This document shows, one piece after another, positions 1-64,000 of a stretch of DNA of 64,000 nt. A model generated the notes under the pieces. That model was given only the letters and a program-made list of their open reading frames with translations, did no database searches and was not told the DNA's origin. Location of the stretch: NCBI RefSeq assembly GCF_000374025.1, contig NZ_KB893178.1, forward strand, positions 62,001 through 126,000, written 5' to 3'. The position numbers were made by a program, and so were the translations under genes. The DNA is from Spirosoma panaciterrae DSM 21099. GTDB taxonomy: Bacteria > Bacteroidota > Bacteroidia > Cytophagales > Spirosomataceae. Numbering within the stretch: the stretch's first letter is position 1; every line of letters starts with the position of its first letter.

Positions 1-43
1 TGAACAGGCAGAAACTGGCGAATACGGTAAGGATAAATTTCAT
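1..43 (-). CDS. 5' end of a secreted protein running off the left edge
   Basis: On the minus strand an ATG at 43-41 opens a frame that continues without a stop to base 1, giving 14 residues: Met-Lys-Phe followed by an almost entirely hydrophobic run (ILTVFASFCLF). This looks like the start of a Sec signal peptide or lipoprotein leader, with the rest of the gene outside the window. It lies 68 bp downstream of pbpC on the same strand, so it may be co-transcribed. The product cannot be named from 14 residues, and chance is possible. Confidence 0.4.
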   Translation of the reverse strand, partial: MKFILTVFASFCLF

Positions 44-111
44 AGGTCAACGAGTTTGATATAAGGGTTGGAGATTAGTTGCCAGGTTATAAAAGCAAGT
101 GACCTGAATGA

Positions 112-2523
112 CTACTCATTTTTTATGAGTACACGGATATCACTGCTTCGGCCTTTGTCATCAGCACAGGAAATTTTTAGGGTTCCGGGTTGGGGCTTGA
201 AAAAGATAGCTTCGGTTGGTTTGGCCCGGCGATACAGCTTATCGTTCAAATACCAGAAAACCGTTTGTACGTCATTGGCAGCCTGACAGCTTAATTCCAT
301 TTCAGCAGGTTGCTTAGGATTGATAAAATATTCGCTGCCCGGATTCAGGCTGGTAATTTGTGGAGCAGTCTGGTCTGTGTTGCCAAATACGCGTTCGCAG
401 GCAGGGTTATGCGGAGGAGCCATTTCGAACGGAATATGACGGCTTTGGTAGAAGGCTACGACCTCCGGCGTCAGATTCGGGTAGGATTTCCGAACAAAAC
501 CAGAGTCGGGCAGGCAGTGCGCACAGTAAGCGATTGTACCCGCAGCGTTCGTAAAAACAGCTTTCCGATGCTGGCAACGTCGATACCGCGAAACGCCCAT
601 AATGCAGTAGTCGGTTACGGGGTTCTGACAAAACTCGCCTGGAACATTGCCCGTTTCGGGGCAGATGAGCCGCGTCGATAAGCGGGTTTGTCCTTTAGGG
701 GCCTGAAACCAGCCCGTTGGGGAGTTATAGTCCAGTACGTTAAAAAGCTGAAATAATAAAGGGGTTGCCGTATTAGCCCCGCTCAGTTCGGCCACGCCCA
801 CGCCCGAAAAGTTACCCACCCATACGCCAATCGTATACCGTTGATTATACCCAATGCTCCAGGCATCGCGTCGGCCATATGATGTTCCCGTTTTCCAGGC
901 AATGCGGGGTAAGTGATAACTATTGTCGAAATTATTGGGCAAGTCGGGGCGGGTAATCTGCGTGAGCGTATGCGTGACGAGGTAGGTGGCTTCGGGCGAA
1001 AGAAGGTTTACCTCACCCCCAGCCCCTCTCCTGATTTTAGGAGAGGGGGGAGAGGGATCGCATACTTTCCTCCCCTCTCCTAAAATCAGGAGAGGGGTTG
1101 GGGGTGAGGTAAACCGCAGCGGCTCCCATTTTCCACCATTGGCCAGGCCGGTATACAGCCGGGTCATTTCTTCCAGCGTAACCCCACAGCCACCCAGAAT
1201 CATGGAAAGCCCCAGTTCATTTTTCTGCTTTTTGATGGCCGAGAAACCGGCTTTCTGGAGTGTGGATACAAGGGCTGGTGTGCCCATTTCTTTCAGAAGT
1301 GCCACCGCCGGAATATTCAGTGAGTTGGCCAGGGCAAATTCGGCCGTGACGGGGCCGTTGAATCGACGGTCGAAGTTGTCGGGTTGATAACCACCGAAGT
1401 TGGTAGGGACGTCGGCCAGTTTGCTCTTGGGTGTAATGATGCCTTCGTCGAACGCCAATCCATATAGCAACGGTTTCAACGCACTTCCCGGCGACCGTAC
1501 AGCCCGTACACCATCAACCTGCCCACCATCGAAGGTATTTGAAAAATCGGCTGATCCCACATAGGCGACCACCTCTCGGGTGTGGTTATCCACAACCAGT
1601 ACTGCCGAATTGTGTATATTATAGCTTCGAATGCGGTTGGCATACTGCCGCACTATTCGCTCAACCGTTGTTTGGGCCGTTGGGTTAAGGGTTGACCGGA
1701 TAATGGGCGTATTCGGATTTTCGATTCGAAGCCGTCGCGAGAGATGCGGAGCCTGCTGGGGTGCATCATGACGATAAACCTGCAAGGGTTCGCTCTGGGC
1801 ATCCCGGATAGTCGATTCGTCGAAAAGGCCAGCGTTTCGGAAGCGGGTGAGCCACCGATCCCGCTCCTGCCTGACGAGCGCATTGCGAACGCCCAGACGA
1901 AGGCTGGATGGTCGATTTGGAATGATGGTTAAGGTGGTAATTTCGGCCAGACTTAGCAGAGCGGGCGGTTTGCCGAAATAAAGCAGGGATGCCGATTTTA
2001 AGCCTTCGATGTTGCTGCCGTAAGGAATCAGGTTCAGATAGAGCTGGAGAATCTCATCTTTTGAGTAATGCAGTTCCAGTTGCAGTGCCCGGAATAGCTC
2101 CAGCAACTTGGCTCCATAGGTTCGCTGGCGGGGTTCGAGTAACCGGACGGTTTGCATCGTAATGGTCGATGCGCCTGAGGTTCGTCGGCCCGTCAGGATA
2201 TTATTGACCGTAGCCCGAATGAGGGCAACGGGATTGAATCCTGGATGGTATCGAAAATATTTATCTTCTTTGAACAGAATGGCTTCGCGCAGGGTGGGGG
2301 TAATTTCATTCAGTTCGGCATACAGACGCCACTTATCGTCGCGGCTCAGAAAAGCGTGTAAAATAGTGCCGTCACGGGCCTTAACGAGGGTTGAGTAGGG
2401 GACCGTAGATTGGATTGGAAATAAAAAATCAAGGGCAAAAAAAATCAATAGCCCCGCCAGAGCGGTTTTAGTCCAACGCGATTGCCAGAGTCGCTGTGCT
2501 ATGATTTTACCTTTTTGAGCCAC
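112..2523 (-). CDS. pbpC: Penicillin-binding protein 1C, bifunctional peptidoglycan synthase
   Basis: Inner-membrane enzyme that polymerises lipid II (GT51 transglycosylase) and cross-links peptide stems (transpeptidase). One membrane anchor lies at about residues 18-36. The GT51 domain follows with FKEDKYFRYHPGF, GASTITMQTVRLL and SKDEILQLYLNLIPYG. The transpeptidase has the SxxK serine in SPGSALKPLLYG, SLN and KTGTSYGRRDAW. A C-terminal domain after TAPQITSLNPGSEY resembles the BiPBP_C module typical of PBP1C. The predicted start is GTG. Length (803 aa) is usual for PbpC, but about residues 470-506, between the SxN and KTG motifs, are encoded by an in-frame palindromic repeat (1005-1115) and have no counterpart I recognise in the family. 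The alpha-2-macroglobulin gene that often neighbours pbpC is not visible here. Confidence 0.93.
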   Translation of the reverse strand: MAQKGKIIAQRLWQSRWTKTALAGLLIFFALDFLFPIQSTVPYSTLVKARDGTILHAFLSRDDKWRLYAELNEITPTLREAILFKEDKYFRYHPGFNPVALIRATVNNILTGRRTSGASTITMQTVRLLEPRQRTYGAKLLELFRALQLELHYSKDEILQLYLNLIPYGSNIEGLKSASLLYFGKPPALLSLAEITTLTIIPNRPSSLRLGVRNALVRQERDRWLTRFRNAGLFDESTIRDAQSEPLQVYRHDAPQQAPHLSRRLRIENPNTPIIRSTLNPTAQTTVERIVRQYANRIRSYNIHNSAVLVVDNHTREVVAYVGSADFSNTFDGGQVDGVRAVRSPGSALKPLLYGLAFDEGIITPKSKLADVPTNFGGYQPDNFDRRFNGPVTAEFALANSLNIPAVALLKEMGTPALVSTLQKAGFSAIKKQKNELGLSMILGGCGVTLEEMTRLYTGLANGGKWEPLRFTSPPTPLLILGEGRKVCDPSPPSPKIRRGAGGEVNLLSPEATYLVTHTLTQITRPDLPNNFDNSYHLPRIAWKTGTSYGRRDAWSIGYNQRYTIGVWVGNFSGVGVAELSGANTATPLLFQLFNVLDYNSPTGWFQAPKGQTRLSTRLICPETGNVPGEFCQNPVTDYCIMGVSRYRRCQHRKAVFTNAAGTIAYCAHCLPDSGFVRKSYPNLTPEVVAFYQSRHIPFEMAPPHNPACERVFGNTDQTAPQITSLNPGSEYFINPKQPAEMELSCQAANDVQTVFWYLNDKLYRRAKPTEAIFFKPQPGTLKISCADDKGRSSDIRVLIKNE
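1005..1115. repeat. REPIN-like inverted repeat inserted in frame in pbpC
   Basis: Bases 1005-1048 and 1072-1115 are inverted copies of each other over 44 bp with a single mismatch, separated by a 23-bp spacer. Each arm carries its own small hairpin (CTCTCCT/AGGAGAG around GATTTT), so the element is two REP-like units facing each other. Total length is 111 bp, exactly 37 codons, and pbpC stays open through it. Arms are C-rich on one strand (CCTCACCCCCAGCCCCTC). No second copy was found in this window. Confidence 0.85.
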
Positions 2524-2638
2524 TGTTATGACAAGTCCCTGAAACTCTCTGTTTATTTGTACGTCTTACCGTTCAAGTTTTCAGTCTATAGTTTTCGTTT
2601 ACAGTTGGCGGAAAACTACACAAAAATTCACCTAAATC

Positions 2639-4033
2639 ATGACCATTCAATTTTTCGGTGCGGCCCGTACCGTAACCGGCAGTAAACACTTACTCACTAC
2701 CGCCAGTGGCAAACAGATTTTGCTCGATTGCGGCCTATTTCAGGGAATCAATACCGACGAACTGAACCAGGAATTTGGCTTTGATCCGAAGCTGGTCGAT
2801 TATATGGTGCTGTCTCACGCCCATATTGATCATACCGGCCTGATTCCCCGGTTGGTACGTCAGGGATTCAGTGGACCAATCTACACCACATCCTCGACCA
2901 TAGACCTCTGCAAGATTATGCTGATGGATAGCGCCCGGATTCAGGTGCGTGATCTGGAGCGGGTAAATGAACGACGGAAACGGCGTGGAGATCCCGAACT
3001 GGAAGCACTCTATGACGAAGACGATGTGCAGCAGGCTCTTGAATTGATGAAAGCTGTACACTACAATAGCCCATTCGTGATTTGTGATGAAGTTACGGGC
3101 CTGCTAACCGATGCCGGGCACTTGCTGGGAAGTGCGTCGGTCAGTTTGACGATCACCGAGAAGGGTACTGAAAAACACCTGTTTTTTAGTGGCGATATTG
3201 GCCGACCCGATGATAAGATCCTGCGATCACCTCAGCCTTTTCCACAGGCCGACTACATCATTTGTGAATCGACCTATGGCGACCGATTGCATGAAGCAGA
3301 ACCGGATATGAAAGCGCATTTGCTGGCCATTGTTCAGCAAACGTGTGTGCAGAACCGGGGCAAGCTCATCATTCCGGCCTTTGCCGTCGACCGTACGCAG
3401 GAGTTGATTTACGCGCTCGACCAGCTTGCCAGTGAGGGCCGCCTGCCGAAACTGCCCGTTTACATCGACAGCCCGATGGCCGTGCAGGCTACCCGGGTCA
3501 TGCAGGATCATGAAGAAGATTTCAACCCCGAAATTCTGGCCTATATCAAAAAGGATGGCGATGCATTCGACTTCCCGAATCTGCACTACATCACCGATGT
3601 CATGGATTCGAAAGCGATCAACGACAGCAAAGAGCCCTGTATCATTATTTCGCCATCGGGTATGGCCGAAGCCGGTCGTATCAAGCACCACATCAAGAAC
3701 AACATTACCAAACCCAATACGACCATTTTGCTGGTGGGATATGCTTCACCTACCAGTTTGGGGGGCGCACTAAAACGGGGCGATAAAGAGGTGACTATTT
3801 TTGGTGAGCGCTATCCGGTTATAGCGAGGGTAGCCATAATGGATTCATTTTCAGCCCATGGGGATTATAAAGAGATGCTCCAGTTTTTAAGCTGTCAGGA
3901 CCCGGCCAAAGTTAAAACCGTATTTTTGGTTCATGGTGAATATGATAAGCAGATCGTCTGGAAGGACCATTTGCAGGAGGCAGGTTTCAACCATATTGAG
4001 ATCCCGGAGATGAAGCAGAAAGTGGTTTTGTAA
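2639..4033 (+). CDS. Beta-CASP metallo-beta-lactamase-fold nuclease
   Basis: Predicted cytoplasmic zinc-dependent RNA-processing hydrolase of the CPSF73/YSH1-like bacterial family (464 aa). The metallo-beta-lactamase core shows SHAHIDHTG near residue 60, DAGHLLGSA and SGDIGRPDD. The beta-CASP part shows ESTYGDR, IIPAFAVDRTQELIYAL, SPSGMAEAGRIKHHI, FSAHGD and the C-terminal FLVHGE. These are the metal ligands and active-site motifs of RNA-cleaving members, so it should be catalytically competent. It is divergent from pbpC with 115 bp between and is followed by a strong terminator. The substrate is unknown; a DNA or tRNA 3'-end role cannot be excluded. Confidence 0.88.
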   Translation: MTIQFFGAARTVTGSKHLLTTASGKQILLDCGLFQGINTDELNQEFGFDPKLVDYMVLSHAHIDHTGLIPRLVRQGFSGPIYTTSSTIDLCKIMLMDSARIQVRDLERVNERRKRRGDPELEALYDEDDVQQALELMKAVHYNSPFVICDEVTGLLTDAGHLLGSASVSLTITEKGTEKHLFFSGDIGRPDDKILRSPQPFPQADYIICESTYGDRLHEAEPDMKAHLLAIVQQTCVQNRGKLIIPAFAVDRTQELIYALDQLASEGRLPKLPVYIDSPMAVQATRVMQDHEEDFNPEILAYIKKDGDAFDFPNLHYITDVMDSKAINDSKEPCIIISPSGMAEAGRIKHHIKNNITKPNTTILLVGYASPTSLGGALKRGDKEVTIFGERYPVIARVAIMDSFSAHGDYKEMLQFLSCQDPAKVKTVFLVHGEYDKQIVWKDHLQEAGFNHIEIPEMKQKVVL

Positions 4034-4042
4034 GCGATAGGC

Positions 4043-4091
4043 CCCAACAAAAACTCCCCCGATGGTTAAGGTCGGGGGAGTTTTTGTTGGG
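4043..4091. terminator. Strong hairpin terminator, likely bidirectional
   Basis: A perfect 20-bp inverted repeat (4043-4062 with 4072-4091) has a G/C-rich core and A-rich and T-rich outer parts, 9 bp after the stop of the beta-CASP gene. It also lies just downstream of the small minus-strand ORF, so it can end both transcripts. Confidence 0.9.
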
Positions 4092-4103
4092 ATGCTGCTG
4101 TCG

Positions 4104-4316
4104 TCAGGTAAATCGGACGCGTGCTGCCCGCGCAAAACAACGATTTAAGACCGCTCGATACACTTTGCCGAATTGAACATAACACCAGCGTCTGAGTTGC
4201 TTGACTTCCTTTGGAATAAGCAATTTTATGGCTTTGGCCAATTCTTTTTCAAAGAGAGATTTATCAAAACTCACCTTCTGAAGGATGGTTTTGATATATT
4301 CGAGCATAGAGAGCAT
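4104..4316 (-). CDS. Small conserved-looking basic protein, unknown function
   Basis: A 70-residue frame (MLSMLEYIKTILQKVSFDKS onward; an internal ATG at 4307 would give 67 aa). The protein is basic and probably helical, with a Trp/Tyr/Phe-rich patch RRWCYVQFGKVYRAVLNR and no membrane segment or signal peptide. I believe similar short proteins occur in other Cytophagales, but I cannot verify this here. It sits alone in the gap between two plus-strand genes and ends beside a bidirectional terminator, which supports it being a real transcribed gene. No function is proposed. Confidence 0.6.
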   Translation of the reverse strand: MLSMLEYIKTILQKVSFDKSLFEKELAKAIKLLIPKEVKQLRRWCYVQFGKVYRAVLNRCFARAARVRFT

Positions 4317-4352
4317 AGGGTATCAGTTTTTTGGTTAGGAAGCTTGTCGAAT

Positions 4353-4387
4353 ATAAGAACGAAATAGGCCATTGGGTTCGTTCTTAT
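4353..4387. promoter_or_regulatory. 11-bp inverted repeat between divergent genes
   Basis: ATAAGAACGAA (4353-4363) and its exact complement TTCGTTCTTAT (4377-4387) flank a 13-nt spacer. The repeat lies between the start of the small minus-strand ORF (4316) and batD (4431). No T-tract follows, so an operator for a dimeric regulator is more likely than a terminator. This is inference from position only. Confidence 0.45.
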
Positions 4388-4430
4388 TCTCGTAACGGCT
4401 TTCCGTGAAAATTGTTGCTTCAAAATAACG

Positions 4431-5900
4431 ATGTTACTTGCAATATTCCGTATTTTTTTTGTATTATTTTTTCTTAACATACTGACCGTTTATGGCCAAG
4501 TGCCTGATAATGTTGCTTCTGTTGAATTAAGTGCGTCTACTTTTCCTATCGAACGGCCTTTCACCATTTCGGTTGTCATTTCCAACAGCGAAAATCGGGT
4601 AACGATCCCATTTCCCGACATTCCGGGATTTGTTAAAACGGGGATTACCACCAGTATGTCGCCTAGTGAAGTTAACGGAAAAACAATTACAAATCAAATC
4701 ATTACGCAAACGTATCAGGCGCTGGCGCCTGGTCGGTTCCGGGTGCCTCCGTTTAGTTTGGAGATAAATGGAGAAACAATTCATTCGGCTGGTGCAGTTT
4801 TAGTCGTACAACCGTCGGCAAAATCATCCGCTCCGCTCAATACCAGTCTGGCCACGGTCAATACAACGTCTAGTGACGCTGCTTTTCTGGATATACGGAC
4901 CTCCAGAGCCAGCGTCTATACGGGCGAAGGACTGGCACTGACCTTATCGTTTTTTGTGGCAGACAACTATCCGTATGTGCTCGATTTCAAGGGACTCGAT
5001 AAACAGGTACAGGCTATCTCAAAAAAAATTCGTCCCGCCAACTCATGGGAAGAAAGCCAGCCCATTACCGAGTTAAAACCCGTGCCGGTACTAATCAAAG
5101 GAAAGAAATATAGGGAGATACAACTCTTTCAATCCATTTTTTTTCCCTTGTCCAATCAGTCGGTGCAGATACCGTCGGTTGCGGTTCAATTGACGCGGAC
5201 ACGGCCTGTTATAGGCCCGCCTTCGGCGCAGGTTGAGCGGGTTCTATTTGCCAGTAAACCATTGACTATTAAAGTTAAGGCATTGCCGAACCATCCATTA
5301 CGCGGCCGGGTGTCGGTGGGGTCGTTCCGATTGGAAGAGGAACTGGAGCGGCAGGGTATTCGCACCGGACAGAGTGTTCGGTATGTGTTTACAATTACCG
5401 GAGAAGGCAATATCGCTACGATTCCGGCTCCTGCGCTTGTGAGTGAAAACAATGAATTAGACATATTTCCACCCGAAGAAAAACATGCCATCAGCCATTT
5501 TGGTAATCAGATAACGGGCCGTAAAACGTTCTCTTATTTTATCGTTCCTCGTCAAAATGGACAGGTTTCGTTGGCAAATCACTTTCAATGGATTTATTTC
5601 GACCCGAAAACCGCCCGTTACGACACCCTTCGTCCGAAAGTACGACTACAGGTGGGCAGCAAAAATACCCAGGATGGGAGCCAACCCGTAATCCTGTCAG
5701 ATGCTGCAAGCGTTAGTAGTGAGACGGCTCAGGTGGCCTCAACGGATCGCTCATTTTATGCGGGTATTACGGCTATGGATAGCACACGCCAACCCATCCG
5801 CATTTCGGTATTGATTCGGGCAATAGCCAATGTCCTGATTGTTATTATGTTAGTAGGAATGGTTTTCGTCTTTTTTAAAAAACAGCATACAGGCCGGTAG
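4431..5900 (+). CDS. batD: BatD-family membrane-anchored protein
   Basis: Oxygen-tolerance (Bat operon) family protein, a large periplasmic protein with a single C-terminal membrane anchor. An N-terminal signal peptide (IFFVLFFLNILTVYGQ) is followed by an Ig-like beta-rich domain with features typical of BatD: FPDIPGFVKTG, then TYQALAPGRFRVPPFSLEING. A second domain contains TGEGLALTLSF-like sequence, and a hydrophobic anchor near residues 460-482 ends in a short KKQHTGR cytoplasmic tail. Length 489 aa fits shorter BatD proteins. The usual partners BatA, BatB and BatC, and the MoxR ATPase, are absent, so this is an orphan copy. The molecular role of the family is poorly defined. Confidence 0.78.
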   Translation: MLLAIFRIFFVLFFLNILTVYGQVPDNVASVELSASTFPIERPFTISVVISNSENRVTIPFPDIPGFVKTGITTSMSPSEVNGKTITNQIITQTYQALAPGRFRVPPFSLEINGETIHSAGAVLVVQPSAKSSAPLNTSLATVNTTSSDAAFLDIRTSRASVYTGEGLALTLSFFVADNYPYVLDFKGLDKQVQAISKKIRPANSWEESQPITELKPVPVLIKGKKYREIQLFQSIFFPLSNQSVQIPSVAVQLTRTRPVIGPPSAQVERVLFASKPLTIKVKALPNHPLRGRVSVGSFRLEEELERQGIRTGQSVRYVFTITGEGNIATIPAPALVSENNELDIFPPEEKHAISHFGNQITGRKTFSYFIVPRQNGQVSLANHFQWIYFDPKTARYDTLRPKVRLQVGSKNTQDGSQPVILSDAASVSSETAQVASTDRSFYAGITAMDSTRQPIRISVLIRAIANVLIVIMLVGMVFVFFKKQHTGR

Positions 5901-5942
5901 CCGCAAAGAACGCTCTGGTTCAGTATCGATTACCCAACACGC

Positions 5943-7022
5943 ATGAGCAGCACATACGGAAGCTTATTTCGAATTTCTACATTTGGTGAATCACACGGGC
6001 CGGGCATTGGGGTTGTGATTGATGGTTGCCCAGCCGGTTTACCCTTCGATACAGAGTTTATTCAGCATGAACTGGATCGACGCAAACCTGGTCAGTCCCG
6101 CATTACCACACAACGGCGCGAAGCCGATGAGTTTGAGGTGTTGTCGGGCGTTTTTGAGGGAAAAACCCAGGGAACTCCCCTGGCTTTGCTCATTCGCAAC
6201 ACCGATCAGCGTAGTAAAGACTATGGGCACATTGCCGAGCAGTTCCGGCCCTCTCATGCCGATTATACGTATCAGACCAAATATGGCTCCCGCGATTATC
6301 GGGGGGGCGGGCGTTCGTCGGCTCGTGAGACAGCCGCCCGGGTAGCGGCTGGTGCCGTTGCGAAACTGCTATTGGCACAGCAGGGTGTTCAGATAAAGGC
6401 CTATGTGTCGCAGGTCGGTAAGTTAAAACTTCAGAAATCCTATCAGGAGCTAGATCTGGACCTTGCGGAAGACAATGCGGTTCGTTGCCCTGATCCGGAA
6501 ACGGCCGAGCAAATGTTTCAGTACATTGACGAAACCCGTAAACGGGGCGACTCGATTGGCGGTATCGTTGATTGTGTCGTGATGGGGGTTCCGGCTGGCT
6601 GGGGCGAACCTGTTTTCGATAAACTTCATGCTGAACTGGGGAAAGCCATGCTCAGCATCAATGCCGTAAAAGGCTTTGAATACGGCAGTGGCTTTGCTGG
6701 TGCTGAACGGTATGGCTCCGAACACAACGACGAATTTTACATGGATGCCAATGGAAACGTTCGTACCCGAACCAACCATTCGGGTGGTATTCAGGGAGGC
6801 ATCAGCAACGGGGAGGATATTTATTTCCGGACGGCGTTCAAGCCCGTGGCAACGATTATGCAGGATCAGGATAGCGTTGATGTCCACGGACAGCCGGTGA
6901 CCGTTTCGGGTAAAGGCCGCCATGACCCCTGCGTAGTACCCCGCGCTGTTCCGATTGTTGAGGCCATGGCCGCGCTGGTGCTGGTAGATATGTTCCTGCG
7001 CAACAAGGCTTCGCAGGTCTAG
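5943..7022 (+). CDS. aroC: Chorismate synthase
   Basis: Last enzyme of the shikimate pathway, converting 5-enolpyruvylshikimate-3-phosphate to chorismate using reduced FMN. All three family signatures are present: [18 protein letters not shown] at the N-terminus, [19 protein letters not shown] in the middle and [19 protein letters not shown] toward the C-terminus, followed by [20 protein letters not shown]. Length (359 aa) is full. It starts 42 bp after batD, and a flavin-transferase gene follows within 45 bp, so the three may be co-transcribed. Confidence 0.98.
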
Positions 7023-7063
7023 AGTATCGGCCCAGGTTGTACCTGATTTTCAATTTGTTATTG

Positions 7064-8143
7064 ATGATTTTTTCAATGCATACGTTACTTGCCGCCTACC
7101 AGTTTTCAGGCCGTTTGTGGATTCACAAACGGCTTTTTTACGGCTTAATCTGTATAGGAGCATTATTGGCGAATAGAGTATCGGCGCAAACTCGTTTCAG
7201 CTTTCATCGGGGGCTGATGGGTACACAGTTCAATCTTATTTTTTACGCCCCCGACAGTATTACTGCTCAACAGGTCAACGCTGCCGTTTCGGCACGAATG
7301 GACACGCTGAATCAAATCATGAGCGATTACCTCGATGGCTCCGAAATAAACCGATTATCGGCTACGGCTGGCTCGGGAAGGTGGGTGCCTGTATCGGCCG
7401 ACCTGTTTCTGGTGTTACAAAAAGCCCAAACCATAGCCCGATTGTCGAACGGACGATTTGACCCAACCATTGGGCCGCTATCACTGCTCTGGCGGAGAGC
7501 TGTTCGGCGGAAGGAATTTCCAACGGCCAGAGAGCGCCGTCGGGCCAGACGTGCCGTCGGGTATCGATTGATGGAGTTAGATAGTGTCAGTCGTTCGGTT
7601 TGGTTACGAAAGTCCGGTATGCGACTGGACGTTGGTGGGATAGGGCAGGGGTTCGCGGTGGATGAAGCCTTAAAAACTGTACATAATCTGGGTATTCGGG
7701 TGGTTTTGATCGACATTGGTGGCGATATTCTGGTGGGTGAAGCGCCCCCCCAATCGGCCGGGTGGCGAGTAGAAATTGGTTCCGGGAAGGCCAATGATCG
7801 GGATACCACAACCATAGTACTCCATAACGCAGCGATCACGACATCGGGCGATACGTACCGATTTTTAGAGCACAACGGTCGGCGGTATTCACACATTATG
7901 GACCCCAGGTCGGGTCTTGGCTTACGGCATTTTGTCCGGGCAACGGTACTGGCTCCTACTGGTTATCAGGCCGATGCACTTACCAAGGTGTTTAGTGTAG
8001 CGGGCTTACGGAAGTCTGAGAACTTATTAAAACGCTTTCCCGGTATAGACTTGCTGATGGTAGAGCATAAAAACGGCCGACTGCGCTTGTGGCAATCGGC
8101 CGGGTTCCAGCAACGGGAGATTTCCAGGTTAAGAAAACGCTAG
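7064..8143 (+). CDS. apbE: FAD:protein FMN transferase (ApbE family)
   Basis: Periplasmic enzyme that attaches FMN from FAD to a Thr/Ser of target flavoproteins. After an N-terminal leader (LFYGLICIGALLANRVSAQ) the mature part begins FSFHRGLMGTQFNLIFYA. Family features are LNQIMSDYLDGSEINRLS, RLDVGGIGQGFAVDEAL (LDxGGIxKGxAVD), VVLIDIGGDI and HIMDPRSG. The start is uncertain: an upstream TTG (7037) and ATGs at 7064 and 7076 are in frame. No obvious flavinylation target such as RnfG or NqrC lies in the window, so the partner is unknown. Confidence 0.92.
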   Translation: MIFSMHTLLAAYQFSGRLWIHKRLFYGLICIGALLANRVSAQTRFSFHRGLMGTQFNLIFYAPDSITAQQVNAAVSARMDTLNQIMSDYLDGSEINRLSATAGSGRWVPVSADLFLVLQKAQTIARLSNGRFDPTIGPLSLLWRRAVRRKEFPTARERRRARRAVGYRLMELDSVSRSVWLRKSGMRLDVGGIGQGFAVDEALKTVHNLGIRVVLIDIGGDILVGEAPPQSAGWRVEIGSGKANDRDTTTIVLHNAAITTSGDTYRFLEHNGRRYSHIMDPRSGLGLRHFVRATVLAPTGYQADALTKVFSVAGLRKSENLLKRFPGIDLLMVEHKNGRLRLWQSAGFQQREISRLRKR

Positions 8144-8147
8144 CAAA

Positions 8148-9515
8148 CTATACGGCAATGGTTTTGCCGGGTACGGCAATCTGGTAATAGCCATCCTTAT
8201 CGGGCAGGCTCTTGGGCATAGCATCCCAGGCCAGCGTCGTCGGGAACAGATCGATCTGTGAGTTCAGTGCTTCCTCCCATTTCACGGTTTTGCCTGAGTA
8301 CGACGCCATACGACCCATAATGGCGGTCATCGTACTTTTTGCACCATGTTCCGCATCGGCAAATTTATATTGTCCTTTAGCAATGGCGTCGAAAAGCTCG
8401 TCGTGCTCGATCTGGTACGGGCTGATGTCCGTTTTGGCTGTGTAGGTATAGATCGGCTGACCATTGTAGCCGACTAAGCTACTGGTCTTCTTTTCCATAC
8501 CCTCAATCTTTCCTTTTGTGCCCAGAAACAGTTCATCGACCCGGCTGTAAGTGCCTTCATAATGGCGGCACTGGCTGTTGATGGTGCTGCCGTCGGCATA
8601 GGTAAAATCGATGATGTGGTGGTCAAAAATCTCACCGTCATCTTTCCCATTTCGTACCTGGCGGCCACCCGTACCCTGGCAGGAAACCGGATAGCCTTTT
8701 TTCACCCAGTTGGCTACGTCGATGTTGTGAATGTGCTGCTCGTTGATGTGATCGCCACAGAGCCAGTTGAAGTAATACCAGTTGCGCATCTGGTAGTCCA
8801 TTTCGCTCTGATTTGGTTTGCGGGGTTTGTGCCATACACCTCCACTTACCCAATACACCTGCCCGCCGATAATATCGCCAATGGCTCCATCATGAATACG
8901 CTTGATCATTTCGCGGTAGCTAGGCTGGTAATGGCGCTGTAGGCCCACCACAACATTCAGTTTTTTCTTTTTCGCTTCTTCGGCGGCTGCCAGTACCCGA
9001 CGAACACCCGGCGCATCGGTAGCTACGGGTTTCTCCATGAAGATCTGCTTGCTTTGCCGAACGGCCTCTTCGAAATGGCTAGGCCGGAAACCCGGTGGGG
9101 TTGCCAGAATAACCACATCAGCCAACGCCATAGCCTGTTTGTAAGCATCGAAACCCACAAACTTATGGTCTTCGGGTACATTGAGTTTGGGCGACCCGTC
9201 GGGCGATTTTATATTTTTGGCTGTCAGGAAATTGCTGATGTTCTGATATGACTCGTCCAGACGATCGCGGAATGCATCGGCCATGGCCACGATCTGCACA
9301 TTTTGTTTCGTGCTCAGTGCCTGCTGGGCTGCCCCGGTGCCGCGTCCACCGCATCCGATAAGCGCTACTTTGATGGTGTCGTTGACAGAGAAGTGATACC
9401 CCGGATGTCCACTTGCTTTTGCCGTGAACGGAAGGCTACCCAGAATAGCTCCTCCTGTAAGCAGACCCGAAGCTTTTAAAAACTCCCGGCGGTCCTGATT
9501 GGATTCATTTGCCAT
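8148..9515 (-). CDS. Tat-exported Gfo/Idh/MocA-family oxidoreductase
   Basis: NAD(P)-dependent sugar or inositol oxidoreductase predicted to be exported folded. The start MANESNQDRREFLKASG is chosen because it opens a twin-arginine leader; the longer in-frame ORF would place this leader internally. The Rossmann fold begins IKVALIGCGGRGTGAA, and the family signature EKPVATDAPGV (EKP) follows at about residue 170. A C-terminal alpha/beta domain contains DHINEQHIHNIDVANWV with the conserved histidines. Length is 455 aa. It is convergent with apbE (4-bp gap) and divergent from the TonB receptor. Substrate is unknown; such proteins in Bacteroidota often act on periplasmic glycans. Confidence 0.9.
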   Translation of the reverse strand: MANESNQDRREFLKASGLLTGGAILGSLPFTAKASGHPGYHFSVNDTIKVALIGCGGRGTGAAQQALSTKQNVQIVAMADAFRDRLDESYQNISNFLTAKNIKSPDGSPKLNVPEDHKFVGFDAYKQAMALADVVILATPPGFRPSHFEEAVRQSKQIFMEKPVATDAPGVRRVLAAAEEAKKKKLNVVVGLQRHYQPSYREMIKRIHDGAIGDIIGGQVYWVSGGVWHKPRKPNQSEMDYQMRNWYYFNWLCGDHINEQHIHNIDVANWVKKGYPVSCQGTGGRQVRNGKDDGEIFDHHIIDFTYADGSTINSQCRHYEGTYSRVDELFLGTKGKIEGMEKKTSSLVGYNGQPIYTYTAKTDISPYQIEHDELFDAIAKGQYKFADAEHGAKSTMTAIMGRMASYSGKTVKWEEALNSQIDLFPTTLAWDAMPKSLPDKDGYYQIAVPGKTIAV

Positions 9516-9727
9516 ATGTACAGAAAATTCGGTTGAAAAAGTCGCGATAGAAAAAAGGCAGCTTCGATAAAGATTTACTATCAGGAAGATAAAATAGATA
9601 GCTATAGTGGGCACATAGTGAAAATTATTTATCAATTTCCAGAAAAATTTGTACTAAAAGCAGACTTATCGCTTAGTTTAGCGTCAAAGGATAAAAGGTT
9701 AATTTCACCCCCTTTATTTGTACACTT

Positions 9728-12700
9728 ATGAGAAGAATACGTACTTATTCGGTTCTTTTTTCGGGTCTGTTCAGCCTATTGAGTTTTACGGCGCTGGCTC
9801 AGACACGGATTTCCGGAAAAGTGACCGATGAAGCCCAGAAGGGCGCCCTAGCGGGTATTAGCATTGCTGTAAAAGGAAAAGTAATCGGGACGATTACTGA
9901 CCAGAACGGCATTTTTTCACTCACAACAAACACACCAACGCCTTTTGTCATCGCCGTGACGGGAGTTGGGTTCCAAACACAGGAATTTACCATTAATGGA
10001 GATCGAACAGATCTGAATGTACAGCTAAAAGAGCAGGTAATGCTTGGGCAGGAAGTGGTTGTATCGGCTTCCCGGGTCGAAGAAAGTGTATTGAAATCGC
10101 CGGTATCGGTTGAACGATTAGACATCCGAACTTTCCAATCTACGCCCAGTGCCACGTTTTATGATGCCTTGCAGAATATCAAAGGTGTCGATATGAGTAC
10201 GCAGAGCCTAACATTTAAATCGGTAAACGTGCGTGGATTTGGGTCGAACGGGAACACGCGGGTCGTGCAACTCCTTGACGGAATGGACAACCAGGCGCCG
10301 GGCCTTAACTTTTCGGTAGGTAACATTGCTGGGGTTTCTGAACTGGATCTGGAAAGTGTTGAATTGTTGCCCGGTGCGGCTTCGGCGTTGTATGGTCCTA
10401 ATGCCATCAATGGGTTGTTGCTGATGACGTCGAAAAGTCCGTTTCAGTATCAGGGATTGAGTGCCTATGTAAAAGGGGGCGTGATGAATGCCAGCAATCG
10501 CTCCACGGCTACAACGCCTTTCTATGATGCGGCTTTCCGCTATGCCAAAGCGTTCAACAACAAATTTGCCTTTAAAGTAGGACTGTCCTATCTGGCGGCA
10601 AAAGACTGGCAGGCAACGGATTACCGGGATCAGAGTTATTCGAACGGCTATACGCTCGACAACGGCACCCGTGCCAATAACCCCGGTTACGACGGCGTAA
10701 ACATTTACGGGGATGCCAGCGCCAATATGTACTCTAGCCTGTTTGGTAATGGGCAGCCCGGAACAGGAGCCAATGGGACATCGCAGGTACTGGGCTTAAT
10801 TGCAACGACACAGCTTGCTCAGGCAGGAAACAGAACCCTACCCCAGCTAACCGGGCTCACTCCCCAGCAGATTTTTAATATCCTGATCCCCAATTTGAAT
10901 ATCTCGCGGACTGGTTATCTGGAAAGCGATCTGGTTAAGTACGATGCTACAAACCTGAAACTAAACGGGGCATTGCATTATCGGCTGAATGATAATGTAG
11001 AGGCTATTTTCCAGGCCAACTGGGGTACGGGAACCACGGTATATACCGGAGCCGATCGGTATTATATCAAAGGGTTCAAACTGGGGCAATATAAACTTGA
11101 ACTGCGCGGCTCAAACTTCTTCGTGCGGGCCTATACGACTCAGGAGCGCTCGGGCGATGCCTATGCCACTTCAATATTAGGCCAGGGTATCAACGAAGCC
11201 TGGAGTGGTAGTGCATCGACCTGGTTTCCCACATTCTTCGGTGCGTATGCCCAGAATGCACTGCTTGGCTATGCCGGTGCTTATTTAACGGCCTTGGGCT
11301 CTGGTCAGACACAGTCGGCGGCATTAGCGGCTGCTCAGGCCTATGCCACTAGTCAGCAGGGAACCCTGTTAACCAATTCAAGAGATGCGGCTGATAAAGG
11401 TCGGCTGGTGCCTGGGTCGACTGGTTTTCAGCAGGCAATGGATGCGGTGGCCGCTAAGCCGATTCCGGGCGATGCCACCGGGGTAGGAGCCCGGTTCCTG
11501 GATAAAACGAACCTGTATCATGCCGAATTTATGTACAATTTCAGCAAGGCAATCGATCCAAAACTTGTCGAGCTGATTGTAGGGGCCAACTTCCGTCGGT
11601 ATGCACTGAACTCCGAAGGTACGCTGTTTGCCCGCGATGAAAACGGCAAAGAGTATAACATCGACGAATACGGGGCTTATGCACAGGCATCGAAAACCAT
11701 TGCCGATGTGTTGAAACTAACAGGGTCGTTGCGGTACGATAAAAACCAGAACTTTAAAGCGCAGGTAAGCCCACGTCTGTCGGCGGTATTAACGGTAAGC
11801 AAGGTGCATAATTTCCGGGCATCGTTCCAGCGGGGCTTCCGCATTCCAACCACACAGGATCAGTACATCGACCTGAATACGCCGAGTGCCCGGCTGATTG
11901 GTGGTTTGCCGCTTTTCAAACAGCGCTATAACTTTAGCGGCAGCCCGGTTTATACGCTTCAGTCGGTTCAGGCGTTTGGGGCTGCCTTACAGCAAGGCGG
12001 AGCGTCTGCATTGCCACAGGCGCTTGGTCTGCTAAAAACGGCCACCGATCCGGGGTATGATCCAGAGCGGGTTGAGACATACGAAGTGGGCTACAAAGGG
12101 CTGATCGGCAATAAGCTTTTCATCGATGCCTATTACTATTACAACCGTTTCCTGAACTTCCTGGGAAATCAGATCGTAGTGCAGGGTAAGTCGCCTGTTA
12201 CGCTGACCGATCCGGTTTCTACGCTGCAACTGGTCAGCAGTTCGACCCGTAATGTGTATACCTATCCAGTCAATTCGGCCACAACGGTGAAAAATGCAGG
12301 TTGGGCCATAGGTGTTGATTACTTATTACCAGGTAATTACATGATTGGTGGAAACGTTTCGTCAAATTATCTGGTCGATAAAGACCAGATTCCGACGGGG
12401 TTTGTAACCCAATTCAATACGCCTAAATACCGCTACAACCTCTCCTTCGGTAATCGGAATCTGGCGGGTACGGGTATCGGGTTCAACGTAGTTTTCCGGG
12501 CTCAGGAGTCGTTTCTTTGGGAGTCGAGCTTTGCCAATACAGAAGCTACGGGTCGTCAGCAAACGATCATCCCGGCTTACAGCACACTCGATGCACAGAT
12601 CAGCAAGAAAATTCCCAGTATCAAGTCGCTCCTGAAAGTAGGCGGTACCAACCTGACGGGTAAGCTCTATACCCAATCCTGGGGTAACCCCAGTGTCGGT

Positions 12701-12745
12701 TCGATGTACTACATCAGCCTTACGTTCGATCAGTTGATGAACTAA
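9728..12745 (+). CDS. TonB-dependent outer-membrane receptor
   Basis: Outer-membrane beta-barrel transporter of 1005 aa. A signal peptide (LFSGLFSLLSFTALAQ) precedes a carboxypeptidase-regulatory-like domain (ISGKVTDEAQKGALAGISI). The plug follows with FYDALQNIKGVDMS, NVRGFGSNGNTRVVQLLDGM and LLPGAASALYGPNAINGLL. The barrel ends in SMYYISLTFDQLMN. No SusD partner follows, so it is not a Sus-type pair. An Ala/Gln-rich extracellular-looking stretch around residues 515-540 is unusual. The downstream amino-acid permease hints at peptide or amino-acid derived substrates, but this is guesswork; a terminator separates the two genes. Confidence 0.92.
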   Translation: MRRIRTYSVLFSGLFSLLSFTALAQTRISGKVTDEAQKGALAGISIAVKGKVIGTITDQNGIFSLTTNTPTPFVIAVTGVGFQTQEFTINGDRTDLNVQLKEQVMLGQEVVVSASRVEESVLKSPVSVERLDIRTFQSTPSATFYDALQNIKGVDMSTQSLTFKSVNVRGFGSNGNTRVVQLLDGMDNQAPGLNFSVGNIAGVSELDLESVELLPGAASALYGPNAINGLLLMTSKSPFQYQGLSAYVKGGVMNASNRSTATTPFYDAAFRYAKAFNNKFAFKVGLSYLAAKDWQATDYRDQSYSNGYTLDNGTRANNPGYDGVNIYGDASANMYSSLFGNGQPGTGANGTSQVLGLIATTQLAQAGNRTLPQLTGLTPQQIFNILIPNLNISRTGYLESDLVKYDATNLKLNGALHYRLNDNVEAIFQANWGTGTTVYTGADRYYIKGFKLGQYKLELRGSNFFVRAYTTQERSGDAYATSILGQGINEAWSGSASTWFPTFFGAYAQNALLGYAGAYLTALGSGQTQSAALAAAQAYATSQQGTLLTNSRDAADKGRLVPGSTGFQQAMDAVAAKPIPGDATGVGARFLDKTNLYHAEFMYNFSKAIDPKLVELIVGANFRRYALNSEGTLFARDENGKEYNIDEYGAYAQASKTIADVLKLTGSLRYDKNQNFKAQVSPRLSAVLTVSKVHNFRASFQRGFRIPTTQDQYIDLNTPSARLIGGLPLFKQRYNFSGSPVYTLQSVQAFGAALQQGGASALPQALGLLKTATDPGYDPERVETYEVGYKGLIGNKLFIDAYYYYNRFLNFLGNQIVVQGKSPVTLTDPVSTLQLVSSSTRNVYTYPVNSATTVKNAGWAIGVDYLLPGNYMIGGNVSSNYLVDKDQIPTGFVTQFNTPKYRYNLSFGNRNLAGTGIGFNVVFRAQESFLWESSFANTEATGRQQTIIPAYSTLDAQISKKIPSIKSLLKVGGTNLTGKLYTQSWGNPSVGSMYYISLTFDQLMN

Positions 12746-12767
12746 GAAACGGACCAGCTTGTCTTGT

Positions 12768-12804
12768 AAAGCCCTGCGCTCATCGTAAAGAGTGCAGGGC
12801 TTTT
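12768..12804 (+). terminator. Rho-independent terminator after the TonB receptor
   Basis: AAAGCCCTGC (12768-12777) pairs with GCAGGGCTTT (12794-12803), followed by a short T-run. It lies 22 bp after the receptor stop and 18 bp before the ATG of the permease, so the permease is probably transcribed separately or by read-through. Confidence 0.85.
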
Positions 12805-12821
12805 GTTGTTAGGCCAGACAA

Positions 12822-14291
12822 ATGCTGGTTGGCGAACTTTTAGCTCATTTCCTGCCTTTCTGGAACAGCACCTCATCCCATCTTAACTTAATCTGGCTGC
12901 CCACTACACGATTGAGCAACGATACATCTACTCCGCATACATCTGATTCAGCCCCAACGGCCTTGCCGCGTCGCCTGACGTTGTTACAAGGTACGGCATT
13001 GAACATGATTGACATGGTCGGTATTGGGCCCTTTGTCGTGCTCCCGCTGATCATAAAAACGATGGGGGGCGGTCAGTTTCTTTGGGCCTGGGTACTGGGG
13101 GCAGTGGTATCGTTGATTGATGCTTTCGTCTGGAGCGAACTGGGGGCTGCCTTTCCGCAAGCAGGAGGAAGTTACAACTTTCTGAAAATTTCGTACGGCG
13201 AACAGCGCTGGGGGAAACTGCTTTCCTTTCTCTACGTCTGGCAGACGCTGATTCAGGCGCCATTGGTGGTGGCTTCGGGCGCCATTGGTTTTGCCCAGTA
13301 TATGTCGTATCTGATGCCGCTGGAAGTTTGGCAGCAAAAGGCCGTTTCGGGGGTCGTAGTCCTGGTTATTATTGCACTCTTATACCGGAAGATCGATTCG
13401 ATCGGTAAAATCGGCCTGGTGATGTGGGGCGCTGTTCTACTCACGCTGGGCGCTATTATCATCGGTGGGTTGAGTAATATTCGAATTCCGCTAACCGATA
13501 CGTTGCAGGCCATGCGTTCGGGAAGCAGTGGTTTGCTGGCGGCTGGATTAGGCCATGCGTCGGTGAAGACCATTTATTGCTATCTGGGCTATTACAACGT
13601 GTGCCATCTGGGCAGCGAGATCAAGCACCCTACTCGCAATATTCCAGCCAGTATGTTTATCTCAATTGTCGGTATTGCTGTGCTGTATCTGCTGATGAAC
13701 ATCAGTGTGGTGAGCGTAGTGCCCTGGCAAACAGCCCAGGAAAGTAGCTTCATTGTCAGCACGTTTATTGAAACACTGTATGGTAGTCGGGCTGCTCAGT
13801 TGGCAACGGTATTAGTACTGATGGTTGCTTTCTCGTCGTTGTTTGCTGTCTTGCTTGGTTATTCGCGGGTGCCTTATGCGGCCGCGGCCGATGGACAGTT
13901 TTTTCGGATTTTTGCCAAGCTCCATCCAACCCGCCAATTCCCGTATGTTTCGCTGCTGTTTCTGGGAGGGTTAGGTTTTCTGTTTAGTCTGTTGTTTCGG
14001 CTGGGTGACGTAATCACGGCCATTCTGGCTATGCGAATTGTGATCCAGTTTGTAGGTCAGGCCATTGGGCTGATTCTGTTGCATCGTCGTCGGAAACCGG
14101 AGTTCTTTCCATTCCGAATGCCTCTCTATCCATTGCCCGTATTGCTGGCGATAGCTGTCTGGTTGTTTATTTTCTTCTCAACCGGACTGACATTTATGCT
14201 TTCTGGCCTTACGGTTATTGGGCTGGGTATTGTGGCGTTTCTGATAACGGCAGGTGTCAGAAAGCAATGGCCATTTGAGAAGCTTAGCTAG
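12822..14291 (+). CDS. APC-superfamily amino-acid permease
   Basis: Inner-membrane amino-acid/polyamine transporter. About 12 hydrophobic segments are visible, beginning at GTALNMIDMVGIGPFVVLPL, with the conserved APC start region (GIGPFVVLPLIIKTMGG) and AFPQAGGSYNFLKISYGE, a typical APC loop. Length 489 aa is usual. The first 50 or so residues are poorly hydrophobic and atypical; an in-frame TTG at 12912 would remove 30 of them, so the true start may be internal. The substrate cannot be read from sequence. It converges with the FAD/Fe-S dehydrogenase across a palindromic repeat. Confidence 0.88.
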   Translation: MLVGELLAHFLPFWNSTSSHLNLIWLPTTRLSNDTSTPHTSDSAPTALPRRLTLLQGTALNMIDMVGIGPFVVLPLIIKTMGGGQFLWAWVLGAVVSLIDAFVWSELGAAFPQAGGSYNFLKISYGEQRWGKLLSFLYVWQTLIQAPLVVASGAIGFAQYMSYLMPLEVWQQKAVSGVVVLVIIALLYRKIDSIGKIGLVMWGAVLLTLGAIIIGGLSNIRIPLTDTLQAMRSGSSGLLAAGLGHASVKTIYCYLGYYNVCHLGSEIKHPTRNIPASMFISIVGIAVLYLLMNISVVSVVPWQTAQESSFIVSTFIETLYGSRAAQLATVLVLMVAFSSLFAVLLGYSRVPYAAAADGQFFRIFAKLHPTRQFPYVSLLFLGGLGFLFSLLFRLGDVITAILAMRIVIQFVGQAIGLILLHRRRKPEFFPFRMPLYPLPVLLAIAVWLFIFFSTGLTFMLSGLTVIGLGIVAFLITAGVRKQWPFEKLS

Positions 14292-14300
14292 TATAATGTA

Positions 14301-14362
14301 ACCGCAAAGACGCGAAGTCATAAAGAATGTGATACTTCTTTGCGACTTCGCGTCTTTGCGGT
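14301..14362. repeat. Octamer-repeat dyad between convergent genes
   Basis: A perfect 19-bp inverted repeat (14301-14319 with 14344-14362) lies between the stops of the permease and the FAD/Fe-S gene. Each arm is made of imperfect 8-bp units (CGCAAAGA, CGCGAAGT, CATAAAGA), and a smaller hairpin (AAAGAA/TTCTTT) lies inside the loop. It could serve as a transcription stop for both genes, but it lacks a T-tract. It belongs with the other short-unit dyads in this window. Confidence 0.75.
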
Positions 14363-14366
14363 GTAT

Positions 14367-17342
14367 TTAATTTTGCCGCAAGGCTTCCAGTAAGATTTCA
14401 GCCGGATGTTTGGCTTTACGAGACGTACCATCTTTAATCTGATGGCGGCATGACGTTCCTGGCGCGGCTATGATAACCTCCTCTGGTTGTTGACGGACGG
14501 TTGGGAACAGAACCAACTCGCCTACTTTCATCGATACATCATAGTGTTCAGCTTCATAGCCAAACGAGCCCGCCATACCGCAGCAACCCGACGGAATCAA
14601 CTGAACCGAATAGTTTTTGGGTAAGGACAGCGCCTTTTTTCCCGGAACCAACGACGAAACCGCTTTTTGCTGGCAATGACCATGTAGTTTAATCACGCGG
14701 GTTTCGTCGGTAAACTGATCGGCCCGAATGCGTCCGGCATCGATTTCACGGGCCATAAATTCTTCAAAGGTCAGGGTATTCGCGGCTAGTTTTTTGGCGT
14801 CTTCTACCAGCGATTCGTCAACCAGTTCGGGGTATTCGTCGCGGAAGGTCAAAATGGCCGACGGCTCCAGACCAACCAGCGGGGTTTCGGCCGTAACGAC
14901 ATCTTTCAATAGCCGAACGTTCTTCTCTGCCAGCGTTTTAGCGTATTTCAGCATGCCTTTCGACAGGGCAGCCCGGCCACTTTCGCCATGCTCAGGAATA
15001 ATGACCTGATAGCCCAAACGCTCGAACAACTGAACCGCCTTTTGTCCAACTTCAACGTCGTTGAAATTGGTAAACTCATCACAAAAAAGAAGAAGTGAGG
15101 AGGGCTGGCGCAAGCTATTCTCACTCTTCACTCCTTGCTCCCCGCTCCGTTTAGAAAACCATTTTTTTACCGTTGTATTGGCCATTAGCGGCATGGTACG
15201 TTCGGGGTGAAAGCCGACCATGCGGTTGGCAAGACGACGAAGCGAAGGTGTGCCCAATACCCCATTCCAGGCCCAGGGCACGAGGGACGCGATGCCCGAC
15301 AGTTTGGCGAAATTGGCAATCAGCCACGAACGGACGGGAACACCATTGGTATCGTAATAATGCTGCAAAAACTCGGCTTTGAGTTTGGCAACGTCTACGT
15401 TCGACGGGCACTCGTTTTTACAGCCTTTACAGGAAAGGCAGAGATCGTAAACGTCCTTGATTTCTTTATGATCGAACCGATTTTCCTTCGTCGAGTGCGT
15501 TAGCATTTCACGCAGGATGTTGGCCCGCGCCCGCGTCGTATCTTTTTCGTTGCGGGTAGCCATATAGCTCGGACACATGGTACCGCCCGATGCCTGTGTT
15601 TTTCGACAATCGCCCGAACCGTTGCATTGCTCGGCATGCTGTAGGACCGTCTGGTCCTTATACCGGAAATACGTTTGGAACGTAGGCGTTTGCTGACCCG
15701 CTTCGTACCGAAGAAAGGTGTCCATCGGGGGCGTTTCAACAATTTTGCCGGGGTTGAAAATGCCCTCCGGGTCCCAGGTATGCTTAAGCTGGCGCATCAG
15801 CTCATAGTTGTGCGCCCCCACCATTTGCGGGATAAACTCCCCCCGAAGCCGTCCGTCGCCATGCTCGCCCGACAAAGACCCATCATATTTTTTAACCAGT
15901 GCGGCAATGGCTTCGGCAATCTGTCGATATTGGCGATGGCCTTCGGCTGTTTTCAGATTGATGATTGGCCGCAGATGCAACTCGCCCGAACCCGCATGCG
16001 CATAGTATACCGAGTGCATATTATGCTGGTGCATGATTTCGTTGAAGTCGCGAATATAATCGGGCAGGTCGTGTACGTCGACAGCCGTATCTTCGATTAC
16101 GGCTACCGCTTTTTCATCGCCGGGAAGGTTGCCCAACAGACCAAGTCCCGCTTTACGTAACGCCCAGATTTTCTTGGTATCCTCGCCAAACAGCAGCGGA
16201 TAATGGTAGCCCATCTCTGCTTCCTGCATTTCCGCAATCATGGCTGTGGCTACTTCTTCGACCTCCGCCCGCGTGTTGCGCGACAAATCGACCACCAGAA
16301 TAATCGGGAAATGATCGGTGGGGGTTTTCTGAACAAAAAAGCTGTTTTTCCGCTGTTCGGGATTGGTATCTGCCCGTTCCAGAATAATATCATCGATCAG
16401 TTCAACAGCGTAGGGCTTGTACTTCAGCGCAATCAGTGTTGCCCGCAGCGACTCATCGATAGAATGACAGTGGACACATACAAGACCACTTTCTTTCGGA
16501 GGCAATGGGACAATATTGAGCTTGATTTCGGTCAGGAAGCAGAGTGTGCCTTCGGAACCGGCAATGAACTTGGCCAGATTAAACGGCTCTCCACCCTCGG
16601 TAAATGGCTCCATATCCAGCAGGGTGTCCAGAGCATAGCCTGTATTCCGCCGTTCGATGGTTTTTTTAGGGAAATTTCGCCGGATTTCTTCCTGATTTTC
16701 AGGGTTTGATAAGATCGTGTTCGTTTTGAGCAGAATTTTATCAAGGAGCGTTGCCGAACCGTTTTTACGACTCGCTTCGCTGACCTGTTTGGTTAGCTCC
16801 CATCCGCTGACAGGGCCAAACTCAACCTCAGAGCCATCGGCCAATAATGCCTTTACAGCCAATGTATGCTCACGAGTGGCCCGATAAACAACGGAGTTGG
16901 AGCCGCAGGAATTATTGCCGACCATCCCACCGATCATAGCCCGGTTGGCCGTTGAGGTTTCAGGGCCGAAATAAAGCCCATAAGGTTTTAAAAACAGATT
17001 CAACTCGTCTCTCACCACGCCCGGCTGCACCCGCACCCAACGCTCCTCTGGATTGATCTCCAGGATTTTAGTGAAATGTTTGGATACATCAACGATAATC
17101 CCATTACCGACTACCTGACCTGCCAATGATGTACCTGCCGTGCGGGGAATCAGCGGAGTTTTGTTCTGCCGGGCATACGCAATAAGTGTTTTTAAGTCCT
17201 CAATGGTTTTAGGGACAGCTACGGCTGTAGGCATCTCCCGATAGGCCGAAGCGTCGGTAGCATACAAGGTTCTATGCGTAAAGTCATCGAAAAGATCGCC
17301 CGTTAGCTGGCTGGCTAGATTTTTGAGAGGTTCAGCACTCAT
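14367..17342 (-). CDS. FAD-linked oxidase fused to Fe-S/CCG domain (D-2-hydroxyacid dehydrogenase type)
   Basis: A 991-residue fusion of a GlcD-like FAD domain with a GlpC/GlcF-like Fe-S domain, expected to oxidise a 2-hydroxyacid such as D-lactate or glycolate and pass electrons to the membrane. FAD part: PRTAGTSLAGQVVG, MIGGMVGNNSCGSNS, GSEGTLCFLTEIKL, GEHGDGRLRGEFIP and DPEGIFNPGKIV. The Fe-S part has CNGSGDCRK with GTMCPSY, then CLSCKGCKNECPSNVD. The C-terminal CCG-type part has HGHCQQKA and PSGCCGMAGSFGYE. Residues around 731-750 (RSGEQGVKSENSLRQPSSLL) come from an in-frame short-repeat element. A TAATTTTG -7 box lies about 50 bp upstream of the ATG. Confidence 0.93.
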   Translation of the reverse strand: MSAEPLKNLASQLTGDLFDDFTHRTLYATDASAYREMPTAVAVPKTIEDLKTLIAYARQNKTPLIPRTAGTSLAGQVVGNGIIVDVSKHFTKILEINPEERWVRVQPGVVRDELNLFLKPYGLYFGPETSTANRAMIGGMVGNNSCGSNSVVYRATREHTLAVKALLADGSEVEFGPVSGWELTKQVSEASRKNGSATLLDKILLKTNTILSNPENQEEIRRNFPKKTIERRNTGYALDTLLDMEPFTEGGEPFNLAKFIAGSEGTLCFLTEIKLNIVPLPPKESGLVCVHCHSIDESLRATLIALKYKPYAVELIDDIILERADTNPEQRKNSFFVQKTPTDHFPIILVVDLSRNTRAEVEEVATAMIAEMQEAEMGYHYPLLFGEDTKKIWALRKAGLGLLGNLPGDEKAVAVIEDTAVDVHDLPDYIRDFNEIMHQHNMHSVYYAHAGSGELHLRPIINLKTAEGHRQYRQIAEAIAALVKKYDGSLSGEHGDGRLRGEFIPQMVGAHNYELMRQLKHTWDPEGIFNPGKIVETPPMDTFLRYEAGQQTPTFQTYFRYKDQTVLQHAEQCNGSGDCRKTQASGGTMCPSYMATRNEKDTTRARANILREMLTHSTKENRFDHKEIKDVYDLCLSCKGCKNECPSNVDVAKLKAEFLQHYYDTNGVPVRSWLIANFAKLSGIASLVPWAWNGVLGTPSLRRLANRMVGFHPERTMPLMANTTVKKWFSKRSGEQGVKSENSLRQPSSLLLFCDEFTNFNDVEVGQKAVQLFERLGYQVIIPEHGESGRAALSKGMLKYAKTLAEKNVRLLKDVVTAETPLVGLEPSAILTFRDEYPELVDESLVEDAKKLAANTLTFEEFMAREIDAGRIRADQFTDETRVIKLHGHCQQKAVSSLVPGKKALSLPKNYSVQLIPSGCCGMAGSFGYEAEHYDVSMKVGELVLFPTVRQQPEEVIIAAPGTSCRHQIKDGTSRKAKHPAEILLEALRQN
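15093..15149. repeat. Heptamer-type repeat dyad inside the FAD/Fe-S gene
   Basis: This stretch carries imperfect GAGGAGT/ACTCCTC-type units on its two sides around a GGCTGGCGCAA centre. That centre also occurs in the intergenic dyad at 26186-26284. The reading frame of the dehydrogenase stays open, adding about 19 polar residues between a basic segment and the LLLFCDEFTNFND strand. Confidence 0.65.
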
Positions 17343-17389
17343 AAACGCGTAAAAACTACTTAGAGGAATCTGGCACTAAAAAACTTAGG

Positions 17390-17397
17390 CAAAATTA
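17390..17397 (-). promoter_or_regulatory. Putative -7 box for the FAD/Fe-S gene
   Basis: On the minus strand this reads TAATTTTG, a full match to the Bacteroidota -7 consensus TAnnTTTG, 48 bp upstream of the ATG. No clear TTG box at -33 was found, so support is partial. Confidence 0.4.
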
Positions 17398-17822
17398 ACG
17401 GTAAATAATGCATAATCGGGCCATCGCTTTTAAAAATTATCGGCCCGGTATTTGCCGGAAAAAGTAAACTTTAACTTCGAATAATCATTTGCTAACCTGC
17501 TGATTTATAGGTGTTAACTTTCACATAACAGACCTGATTGTACAGGGAAAATATAACATGTATTCCTGCGTTTAAGAAATTTTATGATACAATATTGACG
17601 GCAATCTCCTAAATTTTAACCTACTACAATTTGTATTTTATGCTTAACCTTATGTAATTCGCCAAATGGTTCAGGTTTAATTCTAAAAATTCCTGCCAGG
17701 TTTCTAAATTTTGCAGAATTAGTGTATTTTTCTTGTAAAAATGTTACCTTAAGCTGTATGACATTAATAGAATTTTAACTAAACCAAATAAATTACCTAT
17801 CTCTAAATTTTACTGTAAACCT
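17398..17822. other. AT-rich intergenic region upstream of the susC-like gene
   Basis: With the -7 box just before it, this makes a 480-bp gap without a gene. It is clearly richer in A and T than its surroundings. It contains one short inverted repeat (CGGGCC near 17418 with GGCCCG near 17445) and several near-matches to TAnnTTTG (for example TACAATTTG near 17625) but no convincing full promoter. It presumably holds the susC promoter and control sites. No small gene was recognised. Confidence 0.6.
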
Positions 17823-20800
17823 ATGATGGACAAATCCTACAAAATTAACCGCTTCGGTGAGTACGTAGGTCAGGTTGGAAAATCCCAACCCCAGTTAGTC
17901 AGACAAAAGAGCCTGCTTGGGTTTTTGTCGGCGCTGGTAATGCTGCTGCTGTTAGGGAACTCAGCAGCCTGGGCGCAAGGGCGCACCGTAACGGGAAAAG
18001 TTACAGATCCTGCAGGCAGTGGTTTGCCTGGAGTAAGTGTGCAAATTAAAGGCACACAACGGGGTACGAATACGGACGCTGATGGGAAGTATTCGCTGGC
18101 GAACGTACCCGACAATGCTACGCTCGTAATGAGCTTTATTGGCTATACCAGCCAGGAAGTGGTTGTTGGTGCCCGCTCGACGGTTGACGTTAAACTGTCG
18201 GACGACACAAAAGCACTGGAAGAAGTGGTGGTAGTTGGTTATGGTACCTCTAAACGGAAAGATTTGACGGGTTCTGTGGTTCAGGTAACCTCGAAAGACT
18301 TCAACGCTGGGGTTAACCCAAACCCGCTGCAGGCTATTCAGGGTAAAGTAGCGGGTCTGGTTATTACCGCTCCATCGGGTGACCCAAACCAGCAGCCAAC
18401 CGTTCGTCTACGTGGTTATACCTCATTGGCTGGTGGCTCTGACCCACTATACGTAGTGGATGGTATGATTGGGGTGCCCATCAACACGATTTCGCCTTCC
18501 GATATCGAGTCGATGGATGTGTTGAAAGATGCCTCGGCATCCGCTATTTATGGTTCACGGGCGGCCAACGGCGTTATCCTGATTACCACCAAACGGGGTA
18601 AGTCGGGTAAAACAACGGTAGCGTTCAATAACTATGTAGGCGTATCAACCATTTCCAGACGGTATGAGATGCTGGACGCTCAGGGCTATCGTGATGCCGT
18701 TACCCAAATCAAAGGGGCTGCATCATTAAATGATAAGCAGCGTTTCCCAGATGGCAACTACAATACGGATTGGCAGAAAGAAGTTACCCAGAATGGAGTC
18801 GTCAATAACCACGATATTTCTATTGCGGGTGGTTCGCCAACGTTCAGCTACCGGGGGTCGGTCAACTATATCAACCAGAACGGTATTGTCAAAAATACGG
18901 GCCTGGATCGCGTAACGGGTCGTGTTAACCTGGATCAGAAGGCGTTCGATAACCGTCTGAATGTTCAGTATAACCTGTCATACTCCGAAACGAATAAAAA
19001 ATATGACAGTGGTATCATCGGTCGGGCCGTTACCTTCCTTCCAACCTTGCCTGTCCGTAATGCGGATGGATCGTACTATGAAGTGGGGGGTAGCTTTGAC
19101 CTTTTCAACCCGGTTGCCATGCTGGACAACGTAATCAACAACGGTGTACAGCGGTACTTACAGGGTGGAATGAGCCTCCGCTACGAAGTGTTGGACGGAC
19201 TGACATTGGGCGTTAGTGGGCAGTTGCAGCGGGACAATACCGTCAATAACTACTACACCAACCCTGCTATCAAAGCCTATGCGGCTAACAACGGACGGGC
19301 TAGCCGGTCGTTCTCAGAATCGAACACGAAACTGCTGGAATTGACCGCTAACTACACCAAAGGGTTCGGTGCTCAGAATAGTAATTACACTCTGTTGGCT
19401 GGTTATTCATACCAGAATTTTGATAACGATGGTTTTACGGCAGCCAACTCGGGTTTCGTTACCCCTGATATTAACTTCAGTAACTTAGGCTTAGGCTCAG
19501 GTACGCTGGTTAACCCCGGTAATAACTATGCTACCTCATACCGCAACAATTCGAAGTTGATTTCCTTCTTCGGACGAGCTACGCTGAATCTGAACGACAA
19601 GTACAACGTAACGGCTACAATACGTCGGGATGGTAGCTCGAAGTTCGGAGCCAACAACAAATGGGGCGTGTTCCCGTCGGTAGGTGCAGGTTGGACCATT
19701 ACCAACGAATCGTTCTTCCCAAAGAGCAATACACTGAACTTCCTGAAACTGCGTGCCGGTTGGGGACAAACGGGTAACTCAGAAGGTATTGCCGCCTATA
19801 ACTCGATTCAGTTGTATGGTCAGAAAGGAACGTATTACGATGGTACACTGGGCGATTTTCTGCCAGGCTATGGTATCACTCAGAATGCTAACCCAAACCT
19901 GAAATGGGAAGTACTCACAACCTCAAACGTGGCTCTGGACTTTCAGTTGCTGGGCGGTCGTTTCTCCGGTACTTTGGAGTATTACAACAAGTTGACTAAA
20001 GACATGCTGTATCCGTACTCGGTACCTGCCGATGGGATCACGTATTTCACCAATTATATTCTGGCCAACGTAGGTTCGATGCGAAACAGCGGATTTGAAC
20101 TGTCGTTTGGTGGCGATGTAATTCAGAAAGGTAATTTCTCCTGGAATGCACGGGCTGTAGCGGCTTATAACAAAAACACCATTGTATCGCTGTCAAATGA
20201 TCAGTTTAGCAATGGACAAGTTCGCTTCAACGCGTTCAACGGCCGGGGTCTGTCGGACGTGTTCGCTTCGTACCTGTGGCCAGGTCAGCCACTGGGCGAA
20301 TTCAACAACGTACCGACCTTCACGGGGAGCTATTCAAGTGACGGTCAGCCGCTGCTGAAAGCAGGTTCAGGCGATACCCCGGTAACAGACGTATCGAAGG
20401 CTGATGCAGCTGCGGCTATTGCTGCTGGTAATCCCTTGAAACAGGGTAATCCACAGCCATTCCTGAATGCGTCGTTTATCAACACATTCCGCTACAAAGG
20501 ATTCGACGTGTATTTCCAGTTGCGCGGAACGTTTGGTAATACTATCCTGAATGCCATCCGGTCGAACCTGTTGATTCCAGGTTCTATTCTGGAAACGAAT
20601 ATGGCGAAAGGCGTAACGGACTATCCTAAGAACTACGGCGTAAACGTACTGTCGACCAACTGGCTGGAAAGCGGCTCATTTGTCCGGTTCGACAACTGGC
20701 AGATTGGCTACAATATTCCGCTGCCAGCCAGCAAGTACATCAGCAACGCCCGTGTATATCTTGGTGGTAATAACCTGTTTATCATTACTAAATACAAAGG

Positions 20801-20957
20801 CATCGATCCTGAGCTTCAGGTAAAGGCTGATTTACAGACAAATAATGGTGTGATTCAGCAGGCACCTAACTCCGTTGGTATGGATGGTGGCGGGTATGGT
20901 AATACGGTGTACCCGAAAACCCGTACGTTCCAATTGGGTCTTAATCTGACCTTCTAA
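17823..20957 (+). CDS. SusC/RagA-family TonB-linked outer-membrane protein
   Basis: Outer-membrane transporter (1044 aa) that pairs with a SusD lipoprotein to import oligomeric nutrients. It has an N-terminal leader with a hydrophobic core LLGFLSALVMLLLLGNSAAW and a carboxypeptidase-like domain (VTGKVTDPAGSGLPGVSVQI). The TonB-box region KALEEVVVVGYGTSKRKDLT is diagnostic of SusC proteins, and the plug contains SDIESMDVLKDASASAIYGS and GVILITTKRG. The barrel ends in RTFQLGLNLTF. The leader carries about 29 extra residues before the hydrophobic core. The susD gene follows 91 bp later. The substrate cannot be deduced. Confidence 0.97.
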   Translation: MMDKSYKINRFGEYVGQVGKSQPQLVRQKSLLGFLSALVMLLLLGNSAAWAQGRTVTGKVTDPAGSGLPGVSVQIKGTQRGTNTDADGKYSLANVPDNATLVMSFIGYTSQEVVVGARSTVDVKLSDDTKALEEVVVVGYGTSKRKDLTGSVVQVTSKDFNAGVNPNPLQAIQGKVAGLVITAPSGDPNQQPTVRLRGYTSLAGGSDPLYVVDGMIGVPINTISPSDIESMDVLKDASASAIYGSRAANGVILITTKRGKSGKTTVAFNNYVGVSTISRRYEMLDAQGYRDAVTQIKGAASLNDKQRFPDGNYNTDWQKEVTQNGVVNNHDISIAGGSPTFSYRGSVNYINQNGIVKNTGLDRVTGRVNLDQKAFDNRLNVQYNLSYSETNKKYDSGIIGRAVTFLPTLPVRNADGSYYEVGGSFDLFNPVAMLDNVINNGVQRYLQGGMSLRYEVLDGLTLGVSGQLQRDNTVNNYYTNPAIKAYAANNGRASRSFSESNTKLLELTANYTKGFGAQNSNYTLLAGYSYQNFDNDGFTAANSGFVTPDINFSNLGLGSGTLVNPGNNYATSYRNNSKLISFFGRATLNLNDKYNVTATIRRDGSSKFGANNKWGVFPSVGAGWTITNESFFPKSNTLNFLKLRAGWGQTGNSEGIAAYNSIQLYGQKGTYYDGTLGDFLPGYGITQNANPNLKWEVLTTSNVALDFQLLGGRFSGTLEYYNKLTKDMLYPYSVPADGITYFTNYILANVGSMRNSGFELSFGGDVIQKGNFSWNARAVAAYNKNTIVSLSNDQFSNGQVRFNAFNGRGLSDVFASYLWPGQPLGEFNNVPTFTGSYSSDGQPLLKAGSGDTPVTDVSKADAAAAIAAGNPLKQGNPQPFLNASFINTFRYKGFDVYFQLRGTFGNTILNAIRSNLLIPGSILETNMAKGVTDYPKNYGVNVLSTNWLESGSFVRFDNWQIGYNIPLPASKYISNARVYLGGNNLFIITKYKGIDPELQVKADLQTNNGVIQQAPNSVGMDGGGYGNTVYPKTRTFQLGLNLTF

Positions 20958-21048
20958 GTTTTGTTTGGTTAAGTCTGTTTTAGTTGCTAAGTCATTGGTG
21001 TTGCAAGAAATACCTGATGGGGCAACTGGCTAATTATAAAAACCTTAT

Positions 21049-22524
21049 ATGAAACAAATAAATATAAAATTGCTTCTGGGCTGCTCGGCGCTGATGCTGG
21101 CAGGCCAAGCCTGTACTGATCTGACCGAAACAACCTATGACGTCATTCCGACCAGTGGAAGCTTCGGTAGCACTGCCGCTCAGCAGGCAGCGTTGATCGG
21201 GCCGCTCTACAATGGCTTGGGCGACTATTATGGGAATATGTCGAACCTGAATACGACTACCGATGAGCAGATTGTGCCGACTCGGGGTGGTGACTGGAAA
21301 GACGGTGACAACTGGAAACGGTTGTATCAGCACACCTGGGACCCCGTTACGGATAACGGTCAGTTCAACGGCCCCTGGTCATGGTGCTACAATAACATTA
21401 CGGCCATCAACCAGCAGTTAGGGACGATTACGGACGCTAATACAAAGGCTGAGCTACGAGCATTGCGGGCGTTCTTCCACTATCAAGCAATGGATCTGTT
21501 TGGTAATGTCATTATTTCGGATGCCGTAAGTGCTGCGACGCCGAAGCAAAGCAGCCGAGCCGACGTTTTCGCTTTTGTTGAGAAAGAACTGCTGGCGGTG
21601 TATCCTACCCTTAGTGATGTGTCAGGTGGGGCCTACTATGGTCGCATGAACAAATGGGTGGCCGATATGATTCTGGCTAAGCTGTATCTGAACGCGCAGG
21701 TGTATACAGGCACGGCTCGCTGGGCAGATGCCATCACTCGTTGCGATAATATCATCAAGTCGGGTAAATTCCAGATCGCGGGTGATTACTTTAGCAACTT
21801 CGTTACCCAAAACCAAGGTTCGAAGGAAATCATTCTCGCAACACCCTTCGACAAGTCGAAGCGGGGTGGTATGAACGTGCAAATGAAGACACTTCATTAC
21901 CTGAACCAGTTGACCTATAACTTGGGAACGGCTCCCTGGAATGGTTGGGCAACGGTAACGGAGTTTTATAATTCATTTGATGATAAAGACGTTCGGAAAA
22001 AGCAGTGGATCGTTGGGCAACAGTATGATGCCAGTGGTAAAGCCCTGAATGACGACGCACTGCCGATGGTGTTCCGTCCAGAAGTTGAATCATTTACTTT
22101 TGATGCGGGGGCTTTTGGCCGGTTGGCAGGTGCTCGTAGCCAGAAATACCAGATTCAGGCAAATAACACCTACACCGACCAGGATAACGACTTTGTTATC
22201 TACCGTCTGGCTGACGTTTATATGATGCGCGGTGAAGCGAAATTCCGCTTAGGTCAAACAGCCGACGCCCTTGCGGATTTCAACGTGGTTCGCGCACGGG
22301 CTGGTATGCCTAATTATACGACATTGACTCTTGATGAAATTCTGGCTGAGCGCGGCCGTGAGTTAGCTTGGGAGCAGCACCGTCGTCAGGACCTGATTCG
22401 TTTCGGTCAGTATACGAAAGCATGGCGCTTTAAGCCCGCTTCGCAGGACTTCCGTCAACTGTTCCCGATTCCGAAAGATCAGTTGTCGCTGAACCCGAAC
22501 CTGAAGCAAAACCCAGGGTATTAA
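21049..22524 (+). CDS. SusD/RagB-family nutrient-binding lipoprotein
   Basis: Surface lipoprotein (491 aa) that caps the SusC barrel. The leader ends with a lipobox LAGQAC (Cys22), then TDLTETTYDVIPTSGSF. SusD hallmarks are ELRALRAFFHYQAMDLFGNV, MNKWVADMILAKLYLNAQVY with TPR-like helices, and a C-terminal FVIYRLADVYMMRGEAKFRL followed by ILAERGRELAWEQHRRQDLI and FPIPKDQLSLNPNLKQNPGY. It ends 15 bp before a strong terminator, so susC and susD form one unit and the FG-GAP genes downstream are probably transcribed separately. Confidence 0.97.
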   Translation: MKQINIKLLLGCSALMLAGQACTDLTETTYDVIPTSGSFGSTAAQQAALIGPLYNGLGDYYGNMSNLNTTTDEQIVPTRGGDWKDGDNWKRLYQHTWDPVTDNGQFNGPWSWCYNNITAINQQLGTITDANTKAELRALRAFFHYQAMDLFGNVIISDAVSAATPKQSSRADVFAFVEKELLAVYPTLSDVSGGAYYGRMNKWVADMILAKLYLNAQVYTGTARWADAITRCDNIIKSGKFQIAGDYFSNFVTQNQGSKEIILATPFDKSKRGGMNVQMKTLHYLNQLTYNLGTAPWNGWATVTEFYNSFDDKDVRKKQWIVGQQYDASGKALNDDALPMVFRPEVESFTFDAGAFGRLAGARSQKYQIQANNTYTDQDNDFVIYRLADVYMMRGEAKFRLGQTADALADFNVVRARAGMPNYTTLTLDEILAERGRELAWEQHRRQDLIRFGQYTKAWRFKPASQDFRQLFPIPKDQLSLNPNLKQNPGY

Positions 22525-22538
22525 TCACTAGTACACCT

Positions 22539-22578
22539 AAAATGAAAAAGCAAGCTTCCGGGCTTGCTTTTTCATTTT
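22539..22578 (+). terminator. Rho-independent terminator after susD
   Basis: A 17-bp perfect inverted repeat (22539-22555 with 22562-22578) pairs AAAATGAAAAAGCAAGC with its complement, with a G/C core and terminal T-run. It cleanly ends the susCD transcript. Confidence 0.9.
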
Positions 22579-22638
22579 AGGAACTGATTAAAAGCCTTTT
22601 AATTGAACGTTTATGCCTAATCTACCCATAGAATTCGT

Positions 22639-22646
22639 TACATTTG
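22639..22646 (+). promoter_or_regulatory. Putative -7 box for the first FG-GAP gene
   Basis: TACATTTG matches TAnnTTTG exactly, between the susD terminator and the start of the next gene, which would give a leader of roughly 40 nt. A -33 TTG at the right distance is not evident. Confidence 0.45.
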
Positions 22647-22692
22647 CAGTCCATTTTTAGAGAAGGTTTACCGTTGCTCATACTTCTTCTTT

Positions 22693-25600
22693 TTGGTAAA
22701 AATACGTTCTTTAAATTCCGTGCTTGTGCTAAGTCGCATTAGTCTTTTCATGCTGATTACGGGCCTGTTTATCAGTTGCCGTTCAGATCAACAAACACCT
22801 TCAGATCCGCTCTTTCAAAAGTTGACTGCCGACCAGACGCAGGTCAACTTTGCCAATACGGTTACGGACGACAAGGATTTTAATATTTTCAATTATCGCA
22901 ATTTCTATAATGGAGGTGGAGTGGCCATTGGCGATATTAATAACGATGGGTTTTCGGACGTGTTCCTGATTGCGAACATGGGCGATAACAAACTGTATCT
23001 TAACAAAGGCAACAAGGGATCAGGAGGAATTCAGTTTGAGGATGTGACCGCCAAAGCGGGTGTAGCGGGCAAACGTGCCTGGAGTACAGGGGCCACCTTC
23101 GCCGATGTCAATGGAGATGGTCGCCTGGATCTGTACGTATGCAACGCTGGTATCCGCGATGGAGATGATCGGGCCAACGAACTTTTTATCAACAACGGCA
23201 ACGATGCCAATGGCGTCCCTACGTTTACAGAGCAAGCCGTTCAGTATGGATTAGCCGACAAAGGATTCTCTACACACGCGGCTTTTTTCGACTACGATCG
23301 TGATGGCGACCTGGATATGTACCTGCTCAACAACAGCTTTATGCCCGTAGGGAAGCTGGCCTATGCCAACCTGCGGGCGCAGCGCGATTCGCTAGGGGGG
23401 CATAAGTTGTTTAGAAACATGATGGTGGAGCAGGGTGCAAAGGGTATTGGGCCTGGGGCAGAAGGTAAGCAAACCGCCCAACGCCCAACGCCCAATGCCC
23501 CGCACTTTATCGATGTTTCCGAAAAGGCGGGTATTTATGGAAGCCTGATCGGCTTTGGCCTGGGAATTACCATTGGCGATGTCAATGACGATAACTGGCT
23601 CGATATTTATATATCCAATGACTTCTACGAACGTGATTACCTCTACATCAACAACCACGACGGTACTTTTCGGGAGTCGATCAAAGAAACGATGCCCCAT
23701 ACGAGCCTGTCCTCCATGGGGGCCGACATCGCTGATGTAAATAACGATGGCAAGCTGGATATTTTCATTACAGATATGTTGCCCGGTAATGATCGTCGGC
23801 TGAAGAAAACATCCACGTTCGAGGGGCATGATCTGGAACAGATAAAAGTTGGCCGTGATTTCCACTATCAGTTCATGCAAAACATGCTGCATCTGAACCA
23901 GGGCAACCAACCTGCCAACAACGGTTTGCCTACGTTCAGCGAAGTGGCCCGGTTTGCGGGGGTACATGCCACCGACTGGAGCTGGGGCGCTCTGATTTTC
24001 GACATGGACAACGATGGGCTGAAAGATGTATTTGTTGCGAATGGCATTGCCAAGGATGTAACCGATCAGGATTTCGTCAACTTCCTGGCCGATCGCGAGA
24101 ATATGGCCCAGATAGCCCGGCAACGCGCTTTCAATTTCAAAGACTTTCTGGATAAAGCCCCCTCGGAAGCGGTTCCAAACTATGCTTTCCATAATGATGG
24201 TAATCTGCATTTCACCAACAAAGCATTCGACTGGGGGTTGTCGGAGCCTGACTTTTCGAATGGAGCTGCCTATGGCGACCTGGATAACGATGGTGATCTG
24301 GATCTGATTGTCAATAATGTGAATGCGCCCGTCGCGATCTATCAAAATAAGTCCGTTGAAAAATATAAGACCAATTACCTGAAAGTAAAGCTGGAGGGCG
24401 ATGGGCTTAATCGGAACGCTATTGGAGCGCGGGTGTATGTATATCAGGGGGGGCAGGAGCAACTGTTGCAGCAGATGCCTAACCGGGGCTTTGAGTCATC
24501 GGTCGATCTGACTATGGTATTTGGATTAGGCAATAAAACGGCGGTCGATTCTATAAAAGTGATTTGGCCAGACGATCGCATGCAGGTTGTTCGCCAGCTT
24601 AAGACCAATCAACTGGTTACCCTTCGTCAGTGGGAAGCCAATCTGACCTGGAAGCCCTCAGTAATTACACCAAACCCCATTTTTCGGGATAACACGGCAG
24701 CATCAGGACTTAATTTCGTGCATACCGAAAGCAATTTTGTCGATTACAACCGCGATGCGCTCTTAAAGCAGCAACAATCTACTCAGGGACCAGCTTTGGC
24801 TACCGGCGATGTCAATGGCGATGGGTTAGATGATGTGTTTCTGGGCGGTGCCAGCGGTCATGCCGCACAACTTTTTCTACAGCAGCCCACTGGCAAGTTC
24901 ATCAATAAAACCCCGGCTGTGATGCGTCAGGATACAACCTATGAAGCTGTAGACGCTGTTTTCTTTGATGCCGATGGGGATAAGGATTTGGATTTATATG
25001 TGGTATCGGGCAGTAATGAATTTGAGAGTGAATCCGAAGAACTGCTGGATCGGCTGTATCTGAATGATGGAAAAGGTGGGTTTACCCGTTCCGAAACAGG
25101 CTTACCCAGTTTGAAAGCCAGTGGCTCCTGCGTGGCAGCCGCCGATTTTGACCGGGACGGCGACATAGACTTATTTGTTGGGAGCCGGCTGATTCCGGGT
25201 CAATATGGCCGCAACCCTGCCAGCTACCTACTCACAAACGATGGAACCGGAAATTTCAAAAACTACACAAAACGGTTTTTGCCCGATGCCGAGCAGTTGG
25301 GTATGGTAACCTCTGCTACCTGGGCCGACCTGAATGGCGATCAATACCCCGAACTGATCGTTGTGGGAGATTGGGAACCCATTCGCGTCTTTGAAAACAA
25401 TCGGGGGAAACTCGCTCAGAACCAGGAAATGGTAATCAGGAATGAGCAGGGGGAACCGATCAAAACGAACGGATGGTGGAACTGTGTGACCGCTGCTGAT
25501 GCCGATGGAGACGGTGACCTGGACCTGGTTGTGGGCAACTTAGGGATGAACTCACGCATCAAAGCCACCCAAACGTCTCCGGCCGAAATTTACGTTGGCG

Positions 25601-26184
25601 ATTTCGATCATAACGGAACTCTTGAGCAAATCATTAACTGCGCCGACGAAACGGGCGAATTATACCCGATGGTACTCAAAGGTGATTTGCAGAAAGAAAT
25701 GCCTACCATCAAGAAAAAATTCGTGAAGTTTGGCGACTATGCAGGCAAAAAAATAAACGAGATTCTGGATGAGGACCAGTTAAAGCAGGCACTGGTTAAG
25801 CAGGCATTCACCGCTCAGTCGATGCTGCTGCTCAACGATGGAAAAGGTAAACTTACAGCGCAGGTCTTACCGAACGAAGCGCAGTTTTCGCCAATATGTG
25901 GCGTGGTTTTCTCCGATTATGACCATGATGGACGTGTCGACCTGTTGCTGACCGGCAATTTCCTGGATGTTCTTCCTGAAATTGGCCGCTATGATGCCAA
26001 TTTTGGGGTCGTACTGCGCAACAAAGGAAAAGCGGCAAACGGAACAATCAGCTACGAATTTATAAACCCAGCCGTATCGGGCTTTTTTGTGCGCGGGCAG
26101 GTTCGTCATATGGCACGACTGGCACAAGGGCAACTCATCCTGGCCAAGAATAACGACCGGGTACAGGTATTTTTGTTAAAGTAA
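22693..26184 (+). CDS. FG-GAP/VCBS-repeat lipoprotein with ASPIC/UnbV domain (CRTAC1-like), copy 1
   Basis: Predicted surface lipoprotein of 1163 aa. The leader ends in LFISC (Cys29); a TTG start is chosen because it supplies the positive n-region, while GTG 22720 and ATG 22750 are alternatives. Two seven-bladed-type propeller regions are built from FG-GAP repeats with calcium-loop motifs such as GDINNDGFSDVF, ADVNGDGRLDLY, GDLDNDGDLDLI and GDVNGDGLDDVF. An ASPIC/UnbV domain lies between them at about residues 560-645 (GARVYVYQGGQEQLLQQMPN, GFESSVDLTMVFGLG). The family has animal relatives (cartilage acidic protein 1) but no defined bacterial activity. A neighbouring paralogue follows. A short heptamer-repeat tract lies in frame near residues 250-270. 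Confidence 0.9.
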   Translation: MVKIRSLNSVLVLSRISLFMLITGLFISCRSDQQTPSDPLFQKLTADQTQVNFANTVTDDKDFNIFNYRNFYNGGGVAIGDINNDGFSDVFLIANMGDNKLYLNKGNKGSGGIQFEDVTAKAGVAGKRAWSTGATFADVNGDGRLDLYVCNAGIRDGDDRANELFINNGNDANGVPTFTEQAVQYGLADKGFSTHAAFFDYDRDGDLDMYLLNNSFMPVGKLAYANLRAQRDSLGGHKLFRNMMVEQGAKGIGPGAEGKQTAQRPTPNAPHFIDVSEKAGIYGSLIGFGLGITIGDVNDDNWLDIYISNDFYERDYLYINNHDGTFRESIKETMPHTSLSSMGADIADVNNDGKLDIFITDMLPGNDRRLKKTSTFEGHDLEQIKVGRDFHYQFMQNMLHLNQGNQPANNGLPTFSEVARFAGVHATDWSWGALIFDMDNDGLKDVFVANGIAKDVTDQDFVNFLADRENMAQIARQRAFNFKDFLDKAPSEAVPNYAFHNDGNLHFTNKAFDWGLSEPDFSNGAAYGDLDNDGDLDLIVNNVNAPVAIYQNKSVEKYKTNYLKVKLEGDGLNRNAIGARVYVYQGGQEQLLQQMPNRGFESSVDLTMVFGLGNKTAVDSIKVIWPDDRMQVVRQLKTNQLVTLRQWEANLTWKPSVITPNPIFRDNTAASGLNFVHTESNFVDYNRDALLKQQQSTQGPALATGDVNGDGLDDVFLGGASGHAAQLFLQQPTGKFINKTPAVMRQDTTYEAVDAVFFDADGDKDLDLYVVSGSNEFESESEELLDRLYLNDGKGGFTRSETGLPSLKASGSCVAAADFDRDGDIDLFVGSRLIPGQYGRNPASYLLTNDGTGNFKNYTKRFLPDAEQLGMVTSATWADLNGDQYPELIVVGDWEPIRVFENNRGKLAQNQEMVIRNEQGEPIKTNGWWNCVTAADADGDGDLDLVVGNLGMNSRIKATQTSPAEIYVGDFDHNGTLEQIINCADETGELYPMVLKGDLQKEMPTIKKKFVKFGDYAGKKINEILDEDQLKQALVKQAFTAQSMLLLNDGKGKLTAQVLPNEAQFSPICGVVFSDYDHDGRVDLLLTGNFLDVLPEIGRYDANFGVVLRNKGKAANGTISYEFINPAVSGFFVRGQVRHMARLAQGQLILAKNNDRVQVFLLK
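23442..23502. repeat. Heptamer tandem repeat dyad inside FG-GAP copy 1
   Basis: Three 7-bp units CGCCCAA (23475-23495) plus a diverged fourth face a degraded inverted arm (23442-23459, 15 of 18 positions complementary). The tract encodes the polar linker KQTAQRPTPNAPH; the downstream paralogue has a shorter, different linker at the same place. The frame is kept. Confidence 0.55.
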
Positions 26185-26185
26185 T

Positions 26186-26284
26186 GAGGAGCGAGGAATG
26201 AGGAGTGAGAAGGCTGGCGCAATTTCTCCTTTTCTTGCGTCAGCCTTCTCACTCCTTATTCCTCACTCCTCGCTCCTCACTCCT
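26186..26284. repeat. Heptamer-repeat dyad filling the gap between the two FG-GAP genes
   Basis: The left arm (26186-26222) is tandem 7-bp units GAGGAGC, GAGGAAT, GAGGAGT, GAGAAGG followed by CTGGCGCAA. The right arm (26235-26284) is its inverted copy with one unit more; about 28 of the 30 innermost bases pair. It begins 2 bp after the stop of copy 1 and ends 5 bp before the ATG of copy 2, so it makes up almost all of the intergenic DNA and could form a long hairpin in the message. Confidence 0.85.
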
Positions 26285-26289
26285 ATGAT

Positions 26290-29200
26290 ATGAAACGAAT
26301 TGTTTTATTCCTGACTGCTGGCTCACTCATGCTGGCAGGCTGTAATGCGTTTAAATCAGAAAAGAAGTTATTTCAATCCCTCGACTCTACGCAAACGGGC
26401 GTTGGCTTCGTCAATCACCTCGTTCCGAACGAGAAACTGAATGTCCTGGATTATCTGTATTTCTACAATGGTGGAGGGGTATCGGCAGGTGACATAAACA
26501 ACGATGGGCTCACGGACTTATACTTCGTCTCTAACCAGGGTAAGAATAAGTTGTACCTGAATAAGGGTAATTTAAAATTCGAGGATATTACCGAAAAAGC
26601 GGGTGTAGAAGGCTTTTCGGACTGGCAGACTGGCTCGACAATGGCCGATGTGAACGGCGACGGATTTCTGGATATTTACGTTTGCGCTGTCGGTAATTTC
26701 CGTGGGTTAGAAGGGGCCAATGAACTGTACATCAACAACGGTGATGGCACGTTTACGGAGAAGGCAGCCGATTATGGGCTTGATTTTACTGGTTTTTCGA
26801 CTCAGGCAGCCTTTTTCGACTACGATCACGATGGTGATCTGGACTGCTATCTGCTCAATCATGCGGTGCATACCTCCCGAAGTTATGACCGCGTGTCGGC
26901 GCGTAATCTCCGTCATAACGAGTCGGGCGACTATCTGTACCGAAATATGAGCGTAGAGCAAGGCGCAAAGGACCTGGGGTCTGGAGCGACGGGTAAGCCA
27001 ACCTCCAAGGCCCAACGCTTTGTCAACGTCAGCGAGCAGGCAGGAATTTATGGTGCAGCAATGGGCTATGGATTAGGTATTTCGGTGGCCGATGTCAATA
27101 ACGATGGATGGGAGGACCTGTATGTATCCAACGATTTCCACGAAGACGATTATTACTACATCAACAATCAGAACGGCACGTTTACCGAAAGTGTAAAAAA
27201 GTCGTTTCAGCACGTCAGCCGATTTTCGATGGGGAATGATATTGGTGATGTCAATAATGATGGTTTTGCCGATGTGGTGACACTCGACATGTATCCCGAA
27301 GATGAAACCGTAGAGAAGTCGTCTTTAGGCGAAGACCCAATTGATATTTACCTCTATAAGCTGGCCTACGGCTACATGAACCAATACAGTCGAAACTGTC
27401 TGCAATTCAACCTGTCGGGCAAAAAGTTTATGGAAGTAGGCGCTATGGCTGGTGTAGCCGCTACCGACTGGAGTTGGTCTCCTCTGTTGGCCGATTACGA
27501 TAACGATGGCATCAAAGACCTGTTTATCAGCAATGGTATTGTGCATCGACCCAATAACCTTGATTACGTAAAATTTGCCGCCGACGATTCACTGCGGTAT
27601 GCCATGGAAACCTCGCGTTCGCTGGACGAACGGGCCATTAAGCTGATGCCGGAGGGTAAAGTGCATAATTACCTCTACCGTGGAACGTCGTCGCTGCGGT
27701 TCGATGATAAATCGAAAGACTGGGGATTCGAAACGCCAACCTATTCGAATGGAGCCGCCTATGCCGATCTGGACAACGATGGTGACCTGGACCTGATTAC
27801 CAATAACATCGACGATCCGGCAGGCATTTACCGCAATGATGCCAACTCGATCTTTCCCGATAATAAGCACCTGACGATTAAGCTAAAGGGGAATTCGCCC
27901 AATACATTCGGGGTTGGTGGCAAGGTAATTCTGAAATATGGCGGCCGATCGCACGGGGATACAATTCAGATGCAGCAACTGATGCCAACGCGTGGCTTCG
28001 AATCGTCTGTAGCACCTGAGCTGCTTTTTGGCGTAGGTCATCGGGAGGTAGTCGACTCGTTGATTGTGATCTGGCCAAACCAGCAGATGGAAGTACGAAC
28101 GAACGTAAAAACGAATCAGACGCTGACCCTCAACCAGTCGGATGCACGGCTCGACGGCACTCGGTATCGGTATACAATGCCAGCTATACAACCCCTCTTT
28201 GCCGATGTAACCATGGCCGACAGCATTCCCTATCGGCATAATGAAAACAAGGAGTATTTCGATTACGTCCGGGAGCCACTGATTCCGTTTCAAGTATCGA
28301 CTGAAGGGCCTCATCTGGCGGTTGGCGATGTCAATGGCGATGGTCTGGACGACATCTATGCCGGAGGGGCTAAATGGCAGTCGGGAAGCTTATTGATTCA
28401 GCAGGCTAATGGCCGATTTGCTCCAATGGCACAGCCTGATTTTGTCAAAGACTCAACCTACGAGGATGTGGACGCAGCTTTCTTTGATGTCGATGGCGAT
28501 AAAGATCTGGACCTCTATGTCGTGTCGGGCGGCAATGAGTTTTACGACAAAATGCCGGAGCAGTTCGACCGCCTGTATCTGAATGATGGCCAGGGCCACT
28601 TCAGCCGATCGGTCAATGCCTTGCCACCTATGTATGATAATAAGAGCTGCGTTCGGCCCTACGATATCGACAAGGATGGCGATCTGGATCTGTTTGTTGG
28701 CGGGCGAGTGGTAGGCTTCGGGTATGGCAAATTGCCAAACTCCTACCTGCTCCTAAACGACGGTAAAGGCCACTTTACCGATCAGACCGACAAGCTGTCG
28801 AATGGGCTCCGTAAGGCGGGGATGGTAACCGATGCTGTATGGGCCGATTACGATGGCGATAAGGATGCTGATCTGATACTGGCTGGCGACTGGATGCCTG
28901 TCCGCATTTTTGCCAATACCAACGGCAAGTTTGATGAAGTCAAATCCATTATGGCTGACGAAACACCGTTAAATGGTTTCTACCAGCGTATTGTGGCGGC
29001 AGATTTCGATAAAGATGGCGATATCGACCTCATGGCGGGCAACCTGGGCACGAATACGAAATTCCGCAAAACCCCCGACTCCCAATTGCGTATGTGGGTA
29101 AAAGATGTGGATAACAACCAGACTACCGAGCAGATCATTGCCTACAACCGGGGTAACGAATGGTATCCCCTGGCGTTTAAGGACGAGTTGGGTAAGCAGA

Positions 29201-29688
29201 TGCCCAGCATCATTAACAAACGCTTTACCGACTATGTATCTTTTGCCGGAAAGCCGCTGAATGAAGTGATTAAAGACAATGAGTTGAAGGGAGCCGATGA
29301 GTTTACGGTCAATCAGTTCGCTTCAATTTATCTGGAGAATCAGGGAGGTCGATTCGTGGTCCATGAACTGCCGATGATGGCGCAGGTATCGAAGCTGTTT
29401 GCTTTTCAAATAATTGATTTTGATCAGGATGGTGATCTGGACGTGTTGGGTGGAGGCAACTTCTACGGCGTCAGCACGTACCAGGGGCGTTACGACGCCA
29501 GCTATGGACTTGTGTTGCGAAATGATGGCAAAGGCAATTTTACGGCCCTATCGCCCGTTGATAGCGGTTTTCTGCTGAATGGGGAGATTCGCGATATTCG
29601 TTCGATCCGAACCCCGCAGGGATCGCTCATTGCCGTTGCCCGGAATGGTAACGGAATCCAGCTTTTCAAATCGCTGTTGGTAAAATGA
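26290..29688 (+). CDS. FG-GAP/VCBS-repeat lipoprotein with ASPIC/UnbV domain (CRTAC1-like), copy 2
   Basis: Paralogue of the preceding gene (1132 aa). Leader MKRIVLFLTAGSLMLAGC has a clear lipobox with Cys18. The same layout follows: FG-GAP repeats with ADVNGDGFLDIYV, FDYDHDGDLDCYLL and ADLDNDGDLDLIT, then an ASPIC/UnbV domain at about residues 526-612 (LKYGGRSHGDTIQMQQLMPT, GFESSVAPELLFGVG), then a second propeller (GDVNGDGLDDIYAGG, YDIDKDGDLDLFVGG). The two copies share order and many motifs but are clearly diverged, suggesting an old duplication. Probably on the cell surface beside the SusCD complex. Its function is not known. Confidence 0.9.
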   Translation: MKRIVLFLTAGSLMLAGCNAFKSEKKLFQSLDSTQTGVGFVNHLVPNEKLNVLDYLYFYNGGGVSAGDINNDGLTDLYFVSNQGKNKLYLNKGNLKFEDITEKAGVEGFSDWQTGSTMADVNGDGFLDIYVCAVGNFRGLEGANELYINNGDGTFTEKAADYGLDFTGFSTQAAFFDYDHDGDLDCYLLNHAVHTSRSYDRVSARNLRHNESGDYLYRNMSVEQGAKDLGSGATGKPTSKAQRFVNVSEQAGIYGAAMGYGLGISVADVNNDGWEDLYVSNDFHEDDYYYINNQNGTFTESVKKSFQHVSRFSMGNDIGDVNNDGFADVVTLDMYPEDETVEKSSLGEDPIDIYLYKLAYGYMNQYSRNCLQFNLSGKKFMEVGAMAGVAATDWSWSPLLADYDNDGIKDLFISNGIVHRPNNLDYVKFAADDSLRYAMETSRSLDERAIKLMPEGKVHNYLYRGTSSLRFDDKSKDWGFETPTYSNGAAYADLDNDGDLDLITNNIDDPAGIYRNDANSIFPDNKHLTIKLKGNSPNTFGVGGKVILKYGGRSHGDTIQMQQLMPTRGFESSVAPELLFGVGHREVVDSLIVIWPNQQMEVRTNVKTNQTLTLNQSDARLDGTRYRYTMPAIQPLFADVTMADSIPYRHNENKEYFDYVREPLIPFQVSTEGPHLAVGDVNGDGLDDIYAGGAKWQSGSLLIQQANGRFAPMAQPDFVKDSTYEDVDAAFFDVDGDKDLDLYVVSGGNEFYDKMPEQFDRLYLNDGQGHFSRSVNALPPMYDNKSCVRPYDIDKDGDLDLFVGGRVVGFGYGKLPNSYLLLNDGKGHFTDQTDKLSNGLRKAGMVTDAVWADYDGDKDADLILAGDWMPVRIFANTNGKFDEVKSIMADETPLNGFYQRIVAADFDKDGDIDLMAGNLGTNTKFRKTPDSQLRMWVKDVDNNQTTEQIIAYNRGNEWYPLAFKDELGKQMPSIINKRFTDYVSFAGKPLNEVIKDNELKGADEFTVNQFASIYLENQGGRFVVHELPMMAQVSKLFAFQIIDFDQDGDLDVLGGGNFYGVSTYQGRYDASYGLVLRNDGKGNFTALSPVDSGFLLNGEIRDIRSIRTPQGSLIAVARNGNGIQLFKSLLVK

Positions 29689-29701
29689 GATGCATCAGGT
29701 A

Positions 29702-29734
29702 TTGTATTTTACCGCTTGTTTTCTGTTAATTTTG
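29702..29734 (+). promoter_or_regulatory. Putative promoter of the haloperoxidase-like gene
   Basis: TTG at 29702-29704 and TAATTTTG at 29727-29734, a full match to TAnnTTTG, are separated by 22 bp, within the range of Bacteroidota promoters. The ATG follows 56 bp downstream. No terminator separates it from the upstream gene, so it may be an internal promoter. Confidence 0.45.
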
Positions 29735-29790
29735 TAGATAAGCCTTTGCTGGAAATCTCGATTTTGCTTTTTTAACTTGTTATTTATCCT

Positions 29791-31146
29791 ATGAAATTTT
29801 TGCTGAACGTTAGCTGTCTACTGGTGTGTTTGCTGGGCGGATTGGCTGGTTGTCAGAAAGCTGCTTCGCCAGCCGAATACAATGCTAAAGCGTCGAATGT
29901 GGCGTATTACAATTCGGCCTTGAACAAACTGACCGAAGTAGTCATTCATGATATTTTTTCGCCCCCGGTAGCCAGCCGAATTTATTCGTATGCCAACCTG
30001 GCGGGCTATGAAGCCCTGGTTCCGTTCGATCCGCACTACGAATCGCTGGGTGGGCAGCTAAAACGATTTCAGTCTCCGCCCAAGCCAGAAGCCGGTAAAG
30101 AATATTGCTTCCCACTGGCTAGTACACGCGCTTTTCTGACCGTAGCGAGAGCGTTGACGTTTTCGGTGGATTTTTATGACAAATTTGAAAAGGACTTTTA
30201 CGAGCAGTACAAAAAAGATGGTGTGCCGGATGAAGTCTATGATCGGTCGATGGCATATGGTGAGGCTGTAGCCAAGCATGTGCTGGATTATGCGGCTAAA
30301 GATAGCTACAAGCAAACGCGGGGCTTCAAACATACCGTAACCAACGAAGAAGGGAGCTGGGTACCAACCCCGCCCGCTTACATGGATGCAGCCGAGCCTC
30401 AATGGAACAAACTCCGCTGCTGGGCCATGGACACCTGTAGCCAGTTTATGCCTCCACGTCCGTTTCCCTATAACTTAACGAAAGGAAGCCCCTACGAAAA
30501 AGAGCTTGATGAGGTCTACCAGACCGGCAAAAACCTGGACAAAGAGAAGCAGGATATAGCTTACTTCTGGGACGATAATGCCTTTGTTATGAACGTAGCG
30601 GGCCATGTGATGTTTGCCAGTAAAAAAATGACACCGGGCGGTCACTGGCTGGCCATTGCCCAGACAGTGGCAAAGCAAAAAAAGCTGAACATGATGCAAA
30701 CGGTTGAAGCGTATACACTGACGTCTTTTGCCGTAAGCGACGGTTTCATTTCGTGCTGGGATGAAAAATACCGCAGTAAAACCGTTCGGCCCGAAACGGT
30801 TATCAATAAATACATTGATCCTAAATGGACGCCTTTTCTGCAAACTCCTCCATTTCCTGAATATCCGAGTGGGCATAGCGTTATTTCGACGGCAGCCGCT
30901 ACGGTTCTGACCAGCCTGATGGGCGATCATATTGCGTTTACCGACTCAACGGAGTATCAATATGGGCATGGCGTTCGGTCGTTTACCTCGATCCGGCAGG
31001 CAGCCGACGAAGCATCCATCAGTCGTATGTATGGGGGAATCCACTACCGTTCGGCCCTGGTAAATGGACAGACGGAAGGTGAAAGCGTAGGAAAGTGGGT
31101 TATCGAAAAAATTCATACCCGTAAGTCGGCTGTAGCCAGCCGATAA
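29791..31146 (+). CDS. Vanadium-dependent haloperoxidase-like lipoprotein (PAP2 superfamily)
   Basis: A 451-aa lipoprotein (lipobox LAGC, Cys21) of the PAP2/vanadium haloperoxidase superfamily. The three phosphate/vanadate-binding motifs are present: K326-x6-R333-P334 (KYRSKTVRP), P359-S-G-H362 (PEYPSGHSVIS) and S411-R412-x5-H418 (SRMYGGIHYR). His418 would be the vanadate or phosphate ligand. The Asp that often follows at H+4 in acid phosphatases is Ala here. It may act as a haloperoxidase or an acid phosphatase; sequence alone cannot decide. It follows the two CRTAC1-like lipoproteins on the same strand, 102 bp away, and a strong terminator comes next. Confidence 0.88.
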   Translation: MKFLLNVSCLLVCLLGGLAGCQKAASPAEYNAKASNVAYYNSALNKLTEVVIHDIFSPPVASRIYSYANLAGYEALVPFDPHYESLGGQLKRFQSPPKPEAGKEYCFPLASTRAFLTVARALTFSVDFYDKFEKDFYEQYKKDGVPDEVYDRSMAYGEAVAKHVLDYAAKDSYKQTRGFKHTVTNEEGSWVPTPPAYMDAAEPQWNKLRCWAMDTCSQFMPPRPFPYNLTKGSPYEKELDEVYQTGKNLDKEKQDIAYFWDDNAFVMNVAGHVMFASKKMTPGGHWLAIAQTVAKQKKLNMMQTVEAYTLTSFAVSDGFISCWDEKYRSKTVRPETVINKYIDPKWTPFLQTPPFPEYPSGHSVISTAAATVLTSLMGDHIAFTDSTEYQYGHGVRSFTSIRQAADEASISRMYGGIHYRSALVNGQTEGESVGKWVIEKIHTRKSAVASR

Positions 31147-31180
31147 CGATTAGATAGCCGCTAATGGTTAAAAGTCTGTT

Positions 31181-31215
31181 AAAAAATCCCCGCTTTTCAG
31201 AAGCGGGGATTTTTT
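31181..31215 (+). terminator. Rho-independent terminator after the haloperoxidase-like gene
   Basis: AAAAAATCCCCGCTT (31181-31195) and its exact complement (31201-31215) are followed by more T. The hairpin lies inside an in-frame upstream extension of the next ORF, supporting the downstream ATG at 31263 as that gene's start. Confidence 0.92.
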
Positions 31216-31262
31216 TTGGAAATTGGCGGCATGTAACCGTATATCTAATCTTTTCGATTCAC

Positions 31263-31928
31263 ATGCTACGAGTTTTACTACTTACTGTTACCGCCTGGTA
31301 TGTGGGGGGAAAGGCATTGGCGCAAACCGCAAATGCTGACACGACCCGAAAACAACCTACGCCCCTACAGACCTATCATTCACTGAGTCGGTCGTCGGAA
31401 GATTCGACCCGATCAATTTTCAATTTTAAAGCGGCCCCGATCTATGTCCGTACCACTCCTTTTTCAATTTACACCGGAGCCGGTAGTCCGCGCGACCGAA
31501 TTGCGCAAAATATCGAAATCGGGAAGTCGTTCAATGTGATCGATCTGGGTATTTCCTTCGGAAGAAACTCGCTTCGTCCCGATACGACTTTGTTTCTGGA
31601 GGGCCGCGTTACGATGGATGTAGCGAACTATGGCATTTTTGCCAACGAAATGACCATAGGGGCAGGCCGGGTTTTCGATAAGCAAGGAAGCCTGATGCTG
31701 GAATTGACGTATAGTATCATTGCCCAGGTGGCCCCCAAACTAGGGATTGGACTTACAACCGGGTATTATGACTTCAGTAGTGAGCAGACCGATAGTTCGA
31801 AAACATTCTATGGCATCTATCTCCGATTCGGCTTGTTGCGTACCGACTCAGGGGGATTGCTGGGTGGTATTATGCGGGGGCGGAGTCGTCCGGTACGGGT
31901 AGGACGTCCACACAGACATGGCCGATAA
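31263..31928 (+). CDS. Small secreted protein, unknown function
   Basis: A 221-aa protein with a signal peptide (MLRVLLLTVTAWYVGGKALA, cleavage near ALA-Q). The mature part starts with a Thr/Ser/Asp-rich linker, then alternating beta-like segments: SIYTGAGSPRDRIAQNIEIG, FNVIDLGISFGRNSL, LFLEGRVTMDVANYGIF, SLMLELTYSIIAQVA and TFYGIYLRFGLL. This suggests a small outer-membrane or periplasmic beta-barrel-like protein. The tail is Arg/Gly-rich (GRSRPVRVGRPHRHGR). I do not recognise a named family. The longer ORF from 31164 is rejected because a terminator lies in it. Confidence 0.75.
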   Translation: MLRVLLLTVTAWYVGGKALAQTANADTTRKQPTPLQTYHSLSRSSEDSTRSIFNFKAAPIYVRTTPFSIYTGAGSPRDRIAQNIEIGKSFNVIDLGISFGRNSLRPDTTLFLEGRVTMDVANYGIFANEMTIGAGRVFDKQGSLMLELTYSIIAQVAPKLGIGLTTGYYDFSSEQTDSSKTFYGIYLRFGLLRTDSGGLLGGIMRGRSRPVRVGRPHRHGR

Positions 31929-31948
31929 AAATTGGTGAAGGCTTATTT

Positions 31949-31956
31949 TAGCTTTG
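31949..31956 (+). promoter_or_regulatory. Putative -7 box for the GH65 gene
   Basis: TAGCTTTG matches TAnnTTTG exactly, 44 bp before the ATG. A TTG at 31932-31934 is the nearest -33 candidate but the 14-bp spacing is short. Confidence 0.4.
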
Positions 31957-32000
31957 TAAATAGTATTATTTTTAGTCCTTATTTCACCTATGATAGACTT

Positions 32001-34046
32001 ATGACGAAAAAACAAGTACTGCTTAGCTTTTGGCTGGCATCAGGGGGCTTATTGCCTATAGCCAGCGCACAATCCGATAATGCCGCCTGGCAACTTGTTG
32101 GCCAAAACATCAACCCCGCCAATTATTACGGAATAACGGTAGGTAATGGTATGATTGGCTTAGTGTCTTCGCCCGAGCCAATGAAAGTCAAGGATGTGGT
32201 GCTCAACGGAGCCTTCGATACATATGGACGCGGGCGCGTGTCAAACATTCTGAAAGTATTCAACTTCGCCAACATGAACCTGGATGTTGACGGGCAGCGC
32301 CTTACGCCCAAAGAGATTGCCAACTATCGGCAAACGCTCGATATGCAGAAAGCGGCTTTGACCACGACGTTCGATTATAAAGATAAAGTCAGCGTCCGGC
32401 AAACCATGATGGCCTTGCGGCACCTGCCTTTTTCGGAATTGACAATGATTGAGATAACCGCAAAAAAGGATTGTGAGATTATCCCGATGAGCGTAATCGA
32501 AACCCCCGAAAACCTGAAAGAAGTTAAAAATTTCTATTCGGAAATTGATCGGTCGCACGTTACAATCCGCCTACTAACCTCCGTGGCCAAAAGCCCGACG
32601 GGGCGGCATACCGTAGCGGCTTCTACCAGTTTCATCTTTGAAGAACCTCATGGACAGGAACCTGACGTAATTCATGAAGACTGGGATTATAACATGCATC
32701 TGGCCAAATTCAAGAAACGACTCAAAGCAGGCGAAACCTATAAATTCAGTGTAGTGGGCTCGGTGTCCTCAACGGCCCATACCGCCGACCCGCACAACGA
32801 AGCCGAACGATTGACCCTTTTTGCCGCCCTCGAACGCACCGAGCGGCTGCTAATGCGCCATAATGCCGAATGGGTAAAGCTATGGCAAAGTGACATCGTT
32901 ATTGAGGGCGATCCAGATGCGCAGCGGGCCGTTCGGTCGGCATTGTATCATTTGTATTCGTTTGTTCGTGAGGGAACCGGGTATAGTCTGTCGCCAATGG
33001 GCCTTTCCGGGCTAGGGTACAATGGGCACGTTTTCTGGGATACCGAACTCTGGATGTACCCCGCTATACTGGCCTTAAAACCCGAAATTGCCCGGTCAAT
33101 CCTGGAATACCGATTCGAGCGGATACCCATGGCCAAACAGAACGCATTCAGCCATGGCTATGCCGGGGTCATGTTTCCGTGGGAATCGGATGCGGATGGG
33201 CAGGAAGCAACCCCCGTCTGGGCATTAACCGGGCCTTTTCAGCATCATATTACGGGCTGTGTCGGTTGGGCCTTCTGGAAATACTATCAGGTTACGAAAG
33301 ATAAGGAGTGGCTTCGAACGCGCGGCTACCCCATGCTCAAAGAAGTAGCCGATTTCTGGGCGAGTCGGGTAGAGCGGGAAGGTCCGGGAAAGTACCACAT
33401 CAATAATGTGATCGGCGCCAACGAATGGCAGGAAAATATCGACGATAATGCCTTTACCAATGGGATGGCCCGCACCTCGCTACAGTTTGCGATGCAGGCG
33501 GCACAAGACCTGGGTATAACGCCTAACCCCGACTGGAAGCAGGTAGCCGACAATATTCCTATCTTGAAATTTCCGGATGGCACCACGAAGGAAAATCGGA
33601 CCTACGACGGGGTCATGATCAAACAGGCCGACGTGAATTTGCTGGCCTATCCACTTACGATCATAAAAGACGAATCGGCTATTCGAAAAGATTTGTCGTA
33701 TTACGAACCTCGGTATTCACCTGAAGGACCGGCTATGGGTTGGTCAGTTCTGTCGACTTTGTATGCCCGTTTGGGCGAACCGGACAAAGCATACGACTGG
33801 TTTGTGAAAAGTTATAAACCCAACGAAGTGCCCCCCTTTGGTGTCTTGTCGGAAACGGCCGGCGGAACGAACCCCTATTTTGCAACTGGAGCGGGCGGGA
33901 TGTTGCAGGCAGTACTCAACGGCTTTGGGGGGCTGGATATAACCGATGCCGGAATTGTACAACTCAAAACAAAACTTCCAAAAAAATGGAAGTCGTTGAT
34001 TATTAGAGGGGTGGGGCCGCAAATGAAAACGGTTCAGGTCAACTAA
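32001..34046 (+). CDS. Secreted glycoside hydrolase family 65-like enzyme
   Basis: A 681-aa exported enzyme (MTKKQVLLSFWLASGG leader, cleavage near ASA-Q) with GH65 architecture. The N-terminal beta-sandwich includes NYYGITVGNGMIGLVSSPEP. The (alpha/alpha)6 barrel carries GHVFWDTELWMYPAILAL, NAFSHGYAGVMFPWESDADG and IGANEWQENIDDNAFTN, where the Glu of NEW corresponds to the general acid of GH65 phosphorylases and hydrolases. Relatives include alpha,alpha-trehalase/ATH1, kojibiose enzymes and the collagen glucosylgalactosyl-hydroxylysine glucosidase (PGGHG). Hydrolysis of an alpha-glucoside is likely; phosphorolysis is less likely for an exported enzyme. It lies downstream of the SusCD/CRTAC1 region on the same strand. 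Confidence 0.88.
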   Translation: MTKKQVLLSFWLASGGLLPIASAQSDNAAWQLVGQNINPANYYGITVGNGMIGLVSSPEPMKVKDVVLNGAFDTYGRGRVSNILKVFNFANMNLDVDGQRLTPKEIANYRQTLDMQKAALTTTFDYKDKVSVRQTMMALRHLPFSELTMIEITAKKDCEIIPMSVIETPENLKEVKNFYSEIDRSHVTIRLLTSVAKSPTGRHTVAASTSFIFEEPHGQEPDVIHEDWDYNMHLAKFKKRLKAGETYKFSVVGSVSSTAHTADPHNEAERLTLFAALERTERLLMRHNAEWVKLWQSDIVIEGDPDAQRAVRSALYHLYSFVREGTGYSLSPMGLSGLGYNGHVFWDTELWMYPAILALKPEIARSILEYRFERIPMAKQNAFSHGYAGVMFPWESDADGQEATPVWALTGPFQHHITGCVGWAFWKYYQVTKDKEWLRTRGYPMLKEVADFWASRVEREGPGKYHINNVIGANEWQENIDDNAFTNGMARTSLQFAMQAAQDLGITPNPDWKQVADNIPILKFPDGTTKENRTYDGVMIKQADVNLLAYPLTIIKDESAIRKDLSYYEPRYSPEGPAMGWSVLSTLYARLGEPDKAYDWFVKSYKPNEVPPFGVLSETAGGTNPYFATGAGGMLQAVLNGFGGLDITDAGIVQLKTKLPKKWKSLIIRGVGPQMKTVQVN

Positions 34047-34059
34047 TGGAAAAGCAGAA

Positions 34060-34105
34060 GCCGTTTATAGTTGGATGTAATCGGTTAGATCCAGCTATAA
34101 ACGGC
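34060..34105. terminator. Bidirectional terminator between GH65 and tetR
   Basis: A 17-bp arm at 34060-34076 pairs with 34089-34105 with one mismatch. It lies between two convergent genes, 14 bp after the GH65 stop and 8 bp from the tetR stop, with A- and T-rich flanks. Confidence 0.85.
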
Positions 34106-34112
34106 ATTGCTT

Positions 34113-34805
34113 TTACCACTGTGCCATGGGCAAGTGGGACGATTGGAGTTCGAGTTGAACATCTTTTGAACCGATTGCCATTTTATTTAGAGCGATGTAG
34201 ATGGTTTTAACCGCATTTTCGATACGCTGCCATCCTTCTTCGCTCCGTAAATCGATACTAATCATGGTATGATCATTCTGTGCCATAATGGTCAGATAGT
34301 TCATTGCACCAAGAATAACAGCCGAAACCGCCTGGGTGTCTGCACCTTTTACAAAGGAGAGCTGACTGACCAGTCGGGTCATTTCTTCGTCTTGCGCCCG
34401 TGTCGTTGTCGAGGCAATTGAGTCGTTCTCAATCACGCTGGCTTTCAGAATTTCACGAGCAGCTTTGAAAGTACGAAAATAACGGTAGGTTTGAATTACT
34501 TGACGATACCAGATACGAGCCACGTCTGATTCATGCAATGGACGGATTTGGTCAAGTACGGCTGGTGTGAAGACCGGAAACAGTTTTCCCATCTTTACAT
34601 AATACTCAAGAAGGCCTTCCATACCCCCAAAATACCGGTAAATTAATACCTTACTGACGTTTGCTTTCTCGGCTACCCGGTTGACGCCAACGCCTTCTAA
34701 ACCGTACTCCGCGATAACATCCTCTAACGCTTCAACAATGCGCTGGGTTGTTTTGGCGCGGTTCCGTCTAATCTTTTCATCTTTCTCCATAGTATCAGTA
34801 TTCAT
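34113..34805 (-). CDS. TetR-family transcriptional regulator
   Basis: A 230-aa DNA-binding repressor. The N-terminal helix-turn-helix region reads TTQRIVEALEDVIAEYGLEG then VNRVAEKANVSKVLIYRYFG, the TetR signature; the C-terminal ligand domain is helical and not assignable. An in-frame ATG at 34790 is an alternative start. The gene is followed upstream by a 446-bp AT-rich region with repeated TAGTAAACTA-like sites that could be its own operators. The nearest gene on the same strand is a DoxX-like membrane protein, a possible target. Confidence 0.92.
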   Translation of the reverse strand: MNTDTMEKDEKIRRNRAKTTQRIVEALEDVIAEYGLEGVGVNRVAEKANVSKVLIYRYFGGMEGLLEYYVKMGKLFPVFTPAVLDQIRPLHESDVARIWYRQVIQTYRYFRTFKAAREILKASVIENDSIASTTTRAQDEEMTRLVSQLSFVKGADTQAVSAVILGAMNYLTIMAQNDHTMISIDLRSEEGWQRIENAVKTIYIALNKMAIGSKDVQLELQSSHLPMAQW

Positions 34806-35251
34806 CTGTAATTCACATACATGTCACCCCCTTTGACTAAAATCAACTGCGAAAGTCACTTTAGTAAACTAATATCTGTCGATTAATTAGTAAAATATTC
34901 AATCTTGCAGGCCAAAATGGTAAACTAATAAGGATTAAAGCCCATATTTATTTAATAATCGTGCTCAAATCCCTGGAGAAATGGAGCTAATTATTTAGGA
35001 TTTTTCCTTTCAGGCATCGTCCTTGTTTTCCTTTTTCTGCTCCATGTAATTTGCTCATTATTGTAGGATGTTTTCTTACTAGAAAATTCCTTCAAAAGGA
35101 AGTCATTTTCAAATATAACTAATTATTGATTAGTAAATTGTATTATATAGTAACAAATTAGAACAAAATGGGTATAAGGTCGAATGTTGGGTAAATTTGC
35201 TCACTATATAAGTTTGCGTCAAGTTAAAATCCTTTAAATGTACTTATCGCA
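34806..35251. other. 446-bp AT-rich gap upstream of tetR with repeated operator-like sites
   Basis: No gene was recognised here. The near-palindrome TTAGTAAACTAA lies at 34861-34872, with related sequences TTAATTAGTAAA (34884-34895), GGTAAACTAATAA (34919-34931) and GATTAGTAAATTG (35129-35141), on both strands. The first has arms TTAGT/ACTAA around AA. Repeated sites like these in front of a TetR gene suggest autoregulation. The remainder, with several long A/T runs, shows nothing more. Confidence 0.5.
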
Positions 35252-35599
35252 TCAGGTATATTGGTATGCCCACCAAATCAATACGCCCTGCAAAGGGAGT
35301 CGCAACCAGCGCAGCCAGGCTGGAAATTTGTTGAACTTAGCCGATGTAACCATATATACATTAGCAGGAAAAATAGCGATCAGTAGGAAAATTAGCCCCC
35401 ATGCCGATAGAGATTGCGTAAGTGGAAAGAGCAAGCCCAGCCCCAAAGCAATCTCGGCAATGCCACTCAAGGTGACCATAAACCGATGAGCTGGTATATA
35501 TGGAGGCATAATGGCCATATAGGTTCTGGGATTCAGAAAATGGTTGAACCCTGCCACTATATACAGAAAGGACTGAGCAAAAAGAATAATAGAATCCAT
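35252..35599 (-). CDS. DoxX-like small membrane protein
   Basis: A 115-aa inner-membrane protein with about four hydrophobic segments (ILFAQSFLYIVAGFNHFL, GIAEIALGLGLLFPL, GLIFLLIAIFPANVYMV and a C-terminal LQGVLIWWAYQYT). The GxxHFxxP-like start (GFNHFLNPRTYMAIMPPYIP) and the glycine-rich second helix are typical of the DoxX/DoxD-like family, whose biochemical role is poorly defined. It lies downstream of the glutathionylspermidine-synthase-like gene on the same strand, with a hairpin between them. Confidence 0.8.
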   Translation of the reverse strand: MDSIILFAQSFLYIVAGFNHFLNPRTYMAIMPPYIPAHRFMVTLSGIAEIALGLGLLFPLTQSLSAWGLIFLLIAIFPANVYMVTSAKFNKFPAWLRWLRLPLQGVLIWWAYQYT

Positions 35600-35617
35600 C
35601 CGTTTTTGGGCAGGCCA

Positions 35618-35653
35618 GGCACCTCTGGCACAACTTAGGTCACCAGAGGTGCC
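35618..35653 (-). promoter_or_regulatory. 11-bp hairpin between the GSP-synthase-like and doxX-like genes
   Basis: GGCACCTCTGG (35618-35628) pairs perfectly with CCAGAGGTGCC (35643-35653). It is 19 bp upstream of the doxX-like ATG. No T-run follows on the minus strand, so attenuation or operator function is as likely as termination. Confidence 0.5.
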
Positions 35654-35741
35654 CTGTACCTACGTCCAGGCGATGAATTTGGATTGAAAGCTTGCTGTTA
35701 ATTGATTGTACGGTCTCAAGAAGTAATTTAGTGGATGTAGG

Positions 35742-36914
35742 CTAAGGAATCATATGTCCTACAAAACCCGCCGTATTGTCAAGAATCAAGCCACCACGCC
35801 GGAATCCAAGGCCACAGCCCTCGCCCGCATAAAAGACCCCAGCCTGATAGGTATGACCTGCCGTATCCTGCGGGAAAGCCACATACTCCTGATAAATTTT
35901 TCCATAATCGCCGTATTCGCCCTCTGTGGCCAGGCGTTCCGTTCCATTCGCGTTCAGGATTCGTGTATTGGCCCCTTCCCGTCCAAACACGACCTTCTCA
36001 ACACAGGCTTTGCCGGATAATGGTTTCGTGTCGGTTTCGAGCAGCAACGGATGATTGGGATAAAGCTCCCAGAGGATCTTCAGCATGTATTTCGACTGAA
36101 AGAGTAGAGTATAAGCAGGATTCAGCACAACGGCCAGTCGGTTCCGAACAATCTCGGTTAGTAGAGTTACCAACTCAGGCTCATCTTCGGCTATGGCTTC
36201 CCAAGGCACCAGCTTGAACCAGAAATCTAATTTTTCGAATTGGCCATTTTTGGGGTTTTGCCAGAAAATGCCTTCCTCGGCTGAGAACTCTACATTGTCG
36301 ACAAAATCGAATTCGATCTCAAAACCAGCTTCCCGGGCGGCTTCACCAATCAGAGCCACATTGGTATCATCTTCAGGATAGCCGCGCATCGCCGACAGAA
36401 GCAGCGTAGGTTGCAGATCAGGATTGACGGCCAGAATTTCCTCAAACTGACTGGTTAAGGTTTCAAATACGGCGTTGAACTGCTGACTTTCGTCCAGATC
36501 ATTGGCTTTCAGGTGCGCATACTGCACAACAGCCGTTTCGGGTAGGCATGTCGCTGTATCGGCGTTGAATTCGATTAGTTTGATAGGATGACCGTCGATA
36601 CCCCCGGCCAGATCGAAGCGGCCATAAAGATGAATGTTACGGTCATCATCCCAGGAAAGTTTGATGAGTTCGACCAGATTGGCCGGAATCCCCACTTCGG
36701 CAAAACGATTTTCGTCGATGATATGCTGGCCAGCCGCTACAAACATCTCAAATAGTTCATTGGCCGCGTCGTAGTACGCATCGGCTTCGGCAGGCTGTAC
36801 CTGCACTACTTCGTTGGTCAAATACGGTAATGTATCCTGGCCGAGCATCCAGTTCCAGCCAAGGTTTCGGAGTTGGGCAATGGGAGAAACAGCAAGTGAG
36901 CGTAGCGAAATCAT
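35742..36914 (-). CDS. Glutathionylspermidine synthase-like ATP-grasp protein (YgiC/YjfC type)
   Basis: A 390-aa protein resembling the synthetase domain of glutathionylspermidine synthase, an ATP-grasp fold forming amide bonds. Recognisable parts are IHLYGRFDLAGGIDGHPIKL with IEFNADTATCLPET (acceptor and ATP site), and the C-terminal QSKYMLKILWELYPNHPLLL and FGREGANTRILNANG. It lacks the amidase domain of E. coli Gsp, as YgiC and YjfC do. The true amine substrate is not known for these homologues. Divergent from the nucleoside hydrolase gene across 114 bp containing an inverted repeat. Confidence 0.85.
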   Translation of the reverse strand: MISLRSLAVSPIAQLRNLGWNWMLGQDTLPYLTNEVVQVQPAEADAYYDAANELFEMFVAAGQHIIDENRFAEVGIPANLVELIKLSWDDDRNIHLYGRFDLAGGIDGHPIKLIEFNADTATCLPETAVVQYAHLKANDLDESQQFNAVFETLTSQFEEILAVNPDLQPTLLLSAMRGYPEDDTNVALIGEAAREAGFEIEFDFVDNVEFSAEEGIFWQNPKNGQFEKLDFWFKLVPWEAIAEDEPELVTLLTEIVRNRLAVVLNPAYTLLFQSKYMLKILWELYPNHPLLLETDTKPLSGKACVEKVVFGREGANTRILNANGTERLATEGEYGDYGKIYQEYVAFPQDTAGHTYQAGVFYAGEGCGLGFRRGGLILDNTAGFVGHMIP

Positions 36915-36981
36915 CAGTTTCCGGTTTAGAAAATATAATAGCCTCTAGTCGTACAGTTTTTGCCAAAACAAGCCGTAATTC

Positions 36982-37008
36982 GTTTACGGTTTATAGCATA
37001 CCGTAAAC
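36982..37008. promoter_or_regulatory. 9-bp inverted repeat in the divergent promoter region
   Basis: GTTTACGGT (36982-36990) and ACCGTAAAC (37000-37008) face each other across 9 nt, 20 bp before the nucleoside hydrolase ATG and 68 bp from the opposite gene. No T-tract follows. It could be an operator shared by both genes. Confidence 0.45.
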
Positions 37009-37028
37009 CGACCCTGATACCGCTGTAA

Positions 37029-38045
37029 ATGTCGTTTATTCCTATGACCCGAATCTCTTTATTTTTAGCCAGCGTGCTGTTGGTCCTGATAATCGGCCCT
37101 GTTGCCGGACAGTCGGCCAGAAAGCAGCCACCTGTTTCGGTTATTTTCGATACAGATATGGGCCCCGATTACGACGATGTCGGAGCCATAACGTTGCTTC
37201 ACGCTTTTGCCGATGCCGGAGAGGCTACTGTACTGGCTACCATTGCCTCGACAAACTACCCGAAAGTAACGCAGGTGTTAAGTGTACTGAATACGTATTT
37301 CAACCGTCCGAACATCCCGATTGGGGTACCCAGGGGGGAGGCCGTAAGTGATAAGGATACCCAGCACTGGTCCGATACGATTGTGGCCCGGTATCCACAT
37401 AAGATCAAGACCAATGCGGAATTACCCGACGCGGTTGCCCTTTATCGACAGATTCTTTCCAAACAGCCCGACCACAGTGTTACGGTAATCACGGTAGGTT
37501 TTCTAACTAATCTGGCCAATCTGTTGGCTAGTAAACCCGATCAGTATTCGAAATTGTCGGGTCGGGAATTGGCCATGCAGAAAATCAAAAAAGTGGTGAG
37601 TATGGCTGGTAAGTTTCCCAAAGGCCGGGAGTACAATGTACATCGGGATACGCCCGCGTCGAAAATCTTTTTTGCCAATTGGCCAACACCTGTGTTGATG
37701 AGCGGGTTCGAGATTGGTCAAAAGATACACTCGGGTCTGCCTCTCGTGCAAAACAGTGCCATTCAGCATAGTCCGGTAAAGGATGTATTTCGAATTTCGT
37801 TGCCGAAAGCAGAAGAAGATAAGAATGGACGCATGAGCTGGGATCAGACTGCCGTTTTGGTGGGCGTAAAGGGCTATGCACCCTATTATACCATCGAAAC
37901 CGGACGATTGACCATGAACGACGATGGCTCCAACGGATGGGACAGGGCTGGCAAAGGCCATGCGTATTTAGTCGAAAAAATGCCGGTAGCCGAGGTTGAA
38001 GCCTTGATCAATTCGTTGATGCAGCACCAACCGAAAAAACGGTAA
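37029..38045 (+). CDS. Exported nucleoside hydrolase (IUNH family)
   Basis: Enzyme that cleaves the N-glycosidic bond of nucleosides to base plus ribose using a bound calcium. Here it carries a signal peptide (ISLFLASVLLVLIIGPVAGQ), so it should act in the periplasm. The calcium-site motif FDTDMGPDYDDVGAI is present, with VITVGFLTNLANLL and a later ligand region SMAGKFPKGREYN. Length is 338 aa. Met6 (37044) is an alternative start. Substrate preference is unknown. It begins 114 bp from the divergent GSP-synthase-like gene; recX follows with 76 bp between. Confidence 0.9.
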   Translation: MSFIPMTRISLFLASVLLVLIIGPVAGQSARKQPPVSVIFDTDMGPDYDDVGAITLLHAFADAGEATVLATIASTNYPKVTQVLSVLNTYFNRPNIPIGVPRGEAVSDKDTQHWSDTIVARYPHKIKTNAELPDAVALYRQILSKQPDHSVTVITVGFLTNLANLLASKPDQYSKLSGRELAMQKIKKVVSMAGKFPKGREYNVHRDTPASKIFFANWPTPVLMSGFEIGQKIHSGLPLVQNSAIQHSPVKDVFRISLPKAEEDKNGRMSWDQTAVLVGVKGYAPYYTIETGRLTMNDDGSNGWDRAGKGHAYLVEKMPVAEVEALINSLMQHQPKKR

Positions 38046-38067
38046 GTGAAATGGGGTCGAGCCACCA

Positions 38068-38104
38068 GAGCAAACCCGAAAAGAATAAACCAGCGGGTTT
38101 GCTC
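38068..38104. repeat. Hairpin between nucleoside hydrolase and recX
   Basis: GAGCAAACCCG (38068-38078) and CGGGTTTGCTC (38094-38104) form an 11-bp stem 22 bp after the stop. There is no T-run, so as a terminator it would be weak; it ends 17 bp before the recX start. Confidence 0.55.
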
Positions 38105-38121
38105 CCGCGTTACCTAAGCCT

Positions 38122-38580
38122 ATGACAGATCTGTTAAAAGATGCCCTTCAGAAAGCGGCCATGTTTTGTGCCTATCAGGAGCGTACCCAGCAGGAAGTTC
38201 GCGATCGGCTGAAAGACTGGGGCATTCTGGGCGACGATGCCGAAGAGGTGATTGCTGAACTGATTCAACAGAATTACCTGAACGAAGAACGGTTTGCGAA
38301 GGCATTTGCGGGCGGGAAGTTTCGGGTAAAAGGCTGGGGCCGACGTAAAATCAGGCAGCATTTACAACAACGGGGTATTTCAGGCTACAACCTCGATCAG
38401 GCCATGAACGAGATTGCGCCCGACGATTATCAGGACACACTTAAAGAATTGCTGGACAAGAAACGGCAGAGCCTGCGTGACGAAAATCCTCTGGTTATCA
38501 AGCAGAAACTTGTTCGATTTGCCCTGAGCAAAGGGTATGAATCCGACCTGGTTTTTGCCCTGTTAGGCCGCGAAGATTAA
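38122..38580 (+). CDS. recX: Regulatory protein RecX
   Basis: Small protein (152 aa) that binds inside RecA filaments and limits RecA activity. The three tandem three-helix repeats of RecX can be followed, with RTQQEVRDRLKDWGILGDDA and IAELIQQNYLNEERFAKAF, then FRVKGWGRRKIRQHLQQRG and a C-terminal VRFALSKGYESDLVFALLG. The recA gene is 13.9 kb away on the opposite strand, so the two are not an operon here. Confidence 0.92.
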   Translation: MTDLLKDALQKAAMFCAYQERTQQEVRDRLKDWGILGDDAEEVIAELIQQNYLNEERFAKAFAGGKFRVKGWGRRKIRQHLQQRGISGYNLDQAMNEIAPDDYQDTLKELLDKKRQSLRDENPLVIKQKLVRFALSKGYESDLVFALLGRED

Positions 38581-38639
38581 CGGTTCGTTGAGCGGTTTCC
38601 AGAAAGAGCCTAATTTTACGGCTCAATTAGCCCCTGCTT

Positions 38640-39695
38640 ATGCCCCGTTTGTTTCTCGAAACCGATCAAATGTCTAACCTGAATAGTGGTTTGGGGCAAC
38701 TTTGCCTGCATTTAGGCCGTGAGTTGGTGCGACAAAAACCAGCTGACTGGGAGATAACATTTCTGGTGTCGAAAGAGCAGGTAGGTATTTTTGGGCCTTC
38801 GGTAAACTACAGGGTGGCCTCGACCTGGAAGCGCGTCTGGCGAAACTGGAATTTTGATGTATGGCACTGCCCCCATCAGGGATCGCGATTTTATCCGCAA
38901 CGACGGGCTCGCTTTATTTATACCGTACTTGACCTGAACTATCTGTCTCTGGCTCAATATTCGGCCGACCGAAAGGCACGAAAGAAAAAGCAATACCAAG
39001 CCCGCATCGATCAGGCTACGGTAATCACAACCATTTCGGAGTACGTAGCGCAGGATGTGCGGAGTAAATTGGTTGTGCCAGCAGCTACACCTATACAGAC
39101 GATCTACTGTGGGGTAGATATACCGGCCAGCGTCACTAAAACAACACCTGAAACAAAACCTGATGGACCGTTTCTGTTCTTCATCGGTATGTTACAGGCC
39201 TACAAGAATGTGCATACTATGCTTCCCCTGTTGGTCGCTAATCCAGATCATTGGCTGGTACTGGCTGGTCCCGACAAACCCGAATATAGTCAGCAGATAT
39301 GGGAACAGGCCCGTCAGTTGGGCGTAGCGGATCGGCTCCTTATGCCCGGCCCGGTGGACGAGTCGACCAAATGGTGGTATTATGCCAACTGCGAGGCTTT
39401 TTTGTTCCCGTCGTTGATGGAAGGATTTGGTATCCCGGTCATTGAAGCCATGTCCTTCGGTAAGCCTGTATTTAGCTCAGCATTGACCAGTCTACCCGAA
39501 GTGGGTGGCGACGAAGCGTTTTATTTTCCAGCCTTCGATGCCGACACCGTTGTTAACACCTTTCAAAAAGGAATGGAAGCCTACCGACTTGATCACGCCA
39601 AGACCGAGCGATTACGGCGCCAAAGCCAGAAGTTTACATGGGAAGCCGCAGCGGCTGAATACTGGCAACTATATCAGCAACTACTTCGAGCCTAG
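38640..39695 (+). CDS. Glycosyltransferase family 1 (GT-B fold)
   Basis: A 351-aa retaining glycosyltransferase of the GT4/GT1 type. The C-terminal nucleotide-sugar half shows FLFFIGMLQAYKNVHTMLPL and LLMPGPVDESTKWWYYANCE, then FPSLMEGFGIPVIEAMSFGK, which has the donor-binding E-x7-E arrangement. The N-terminal acceptor half has WHCPHQGSRF. No signal peptide or membrane segment. The sugar and acceptor are not identifiable; no polysaccharide cluster surrounds it. It follows recX by 59 bp. Confidence 0.88.
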   Translation: MPRLFLETDQMSNLNSGLGQLCLHLGRELVRQKPADWEITFLVSKEQVGIFGPSVNYRVASTWKRVWRNWNFDVWHCPHQGSRFYPQRRARFIYTVLDLNYLSLAQYSADRKARKKKQYQARIDQATVITTISEYVAQDVRSKLVVPAATPIQTIYCGVDIPASVTKTTPETKPDGPFLFFIGMLQAYKNVHTMLPLLVANPDHWLVLAGPDKPEYSQQIWEQARQLGVADRLLMPGPVDESTKWWYYANCEAFLFPSLMEGFGIPVIEAMSFGKPVFSSALTSLPEVGGDEAFYFPAFDADTVVNTFQKGMEAYRLDHAKTERLRRQSQKFTWEAAAAEYWQLYQQLLRA

Positions 39696-39830
39696 CTATC
39701 GGTGCAGCGGGGCCATCCTCTTGGTGGACATTAAAAAGGCATTAAACAAAATAGGTGTTCATAGTAGTTTATACTTAGGAAGTAAGCGCCAGATAATACT
39801 GGTGCAGAACTCACCTTCACATTCCTAACA

Positions 39831-41300
39831 ATGAACACGTCCACGTTTTATCACCGATCCATTCTGTTTGTTACGCTGATCATTGCGTCAGCCTGTGCGC
39901 GCAACCCCGTTACAGGAAAGCGGGAGATAAGTTTGATGTCTACTGAGCAGGAAATCGCACTAGGAAAAGAATCGCATCCGTCAGTAGTAGCCACTATGGG
40001 GCTGTATGAAAACAAAAATTTGCAGGCGTTTATGAACGAGAAAGGTAAGGCGATGGCAAAAGTTTCGCACCGGCCTGATCTGCCTTATCAGTTTTATATT
40101 GTCGATTCGCCGGTTGTTAATGCGTTTGCTGTACCGGGAGGCTACGTCTATTTTACCCGTGGTATTCTGGCTCATTTTAATAATGAAGCGGAGTTTGCGG
40201 GTGTCCTTGGCCATGAAATTGGGCATATAACTGCCCGCCACGCTGCCCGTTCGCAGAAGAGTCAGTTGCTAAGCACGATTGCACTGATTGGCGGAGCCAT
40301 ATTAGCTCCTCAGGTTGTTGGCCAGAACATCGAAGCGCTACAACAGGGAATTGGGCTTTTGTCGCTCAAATACAGCCGCGACCACGAATCGGAGTCTGAT
40401 AAGCTGGGTGTTGAATATTCGAGTAAGATTGGCTACGATGCGCATCAGATGGCTAATTTCTTCGGTACGCTTAAGCGCATTTCTGATAATGCAGGACAGG
40501 CCATTCCCCAATTTATGTCGACCCACCCCGACCCCGGTAATCGCTATAATCGCGTGCATGAACTGACGAAGGAGTATCAGGCTCAACACCCCGCATCGTA
40601 TCAGGTAGATCGGGATCAATACCTTCGCCTGATTGATGGTATTACGTACGGTGAAGATCCTAAACAGGGTTTTGTGGAAAACAATACGTTTTATCATCCA
40701 GAACTGAGATTCCAGTTTCCGGTGCCAAACGGTTGGCAGTCGCAGAATTCACCAACTCAGTTTCAGATGGCGGCTAAAGACGGTAAATCAGCCATGATCT
40801 TGATGCTGGCGAAAGGCAACTCATTGGATGAAGCCGCCCAGAATCTGGTAAAAGAACTAAGCCTGAATGTTCTGGAGAATAAAAAAATGACCATAAACGG
40901 CAACCCGGCTTATGTCCTTGTTTCGCGTCAGCAGCAACAACAGCAGCAAGGGCAACAGCAGGACCCACGAACTGCCCTTCAGATCGGAACCTGGCTGATT
41001 CAGTATAACAATGCCATTTATGCTCTACATGGCCTTGCTGCAGCGGCCGATTTTACAAACGCATTTGGTACATTTCAGCAGGTAGCCGGAAATTTCCGTT
41101 CCCTGACAGACTCTGATAAAATCAACCGTAAACCGGAACGGGTTTTTGTTCGTGCTGCTCCCCGCGACGGTTCCTTTCGCGATGTGATGACGGCTTTAGG
41201 TATGCCTGCCAAACGAATCGAAGAATTGGGAGTACTGAATAGTATGAAAGCCGATGATCGAGTAACGCGAGGCACGTCGCTTAAAATTATCGGTCAGTAA
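39831..41300 (+). CDS. M48-family zinc metalloprotease lipoprotein
   Basis: Periplasmic BepA/LoiP-like peptidase of 489 aa. The lipobox is IIASAC (Cys near residue 23), followed by ARNPVTGKREISLMSTEQE, the conserved start of this subfamily. The zinc site is HEIGHITARHAA with a third ligand in SRDHESESDKLGVEY. The C-terminal half after about residue 280 is a separate domain without an assigned name. A Gln tract (SRQQQQQQQGQQQDP) sits near residue 370. The likely role is outer-membrane protein quality control. A bidirectional terminator follows. Confidence 0.9.
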   Translation: MNTSTFYHRSILFVTLIIASACARNPVTGKREISLMSTEQEIALGKESHPSVVATMGLYENKNLQAFMNEKGKAMAKVSHRPDLPYQFYIVDSPVVNAFAVPGGYVYFTRGILAHFNNEAEFAGVLGHEIGHITARHAARSQKSQLLSTIALIGGAILAPQVVGQNIEALQQGIGLLSLKYSRDHESESDKLGVEYSSKIGYDAHQMANFFGTLKRISDNAGQAIPQFMSTHPDPGNRYNRVHELTKEYQAQHPASYQVDRDQYLRLIDGITYGEDPKQGFVENNTFYHPELRFQFPVPNGWQSQNSPTQFQMAAKDGKSAMILMLAKGNSLDEAAQNLVKELSLNVLENKKMTINGNPAYVLVSRQQQQQQQGQQQDPRTALQIGTWLIQYNNAIYALHGLAAAADFTNAFGTFQQVAGNFRSLTDSDKINRKPERVFVRAAPRDGSFRDVMTALGMPAKRIEELGVLNSMKADDRVTRGTSLKIIGQ

Positions 41301-41305
41301 AGCAC

Positions 41306-41353
41306 AAAAAATAGTCTGGCAGAGGTAGTACTACCCCTGCCAGACTATTTTTT
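41306..41353. terminator. Bidirectional terminator between M48 protease and nrdB
   Basis: A 17-bp perfect inverted repeat (41306-41322 with 41337-41353) with A-run and T-run ends lies between convergent genes. Confidence 0.92.
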
Positions 41354-41375
41354 GAAACGAAAGACGTATAAACGG

Positions 41376-42425
41376 CTAGAAATCAGCGTCGAACGTAATA
41401 CCCTTAGGTTCTTCTACTACAACCACAGGGGTTGGGTTCTCAGCATCCTGCGGATTTTGAGAAGCCGCTTTGGCCGACCGAAATTTCGCCATCACTTCAC
41501 CACGCTGGTATTCACCTACACGTTTCTCGAAGAAATTGGTTTTCCCCTGTAGCGAAATCATATCCATGAAATCGAAGGGGTTGGCCACATTGTACAGCTT
41601 CCGTAAGCCGAGCGTAACCAGCAGGTGGTCGGCTACAAAGGCAATGTACTGCTTCATCAGATCGGCGTTCATCCCGATCAGCGACACGGGTAAAGCATCG
41701 GCTACAAACTCCTGCTCAATCTCGACGGCATTACGGATAATGTCGTACACCTGCGATTCAGGCATTTTGTGCACGATATGATCGGTATAAAGCATACAGG
41801 CAAAATCGCGGTGCAGCCCTTCGTCGCGCGAGATCAGTTCGTTCGAGAACGTTAGGCCCGGCATCAGCCCGCGTTTTTTGAGCCAGTAAATCGAGCAGAA
41901 CGAACCGGAGAAGAAAATCCCCTCAACAGCCGCAAATGCAATCAGACGTTCGGCAAATGAGCCATTTTCGATCCAGCGTAATGCCCATTCCGCTTTTTTC
42001 TGTACGCAGGGGATGGTATCGATGGCATTCAGCAGCCGGTCTTTTTCGGCAGCGTCTTTGATGTACGTATCGATCAGCAGCGAGTAGGTTTCGGAATGGA
42101 TGTTCTCCATCATCACCTGAAAGCCGTAGAAGCACTTGGCCTCGGCGTATTGTACTTCCGACAGAAAGTTTACGGCCAGGTTTTCATTGACGATCCCATC
42201 CGATGCCGCAAAGAAGGCCAGTACGTGTGAAATGAAATGCCGTTCGTTGTCGTTCAGGCTGTTCCAGTCCTTCATATCCTGACCAAGGTCGATTTCTTCG
42301 GCTGTCCAGAACGACGCTTCGTGGGTTTTATAGAACTCCCAAATGTCCCAGTGTTTAATGGGGAATAGTACAAAGCGGCCTTTGTCTTCTTCTAAAATTG
42401 GTTCAATTGCATCGGTCTGTGCCAT
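41376..42425 (-). CDS. nrdB: Class I ribonucleotide reductase, beta (radical) subunit
   Basis: Diiron subunit that generates the radical for dNTP synthesis (349 aa). Metal ligands are visible in [10 protein letters not shown], in ENIHSETY (Glu and His), in [10 protein letters not shown] and in RDEGLHRDF. The Tyr of ENIHSETY occupies the place of E. coli Tyr122 (EtxIHSRSY), so a tyrosyl radical is expected. The alpha subunit NrdA is not in the window, so the two subunits are separate genes in this region or nrdA lies elsewhere. A good Bacteroidota promoter precedes it. Confidence 0.95.
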
Positions 42426-42523
42426 GATAACGGATGTGCGGTTTTATGCATAAAGCCCGGGCTGGATAGGCCCTTCTGAAGTAAGTGGGCTTTGCGACTA
42501 TAGACGTGTTAATTTCGGGTTAA

Positions 42524-42553
42524 CAAAGTTAAAGAATCTGCCCGCTTCTACAA
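42524..42553 (-). promoter_or_regulatory. nrdB promoter
   Basis: On the minus strand TTG (42553-42551), a 19-bp spacer and TAACTTTG (42531-42524) match the Bacteroidota pattern TTG-N19-TAnnTTTG well. The predicted leader to the ATG at 42425 is about 90 nt and contains an AAAGCCC/GGGCTTT inverted repeat (near 42454 and 42488). Confidence 0.6.
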
Positions 42554-42662
42554 GAAGGCCCTTGTCAGTACCCGGCATCAGACAAATGACAAGCTATTGT
42601 AAATGTAAGATAGTCAGAGGTTTATTGATTGTGAAACTTTGGAAGTTCTTGGAATAGTGCTG

Positions 42663-43436
42663 TCAATGTTCAAACCGCTCCAATCTGTACTCCAAAAACT
42701 CTTTCCTAGGCTGATACGTCCTCGGTACGCGAATGAGCTTATGTTGGAAATCACCAAAAAAACGTTGAAAAAACTCTTTGTTGGTTTCGGCTTTAAGCCG
42801 CTTCGAGATGAGCAGTTTATAATCCGTGTCAATGCAAATTAATCCCTTCTCGTAGGCTCGATCGTATAGATTTGACAAGCAAACGCCATTTTCGGGATTT
42901 AATCGATTGTGTTCATCTTCGGCCCAGGGCTTAATGTGCCCTGCCACCAATAAATCGGGCAGGTCGATGCCTGAAATAGCGCAACGACTTTCATACGTTT
43001 TCAGAATCATCTGCCGGAACACACTCTGGTTGACGCGAGTTTTCACCAAACGCTCTTTTACTTCACCTTTCAGATTTTTCAAGTCGAACACAATCTCTGG
43101 GTGGATTTCATCAATCGTTTTGTGCTGATACTCGGCTAGAATCCGTTCACTTTCAAAAACTAGTTCTTCCTGATTGTTGATAAACTCATCCCAAATGGGT
43201 TTTACCTGATCGTAACCCCCACTCATACCTTTCACACCTCGTTGTTGATGGTAAGGGTCAACGCTGGCGAAATTGGTCAAACGCATAGCAACGGAATCGG
43301 GTGTTCGACGGCCTAAAATAGTAGACAGTGTTTTTACCGCTTCATTGCCTTTGTGCATTTTTCCAAACGGTAATTTCAGATAGAGGTTGAAAGCCAAAAT
43401 CAGTTCTTCGCGAGTCCAGATAGGAGAAGTTGCCAT
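42663..43436 (-). CDS. HNH endonuclease, restriction-like
   Basis: A 257-aa protein with an HNH_2-type nuclease domain: CAISGIDLPDLLVAGHIKPW, then DEHNRLNPENGVCLSNLYDR, with the His and Asn of the HNH core and a Cys before them. The N-terminal half (WTREELILAFNLYLKLPFGK, LGRRTPDSVAMRLTNFASVD) resembles a region found in putative restriction endonucleases and may recognise DNA. No partner methyltransferase is in the window. The ATG arises inside a truncated vsr gene, so the two frames overlap by 95 bp. Either an orphan restriction enzyme or a remnant of a rearranged restriction island. Confidence 0.85.
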   Translation of the reverse strand: MATSPIWTREELILAFNLYLKLPFGKMHKGNEAVKTLSTILGRRTPDSVAMRLTNFASVDPYHQQRGVKGMSGGYDQVKPIWDEFINNQEELVFESERILAEYQHKTIDEIHPEIVFDLKNLKGEVKERLVKTRVNQSVFRQMILKTYESRCAISGIDLPDLLVAGHIKPWAEDEHNRLNPENGVCLSNLYDRAYEKGLICIDTDYKLLISKRLKAETNKEFFQRFFGDFQHKLIRVPRTYQPRKEFLEYRLERFEH

Positions 43437-43626
43437 GTACGAAAATAACAGTTTTGTATTTGGGCAGTACTATATCGGGCTTACCGGGCAGGTTTTTATC
43501 GTGTAGCCGATATCGGAAACCGTGGGCGTGAAGAAATTTACGGACGATTAGTTCTGGTTTCGTGTCTTTGCTTCGCACGCGGCTCATGTTGTAGCTGCGT
43601 TGAGCGGGTGTATGTACGTCGGCCAT
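43342..43626 (-). pseudogene. vsr: Truncated Vsr mismatch endonuclease
   Basis: The first 62 or so residues are clear Vsr: RSYNMSRVRSKDTKPEL, FRYRLHDKNLPGKPDIVLP and KYKTVIFVHG. The Asp of the GKPD motif is the catalytic metal ligand. Family members then have the zinc/active-site segment CFWHxH and a WECE-like C-terminus and are about 130-150 aa; here the frame turns to unrelated sequence (NFSYLDSRRTD) and stops at residue 94. The break falls on the start codon of the HNH gene, so the 3' half is deleted. It should be inactive. Vsr normally follows a cytosine methyltransferase, which is absent. Confidence 0.85.
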
Positions 43627-43686
43627 GTGGGGTGTTGAGTGTTTTGGTTATAACAACTAAACACTATATCTGTCTGGTAGAGTTGG

Positions 43687-44085
43687 CTACCAAATTATAT
43701 CAATAACGTCCCGATAGCGGCTGAATTTCTCATCAGCAGAGATAATGGACATCTGCTCGGCCAGTGCCGTAGCCAGAATCAATCTATCAAAAGGATCGCG
43801 GTGGTCGTCAAAAAAGGGAATTCGCCGATAGGCAGCAATGTGAGAAAGTGATACAGACACTAAATCGAATCCGTCAGCTTCTGCCTTATCAATGAGTTCT
43901 TCCGTTAGAACAGGAAACGTTGGTAGGCGATTAACTGTCTGTTTGATCGTGATTTCCATAAAACTTAGGCAACTTACAAACACATCATTAGTCGGATCTT
44001 CAATTAATTTCCGGATGTGGTTGGGTAGTTGTGCATCGTTTAGCTGAAACCAGATAAAAATCTGCGTATCGAGTAATAATTTCAT
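43687..44085 (-). CDS. PIN-domain toxin (VapC-like)
   Basis: A 132-aa ribonuclease toxin of the PilT N-terminus family. MKLLLDTQIFIWFQLND gives the first catalytic Asp; FVSCLSFMEITIKQTV supplies the Glu; RDPFDRLILATALAEQM gives two acidic residues of the active site, and ISADEKFSRY the last. The gene begins 1 bp after the antitoxin, as in a translationally coupled type II pair. Its RNA target is not known. Confidence 0.9.
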   Translation of the reverse strand: MKLLLDTQIFIWFQLNDAQLPNHIRKLIEDPTNDVFVSCLSFMEITIKQTVNRLPTFPVLTEELIDKAEADGFDLVSVSLSHIAAYRRIPFFDDHRDPFDRLILATALAEQMSIISADEKFSRYRDVIDIIW

Positions 44086-44086
44086 T

Positions 44087-44299
44087 TTACATATAATCGC
44101 TCAGATCATCAAGGGGCTCGTTGAAATTAGCTGGAATTGAGCCGCGCCCTGCCAGCGAACCTGCTTTTCGAGGTTTTTTCTTCGCTTCGGGCTCCTCCTC
44201 TAAAAACGTCACGATTACTTTCATGCGTTTTTGTATGGAAGGAACCTCATCCAGAATAATCTGACCATGATCGTAAGTGCCCTGAATAGCCGTCAGCAT
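44087..44299 (-). CDS. Antitoxin of the PIN-domain pair
   Basis: A 70-aa protein that starts MLTAIQGTYDHGQIILDEVP, a typical N-terminus of DUF2281-type antitoxins, continues with a hydrophobic strand MKVIVTFLEEE, and ends with a basic linker and the acidic tail FNEPLDDLSDYM, which probably wraps the toxin. It is the first gene of the pair and presumably represses its own promoter. No other DNA-binding fold is visible. Confidence 0.85.
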   Translation of the reverse strand: MLTAIQGTYDHGQIILDEVPSIQKRMKVIVTFLEEEPEAKKKPRKAGSLAGRGSIPANFNEPLDDLSDYM

Positions 44300-44424
44300 A
44301 GCTAAATTGTTTTAGGTAAAGATAACGAATTGCTGGTTCGATTGTAGAGACGAAAAGGGTTGCGTTCCCGGAAACTACCCCCGCCTGTTTTACGTTGTTC
44401 TTTAGAATAAGCCTTTCCCAACTA

Positions 44425-47304
44425 GTGACGGAAGAAAAAGCAACGGAGCTACGGCCCGGACTTAACGATATTGACCTGACGGGTTACGATCAAATAGAGG
44501 TCCTTGGTGCCCGCGAACACAACCTGAAAAATATTGACGTTACGATTCCCCGCAATAAATTGGTGGTCGTGACGGGTATCAGCGGAAGCGGCAAATCGTC
44601 GCTGGCCTTCGATACCATTTATGCCGAAGGCCAACGGCGGTACATGGAGAGCTTCTCGGCCTATGCCCGCTCGTTCATTGGCGATATGGAGCGCCCGGAT
44701 GTGGACAAGATCAACGGTCTGAGTCCGGTGATTTCCATCGAGCAGAAAACGACCTCCAAAAACCCCCGCTCCACAGTCGGTACAACCACGGAGATTTACG
44801 ACTTTCTACGTCTGCTTTACGCCCGTGCCGGAGAAGCATTCTCGTATGTAACGGGTCGTAAAATGGAACGGCAGTCGCAGGACCAGATCATCGATACCAT
44901 TCTGGATCAATATGCCGGACAGAAACTAACTCTGCTGTCGCCCATCATTAAAGGGCGTAAGGGACATTACCGGGAGCTGTTTGTACAGATTGCTAAAACC
45001 GGCTACACCAAAGTGCGGGTCGATGGGGTTGTACAGGATATTGCGCCGAAGATGCAACTGGACCGCTACAAAATTCACGACATCGAAATCGTGATTGATC
45101 GGCTGGTGCCTAAAGCAGAAGATCGGTATCGACTGAGCCAGTCGGTACAAACGGCTTTGCGGCAGGGAAAAGGGGCCATGCAGATGCTGGATGGAAACGG
45201 AACCCTGGTCTACTTCTCGCAGAACCTGATGGACCCCGAATCGGGCATCAGCTACGACGAACCCTCGCCCAATACCTTTTCGTTCAACTCGCCCTATGGG
45301 GCCTGTCCGGTTTGTAATGGGCTGGGCGTGATTGAAGAGATTACCGAAGAGTCGGTTATTCCAGATAAGTCGCTCAGTATCAGCCGAGGGGCTATTGCGC
45401 CATTGGGCGAATATCGCGAATTGTGGATCTTCAAGGAAATCGAAGCAATTCTGAAAAAGTACAAGCTCAACCTGACATCTCCGGTCAATAAATTTCCAGA
45501 CGATCTGCTTCATGCGCTCCTGTATGGAACGGAAGATGAAGCGACGGTTCCCTCCAAAAAATACCCTGGCGAGGATTACTACAGCTTTAAGTTCGAAGGA
45601 ATTGTCAATTTTCTAAAACGTCAGCAGGAAAACAGCACCGATAAAATTCAGGAATGGCTGAAGGACTTCATGGTTGTCAAAACCTGTCCTGAGTGTCAGG
45701 GTGCCCGGTTGAAAAAAGAATCTCTGTACTTTAAGATCGACCAGAAAAACATTTCCGAACTGGCCCGTATGGACATTTCGGAACTGACAGCCTGGTTCGA
45801 TGGCGTCGAAAGTCGAATGACCGACCGCCAGAACGTCATTGCCAAAGAGATTCTGAAAGAAATCCGCAAACGCATCGGCTTCCTGCTCGACATTGGTCTG
45901 GATTACCTCACGCTCGACCGTCCGCTACGCACCCTTTCGGGGGGCGAAGCGCAGCGAATTCGGCTGGCAACCCAGATTGGTACTCAATTGGTTGGGGTAC
46001 TGTACATTATGGACGAGCCAAGTATTGGCCTCCATCAGCGCGATAATGTCAAACTGATCGACTCGCTCAAAAACCTGCGTGATCTGGGCAATACGGTGCT
46101 GGTGGTTGAACACGACAAAGACATGATGCTCGAATCCGACTTTATTCTCGACATTGGGCCGGGAGCAGGTCGTCATGGCGGGCAGGTGGTGGGCATCGGA
46201 ACCCCCGAAGAGTTTCTGAAAAACGGCAGTACTACCGCCGAGTATTTGAGCGGTCGGCGAAACATCGATGTACCGGCCGAGCGACGTAAGGGAAACGGTA
46301 AGTTTTTGATTATCAAAGAGGCTACGGGGCATAATCTGAAGAAAGTAACGCTGAAGCTCCCCCTGGGCAAAATGGTAACCATCACGGGCGTATCGGGTAG
46401 TGGCAAATCGTCGTTGATTCACGAGACTTTGTTTCCGGTATTGAACCGCCATTTTTATAAGTCGAAGCGGGAGCCGTTGCCGTTCAAATCAGTCGATGGA
46501 CTGGAGCATCTGGATAAGGTAATTGAAGTCGATCAGTCACCAATTGGCCGGACACCCCGCTCCAATCCGGCTACCTATACGGGTATGTTCTCCGAGATTC
46601 GGACGCTGTTTGCCGAACTGCCCGAAGCCAAAATTCGGGGCTACAAGCCCGGTCGATTCTCGTTCAATGTAAAAGGTGGGCGTTGCGAAGACTGCGAAGG
46701 CGCGGGGATGAAGAAAATCGAAATGGAGTTTCTGCCCGATGTTCACGTGGTTTGTGAAACCTGCAAAGGCAAACGCTTTAACCGCGAAACGCTGGAGGTC
46801 CGCTTCAAAGGCAAATCCATTGCCGATGTACTGGATATGACCGTTGAGCAGGCACTGGATTTTTTTGCCAGCCAACCGAAAATTCTGCGTAAAGTGCAGA
46901 CCCTGAATGATGTTGGGCTAGGCTATATTACGCTAGGGCAGCACGCTACCACCCTTTCGGGGGGCGAAGCCCAACGGGTAAAGCTGGCCGAAGAACTTTC
47001 GAAAAAGGATACGGGCAAAACACTCTACATCCTCGACGAACCGACTACAGGACTACATTTCCAGGACATCGCCCATCTGCTCGATGTATTGAATAAACTG
47101 GCCGATAAGGGCAATACGGTTCTGATCATCGAGCACAATCTGGACGTTATTAAAGTTTCGGATCATCTGATCGACCTCGGACCAGAAGGGGGTAACAAAG
47201 GAGGTAACATTATTGCCGAAGGGCCACCCGAAAAAGTGGCCGAGGTAAAAGGAAGCTATACCGGCAAGTTTTTGAAACTGGAATTGGAAGCAAGTAAGAC
47301 GTAA
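44425..47304 (+). CDS. uvrA: UvrABC excinuclease subunit A
   Basis: DNA damage-recognition ATPase of nucleotide excision repair (959 aa). The GTG at 44425 is chosen, giving [13 protein letters not shown] before [20 protein letters not shown]; a TTG 30 bp upstream is less natural. Two ABC modules are seen: Walker [13 protein letters not shown] and [13 protein letters not shown]; signature [16 protein letters not shown] and [15 protein letters not shown]. Zinc-binding CPVCNGLG with CPECQGARL and a second set CEDCEGAG with CETCKGKRF are complete. It stands between the toxin-antitoxin pair, divergently oriented, and a small membrane gene. Confidence 0.98.
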
Positions 47305-47350
47305 AAGTCCCTATTTTCGTTGCGTTAAAAACAACCTGCGAAAAAGCTTT

Positions 47351-47746
47351 ATGCGTTACCCATTCTTTTATGTTTTGCTTCTGGTACTGGTCGTTCTGGA
47401 TGGCTGGCTACTGGCGCACCCCAATCTGATTGGTCAGGCTGGGGTGTTCTTTTTTGATTACACGGCCATTGAAACCTTTCCGAAGGCCCTGGGTACGGTA
47501 GCCCTTGTAGCTGGCATATCTATTCTGATTACCTGGTTTGTAGGGCGCCTGAGTCAGCCAGTAGCTATCGGGATAATGGTTATGCTCCTCGCTGGATCGG
47601 CTTATTATCTGTTCCAGAGTTTTACCCAGTACAATACAGGCATTTATAAGTTAACAGGAGCTGGTTTTCGGGCAGGGGCTATACTTCTGCCGGGTCTGGT
47701 CGTACTGATTTTTGGTGAAGGCTTGCTGCGCCGATTAAGGGAATAA
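47351..47746 (+). CDS. Small integral membrane protein, unknown function
   Basis: A 131-aa protein with four hydrophobic segments: YPFFYVLLLVLVVLDGWLLA, TVALVAGISILITWFVG, VAIGIMVMLLAGSAYYLF and GAILLPGLVVLIFGEGL. There is a short basic tail. No family is recognised. It is 46 bp after uvrA and 28 bp before the RAYT gene, so it may be in one transcript with them. Confidence 0.7.
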   Translation: MRYPFFYVLLLVLVVLDGWLLAHPNLIGQAGVFFFDYTAIETFPKALGTVALVAGISILITWFVGRLSQPVAIGIMVMLLAGSAYYLFQSFTQYNTGIYKLTGAGFRAGAILLPGLVVLIFGEGLLRRLRE

Positions 47747-47774
47747 CGTAAAGGCTTACGGCTTCAGATACACG

Positions 47775-48419
47775 ATGCATACGGATTTCTACTGGTACAA
47801 AGGTTTACCGCATTTGCAACCGCTTGGGGGTACATTCTTTGTTACCACGCGGCTTCAGGGGTCGCTGGCGCAAACTGAAAAAGAACGCCTGGCCAATACG
47901 TATGCAGCCAAAAAACAACAGATTCTTATCCGACCGGGCCATAGTCGGGACGAGTTGGATCGGCTGGAAAGAATGTATTTTGGCGAGTACGATCAGTTGA
48001 TGGATCGGGCCGATTATGGACCCCGATGGCTGGAAACGGATTCTATTGCCCAACTTGTCGCTCAGAGCTTACACTATTGGGATGATAAAGCCTATAATCT
48101 GATTGCCTATACATTGATGCCCAATCATATTCATGTTGCGTTTTCGTTCTTCGATCCTGAATCGGGCAGGCCAGCAATACCCTTGGTGAAAATCCTGCAA
48201 AGTATTAAAAGCTTCTCGGCACGGCAGTGTAATCAGTTGCTGGAAAGACAGGGACAATTCTGGGATGATAAAAATTATGACCGACTGGTACGCGACCGCG
48301 ACGAACTGTATCGCATTGTTCAGTATATTTTGCAGAATCCGGTAAAAGCTGGCTTTTGCCAACGCTGGCAGGACTGGAAATGGACGTACGTAAAACCTGA
48401 ATACAATGACTTTAGATAA
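47775..48419 (+). CDS. REP-associated tyrosine transposase (RAYT, Y1_Tnp/IS200-like)
   Basis: A 214-aa HUH single-strand transposase. The HUH motif is in YTLMPNHIHVAFSF, and the catalytic Tyr is expected in the C-terminal part, FWDDKNYDRLVRDRDELYRI (RAYT-like), followed by VQYILQNPVKAGFC. RAYTs cut and move palindromic REP sequences and are usually single-copy and non-self-mobile. No REP or terminal hairpin flanks it; only a small palindrome CGTAA/TTACG lies just upstream (47746-47759). Its last 14 bp overlap the start of the amidohydrolase gene, which argues against mobility as a unit. A REPIN-like element in pbpC is a candidate substrate. Confidence 0.88.
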   Translation: MHTDFYWYKGLPHLQPLGGTFFVTTRLQGSLAQTEKERLANTYAAKKQQILIRPGHSRDELDRLERMYFGEYDQLMDRADYGPRWLETDSIAQLVAQSLHYWDDKAYNLIAYTLMPNHIHVAFSFFDPESGRPAIPLVKILQSIKSFSARQCNQLLERQGQFWDDKNYDRLVRDRDELYRIVQYILQNPVKAGFCQRWQDWKWTYVKPEYNDFR

Positions 48420-49686
48420 CGTCTGGCCAAAAAGCTGGCTTGGCCTTTGGATCATCTTATTCCTGTTGCCTGGAACAAGCCGTAGCCTGGCCCAGACATA
48501 CCTGCTAAAGCCCGATCGGATATTTGACGGCGAAACGACTCACGAAGGCTGGGCTGTACGCGTAAAAGGAGATAAGATAGAGGCTGTTGGCGCGATTGCA
48601 TCGATATCTACAGAAGGCGCCGAAGTCGTTGATTTGAAAGGGACCACCCTGCTGCCGGGTCTGATAGAAGGGCATTCACACTTATTTCTGCATCCGTACA
48701 ACGAAACGCCCTGGGACGATCAGGTGCTGAAAGAAGCCCGCTCGCTGCGAACGGCCCGCGCTACAGTTCATGCTCAGAAAACGCTGCTGGCAGGCTTTAC
48801 AACCGTTCGGGATCTGGGTACCGAAGGCGCTGAATATGACGATGTAGGTCTGAAACAGGCTATTAATCAGGGGATTATTCCAGGGCCTCGAATGGTTATT
48901 GTGACGCGGGCCCTCATTGCAACAGGGAGTTATGCACCTAAGGGATTTAGCCCCGACATAGATGTGCCACAGGGAGCCGAAGAAGCCGACGGGCACGATG
49001 CCCTGATCAAAGCCGTTCGACGACAGATTGGGAAGGGAGCGGATGCCATCAAAATTTATGCCGATTATCGCTGGGGATTGATGGCCGAAGCCCGTCCGAC
49101 CTTTACCATTGAAGAAATTAAACTGATGGTAGATGTAGCAAAAAGCAGTGGCCGGGCAGTGGTAGCGCACGCCAGTACGGCCGAAGGCATGCGTCGGGCC
49201 ATTTTGGGTGGTTGCGAAACGATCGAACATGGGGATGCAGGTACGCCAGAGGTATTTACGCTGATGAAACAGCATGGCACAGCCTTATGTCCGACACTGG
49301 CGGCTGGCGATGCCATTAGTCAGTATCGCGGCTGGAAAAAAGGCCAGGAGCCTGAACCGGAGCGACTTAAGCAGAAGCGTATAACCTTCAAACAGGCAAT
49401 GGACGCTGGCGTAACAATGGCTGCCGGGGGCGATGTGGGGGTTTTTAGTCACGGCGATAATGCCCGAGAACTGGATTTGATGGTCGATTATGGCATGAAA
49501 CCACTCGATGTATTACGATCGGCCACTTCGATCAACGCTGATGTTTTTCACCTGGCCGACCGGGGGCGCCTGCGAACAGGCTTACTGGCCGATCTGGTGG
49601 CGGTAGAGGGCGATCCCACAAAAACGATTACTGATTTACACCGAGTTCGAGTCGTGATGAAGGGTGGAATTTTTTACAAACGATGA
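48406..49686 (+). CDS. Exported amidohydrolase (imidazolonepropionase-like)
   Basis: Metal-dependent hydrolase of 426 aa. A signal peptide (WLGLWIILFLLPGTSRSLAQ) predicts export. Metal site HxH in LIEGHSHLFLHP, a Lys for carbamylation in GADAIKIYADYRWG, HASTAEGMRRA, a further His in GCETIEHGDAG, and the final Asp in AAGGDVGVFSHGDN. This is the layout of Xaa-Pro dipeptidase/imidazolonepropionase-like enzymes. The substrate is not known. The ATG lies inside the end of the RAYT gene (14-bp overlap). Confidence 0.88.
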   Translation: MTLDNVWPKSWLGLWIILFLLPGTSRSLAQTYLLKPDRIFDGETTHEGWAVRVKGDKIEAVGAIASISTEGAEVVDLKGTTLLPGLIEGHSHLFLHPYNETPWDDQVLKEARSLRTARATVHAQKTLLAGFTTVRDLGTEGAEYDDVGLKQAINQGIIPGPRMVIVTRALIATGSYAPKGFSPDIDVPQGAEEADGHDALIKAVRRQIGKGADAIKIYADYRWGLMAEARPTFTIEEIKLMVDVAKSSGRAVVAHASTAEGMRRAILGGCETIEHGDAGTPEVFTLMKQHGTALCPTLAAGDAISQYRGWKKGQEPEPERLKQKRITFKQAMDAGVTMAAGGDVGVFSHGDNARELDLMVDYGMKPLDVLRSATSINADVFHLADRGRLRTGLLADLVAVEGDPTKTITDLHRVRVVMKGGIFYKR

Positions 49687-49750
49687 GCAGGGAACGTACG
49701 GTTAATTTTCGGGGTTACCATTTAATATAAATGTAATCTGGGTTTTTTAC

Positions 49751-49839
49751 GACAATTTCATTCGTCGTTTTAATTTTTCGGCTAATTTCGCCCGTCGTGT
49801 ACCCGCCCGGCTATTTTTACTACGAGGTTCCTGACGGGC
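49751..49839. promoter_or_regulatory. Inverted repeats upstream of gltA
   Basis: In this 238-bp gap a short hairpin ACGAC/GTCGT (near 49749-49767), with T-rich flanks, could end the amidohydrolase transcript. A longer-range pair GCCCGTC (49790-49796) and GACGGGC (49833-49839) could fold in the gltA leader. Each is modest and both are only suggestive. Confidence 0.35.
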
Positions 49840-49924
49840 AAACACGTTTATAAACGGCTACTTGAGCCAGATACTCAACAAACCGCATTGTAGTACCTCT
49901 GATTAACTCTACCCCTGAATTTGT

Positions 49925-51211
49925 ATGGCAAATACCGCTGAATTAACAGTCGATGGTAAGTCCTATTCATTCCCAACTCTGGAGGGAACCGAACATGAAA
50001 AAGCCTTTGACATCTCAAATCTCCGTGATCAGACCGGCTACGTAACATTAGACCGGGGTTATAAAAATACCGGTGCCACCAAAAGCGCTATTACGTTTCT
50101 GGATGGTGAGCAGGGTATTTTACAATATCGTGGGTATGCCATCGAAGACTTAGCGGCCAAAGCGTCGTTTCTGGAAGTAGCTTACCTGCTTATTTACGGC
50201 GAATTGCCAACGAAAGACCAGTATGCCCAGTTCGAAAATTCCATTCGTCGGCATACGCTGGTTAATGAAGACATGCGGAAAATTTTTGATGGTTTTCCCG
50301 TAAAAGCTCACCCGATGGGCGTTTTGGCATCGCTGGTGAGTGCCATGAGTGCATTTTATTCTGACCTCGAAGGATCGTCGGGCGAAGACAAAACGGACCT
50401 GCACATTATCCGGTTACTGGCCAAATTGCCAACGATCGCAACCTGGTCGTACAAGCGTTCGCAGGGGCATCCGATAAATTACCCCAAAAACAGCCTCGAC
50501 TACATTCCGAACTTCCTGAACATGATGTTCTCGTTGCCGGTTGAGGATTATAAAATTGATCCGGTCGTGGTTGAAGCCCTAAACGTGTTGCTGATCCTTC
50601 ACGCCGATCACGAGCAGAACTGTTCAACTTCGACCGTTCGGCTGGTAGGTTCGTCACAGGCAAATATCTATTCGTCTATTTCGGCGGGTATCAGTGCCCT
50701 GTGGGGGCCTCTGCACGGTGGTGCCAACCAGGAAGTGATCGAGATGCTCGAAAATATCAAAGCCGATGGTGGCGATGTGGCTAAGTATGTCGATATGGCG
50801 AAAAACGCTAAAACAACGGGTTTCCGCCTGTTTGGTTTTGGACACCGGGTTTATAAAAACTTCGACCCGCGTGCTAAAATTATCAAAAAAGCGGCCGATG
50901 ACGTTCTGACAAAGCTGGGTATTAATGACCCCGTACTGGAAATTGCCAAAGGATTGGAAGAAGCGGCTTTACACGACGAATATTTTGTATCGCGTAAGCT
51001 ATATCCAAACGTTGACTTCTATTCAGGGATTATTTACCGGGCTCTGGGTATTCCGACCAACATGTTTACGGTAATGTTTGCCATAGGTCGTTTACCTGGC
51101 TGGATTGCTCAGTGGAAAGAAATGCGTGAGCAAAAAGAGCCTATCGGTCGGCCCCGGCAAATTTATACTGGCCCTACGTTGCGCGAGTTTGTTTCGCTGG
51201 AAAATCGTTAA
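49925..51211 (+). CDS. gltA: Citrate synthase
   Basis: TCA-cycle entry enzyme joining oxaloacetate and acetyl-CoA (428 aa, type II bacterial length). Catalytic and signature segments: LNVLLILHADHEQNCSTSTV (His), GPLHGGANQEVIEML (His) and FGFGHRVYKNFDPRAKII, with the catalytic Asp in NVDFYSGIIYRALG. The N-terminus is that of the hexameric Gram-negative enzyme. Unusually AT-rich leader with repeats upstream; terminator downstream. Confidence 0.98.
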   Translation: MANTAELTVDGKSYSFPTLEGTEHEKAFDISNLRDQTGYVTLDRGYKNTGATKSAITFLDGEQGILQYRGYAIEDLAAKASFLEVAYLLIYGELPTKDQYAQFENSIRRHTLVNEDMRKIFDGFPVKAHPMGVLASLVSAMSAFYSDLEGSSGEDKTDLHIIRLLAKLPTIATWSYKRSQGHPINYPKNSLDYIPNFLNMMFSLPVEDYKIDPVVVEALNVLLILHADHEQNCSTSTVRLVGSSQANIYSSISAGISALWGPLHGGANQEVIEMLENIKADGGDVAKYVDMAKNAKTTGFRLFGFGHRVYKNFDPRAKIIKKAADDVLTKLGINDPVLEIAKGLEEAALHDEYFVSRKLYPNVDFYSGIIYRALGIPTNMFTVMFAIGRLPGWIAQWKEMREQKEPIGRPRQIYTGPTLREFVSLENR

Positions 51212-51236
51212 GTATCATTCGGTTAAATATACTTCG

Positions 51237-51265
51237 AAAGCTACCACAAAATGGTAGCTTTTTTT
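51237..51265 (+). terminator. Rho-independent terminator after gltA
   Basis: AAAGCTACCA (51237-51246) pairs with TGGTAGCTTT (51252-51261), followed by a T-run, 25 bp after the stop codon. Confidence 0.92.
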
Positions 51266-51389
51266 GCATACACACTACGTTGAATTTGCAAATTGTAATA
51301 TACAATATACTAAAAAAAGTATATCAAATGGCTCGCTTTTTGATCAGAAATCAATGACGATGGATAATAGGCTATTGTGAACGAGTCCA

Positions 51390-51974
51390 ATGTGTATTGC
51401 ACCAAAATTTATTTTTTTCTTAGCGTTAGCCCTGGTGTTACTGGGTTGTCATGCGGTACTAACCTCTGTACCAATCCCCGACACGTATTCGACCTACTAC
51501 TGGGGAACTGTTACAGGCACCCGCCAAGGCGATGAATTAAGAAATGCCCGGATTTCAGCCGCATCCAGAGTGCCCTGCACAGCCTATGCGTTCGACGTTA
51601 CGGTAACAGAATTTGATGATGATGGCGAAAAACTAGCAACCTTAACGTTGTTTAATATCCCGAAAAAGGCCGGTTCGCTGACTAAATTCAAAGTAGACTA
51701 TCGTACGCTCTACTGTGGGTCCGATAGTATTGGTTGTACCTATACGACCTTGAGCAATAAAATGCCCTGGGGTACATACAAGCCCGTAATCGGTTCTGAT
51801 ACACAGTTGAGCATTCAGTCTTTCGATGAGGTATCCGGAGAAATTAAAGGCACCTTTAGCGTAAGAATGATACCCGATCAGATTTACGATGCCACGGCTC
51901 CCAGCCTGCTCTTATTCAAGAATGTAAAGTTTCTGACGAAGCTTAAGTACAGCAACGGAACCTATAAGAAATAA
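51390..51974 (+). CDS. Lipoprotein, unknown function
   Basis: A 194-aa protein with leader MCIAPKFIFFLALALVLLGC (lipobox LLGC, Cys20). The mature protein is beta-rich, with conserved-looking segments TYYWGTVTGTRQG and VTVTEFDDDGEKLATLTLFN. It has three later cysteines (VPCTAY, LYCGSDSIGCTY), two of which could form a disulphide. I do not recognise a family; it looks like a single-domain cell-envelope protein. It ends at the terminator shared with recA. Confidence 0.75.
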   Translation: MCIAPKFIFFLALALVLLGCHAVLTSVPIPDTYSTYYWGTVTGTRQGDELRNARISAASRVPCTAYAFDVTVTEFDDDGEKLATLTLFNIPKKAGSLTKFKVDYRTLYCGSDSIGCTYTTLSNKMPWGTYKPVIGSDTQLSIQSFDEVSGEIKGTFSVRMIPDQIYDATAPSLLLFKNVKFLTKLKYSNGTYKK

Positions 51975-52005
51975 AAAAGGGCAGGATATACACCCGGCCC
52001 TTTTT
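51974..52005. terminator. Bidirectional terminator between lipoprotein gene and recA
   Basis: AAAAAGGGC (51974-51982) pairs with GCCCTTTTT (51997-52005). It overlaps the lipoprotein stop codon and lies 19 bp beyond the recA stop. Confidence 0.8.
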
Positions 52006-52023
52006 ACTGGTTCATTAAACAAA

Positions 52024-53118
52024 TTAATCATCGAGCAGACCTTCGTCATCGGCGTCGGTGCCTTCCAGGACAGGATCAAGCAAAGCATTTTCATCTTCAG
52101 CGATTTTGGCCCGGATTTTGCCCTCCAGCTCTGCCATCAATTCAGGATTGTCGAGCAGTAATTCTTTTACGGCATCACGACCTTGTGCCAGCCGGTTGGT
52201 TCCGTAGGAGAACCAGGAACCGGATTTCTTAACGATCTCCATCTCAACGGCCAGGTCGAGCACTTCGCCCACTTTCGAAATACCCTGTCCATACATAATG
52301 TCGAACTCAACAACTTTGAACGGAGCCGCCAGTTTATTCTTGACTACCTTTACTTTAGTACGGTTCCCTACTACATTGTCGGCGCCCTCTTTGATCTGGC
52401 CAATCCGACGAATATCCAAGCGAACCGACGAGTAGAATTTCAGCGCATTACCACCCGTGGTTGTTTCGGGGTTACCGAACATCACGCCGATTTTCTCACG
52501 CAACTGGTTGATAAAGATACAGCAGCAGCCCGTTTTGTTGATAGTACCTGTAAGTTTCCGCAAGGCCTGCGACATCAGACGGGCCTGAAGGCCCATTTTA
52601 CTTTCGCCCATTTCGCCTTCAATTTCGGCTTTAGGAACCAGCGCGGCAACGGAGTCAATAACGCAGATGTCAATGGCTCCAGAGCTAATCAGGTGTTCGG
52701 CAATTTCGAGTGCCTGCTCGCCATTGTCGGGCTGTGAGATAAGCAGATTTTTGGTATCAATGCCCAGCTTTTCCGCATAAACCCGGTCGAAGGCGTGTTC
52801 GGCATCAATAAAGGCGGCAAGACCCCCCGTTTTTTGGGCTTCTGCAATGCAGTGCATCGTCAGAGTGGTTTTACCCGACGATTCAGGTCCATAAATTTCA
52901 ACGATACGGCCGCGCGGCATACCCCCGATACCGAGCGCCAGATCCAGGCCCAAAGACCCGGTCGAGATAACTGGAACATCCACAACTTTGCTCTCGCTCA
53001 GGCGCATTACCGTACCTTTTCCGAAAGCTTTGTCCAGTTTTTCAATAGTGGTTTGAAGGGCTTTTAGTTTACTGTCATTAGCAGATGCTGTGGCTTGCGC
53101 CATGTCTGATTTTGCCAT
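52024..53118 (-). CDS. recA: Recombinase A
   Basis: ATP-dependent strand-exchange protein (364 aa) for homologous recombination and SOS control. The start [20 protein letters not shown] is preferred; the longer frame from 53172 adds 18 unconserved residues. Motifs: Walker [14 protein letters not shown], Walker [21 protein letters not shown], loop [19 protein letters not shown] and [13 protein letters not shown], and an acidic tail ending DEGLLDD. No LexA-box-like palindrome was recognised upstream. It converges with the lipoprotein gene. Confidence 0.99.
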
Positions 53119-53232
53119 GTTAAGCTGGTTGTTTAAACAGATAAAATTACCCAAAAATGGCCGGATTACCAAACGGTTTCTGAAAATAGTTGGGGCTTTT
53201 TATCCAGGGTTTTTCAAGGGAATAGTAAGTGT

Positions 53233-53281
53233 GTAAAAACCAGCTAATGATAACATAATGAATCAATTAGCTGGTTTTTAC
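53233..53281 (-). terminator. Rho-independent terminator in front of recA
   Basis: A 16-bp perfect inverted repeat (53233-53248 with 53266-53281) with poly-A on the plus strand, i.e. a T-run on the minus strand, just beyond the stop of the gene at 53294. It ends that gene's transcript before recA. Confidence 0.88.
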
Positions 53282-53293
53282 GTCAGGTATTTA

Positions 53294-53791
53294 TTAACGT
53301 ATGGAATCGGATGCGGCAGGCGTCTGAGTGGTAGCGGGCTGTTGCACTTGTGGCTGCCCTTGTTGCGGCTGCGGCTGGCCCGGTTGATAGCCCGGATAGG
53401 CAGACGTGTCGCCGTAAGGACGCATGGGTGGCCCAACAACTTCTACGCTAGTAATGTAATACTTGGTTTCGCCATTCCAGGGGAATTTCAAGATCTTTTC
53501 TTCGTAATGCAGTGTCACACGCTGACCTGTTTTTACAGCATCGGTAATCTGCTTGGCTACGTCTTCATCTTTTACCGAAAAGTCAAAATATTGGGGGGTG
53601 AGTGAGCCCGTTTCGCCCGAAAAACCACCTACGTTCAGAACACCTTCGTAAGTTTTGAAAATAAATCCTCGTCGGCTGAATTTCGAGACGGTTCCGGCCC
53701 GTTCGCCGTCGCTGTAGCTCCAGCCAGTCAGCGCATAGAGTACGCCAAAAACAACTAATAAAAACAAGAGAAAATATAATAAGCCGCGCAT
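53294..53791 (-). CDS. Membrane-anchored protein with Pro/Gln-rich tail, unknown function
   Basis: A 165-aa protein (ATG at 53791) with one N-terminal membrane segment MRGLLYFLLFLLVVFGVLYA. A conserved globular part follows: GWSYSDGERAGTVSKFSRRG and FIFKTYEGVLNVGGFSG, then FDFSVKDEDVAKQITDAV and TLHYEEKILKFPWNGETKYY. I recall Bacteroidota homologues often mislabelled as 6-phosphogluconate dehydrogenase, which this is not. The last 35 residues are low-complexity (YQPGQPQPQQGQPQVQQPA). Probably a cell-envelope protein; role unknown. Confidence 0.8.
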   Translation of the reverse strand: MRGLLYFLLFLLVVFGVLYALTGWSYSDGERAGTVSKFSRRGFIFKTYEGVLNVGGFSGETGSLTPQYFDFSVKDEDVAKQITDAVKTGQRVTLHYEEKILKFPWNGETKYYITSVEVVGPPMRPYGDTSAYPGYQPGQPQPQQGQPQVQQPATTQTPAASDSIR

Positions 53792-53922
53792 AGATATGGT
53801 TGGTTTGGTGGTACTTGTAAAGCACACAAATAGACAAAAATTTCTGATAACTTCTGTTTCAGGACTATAAAGACCATGAATTATTCATTAAGTAACAAAC
53901 CAATCGGGTTCTGGTTCTGAAG

Positions 53923-53947
53923 TTTTGCCCTGTATTTCGTTACTTTG
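53923..53947 (+). promoter_or_regulatory. Weak candidate promoter of eno
   Basis: TTTTG (53923-53927) and TACTTTG (53941-53947), close to but one base short of TAnnTTTG. The 275-bp gap before eno shows nothing else of note. Confidence 0.3.
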
Positions 53948-54048
53948 CGCTCGATTTGTGTATAAGCCTAAGCGCCTGTGCGTCAAATCAGATAAACCGG
54001 CCTGCCGGATCACCGGAGCGCCGGACCGATAGCATAGTTTGTTGTTAA

Positions 54049-55347
<1,299 letters not shown>

Positions 55348-55418
55348 CATAGGGCAAAGGGGACGGGGTATGGGCCAGACGCTCTACCCCATGCCTTCTG
55401 CCCCAGGCATCTTGTACC

Positions 55419-55730
55419 ATGCTACAAAAAATCCTCCGCTATTTTCGTAATTTCTACGTTGCCACAGGCGTAGGGCTTCTGGCATGGATGCTGTTTTTCG
55501 ACGCCAACGACCTGCCGACGCAAATTCGAAACTGGTGGAAGCTGCACGTGCTGGAAGAGGATGTTCAGTTTTATCAGGGCAAAATTAAGGCCGTTCGAAC
55601 CGAGCGTAAGGAGTTACTGGGAAATGACCAGCTTCGGGAAAAGTTTGCCCGCGAGAAATACCTGATGAAGAAACCCGGTGAAGATGTATTCGTCATTGTG
55701 GACGAGAACAACGAACCGCTTGAAAAGTAG
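55419..55730 (+). CDS. FtsB/DivIC-family septum formation protein
   Basis: A 103-aa bitopic membrane protein of the divisome. It has an N-terminal cytoplasmic RYFRNFY segment, one membrane helix (VATGVGLLAWMLFFDANDLP), then a coiled-coil HVLEEDVQFYQGKIKAVRTE and the conserved C-terminal REKFAREKYLMKKPGEDVFV (FAREKYxMKxxxE is typical of the Bacteroidota family). It partners FtsL and FtsQ. It lies 71 bp after eno, and a repeat dyad follows the stop. Confidence 0.88.
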   Translation: MLQKILRYFRNFYVATGVGLLAWMLFFDANDLPTQIRNWWKLHVLEEDVQFYQGKIKAVRTERKELLGNDQLREKFAREKYLMKKPGEDVFVIVDENNEPLEK

Positions 55731-55806
55731 CGAGGTGCAGCGAGCATGGAGCGAGGTGATCATTGGTTCACCCTACTCCACGCTCCATGCTCCACGCCCC
55801 CTGCCG
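55730..55806. repeat. Imperfect dyad of GGAGCGTG-like units between ftsB-like and LMW-PTP genes
   Basis: On the left, GCGAGGTGCAGCGAGCATGG and AGCGAGGTGA; on the right the complement of the same units (ACTCCACGCTCCATGCTCCA), with several mismatches. It starts at the last base of the ftsB-like stop codon and ends 2 bp before the phosphatase ATG, thus filling the whole gap. Confidence 0.6.
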
Positions 55807-55808
55807 CT

Positions 55809-56327
55809 ATGATTTCCGTTCTCTTTGTTTGTTTAGGCAATATCTGCCGGTCGCCGGTGGCAGAGGGTATTTTTAAGCAGCTCATCTCCGAAGAAGGGCT
55901 TGACAAACAGATAAGTTGTGATTCGGCAGGAACATCGTCCTACCATATCGGCCAGTTACCTGATCTTCGAAGTCGTGAAAATGCCCTTGAACATGGGCTT
56001 ACGCTTACGCATCGCGCCCGCCGTTTGACGGGCGACGATTTGGCACAGTTCAATTACTTCGTAGCGATGGATGAGAAGAACCTCGAAACCATCGAAAAAT
56101 TAAACTACCGAAGTACGGGCCTACATACGACTGACACGATTTTTCTGCTACGTGAATTCGATCCCGAGGTCAGCGATGAACCTGATGTGCCGGACCCCTA
56201 CTACGAAGGTCCCGAGGTTTTCGAAGACGTTTATCAGATCTGTCTACGTTGCTGCCGACAGTTGCTTACGTATTTAATTCAACAGCATAATCTTAATGAG
56301 CGAAAGAGCGAAAGAGCGAAAGAGTGA
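55809..56327 (+). CDS. Low-molecular-weight protein tyrosine phosphatase
   Basis: A 172-aa phosphatase. The ATG at 55809 (MISVLFVCLGNICRSPVAEG) is preferred over the longer ORF because it puts the CX5R active-site loop (Cys-Leu-Gly-Asn-Ile-Cys-Arg) at the usual residue 8-14. SCDSAGTSSYHIGQLPDLRS and the general-acid Asp in VPDPYYEG are intact. The final ten residues NERKSERAKE and the stop are encoded by an octamer-repeat dyad. It probably dephosphorylates tyrosine in regulatory proteins or capsule kinases; the target is not known. Confidence 0.9.
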   Translation: MISVLFVCLGNICRSPVAEGIFKQLISEEGLDKQISCDSAGTSSYHIGQLPDLRSRENALEHGLTLTHRARRLTGDDLAQFNYFVAMDEKNLETIEKLNYRSTGLHTTDTIFLLREFDPEVSDEPDVPDPYYEGPEVFEDVYQICLRCCRQLLTYLIQQHNLNERKSERAKE

Positions 56328-56398
56328 AAAGCCAGCGTAGACTATTTTCACTCTTTCACTCTTTCACTCTTTCGCTCTCTCACTCTTTCACTCATTAA
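56293..56398. repeat. Octamer-repeat dyad overlapping the LMW-PTP stop codon
   Basis: The left arm has tandem 8-bp units AGCGAAAG, AGCGAAAG, AGCGAAAG, AGTGAAAA; the right arm (from about 56346) has six inverted units of CTTTCACT type. The outer bases TTAATGAG and CTCATTAA also pair. The left arm encodes the end of the phosphatase, the stop lies within it, and the right arm ends 3 bp before the gpmI ATG. Confidence 0.88.
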
Positions 56399-56401
56399 AA
56401 A

Positions 56402-57979
56402 ATGAACAAAAAAGTCATTCTCATCATTCTCGATGGATGGGGTATCCCGCTGAAACGCGAAGTATCTGCCATTGAATCGGCACATACACCTTTTATAAAC
56501 TCGCTGTATCCCAAATACCCGCATAGTACGCTCGAAGCGTCGGGGCTGGCCGTTGGACTACCTGCCGGTCAGATGGGTAATTCGGAAGTTGGGCACATGA
56601 ACCTTGGTGCCGGTCGGGTGGTGTATCAGGATCTGGTGAAAGTCAACAAAGCCGTTGAGGAGCACACGCTCGATAATGAGCCGGTATTGGTCGATGCCCT
56701 GAATTATGCCAAAGCCAACAACAAGCAGGTGCATTTCATTGGACTCGTTTCGGACGGTGGGGTTCATGCACACGTAGATCACCTCAAAGGATTATTGTCC
56801 ATCGCTCACGCCCACGATCTGACGAACGTATATGTCCACGCCTTTACCGACGGCCGCGACACCGACCCGAAAGGGGGTATTGGGTATATCTCAGAAGTTC
56901 AGGACCACATGGCCGCCACTACCGGGCAGATTGCCAGCGTGGTTGGGCGGTATTATGCCATGGACCGCGATAATCGCTGGGAACGGGTAAAAGTTGCTTA
57001 CGACGCTATGGTACACGGTATTGGTACCAAAGTGGCTGCGTCGGGGGTAACCCAGGCATTGCAGGAGTCATATGATGCCGACATTACCGATGAGTTTGTC
57101 AAACCAATCATTGTCAGCAATCCCGACGGCTCGCCTGTAGCGGTTATTGAAGAAGGTGACGTCGTGCTTTGCTTCAATTTCCGTACCGACCGTGGCCGCG
57201 AGATTACGCAGGCACTGACGCAGAAGGACTTCCCGGAACAGGGCATGCAGAAACTGCCACTGTACTACATCACCATGACCAACTACGACAGCGAGTTTAT
57301 GAATGTCAAGGTGATTTTCGATAAAGATAATTTGTCGAAAACGCTGGGTGAAGTCGTGGCTGATGCGGGCCGGAAACAGATTCGCATTGCCGAAACCGAG
57401 AAATATCCGCACGTTACGTTCTTCTTCTCCGGTGGGCGGGAAGAACCTTTTGTGGGTGAAAAACGGCTGTTGTGCCCGTCGCCTAAGGAAATGACCGTTC
57501 TGGACGACCGGGGTGTGCAGATTACCATTCCGGTAAAAACCTACGATCAGATTCCGGAAATGGCCGCTTACGATATTCGGAATGCCATCATTCCGGAATT
57601 GGAGAAAGAAGAAACGGATTTCATCTGCCTGAACTTTGCCAATACCGATATGGTCGGCCATACAGGTGTATTTTCTGCCGTTGTGAAGGCTGCCGAAACG
57701 GCTGATGCCTGTGCCCAGGCTGTAACAGAAGCAGCTCTTGCGCATGGCTATACCACAATCATCATCGCCGACCACGGGAATGCCGAGTACATGATCAATG
57801 ACGACGGTACCCCTAATACAGCGCATACAACGAACCTGGTTCCCTGCATCCTGATCGATAAAGACTATCATCCGGAGCTGAAAGATGGGAAACTGGCCGA
57901 TATTGCTCCTACTATTCTTCAGTTGATGGGTATTCCGCAACCCCCCGAAATGGGTGGCGTAAGTTTGATCAAAGAATAG
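56402..57979 (+). CDS. gpmI: Cofactor-independent phosphoglycerate mutase
   Basis: Two-metal, phosphoserine-intermediate enzyme interconverting 3- and 2-phosphoglycerate (525 aa, full length). LIILDGWGIPL gives the first metal-binding Asp; GQMGNSEVGHMNLGAGR holds the catalytic Ser; HAFTDGRDTDPKGG and NFRTDRGREITQAL bind substrate; NFANTDMVGHTG and IADHGNAEYM complete the metal sites. With eno nearby, two consecutive glycolytic steps lie in one cluster. XisH follows 1 bp after the stop. Confidence 0.98.
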   Translation: MNKKVILIILDGWGIPLKREVSAIESAHTPFINSLYPKYPHSTLEASGLAVGLPAGQMGNSEVGHMNLGAGRVVYQDLVKVNKAVEEHTLDNEPVLVDALNYAKANNKQVHFIGLVSDGGVHAHVDHLKGLLSIAHAHDLTNVYVHAFTDGRDTDPKGGIGYISEVQDHMAATTGQIASVVGRYYAMDRDNRWERVKVAYDAMVHGIGTKVAASGVTQALQESYDADITDEFVKPIIVSNPDGSPVAVIEEGDVVLCFNFRTDRGREITQALTQKDFPEQGMQKLPLYYITMTNYDSEFMNVKVIFDKDNLSKTLGEVVADAGRKQIRIAETEKYPHVTFFFSGGREEPFVGEKRLLCPSPKEMTVLDDRGVQITIPVKTYDQIPEMAAYDIRNAIIPELEKEETDFICLNFANTDMVGHTGVFSAVVKAAETADACAQAVTEAALAHGYTTIIIADHGNAEYMINDDGTPNTAHTTNLVPCILIDKDYHPELKDGKLADIAPTILQLMGIPQPPEMGGVSLIKE

Positions 57980-57980
57980 A

Positions 57981-58430
57981 GTGGCAGCGAAGGATTTATA
58001 TCATCAGGCTGTTGTTAAAGCGTTGGAAGCTGATGGCTGGATGGTCCGAAAAGACCCTCTAGCCATTACTTTTTTGAACCGTACAGTTTTCGTTGATTTG
58101 GGTATTGAAGGCGTATCGTTAATCGCTAATCGATCGGGAAGAAAAATCGCTATTGAAATCAAAAGTTTTCTGAGTACCTCGCCGATAAAGGATTTTCAGG
58201 AAGCGATTGGGCAATACCTGATGTATGAACTGATTCTGAATGAAACAGATCCCGAGATTGAACTTTGGCTGGCTGTTCCAGTTGCTGTCTATGATGAATT
58301 CTTTCTGGAGGAGTTTACGCTCTTTGTTCTAAGTAAGATTTCGATTAGTTTAGTTATATTTGATCAGGTCGCATCGAAAATTGTCAAATGGATTCCATCA
58401 ATATCTATAGGCAGGCCGCCCAGCAGATAG
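57981..58430 (+). CDS. xisH: XisH-family PD-(D/E)XK protein
   Basis: A 149-aa protein of the XisH family, which is required, with XisI, for excision of the fdxN element in Anabaena. It starts with GTG, 1 bp after gpmI. Typical start AAKDLYHQAVVKALEADGWM and YRTV-like core FLNRTVFVDLGIEG. The VDLG and IAIEIKSFL segments give the Asp and Glu-x-Lys of a PD-(D/E)XK nuclease-like fold. LGQYLMY-like and WLAVPVAVYDEFF match the family. The last about 15 codons overlap xisI. No site-specific recombinase lies nearby, so its role here is unknown. Confidence 0.88.
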   Translation: MAAKDLYHQAVVKALEADGWMVRKDPLAITFLNRTVFVDLGIEGVSLIANRSGRKIAIEIKSFLSTSPIKDFQEAIGQYLMYELILNETDPEIELWLAVPVAVYDEFFLEEFTLFVLSKISISLVIFDQVASKIVKWIPSISIGRPPSR

Positions 58431-58720
58431 TTGAGCGGTACGCATCGTATCAATCAGGTAGCCATGAAATTCATCATGAATTGGTAATGGATACTGTGCG
58501 GGACCACTATGAAGTGTTAGTTATCGGATGGCAAAAAGGACGGCGTGTGTACCATACGATGATGCATTTTGACATTATTGAAAGCAAGATTTGGATTCAG
58601 GTAAATAATACTGACAGGGACTTATCAGCGGAGTTAATCGAATTAGGGGTTTTGAAAGACGATATAGTGATTGCTTTCCATCCTGAAGGCATTCGCAGAC
58701 ACTTGATACCAGCGGCTTAA
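58388..58720 (+). CDS. xisI: XisI-family protein
   Basis: A 110-aa partner of XisH; the start overlaps xisH by 43 bp, consistent with coupled translation. Family features include the N-terminal YRQAAQQIVERYASYQSGSH, VRDHYEVLVIGWQKGRRVYH with the aromatic-rich hairpin, IIESKIWIQVNNTDRDLSAE (IQxNxTE-like) and the final VIAFHPEGIRRHLIPAA. Most XisHI pairs are from cyanobacteria; horizontal origin is inferred, not shown. The pair is followed by a terminator. Confidence 0.9.
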   Translation: MDSINIYRQAAQQIVERYASYQSGSHEIHHELVMDTVRDHYEVLVIGWQKGRRVYHTMMHFDIIESKIWIQVNNTDRDLSAELIELGVLKDDIVIAFHPEGIRRHLIPAA

Positions 58721-58737
58721 TAGGCTCTAGGGGTTAT

Positions 58738-58772
58738 AAAAGCCGCACTTGTTCGATCAGGTTGCGGCTTTT
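58738..58772 (+). terminator. Rho-independent terminator after xisI
   Basis: AAAAGCCGCA (58738-58747) pairs with TGCGGCTTTT (58763-58772), followed by T, 18 bp after the xisI stop. Confidence 0.9.
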
Positions 58773-58841
58773 TTGTTACCATACATAAAAATCCGTGGTC
58801 TAGTGCTTATTATAAAGTAGTAGTCCCATCAACTGCTCTTT

Positions 58842-58879
58842 AAGTAAGGAAACCGGAAAGCTTGTCGTTTCCCTTACTT
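58842..58879 (+). promoter_or_regulatory. Leader hairpin abutting the GH88 start codon
   Basis: AAGTAAGGAAAC (58842-58853) can pair with GTTTCCCTTACTT (58867-58879) with a single bulged base, ending 1 nt before the ATG at 58881. In an mRNA it would enclose the ribosome-binding region, suggesting translational control. It could instead be a DNA operator. Confidence 0.5.
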
Positions 58880-58880
58880 T

Positions 58881-60260
58881 ATGCAGATTAACTATTCCTT
58901 ACAACTCACCGATCTTACCGCAAAACTTGACCGATTCTGGGACCTGTCTGGTCAGAAAATACGCCTGATTGAAGCCGAATACGACGTGTCAAAAGGCTCC
59001 CCGGTTTTTACCTGGGCGGGTAAATACACAACCCGTGGCTGGACCGAGTGGACACAGGGGTTCCAGTTTGGTTCCGCCATTTTACAGTTTGATGCTACCA
59101 ACAATACTGAATTTCTGGAAATAGGCCGCCAGAAAACACTTCGTGTAATGGCTCCGCACATTAGCCACATTGGTGTGCATGACCACGGATTTAATAACGT
59201 GAGCACGTATGGGAATTTACTGCGGCTCATGCAGGAGGGCCGAATTCCGCACAATGAATGGGAAAAGAATTTTTATGAACTGGCCCTGAAAATCTCCGGT
59301 GCCGTACAGGCTAGCCGATGGACTACCGTTAAAAACGGTGGCTTCATTAGCTCGTTCAATGGCCCTCATTCACTGTTTGTCGATACTATTCGTTCCTGCC
59401 GGGCGCTAGTGGTGAGTCATGCGCTTGGGCATGTGTTTCAGGGTGAGGGCGATGCAAAAATAAGTCTGCTGGAACGGGCTTTGCAGCATATGAAAGCCAC
59501 TGCCGATTATTCCGTGTTCTACGGTGAAGGGCGGGATTCGTACGATGTGTGGGGCCGGACTGCTCACGAAAGCGTATTCAACGTAAAAGATGGCAATTTT
59601 CGCTGCCCCAATTCTCAGCAGGGGTATTCCGGCTTTACGACCTGGACACGCGGCTTGGCCTGGGCTATGTGTGGGTTTGCCGAAGAACTGGAATGGCTGG
59701 CTACCTGCGACGATGCCGAACTAGAACCCTTTGGCGGGCGAACAACTATCGAAGCCTACATGCTCAAAGCGGCAGCCGCTACCTGCGATTTTTTTATTGA
59801 AAACACGCCTACCGACGGCATTCCGTATTGGGATACGGGGGCGCCTACCCTGCATCGCCTGGGTGATTACCTGAATCGTCCGGCAGATCCTTACAATGCA
59901 TTTGAACCTGTGGATAGTTCGGCGGCCGCTATTGGTGCTCAGGGATTACTGCGTTTAGGGAACTATTTAACAGAAAAAGGCAATGAAGAAGCCGGTAAAC
60001 GCTACTTCCAGGCTGGCCTAACCACGCTTGATACACTCCTTGATGCCCCATATTTGAGCACGAATCCAACGCATCAGGGCTTGCTGCTGCATTCGATCTA
60101 TCACCAACCCAATGGCTGGGACTATGTACCACCCGGCAGCCACATTGCCAATGGTGAGTCGAGCATGTGGGGTGATTATCACATCCGCGAAGTGGCACTC
60201 TACCTACAACGCATCATCCGTAACGAACCGTACTATACCTTCTTTAACTGCATCGCCTGA
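58881..60260 (+). CDS. GH88-like unsaturated uronyl hydrolase
   Basis: A 459-aa (alpha/alpha)6-barrel enzyme related to unsaturated glucuronyl/rhamnogalacturonyl hydrolases. The two Asp residues that act in the family appear in [15 protein letters not shown] and in [15 protein letters not shown]. Other markers are [55 protein letters not shown] and ESSMWGDYH. The usual WxRGQ of the pocket is WTRGL here, suggesting altered specificity. No signal peptide, so it should act in the cytoplasm on imported oligosaccharide. First gene of an apparent operon with the flavoenzyme and the SDR. Confidence 0.85.
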
Positions 60261-60271
60261 TTGTTTTGCCC

Positions 60272-61717
60272 ATGAGTGAGAAATACAAACCCGCCTACCC
60301 GCGTATGGCTCAGCTAAAAACGGCTGCGGACCTGCATAACTACCTGGAAAAGAATCATATCGAGTTGCCGTTCGATGAAACGGTGTTACCCCCCGCCGAA
60401 AGTCCGTTCAACCGACCGATTCATCTGAAGTCGGGAAAAACGATTGGCAATAGCCTTTGTATTCTGCCGATGGAAGGGTGGGACGGTACTACAGACGGAA
60501 GACCAACCGACTTTACCCGAAATCGGTGGAAGAAGTTTGCCATTAGTGGGGCCAAACTGCTCTTTGGTTGTGAAGCTGTTGCGGTTTGTCATGCCGGAAA
60601 AGCCAACCCAAATCAACTGGTCCTGAACGATGAAACCTTTTCGGATTTCGTCGATTTACGTCAGCAACTTCTTAAAGATCATTCCGAGGCCTTTGGAGCA
60701 ACCGACGATCTGCTGATCGGCCTGCAATTGACGCATTCCGGGCGGTTCTGCAAACCAAAAAGTCATAAAGCCTTTGAGTCAAAAATTCTGTATAGCCATC
60801 CGTTTCTGAACAGTAAGTTTGGCATGGCGGCCGATTACCCGGTACTGACCGATGAAGACATCGACCAAATCATCGAGCAATACGTTCAGGCGGCTGTGCT
60901 GGCCCAAAAAGCAGGATTCGACTTTGTCGACATCAAGCACTGTCATGGGTATCTGGGGCATGAATTTTTGAGCGCGGTAAGCCGTGAGGGCCAGTATGGC
61001 GGTTCCTTTGAAAATCGAACCCGCTACCTGCGAAACATTGTGGCGGGTATCCGGCAGGCAGCATCCGGCTTGGAAATCGGTATTCGATTGAGCGCTTTCG
61101 ATATGTTGCCCTTCAAAAAAGGGCCAGCTGGAACAGGTATCCCCGAATCGGCCGAACAATATCCGTTTGCCTTTGGGGGTAAGTCGGATGGGCTTGGCCC
61201 GGATCTGACCGAAACCAAAGCTTTTTTGGCCCTGGCCGAATCGTTGGGTATTCAGTTGGTTTGCATTACGGGAGGAAGTCCATATTATAACCCTCACCTG
61301 ATGCGTCCTGCTTTATTCCCACCCTCTGATGGCTATTTGCCTCCCGAAGATCCGCTGCTGGGTGTAAAACGGCAAATCGACGTGACGCATGAGTTGAAGC
61401 AGGCTTTTCCTGAACTAGTGATTATTGGATCAGGCTATTCGTATTTGCAGGAATGGTTGCCCAATGTGGCGCAGTACGTGTTGCGGCACAACATGGCCGA
61501 TAGTGTTGGTTTCGGGCGAATGGTGTTGTCGTATCCGACCATGCCTGCCGATATGCTGGCAGGCCGTTCGCTGGTCCGAAACCATATCTGCCGTACGTTC
61601 TCCGATTGTACCACGGCTCCCCGTAATGGACTTATTTCGGGTTGCTATCCGCTGGACACACTCTACAAAAAAAGCCCCGAGGCCGAACAGCTTAAAGCGC
61701 TAAAAGACAGCCTGTGA
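60272..61717 (+). CDS. NADH:flavin oxidoreductase (OYE family)
   Basis: FMN-dependent TIM-barrel reductase of 481 aa. The ATG at 60272 lies 11 bp after the GH88 stop. Family markers: [19 protein letters not shown] (N-terminal FMN site), [34 protein letters not shown] and [25 protein letters not shown] and [12 protein letters not shown]. The catalytic pair His-x-x-His/Asn at KHCHGY differs slightly from classic Old Yellow Enzyme. It probably reduces an enone-type or unsaturated sugar intermediate; this is inference from the operon. Confidence 0.9.
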
Positions 61718-62499
61718 AAAACGTGAAACATAAGCCAGTAGCTCTCATAACGGGTGGTAGTCGCGGTATTGGCTATGGTATTGCCGAACATCTGGCAAAA
61801 GCAGGCTTTGACCTCGCTATCAATGGTGTTCGGCCCGAAACGCTGGTGACAGATGCACTGGACAACCTACGGGCACTGGGCGCAGAGGTGATCTACTGTC
61901 CCGGTGATATTGCGTCGCGGGAAGACCGGCTGAGTATGCTGGAGAAAATAAAGGCGTATTACGGTCGGCTGAATGTGCTGGTAAATAATGCCGGTGTTGC
62001 GCCCAAAGAGCGTCGGGATATTCTGGAAGCAACGGAAGAAAGTTTTGAGTACGTACTATCGACCAACTTGCAGGGGGCCTATTTTCTGACACAAGCGGTA
62101 GCCAACTGGATGATTGAGCAAAAAAGAGATGCTCCTGACTTTGCTGGCCGAATCATTACCATTTCGTCGGTTTCAGCTACCGTTGCTTCCGTAAACCGGG
62201 GTGAGTATTGCGTAGCGAAAGCCGGATTGAGCATGGCGACTCAACTCTTTGCGGCCCGGCTTGGTGAGTTCGATATTCCGGTTTATGAGGTCCGTCCGGG
62301 CATTATCCAAACCGATATGACGGCAGGTGTCACGGCCAAATACGACAGGCTGATTGCCGATGGGTTGTGTGTGCAGAAACGATGGGGGCTTCCCGACGAT
62401 GTTGGTCGGGTGGTTGCGTCATTGGCCAGGGGCGACTTTCCGTATTCGACAGGTCAGGTAATTATGGTGGATGGCGGCATGACGTTGCCCCGTTTATAA
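61714..62499 (+). CDS. Short-chain dehydrogenase/reductase (SDR)
   Basis: A 261-aa NAD(P)-dependent oxidoreductase. [12 protein letters not shown] is the nucleotide-binding motif, LVNNAGVA the NAG motif, TISSVSATV the catalytic Ser region and YCVAK the YxxxK catalytic pair; the C-terminal [15 protein letters not shown] is standard. GTG start overlaps the stop of the flavoenzyme by 4 bp (GTGA), showing translational coupling. FabG-like annotations are likely to be wrong in this context; a sugar or ketouronate substrate is more plausible. Confidence 0.93.
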
Positions 62500-62688
62500 G
62501 TTTTTGATAATCAGTTGGTGGTTTTTCGATTAGTTTACCACTGCCCTCCACTTTATGTTCTGAAAACTCATTACGGATTCGTTTGACCATTGTAGTCGTA
62601 TTTAAGTCAATCAGCGTATTACGATATGACAGAAGAATTGAACGTTTGCCTAACGAACGTACTGAACGTCTAAATCCTAAAATTGCAC

Positions 62689-63993
62689 ATGGAGAGTCAA
62701 AACGAATCTCGTAGAAAATTTATTAAATCGGCGGCTGTAGGGTCTATAGCTGCCTTCGGCTTACCTACCTACATTCCGGCCCACGCGTTTGGGGCTAACG
62801 ATCGGGTCCGGGTAGCCGTTATCGGGGTCAATGGTCGGGGGAAAGATCACATTCAGGGGTTTTCCAAGCTGAAAGATGTTGAAGTGGTTACTCTTTGCGA
62901 TGTCGACAGCAACGTACTTCAGGAACGAGCTTCGGATTTCGAAAAGAAATACAACCGAAAAGTGCAGACCATCGGTGATTTGCGGCAGGTTTACGACGAC
63001 AAAAACATCGATGCCGTCAGCATCGCTACCCCAAACCATTGGCATGCGCTGGCAGCTATCTGGGCGTGTCAGGCTGGTAAGGATGTGTACGTCGAAAAAC
63101 CGGGTGCACACAACCTTCACGAAGGCCGTAAACTGGTTGAAGCTGCCTCCCGCTACAATCGCATCGTGCAGCATGGCGTACAGTTACGAAGCTCGGAAGC
63201 CATTCAGGAAGCGATCAAGCACCTGCGTGATGGCCTGATCGGGAAGGTCTATATGGCCAGAGGGCTGGTGTTTAAATGGCGTCCAAGCATCGGTGATCTG
63301 GGAAAATCAGCGGTTCCGGCCGAACTGAACTGGAACTTATGGCAAGGGCCCGCTCAGGAAAAGGAATTCAGCAAAAATTACGTTCATTACAACTGGCACT
63401 GGTTCTGGGATTATGGTAATGGCGACATCGGCAACCAGGGCATTCACGAAACCGACCTTTGTATGTGGGGGCTGGATGTAGGTTTTCCTGAAGAAATCAC
63501 ATCGTCGGGTGGTAAATTTCTCTGGAATGACTGCAAGGAAACGCCCGAAACTCTCACTTCGGTCTATAAATATCCCTCACAGGGCAAAGTCATTCAGTTT
63601 GAAGTACGTCCCTGGATGACCAATAAAGAGGATGGTGTCGAGATCGGGAATCTATTCTACGGCGACAAAGGCTATATGGTGATCAACGGTTACGACGATT
63701 ACAAAACCTTCCTGGGCAAGGAACGTACGCCCGGCCCCGCCCGAAAAGCGGGAGGGGATCACTACGCCAATTTCATCGACTGTGTGCGGTCGCGGGATAA
63801 GTCGAAACAGAATGGTCCTGTCGAAACAGCGCATCTGGCTTCGGGTATTGCGCACCTTGGCAATATTTCCTATCGATTAGGGCGAACGTTACATTTTGAT
63901 CCGAAAAACGAAGTATTCGTCGGCGATAAGGAAGCCAATCAGATGCTTACCCGTAAGTACCGCGCTCCGTTTGTAGTGCCCGAAAAAGTGTAA
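62689..63993 (+). CDS. Tat-exported Gfo/Idh/MocA-family oxidoreductase
   Basis: A 434-aa exported NAD(P)-dependent oxidoreductase. The leader ESRRKFIKSAAVGSIAAFGL is a twin-arginine signal; the ATG at 62689 is chosen over an in-frame TTG two codons upstream. Rossmann fold RVAVIGVNGRGKDHIQGF, NADH-binding region ATPNHWHALAAIWACQAGKD with YVEKPGAHNLHEG (EKP motif), and the C-terminal domain NGDIGNQGIHETDLCMWGLD with a conserved His. Similar architecture to the protein at 8148-9515. It follows the GH88-OYE-SDR operon by 189 bp and may act on related sugars. Confidence 0.92.
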   Translation: MESQNESRRKFIKSAAVGSIAAFGLPTYIPAHAFGANDRVRVAVIGVNGRGKDHIQGFSKLKDVEVVTLCDVDSNVLQERASDFEKKYNRKVQTIGDLRQVYDDKNIDAVSIATPNHWHALAAIWACQAGKDVYVEKPGAHNLHEGRKLVEAASRYNRIVQHGVQLRSSEAIQEAIKHLRDGLIGKVYMARGLVFKWRPSIGDLGKSAVPAELNWNLWQGPAQEKEFSKNYVHYNWHWFWDYGNGDIGNQGIHETDLCMWGLDVGFPEEITSSGGKFLWNDCKETPETLTSVYKYPSQGKVIQFEVRPWMTNKEDGVEIGNLFYGDKGYMVINGYDDYKTFLGKERTPGPARKAGGDHYANFIDCVRSRDKSKQNGPVETAHLASGIAHLGNISYRLGRTLHFDPKNEVFVGDKEANQMLTRKYRAPFVVPEKV

Positions 63994-64000
63994 TCCTAAT

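Follow-up and report, generated by a model that had tools for sequence, protein, structure and literature searches.

A palindromic element within pbpC

The window analysed here, a 64,000-nucleotide stretch of the Spirosoma panaciterrae DSM 21099 genome, carries near its start the gene for penicillin-binding protein 1C (pbpC; 112–2523, minus strand; 803 aa), an open frame identified by a single match to TIGR02073 (1.1e-219) that spans residues 38–800 and encodes the motifs SALK (347), SLN (401) and KTG (544). Between SLN and KTG lies a palindromic element of 111 bp, or 37 codons (1005–1115, no strand assigned), across which the minus-strand pbpC frame stays open, and which is read as residues 471–507 of the intact protein, in agreement with the original prediction of an in-frame position between the SxN and KTG motifs. 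An AlphaFold model of PbpC was poor as a whole (mean pLDDT 63, pTM 0.48), with residues 477–502 of low confidence.

The pbpC element is an arms-only copy, comprising two 44-nt arms 23 nt apart. The left arm (1005–1048, plus strand) carries, from the outside inwards, a tag CCTCACCCC (1011–1019), a 3-nt linker and a hairpin (1023–1048) in which CCCCTCTCCT and AGGAGAGGGG form a 10-bp stem around a 6-nt loop. The right arm (1072–1115, minus strand) is the left arm inverted and has the same organisation, with its hairpin at 1072–1097 and its tag at 1101–1109. The two are complementary at 43 of 44 positions (98%), so the earlier description of 44-bp arms with one mismatch, each with an internal hairpin, was accurate. 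The 23-bp spacer between them (1049–1071, no strand assigned) resembles by eye the pbpC spacer of genome G004, and the G000 and G004 pbpC spacers look homologous. Folded as single-stranded DNA, the element reached −56.7 kcal/mol, compared with −18.4 ± 2.7 kcal/mol for 200 dinucleotide shuffles (z = −14.2; 0/200 as low). The tag-plus-stem pattern, with up to three mismatches allowed, matched two sites in the window against 0.06 expected, both belonging to the pbpC element. Two of the six possible frames through the element are open, one on each strand.

PbpC was present in 33 of 39 genomes, S. panaciterrae included, and the corresponding loop was measured in 29 cases (22 from the genus and seven from outside it; the stretch at locus L048 begins too early). 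Perfect stems of at least 7 bp occurred in six of these loops, namely those of S. panaciterrae (L023), L024, L025, L026, L035 and L045b (genome G016). The remaining 23 held stems of 2–5 bp, among them all seven out-of-genus loops, which lack the element, so the segment is not a feature conserved in the PbpC of distant species. Palindrome-free loops within the genus (16/22) ranged from 12 to 96 nt, with stems of 5 bp at most. The S. panaciterrae loop measures 132 nt against 60–81 nt in the element-free relatives closest to it in sequence; the claim that the element adds exactly 37 codons therefore stands for its length, whereas the net gain to the protein is nearer 17–24 codons. In G016 (L045), whose loop is palindromic, the gene frame is disrupted immediately upstream of the palindrome. 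By eye, a tag-like remnant can be seen in the pbpC loops of G011 and G023, and the L035 palindrome looks like a different arm type. The pbpC copy probably derives from a single old insertion in a common ancestor of several Spirosoma species, and in some of these would since have decayed.

Smaller palindrome-like stretches (CCGACCCGTCGGACCG; GGCAGCGGCCGACCGTC) were noticed by eye within the tag or linker of some arms, in the pbpC loops L024 and L025, the 3′ flanks of L079 and L100 and the 5′ flank of L092, as though the arms were themselves targets of another, tiny element.

Dispersed copies and their residence in reading frames

Searched across the whole genome with up to three mismatches, the hairpin pattern gave 13 matches, compared with one for the reversed pattern, so that the repeat is by no means confined to a single occurrence. 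At 2 mismatches the reversed-pattern control is contaminated by a mirror symmetry between tag and stem (described below); with exact matching it returned zero in every genome. One genomic copy is a single arm lying in frame in an ABC transporter ATPase. At the same turn of this ATPase, genome G017 carries a complete double-arm unit, also in frame, and several relatives have a short turn. Exact arms in G017 numbered 46 of A-type and 27 of TC-type, and dispersed arms-only units 13 of A-type (mean core identity 0.78) and nine of TC-type (0.80), set in flanks of 0.23–0.29 identity. Units of the same kind are found at unrelated sites, with relatives that have no copy there, as expected of a mobile unit. 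No target-site duplication was visible by eye in the flanks of these 22 units, for which there was no sufficiently close empty site for comparison, and no exact insertion junction could be fixed for the arms-only units.

Of 42 sites read in G017, 16 (arms or units) were in frame, with ≥100 open codons on each side. All 16 open reading frames had Pfam matches; by our reading, in 13 a single match spanned the insert (weakly in one, L322), and in the other three the insert lay between domains of the same enzyme (leucyl-tRNA synthetase (LeuRS), an FAD oxidase and ClpB). The original prediction held translated elements in coding genes to be rare, which understates how common in-frame residence is in at least one relative, as these 16 cases show; whole nuclease genes with arms of this kind are also found in frame, as described below.

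Paired arms flank DUF559 genes

The S. panaciterrae genome has a single DUF559 gene (PF04480 profile match, 8e-28), with one of the 13 hairpin sites on either side; these two lie 426 bp apart and place the gene between inverted sister arms in an element of ~480 bp. Its arm is of a sister type (CCCCACCCC/CCCCTCCCC), unlike the pbpC type (CCTCACCCC/CCCCTCTCC). Profile matches of DUF559 alignment A1 included 3hrl (1.8e-29) and the mobile intron protein 3r3p (E 0.002), which we take to be I-Bth0305I. DUF559 was matched in 23 of 36 genus genomes, where by eye separate DUF559 groups bear separate arms, several of which are degenerate.

The flanks of 125 DUF559 loci in three sets (genus, phylum and bacteria in general) were compared (10 further loci were set aside). 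Mutually inverted flanks (score ≥20) occurred at 54 of them, against 1.8% of 2500 mismatched pairs and 0/2500 shuffles, with 16/25 in the genus set, 7/25 in the phylum set and 31/75 in the bacterial set; the other 71 fell below the threshold, the LeuRS copies L218 and L221 among them. Controls from the same contigs gave a similar picture: inverted flanks at 25 of 55 DUF559 genes against 0/220 pseudo-genes, and arm-class hairpins near 34/55 against 0/220. Scores of each flank set directly against its own partner (36% at ≥20) are an invalid control for hairpins that are themselves self-inverted. Loci with inverted flanks carried titles from Bacteroidota, Chloroflexota, Cyanobacteria, Elusimicrobia, Acidobacteria and Myxococcota (or older names of these). 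In the literature searched, which lay mostly outside subscription journals, no link between DUF559 and palindromes was found.

Arm class followed the DUF559 tree, with 21 changes over 82 loci compared with 41.8 when shuffled (0/200 as low), in a tree in which 40 of 79 inner branches are without resolution and near-copies boost the clustering; at least one pair of loci, L087 (G044) and L138 (Spirosoma luteum), at zero branch length from each other, is practically one gene counted twice. The signal was driven by classes TC, CCT and A, and the small classes TTC and TTCC were unclustered. Palindromes were also more numerous in genus genomes with DUF559 than in those without (23 vs 13 genomes; Mann–Whitney p = 0.0009), A-type counts were higher with an A-type DUF559 (p = 1e-5, or 0.0018 once flanking arms were subtracted) and TC counts where the DUF559 was of TC type (p = 0.004), in tests that ignore relatedness and with DUF559 types assigned by hand. 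Individual genomes depart from this correspondence: G045 lacks DUF559 and has 10 palindromes (≤2 mismatches), G042 combines 24 exact TC copies with a single, A-type DUF559, G017 has its 27 TC copies while the arms read at its DUF559 genes are A-type, and G023 has a TC-type DUF559 and no exact TC copies.

Several A-type DUF559 elements (L076, L089, L093–L095, L101 and L103) share by eye one intergenic site in several species, bordered presumably by DUF1553-like and DUF1501-like genes; given this common site, the A-type copy there was probably inherited.

Nuclease genes within host proteins

Whole DUF559 genes in open frames of at least 350 aa numbered 29 by hand count, among ~150 entries listed. 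Pfam placed DUF559 within LeuRS, HsdR, HsdM, MetH, methylmalonyl-CoA mutase and RecG, as well as within an Eco57I-type methylase protein and a UvrD-type helicase, ahead of an M23 peptidase domain, and terminally in a PurL-like GATase_5 protein and a coproporphyrinogen oxidase. In many of these hosts the arm sequences encode peptides rich in Pro, Gly and Ser. Pfam (E ≤ 1e-5) showed no intein splicing domain in any of 20 DUF559-containing host proteins. Intact frames, together with this absence of splicing domains, lead us to infer that the insert is translated and remains unspliced, and that the host proteins still work.

Some hosts recur. Three MetH proteins (L086, L238 and L244) share by eye a common site in the B12 domain; RecG is a host in two genomes (L368 and L369, by Pfam), and HsdR is one at L222 by Pfam and at L224, L367 and L371 by eye. 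At L376, DUF559 is N-terminal to coproporphyrinogen oxidase in one open frame, possibly a fusion or an upstream gene that lacks its stop.

The LeuRS loop offers a graded series. LeuRS was matched in 36 genus genomes and the loop was read at 30 loci, 25 of which have a plain stretch of 29 aa and three one of 34 aa. The loop extends to 37 aa in G014 (L332), including by eye a C-type arm, and to 58 aa in G017 (L330), with a double-arm unit. In three genomes of other families the same loop holds DUF559 together with its arms, in frame, at L363 and L364 (one genus) and L372 (another). One LeuRS loop thus spans empty, single-arm, double-arm and full DUF559 states. DUF559 also occupies another position in LeuRS, ahead of or within the editing domain, at L218, L221 and L365.

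Mirror symmetry of tag and stem

The outer tag mirrors the stem, with the same letters running backwards and A often replacing T. Counting A as T, mirror identity over 24 unique stems was 0.843, compared with 0.700 ± 0.020 when permuted (0/5000 as high), although these numbers overstate independence because the loci are related. Direct identity between tag and stem showed a weaker excess (0.652 vs 0.590 permuted; 1/5000), one complement relation was null, and the other showed a weak excess over 74 arms (47/5000) that was not significant over unique stems (335/5000). The mirror rule may reflect recognition of the element's end by way of a folded arm. A parallel-triplex reading of the symmetry was dropped, since at stem T positions the tag has 25 A versus 17 T over the 24 unique stems.

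Origin of the pbpC segment

Spirosoma genomes contain dispersed units of paired arms, and here and beyond the genus there are DUF559 genes between inverted arms, arms and genes resident in frame in host proteins, and shared insertion sites. We consider it likely that the pbpC segment represents a non-autonomous copy, reduced to the arms, of a DUF559-linked mobile element that inserts into proteins. In full form such an element would have a DUF559 (Vsr-like PD-(D/E)XK) endonuclease gene set between an outer tag with its hairpin arm and an inverted copy of that arm, and one open frame per strand, as in the pbpC copy, encoding a Pro/Gly/Ser-rich peptide. The DUF559 protein would recognise the hairpin arm with its tag, probably in single-stranded, folded form, and would cut or nick at the arm, moving both its own gene and arms-only copies, of which those landing in frame in loops would be retained.

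The most serious alternative makes DUF559 a passenger or homing nuclease: another enzyme would move the arms, and DUF559 would either home into arm pairs or be captured between them. The resemblance to the mobile-intron protein 3r3p lends itself to such a scenario, as do palindromes in genomes without DUF559, such as G045, and the placement, in one paper, of a DUF559 gene among the EDxHD homing endonucleases (PMC9403480). Set against these, arm class tracks the DUF559 tree and DUF559 of the same type accompanies arm counts, and we regard the passenger scenario as unlikely, though not negligibly so.

That the segment is a true REPIN, a pair of REP hairpins mobilised by a RAYT (Y1 tyrosine transposase), appears very improbable. 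The REPIN-like layout in the original prediction holds as architecture, in that two inverted hairpin arms with a short spacer are present, dispersed and in frame, and the genome does encode two Y1_Tnp genes; membership of the REPIN/RAYT system does not follow, and was rejected for this genome. REP hairpins are accompanied by a GTAG or GGAG tag. The tag is instead CCTCACCCC here and CCCCACCCC or similar elsewhere, neither of the two Y1_Tnp genes of S. panaciterrae is flanked by arms within 600 bp (best arm-pattern match ≥7 mismatches) nor are their flanks mutually inverted (scores 8 and 10), and the association seen is with DUF559. A Y1_Tnp (RAYT-type) gene, L054, lies within the window itself (48075–48332), with none of these arms nearby.

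Equally improbable is a coding palindrome of the Rickettsia kind, spread by recombination or replication slippage with no dedicated enzyme and only incidentally linked to DUF559. In-frame palindromes in unrelated Rickettsia genes give this a precedent (PMC10969869); the association of inverted flanks with DUF559, however, far exceeds that in same-contig controls, and DUF559 elements share the LeuRS loop with a double-arm copy. Least credible of all is a functional, selected part of PbpC that was never a mobile insertion, for although palindromic segments occupy this loop at 6/22 genus loci, the 16 other genus loops and 7/7 beyond the genus have stems of at most 5 bp, the DNA repeat recurs in unrelated genes, and the low-confidence residues 477–502 count slightly against it, a weak point in a model poor throughout.

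Comparison with known systems

With a DUF559-linked element as the favoured reading, its nearest known counterparts, by analogy, are Rickettsia palindromic elements (RPEs) in behaviour, REPIN/RAYT in architecture and, as regards a nuclease lodged within a protein, inteins and EDxHD homing endonucleases. To our knowledge, no related system combines all of these features, and we know of no enzyme for the palindromes inserted in Rickettsia coding genes. RPEs are described as ~150 bp long, with nearly half of them within ORFs of unrelated genes as translational fusions (PMC10969869). Palindromes lie in frame in unrelated genes here too, with translation suggested by open frames; in contrast to RPEs, compared by description, the present elements belong to another phylum, have a candidate enzyme gene with the same kind of arm, and include whole enzyme genes in frame.

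REPIN/RAYT systems likewise have dispersed units of two inverted hairpin arms and a nuclease-type gene bordered by its own type of arm, but the gene here is a DUF559 PD-(D/E)XK/Vsr-like one rather than a Y1 HUH transposase, and many copies sit inside coding genes. Inteins and EDxHD homing endonucleases, for which two papers give background on nucleases inside proteins (PMC9403480, PMC5718144), share a nuclease domain in frame in conserved enzymes at recurrent sites; they differ in that the present elements end in palindromic DNA arms, have scattered arms-only copies and show no splicing domain in the 20 hosts. Finally, Caulobacter VsrA is a Vsr-like DUF559 protein with endonuclease-type effects in vivo, reported to cause the SOS response of a methylase mutant and, unlike the present proposal, hypothesised to be a mismatch-repair-like enzyme (PMC12907096); the string 'palindrom' is absent from the main text of that paper.

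Implications

More broadly, we put at about even the chance that DUF559 genes and paired arms form a widespread mobile family that inserts in frame into loops of essential proteins, persisting as translated, unspliced domains, with arms-only miniatures as its non-autonomous members and with a new kind of end recognition by a tag that mirrors the stem. If so, a role would be found for DUF559, a common and poorly understood bacterial protein family, along with an enzyme candidate for palindromes that enter coding genes and a mobile element that resides in essential enzymes without splicing. Such a family would account for the nuclease or Pro/Gly-rich segments found in frame in LeuRS, MetH, RecG and restriction subunits, inserts of a sort that disturb annotation and alignments, and would offer a natural catalogue of enzyme sites that tolerate insertion.
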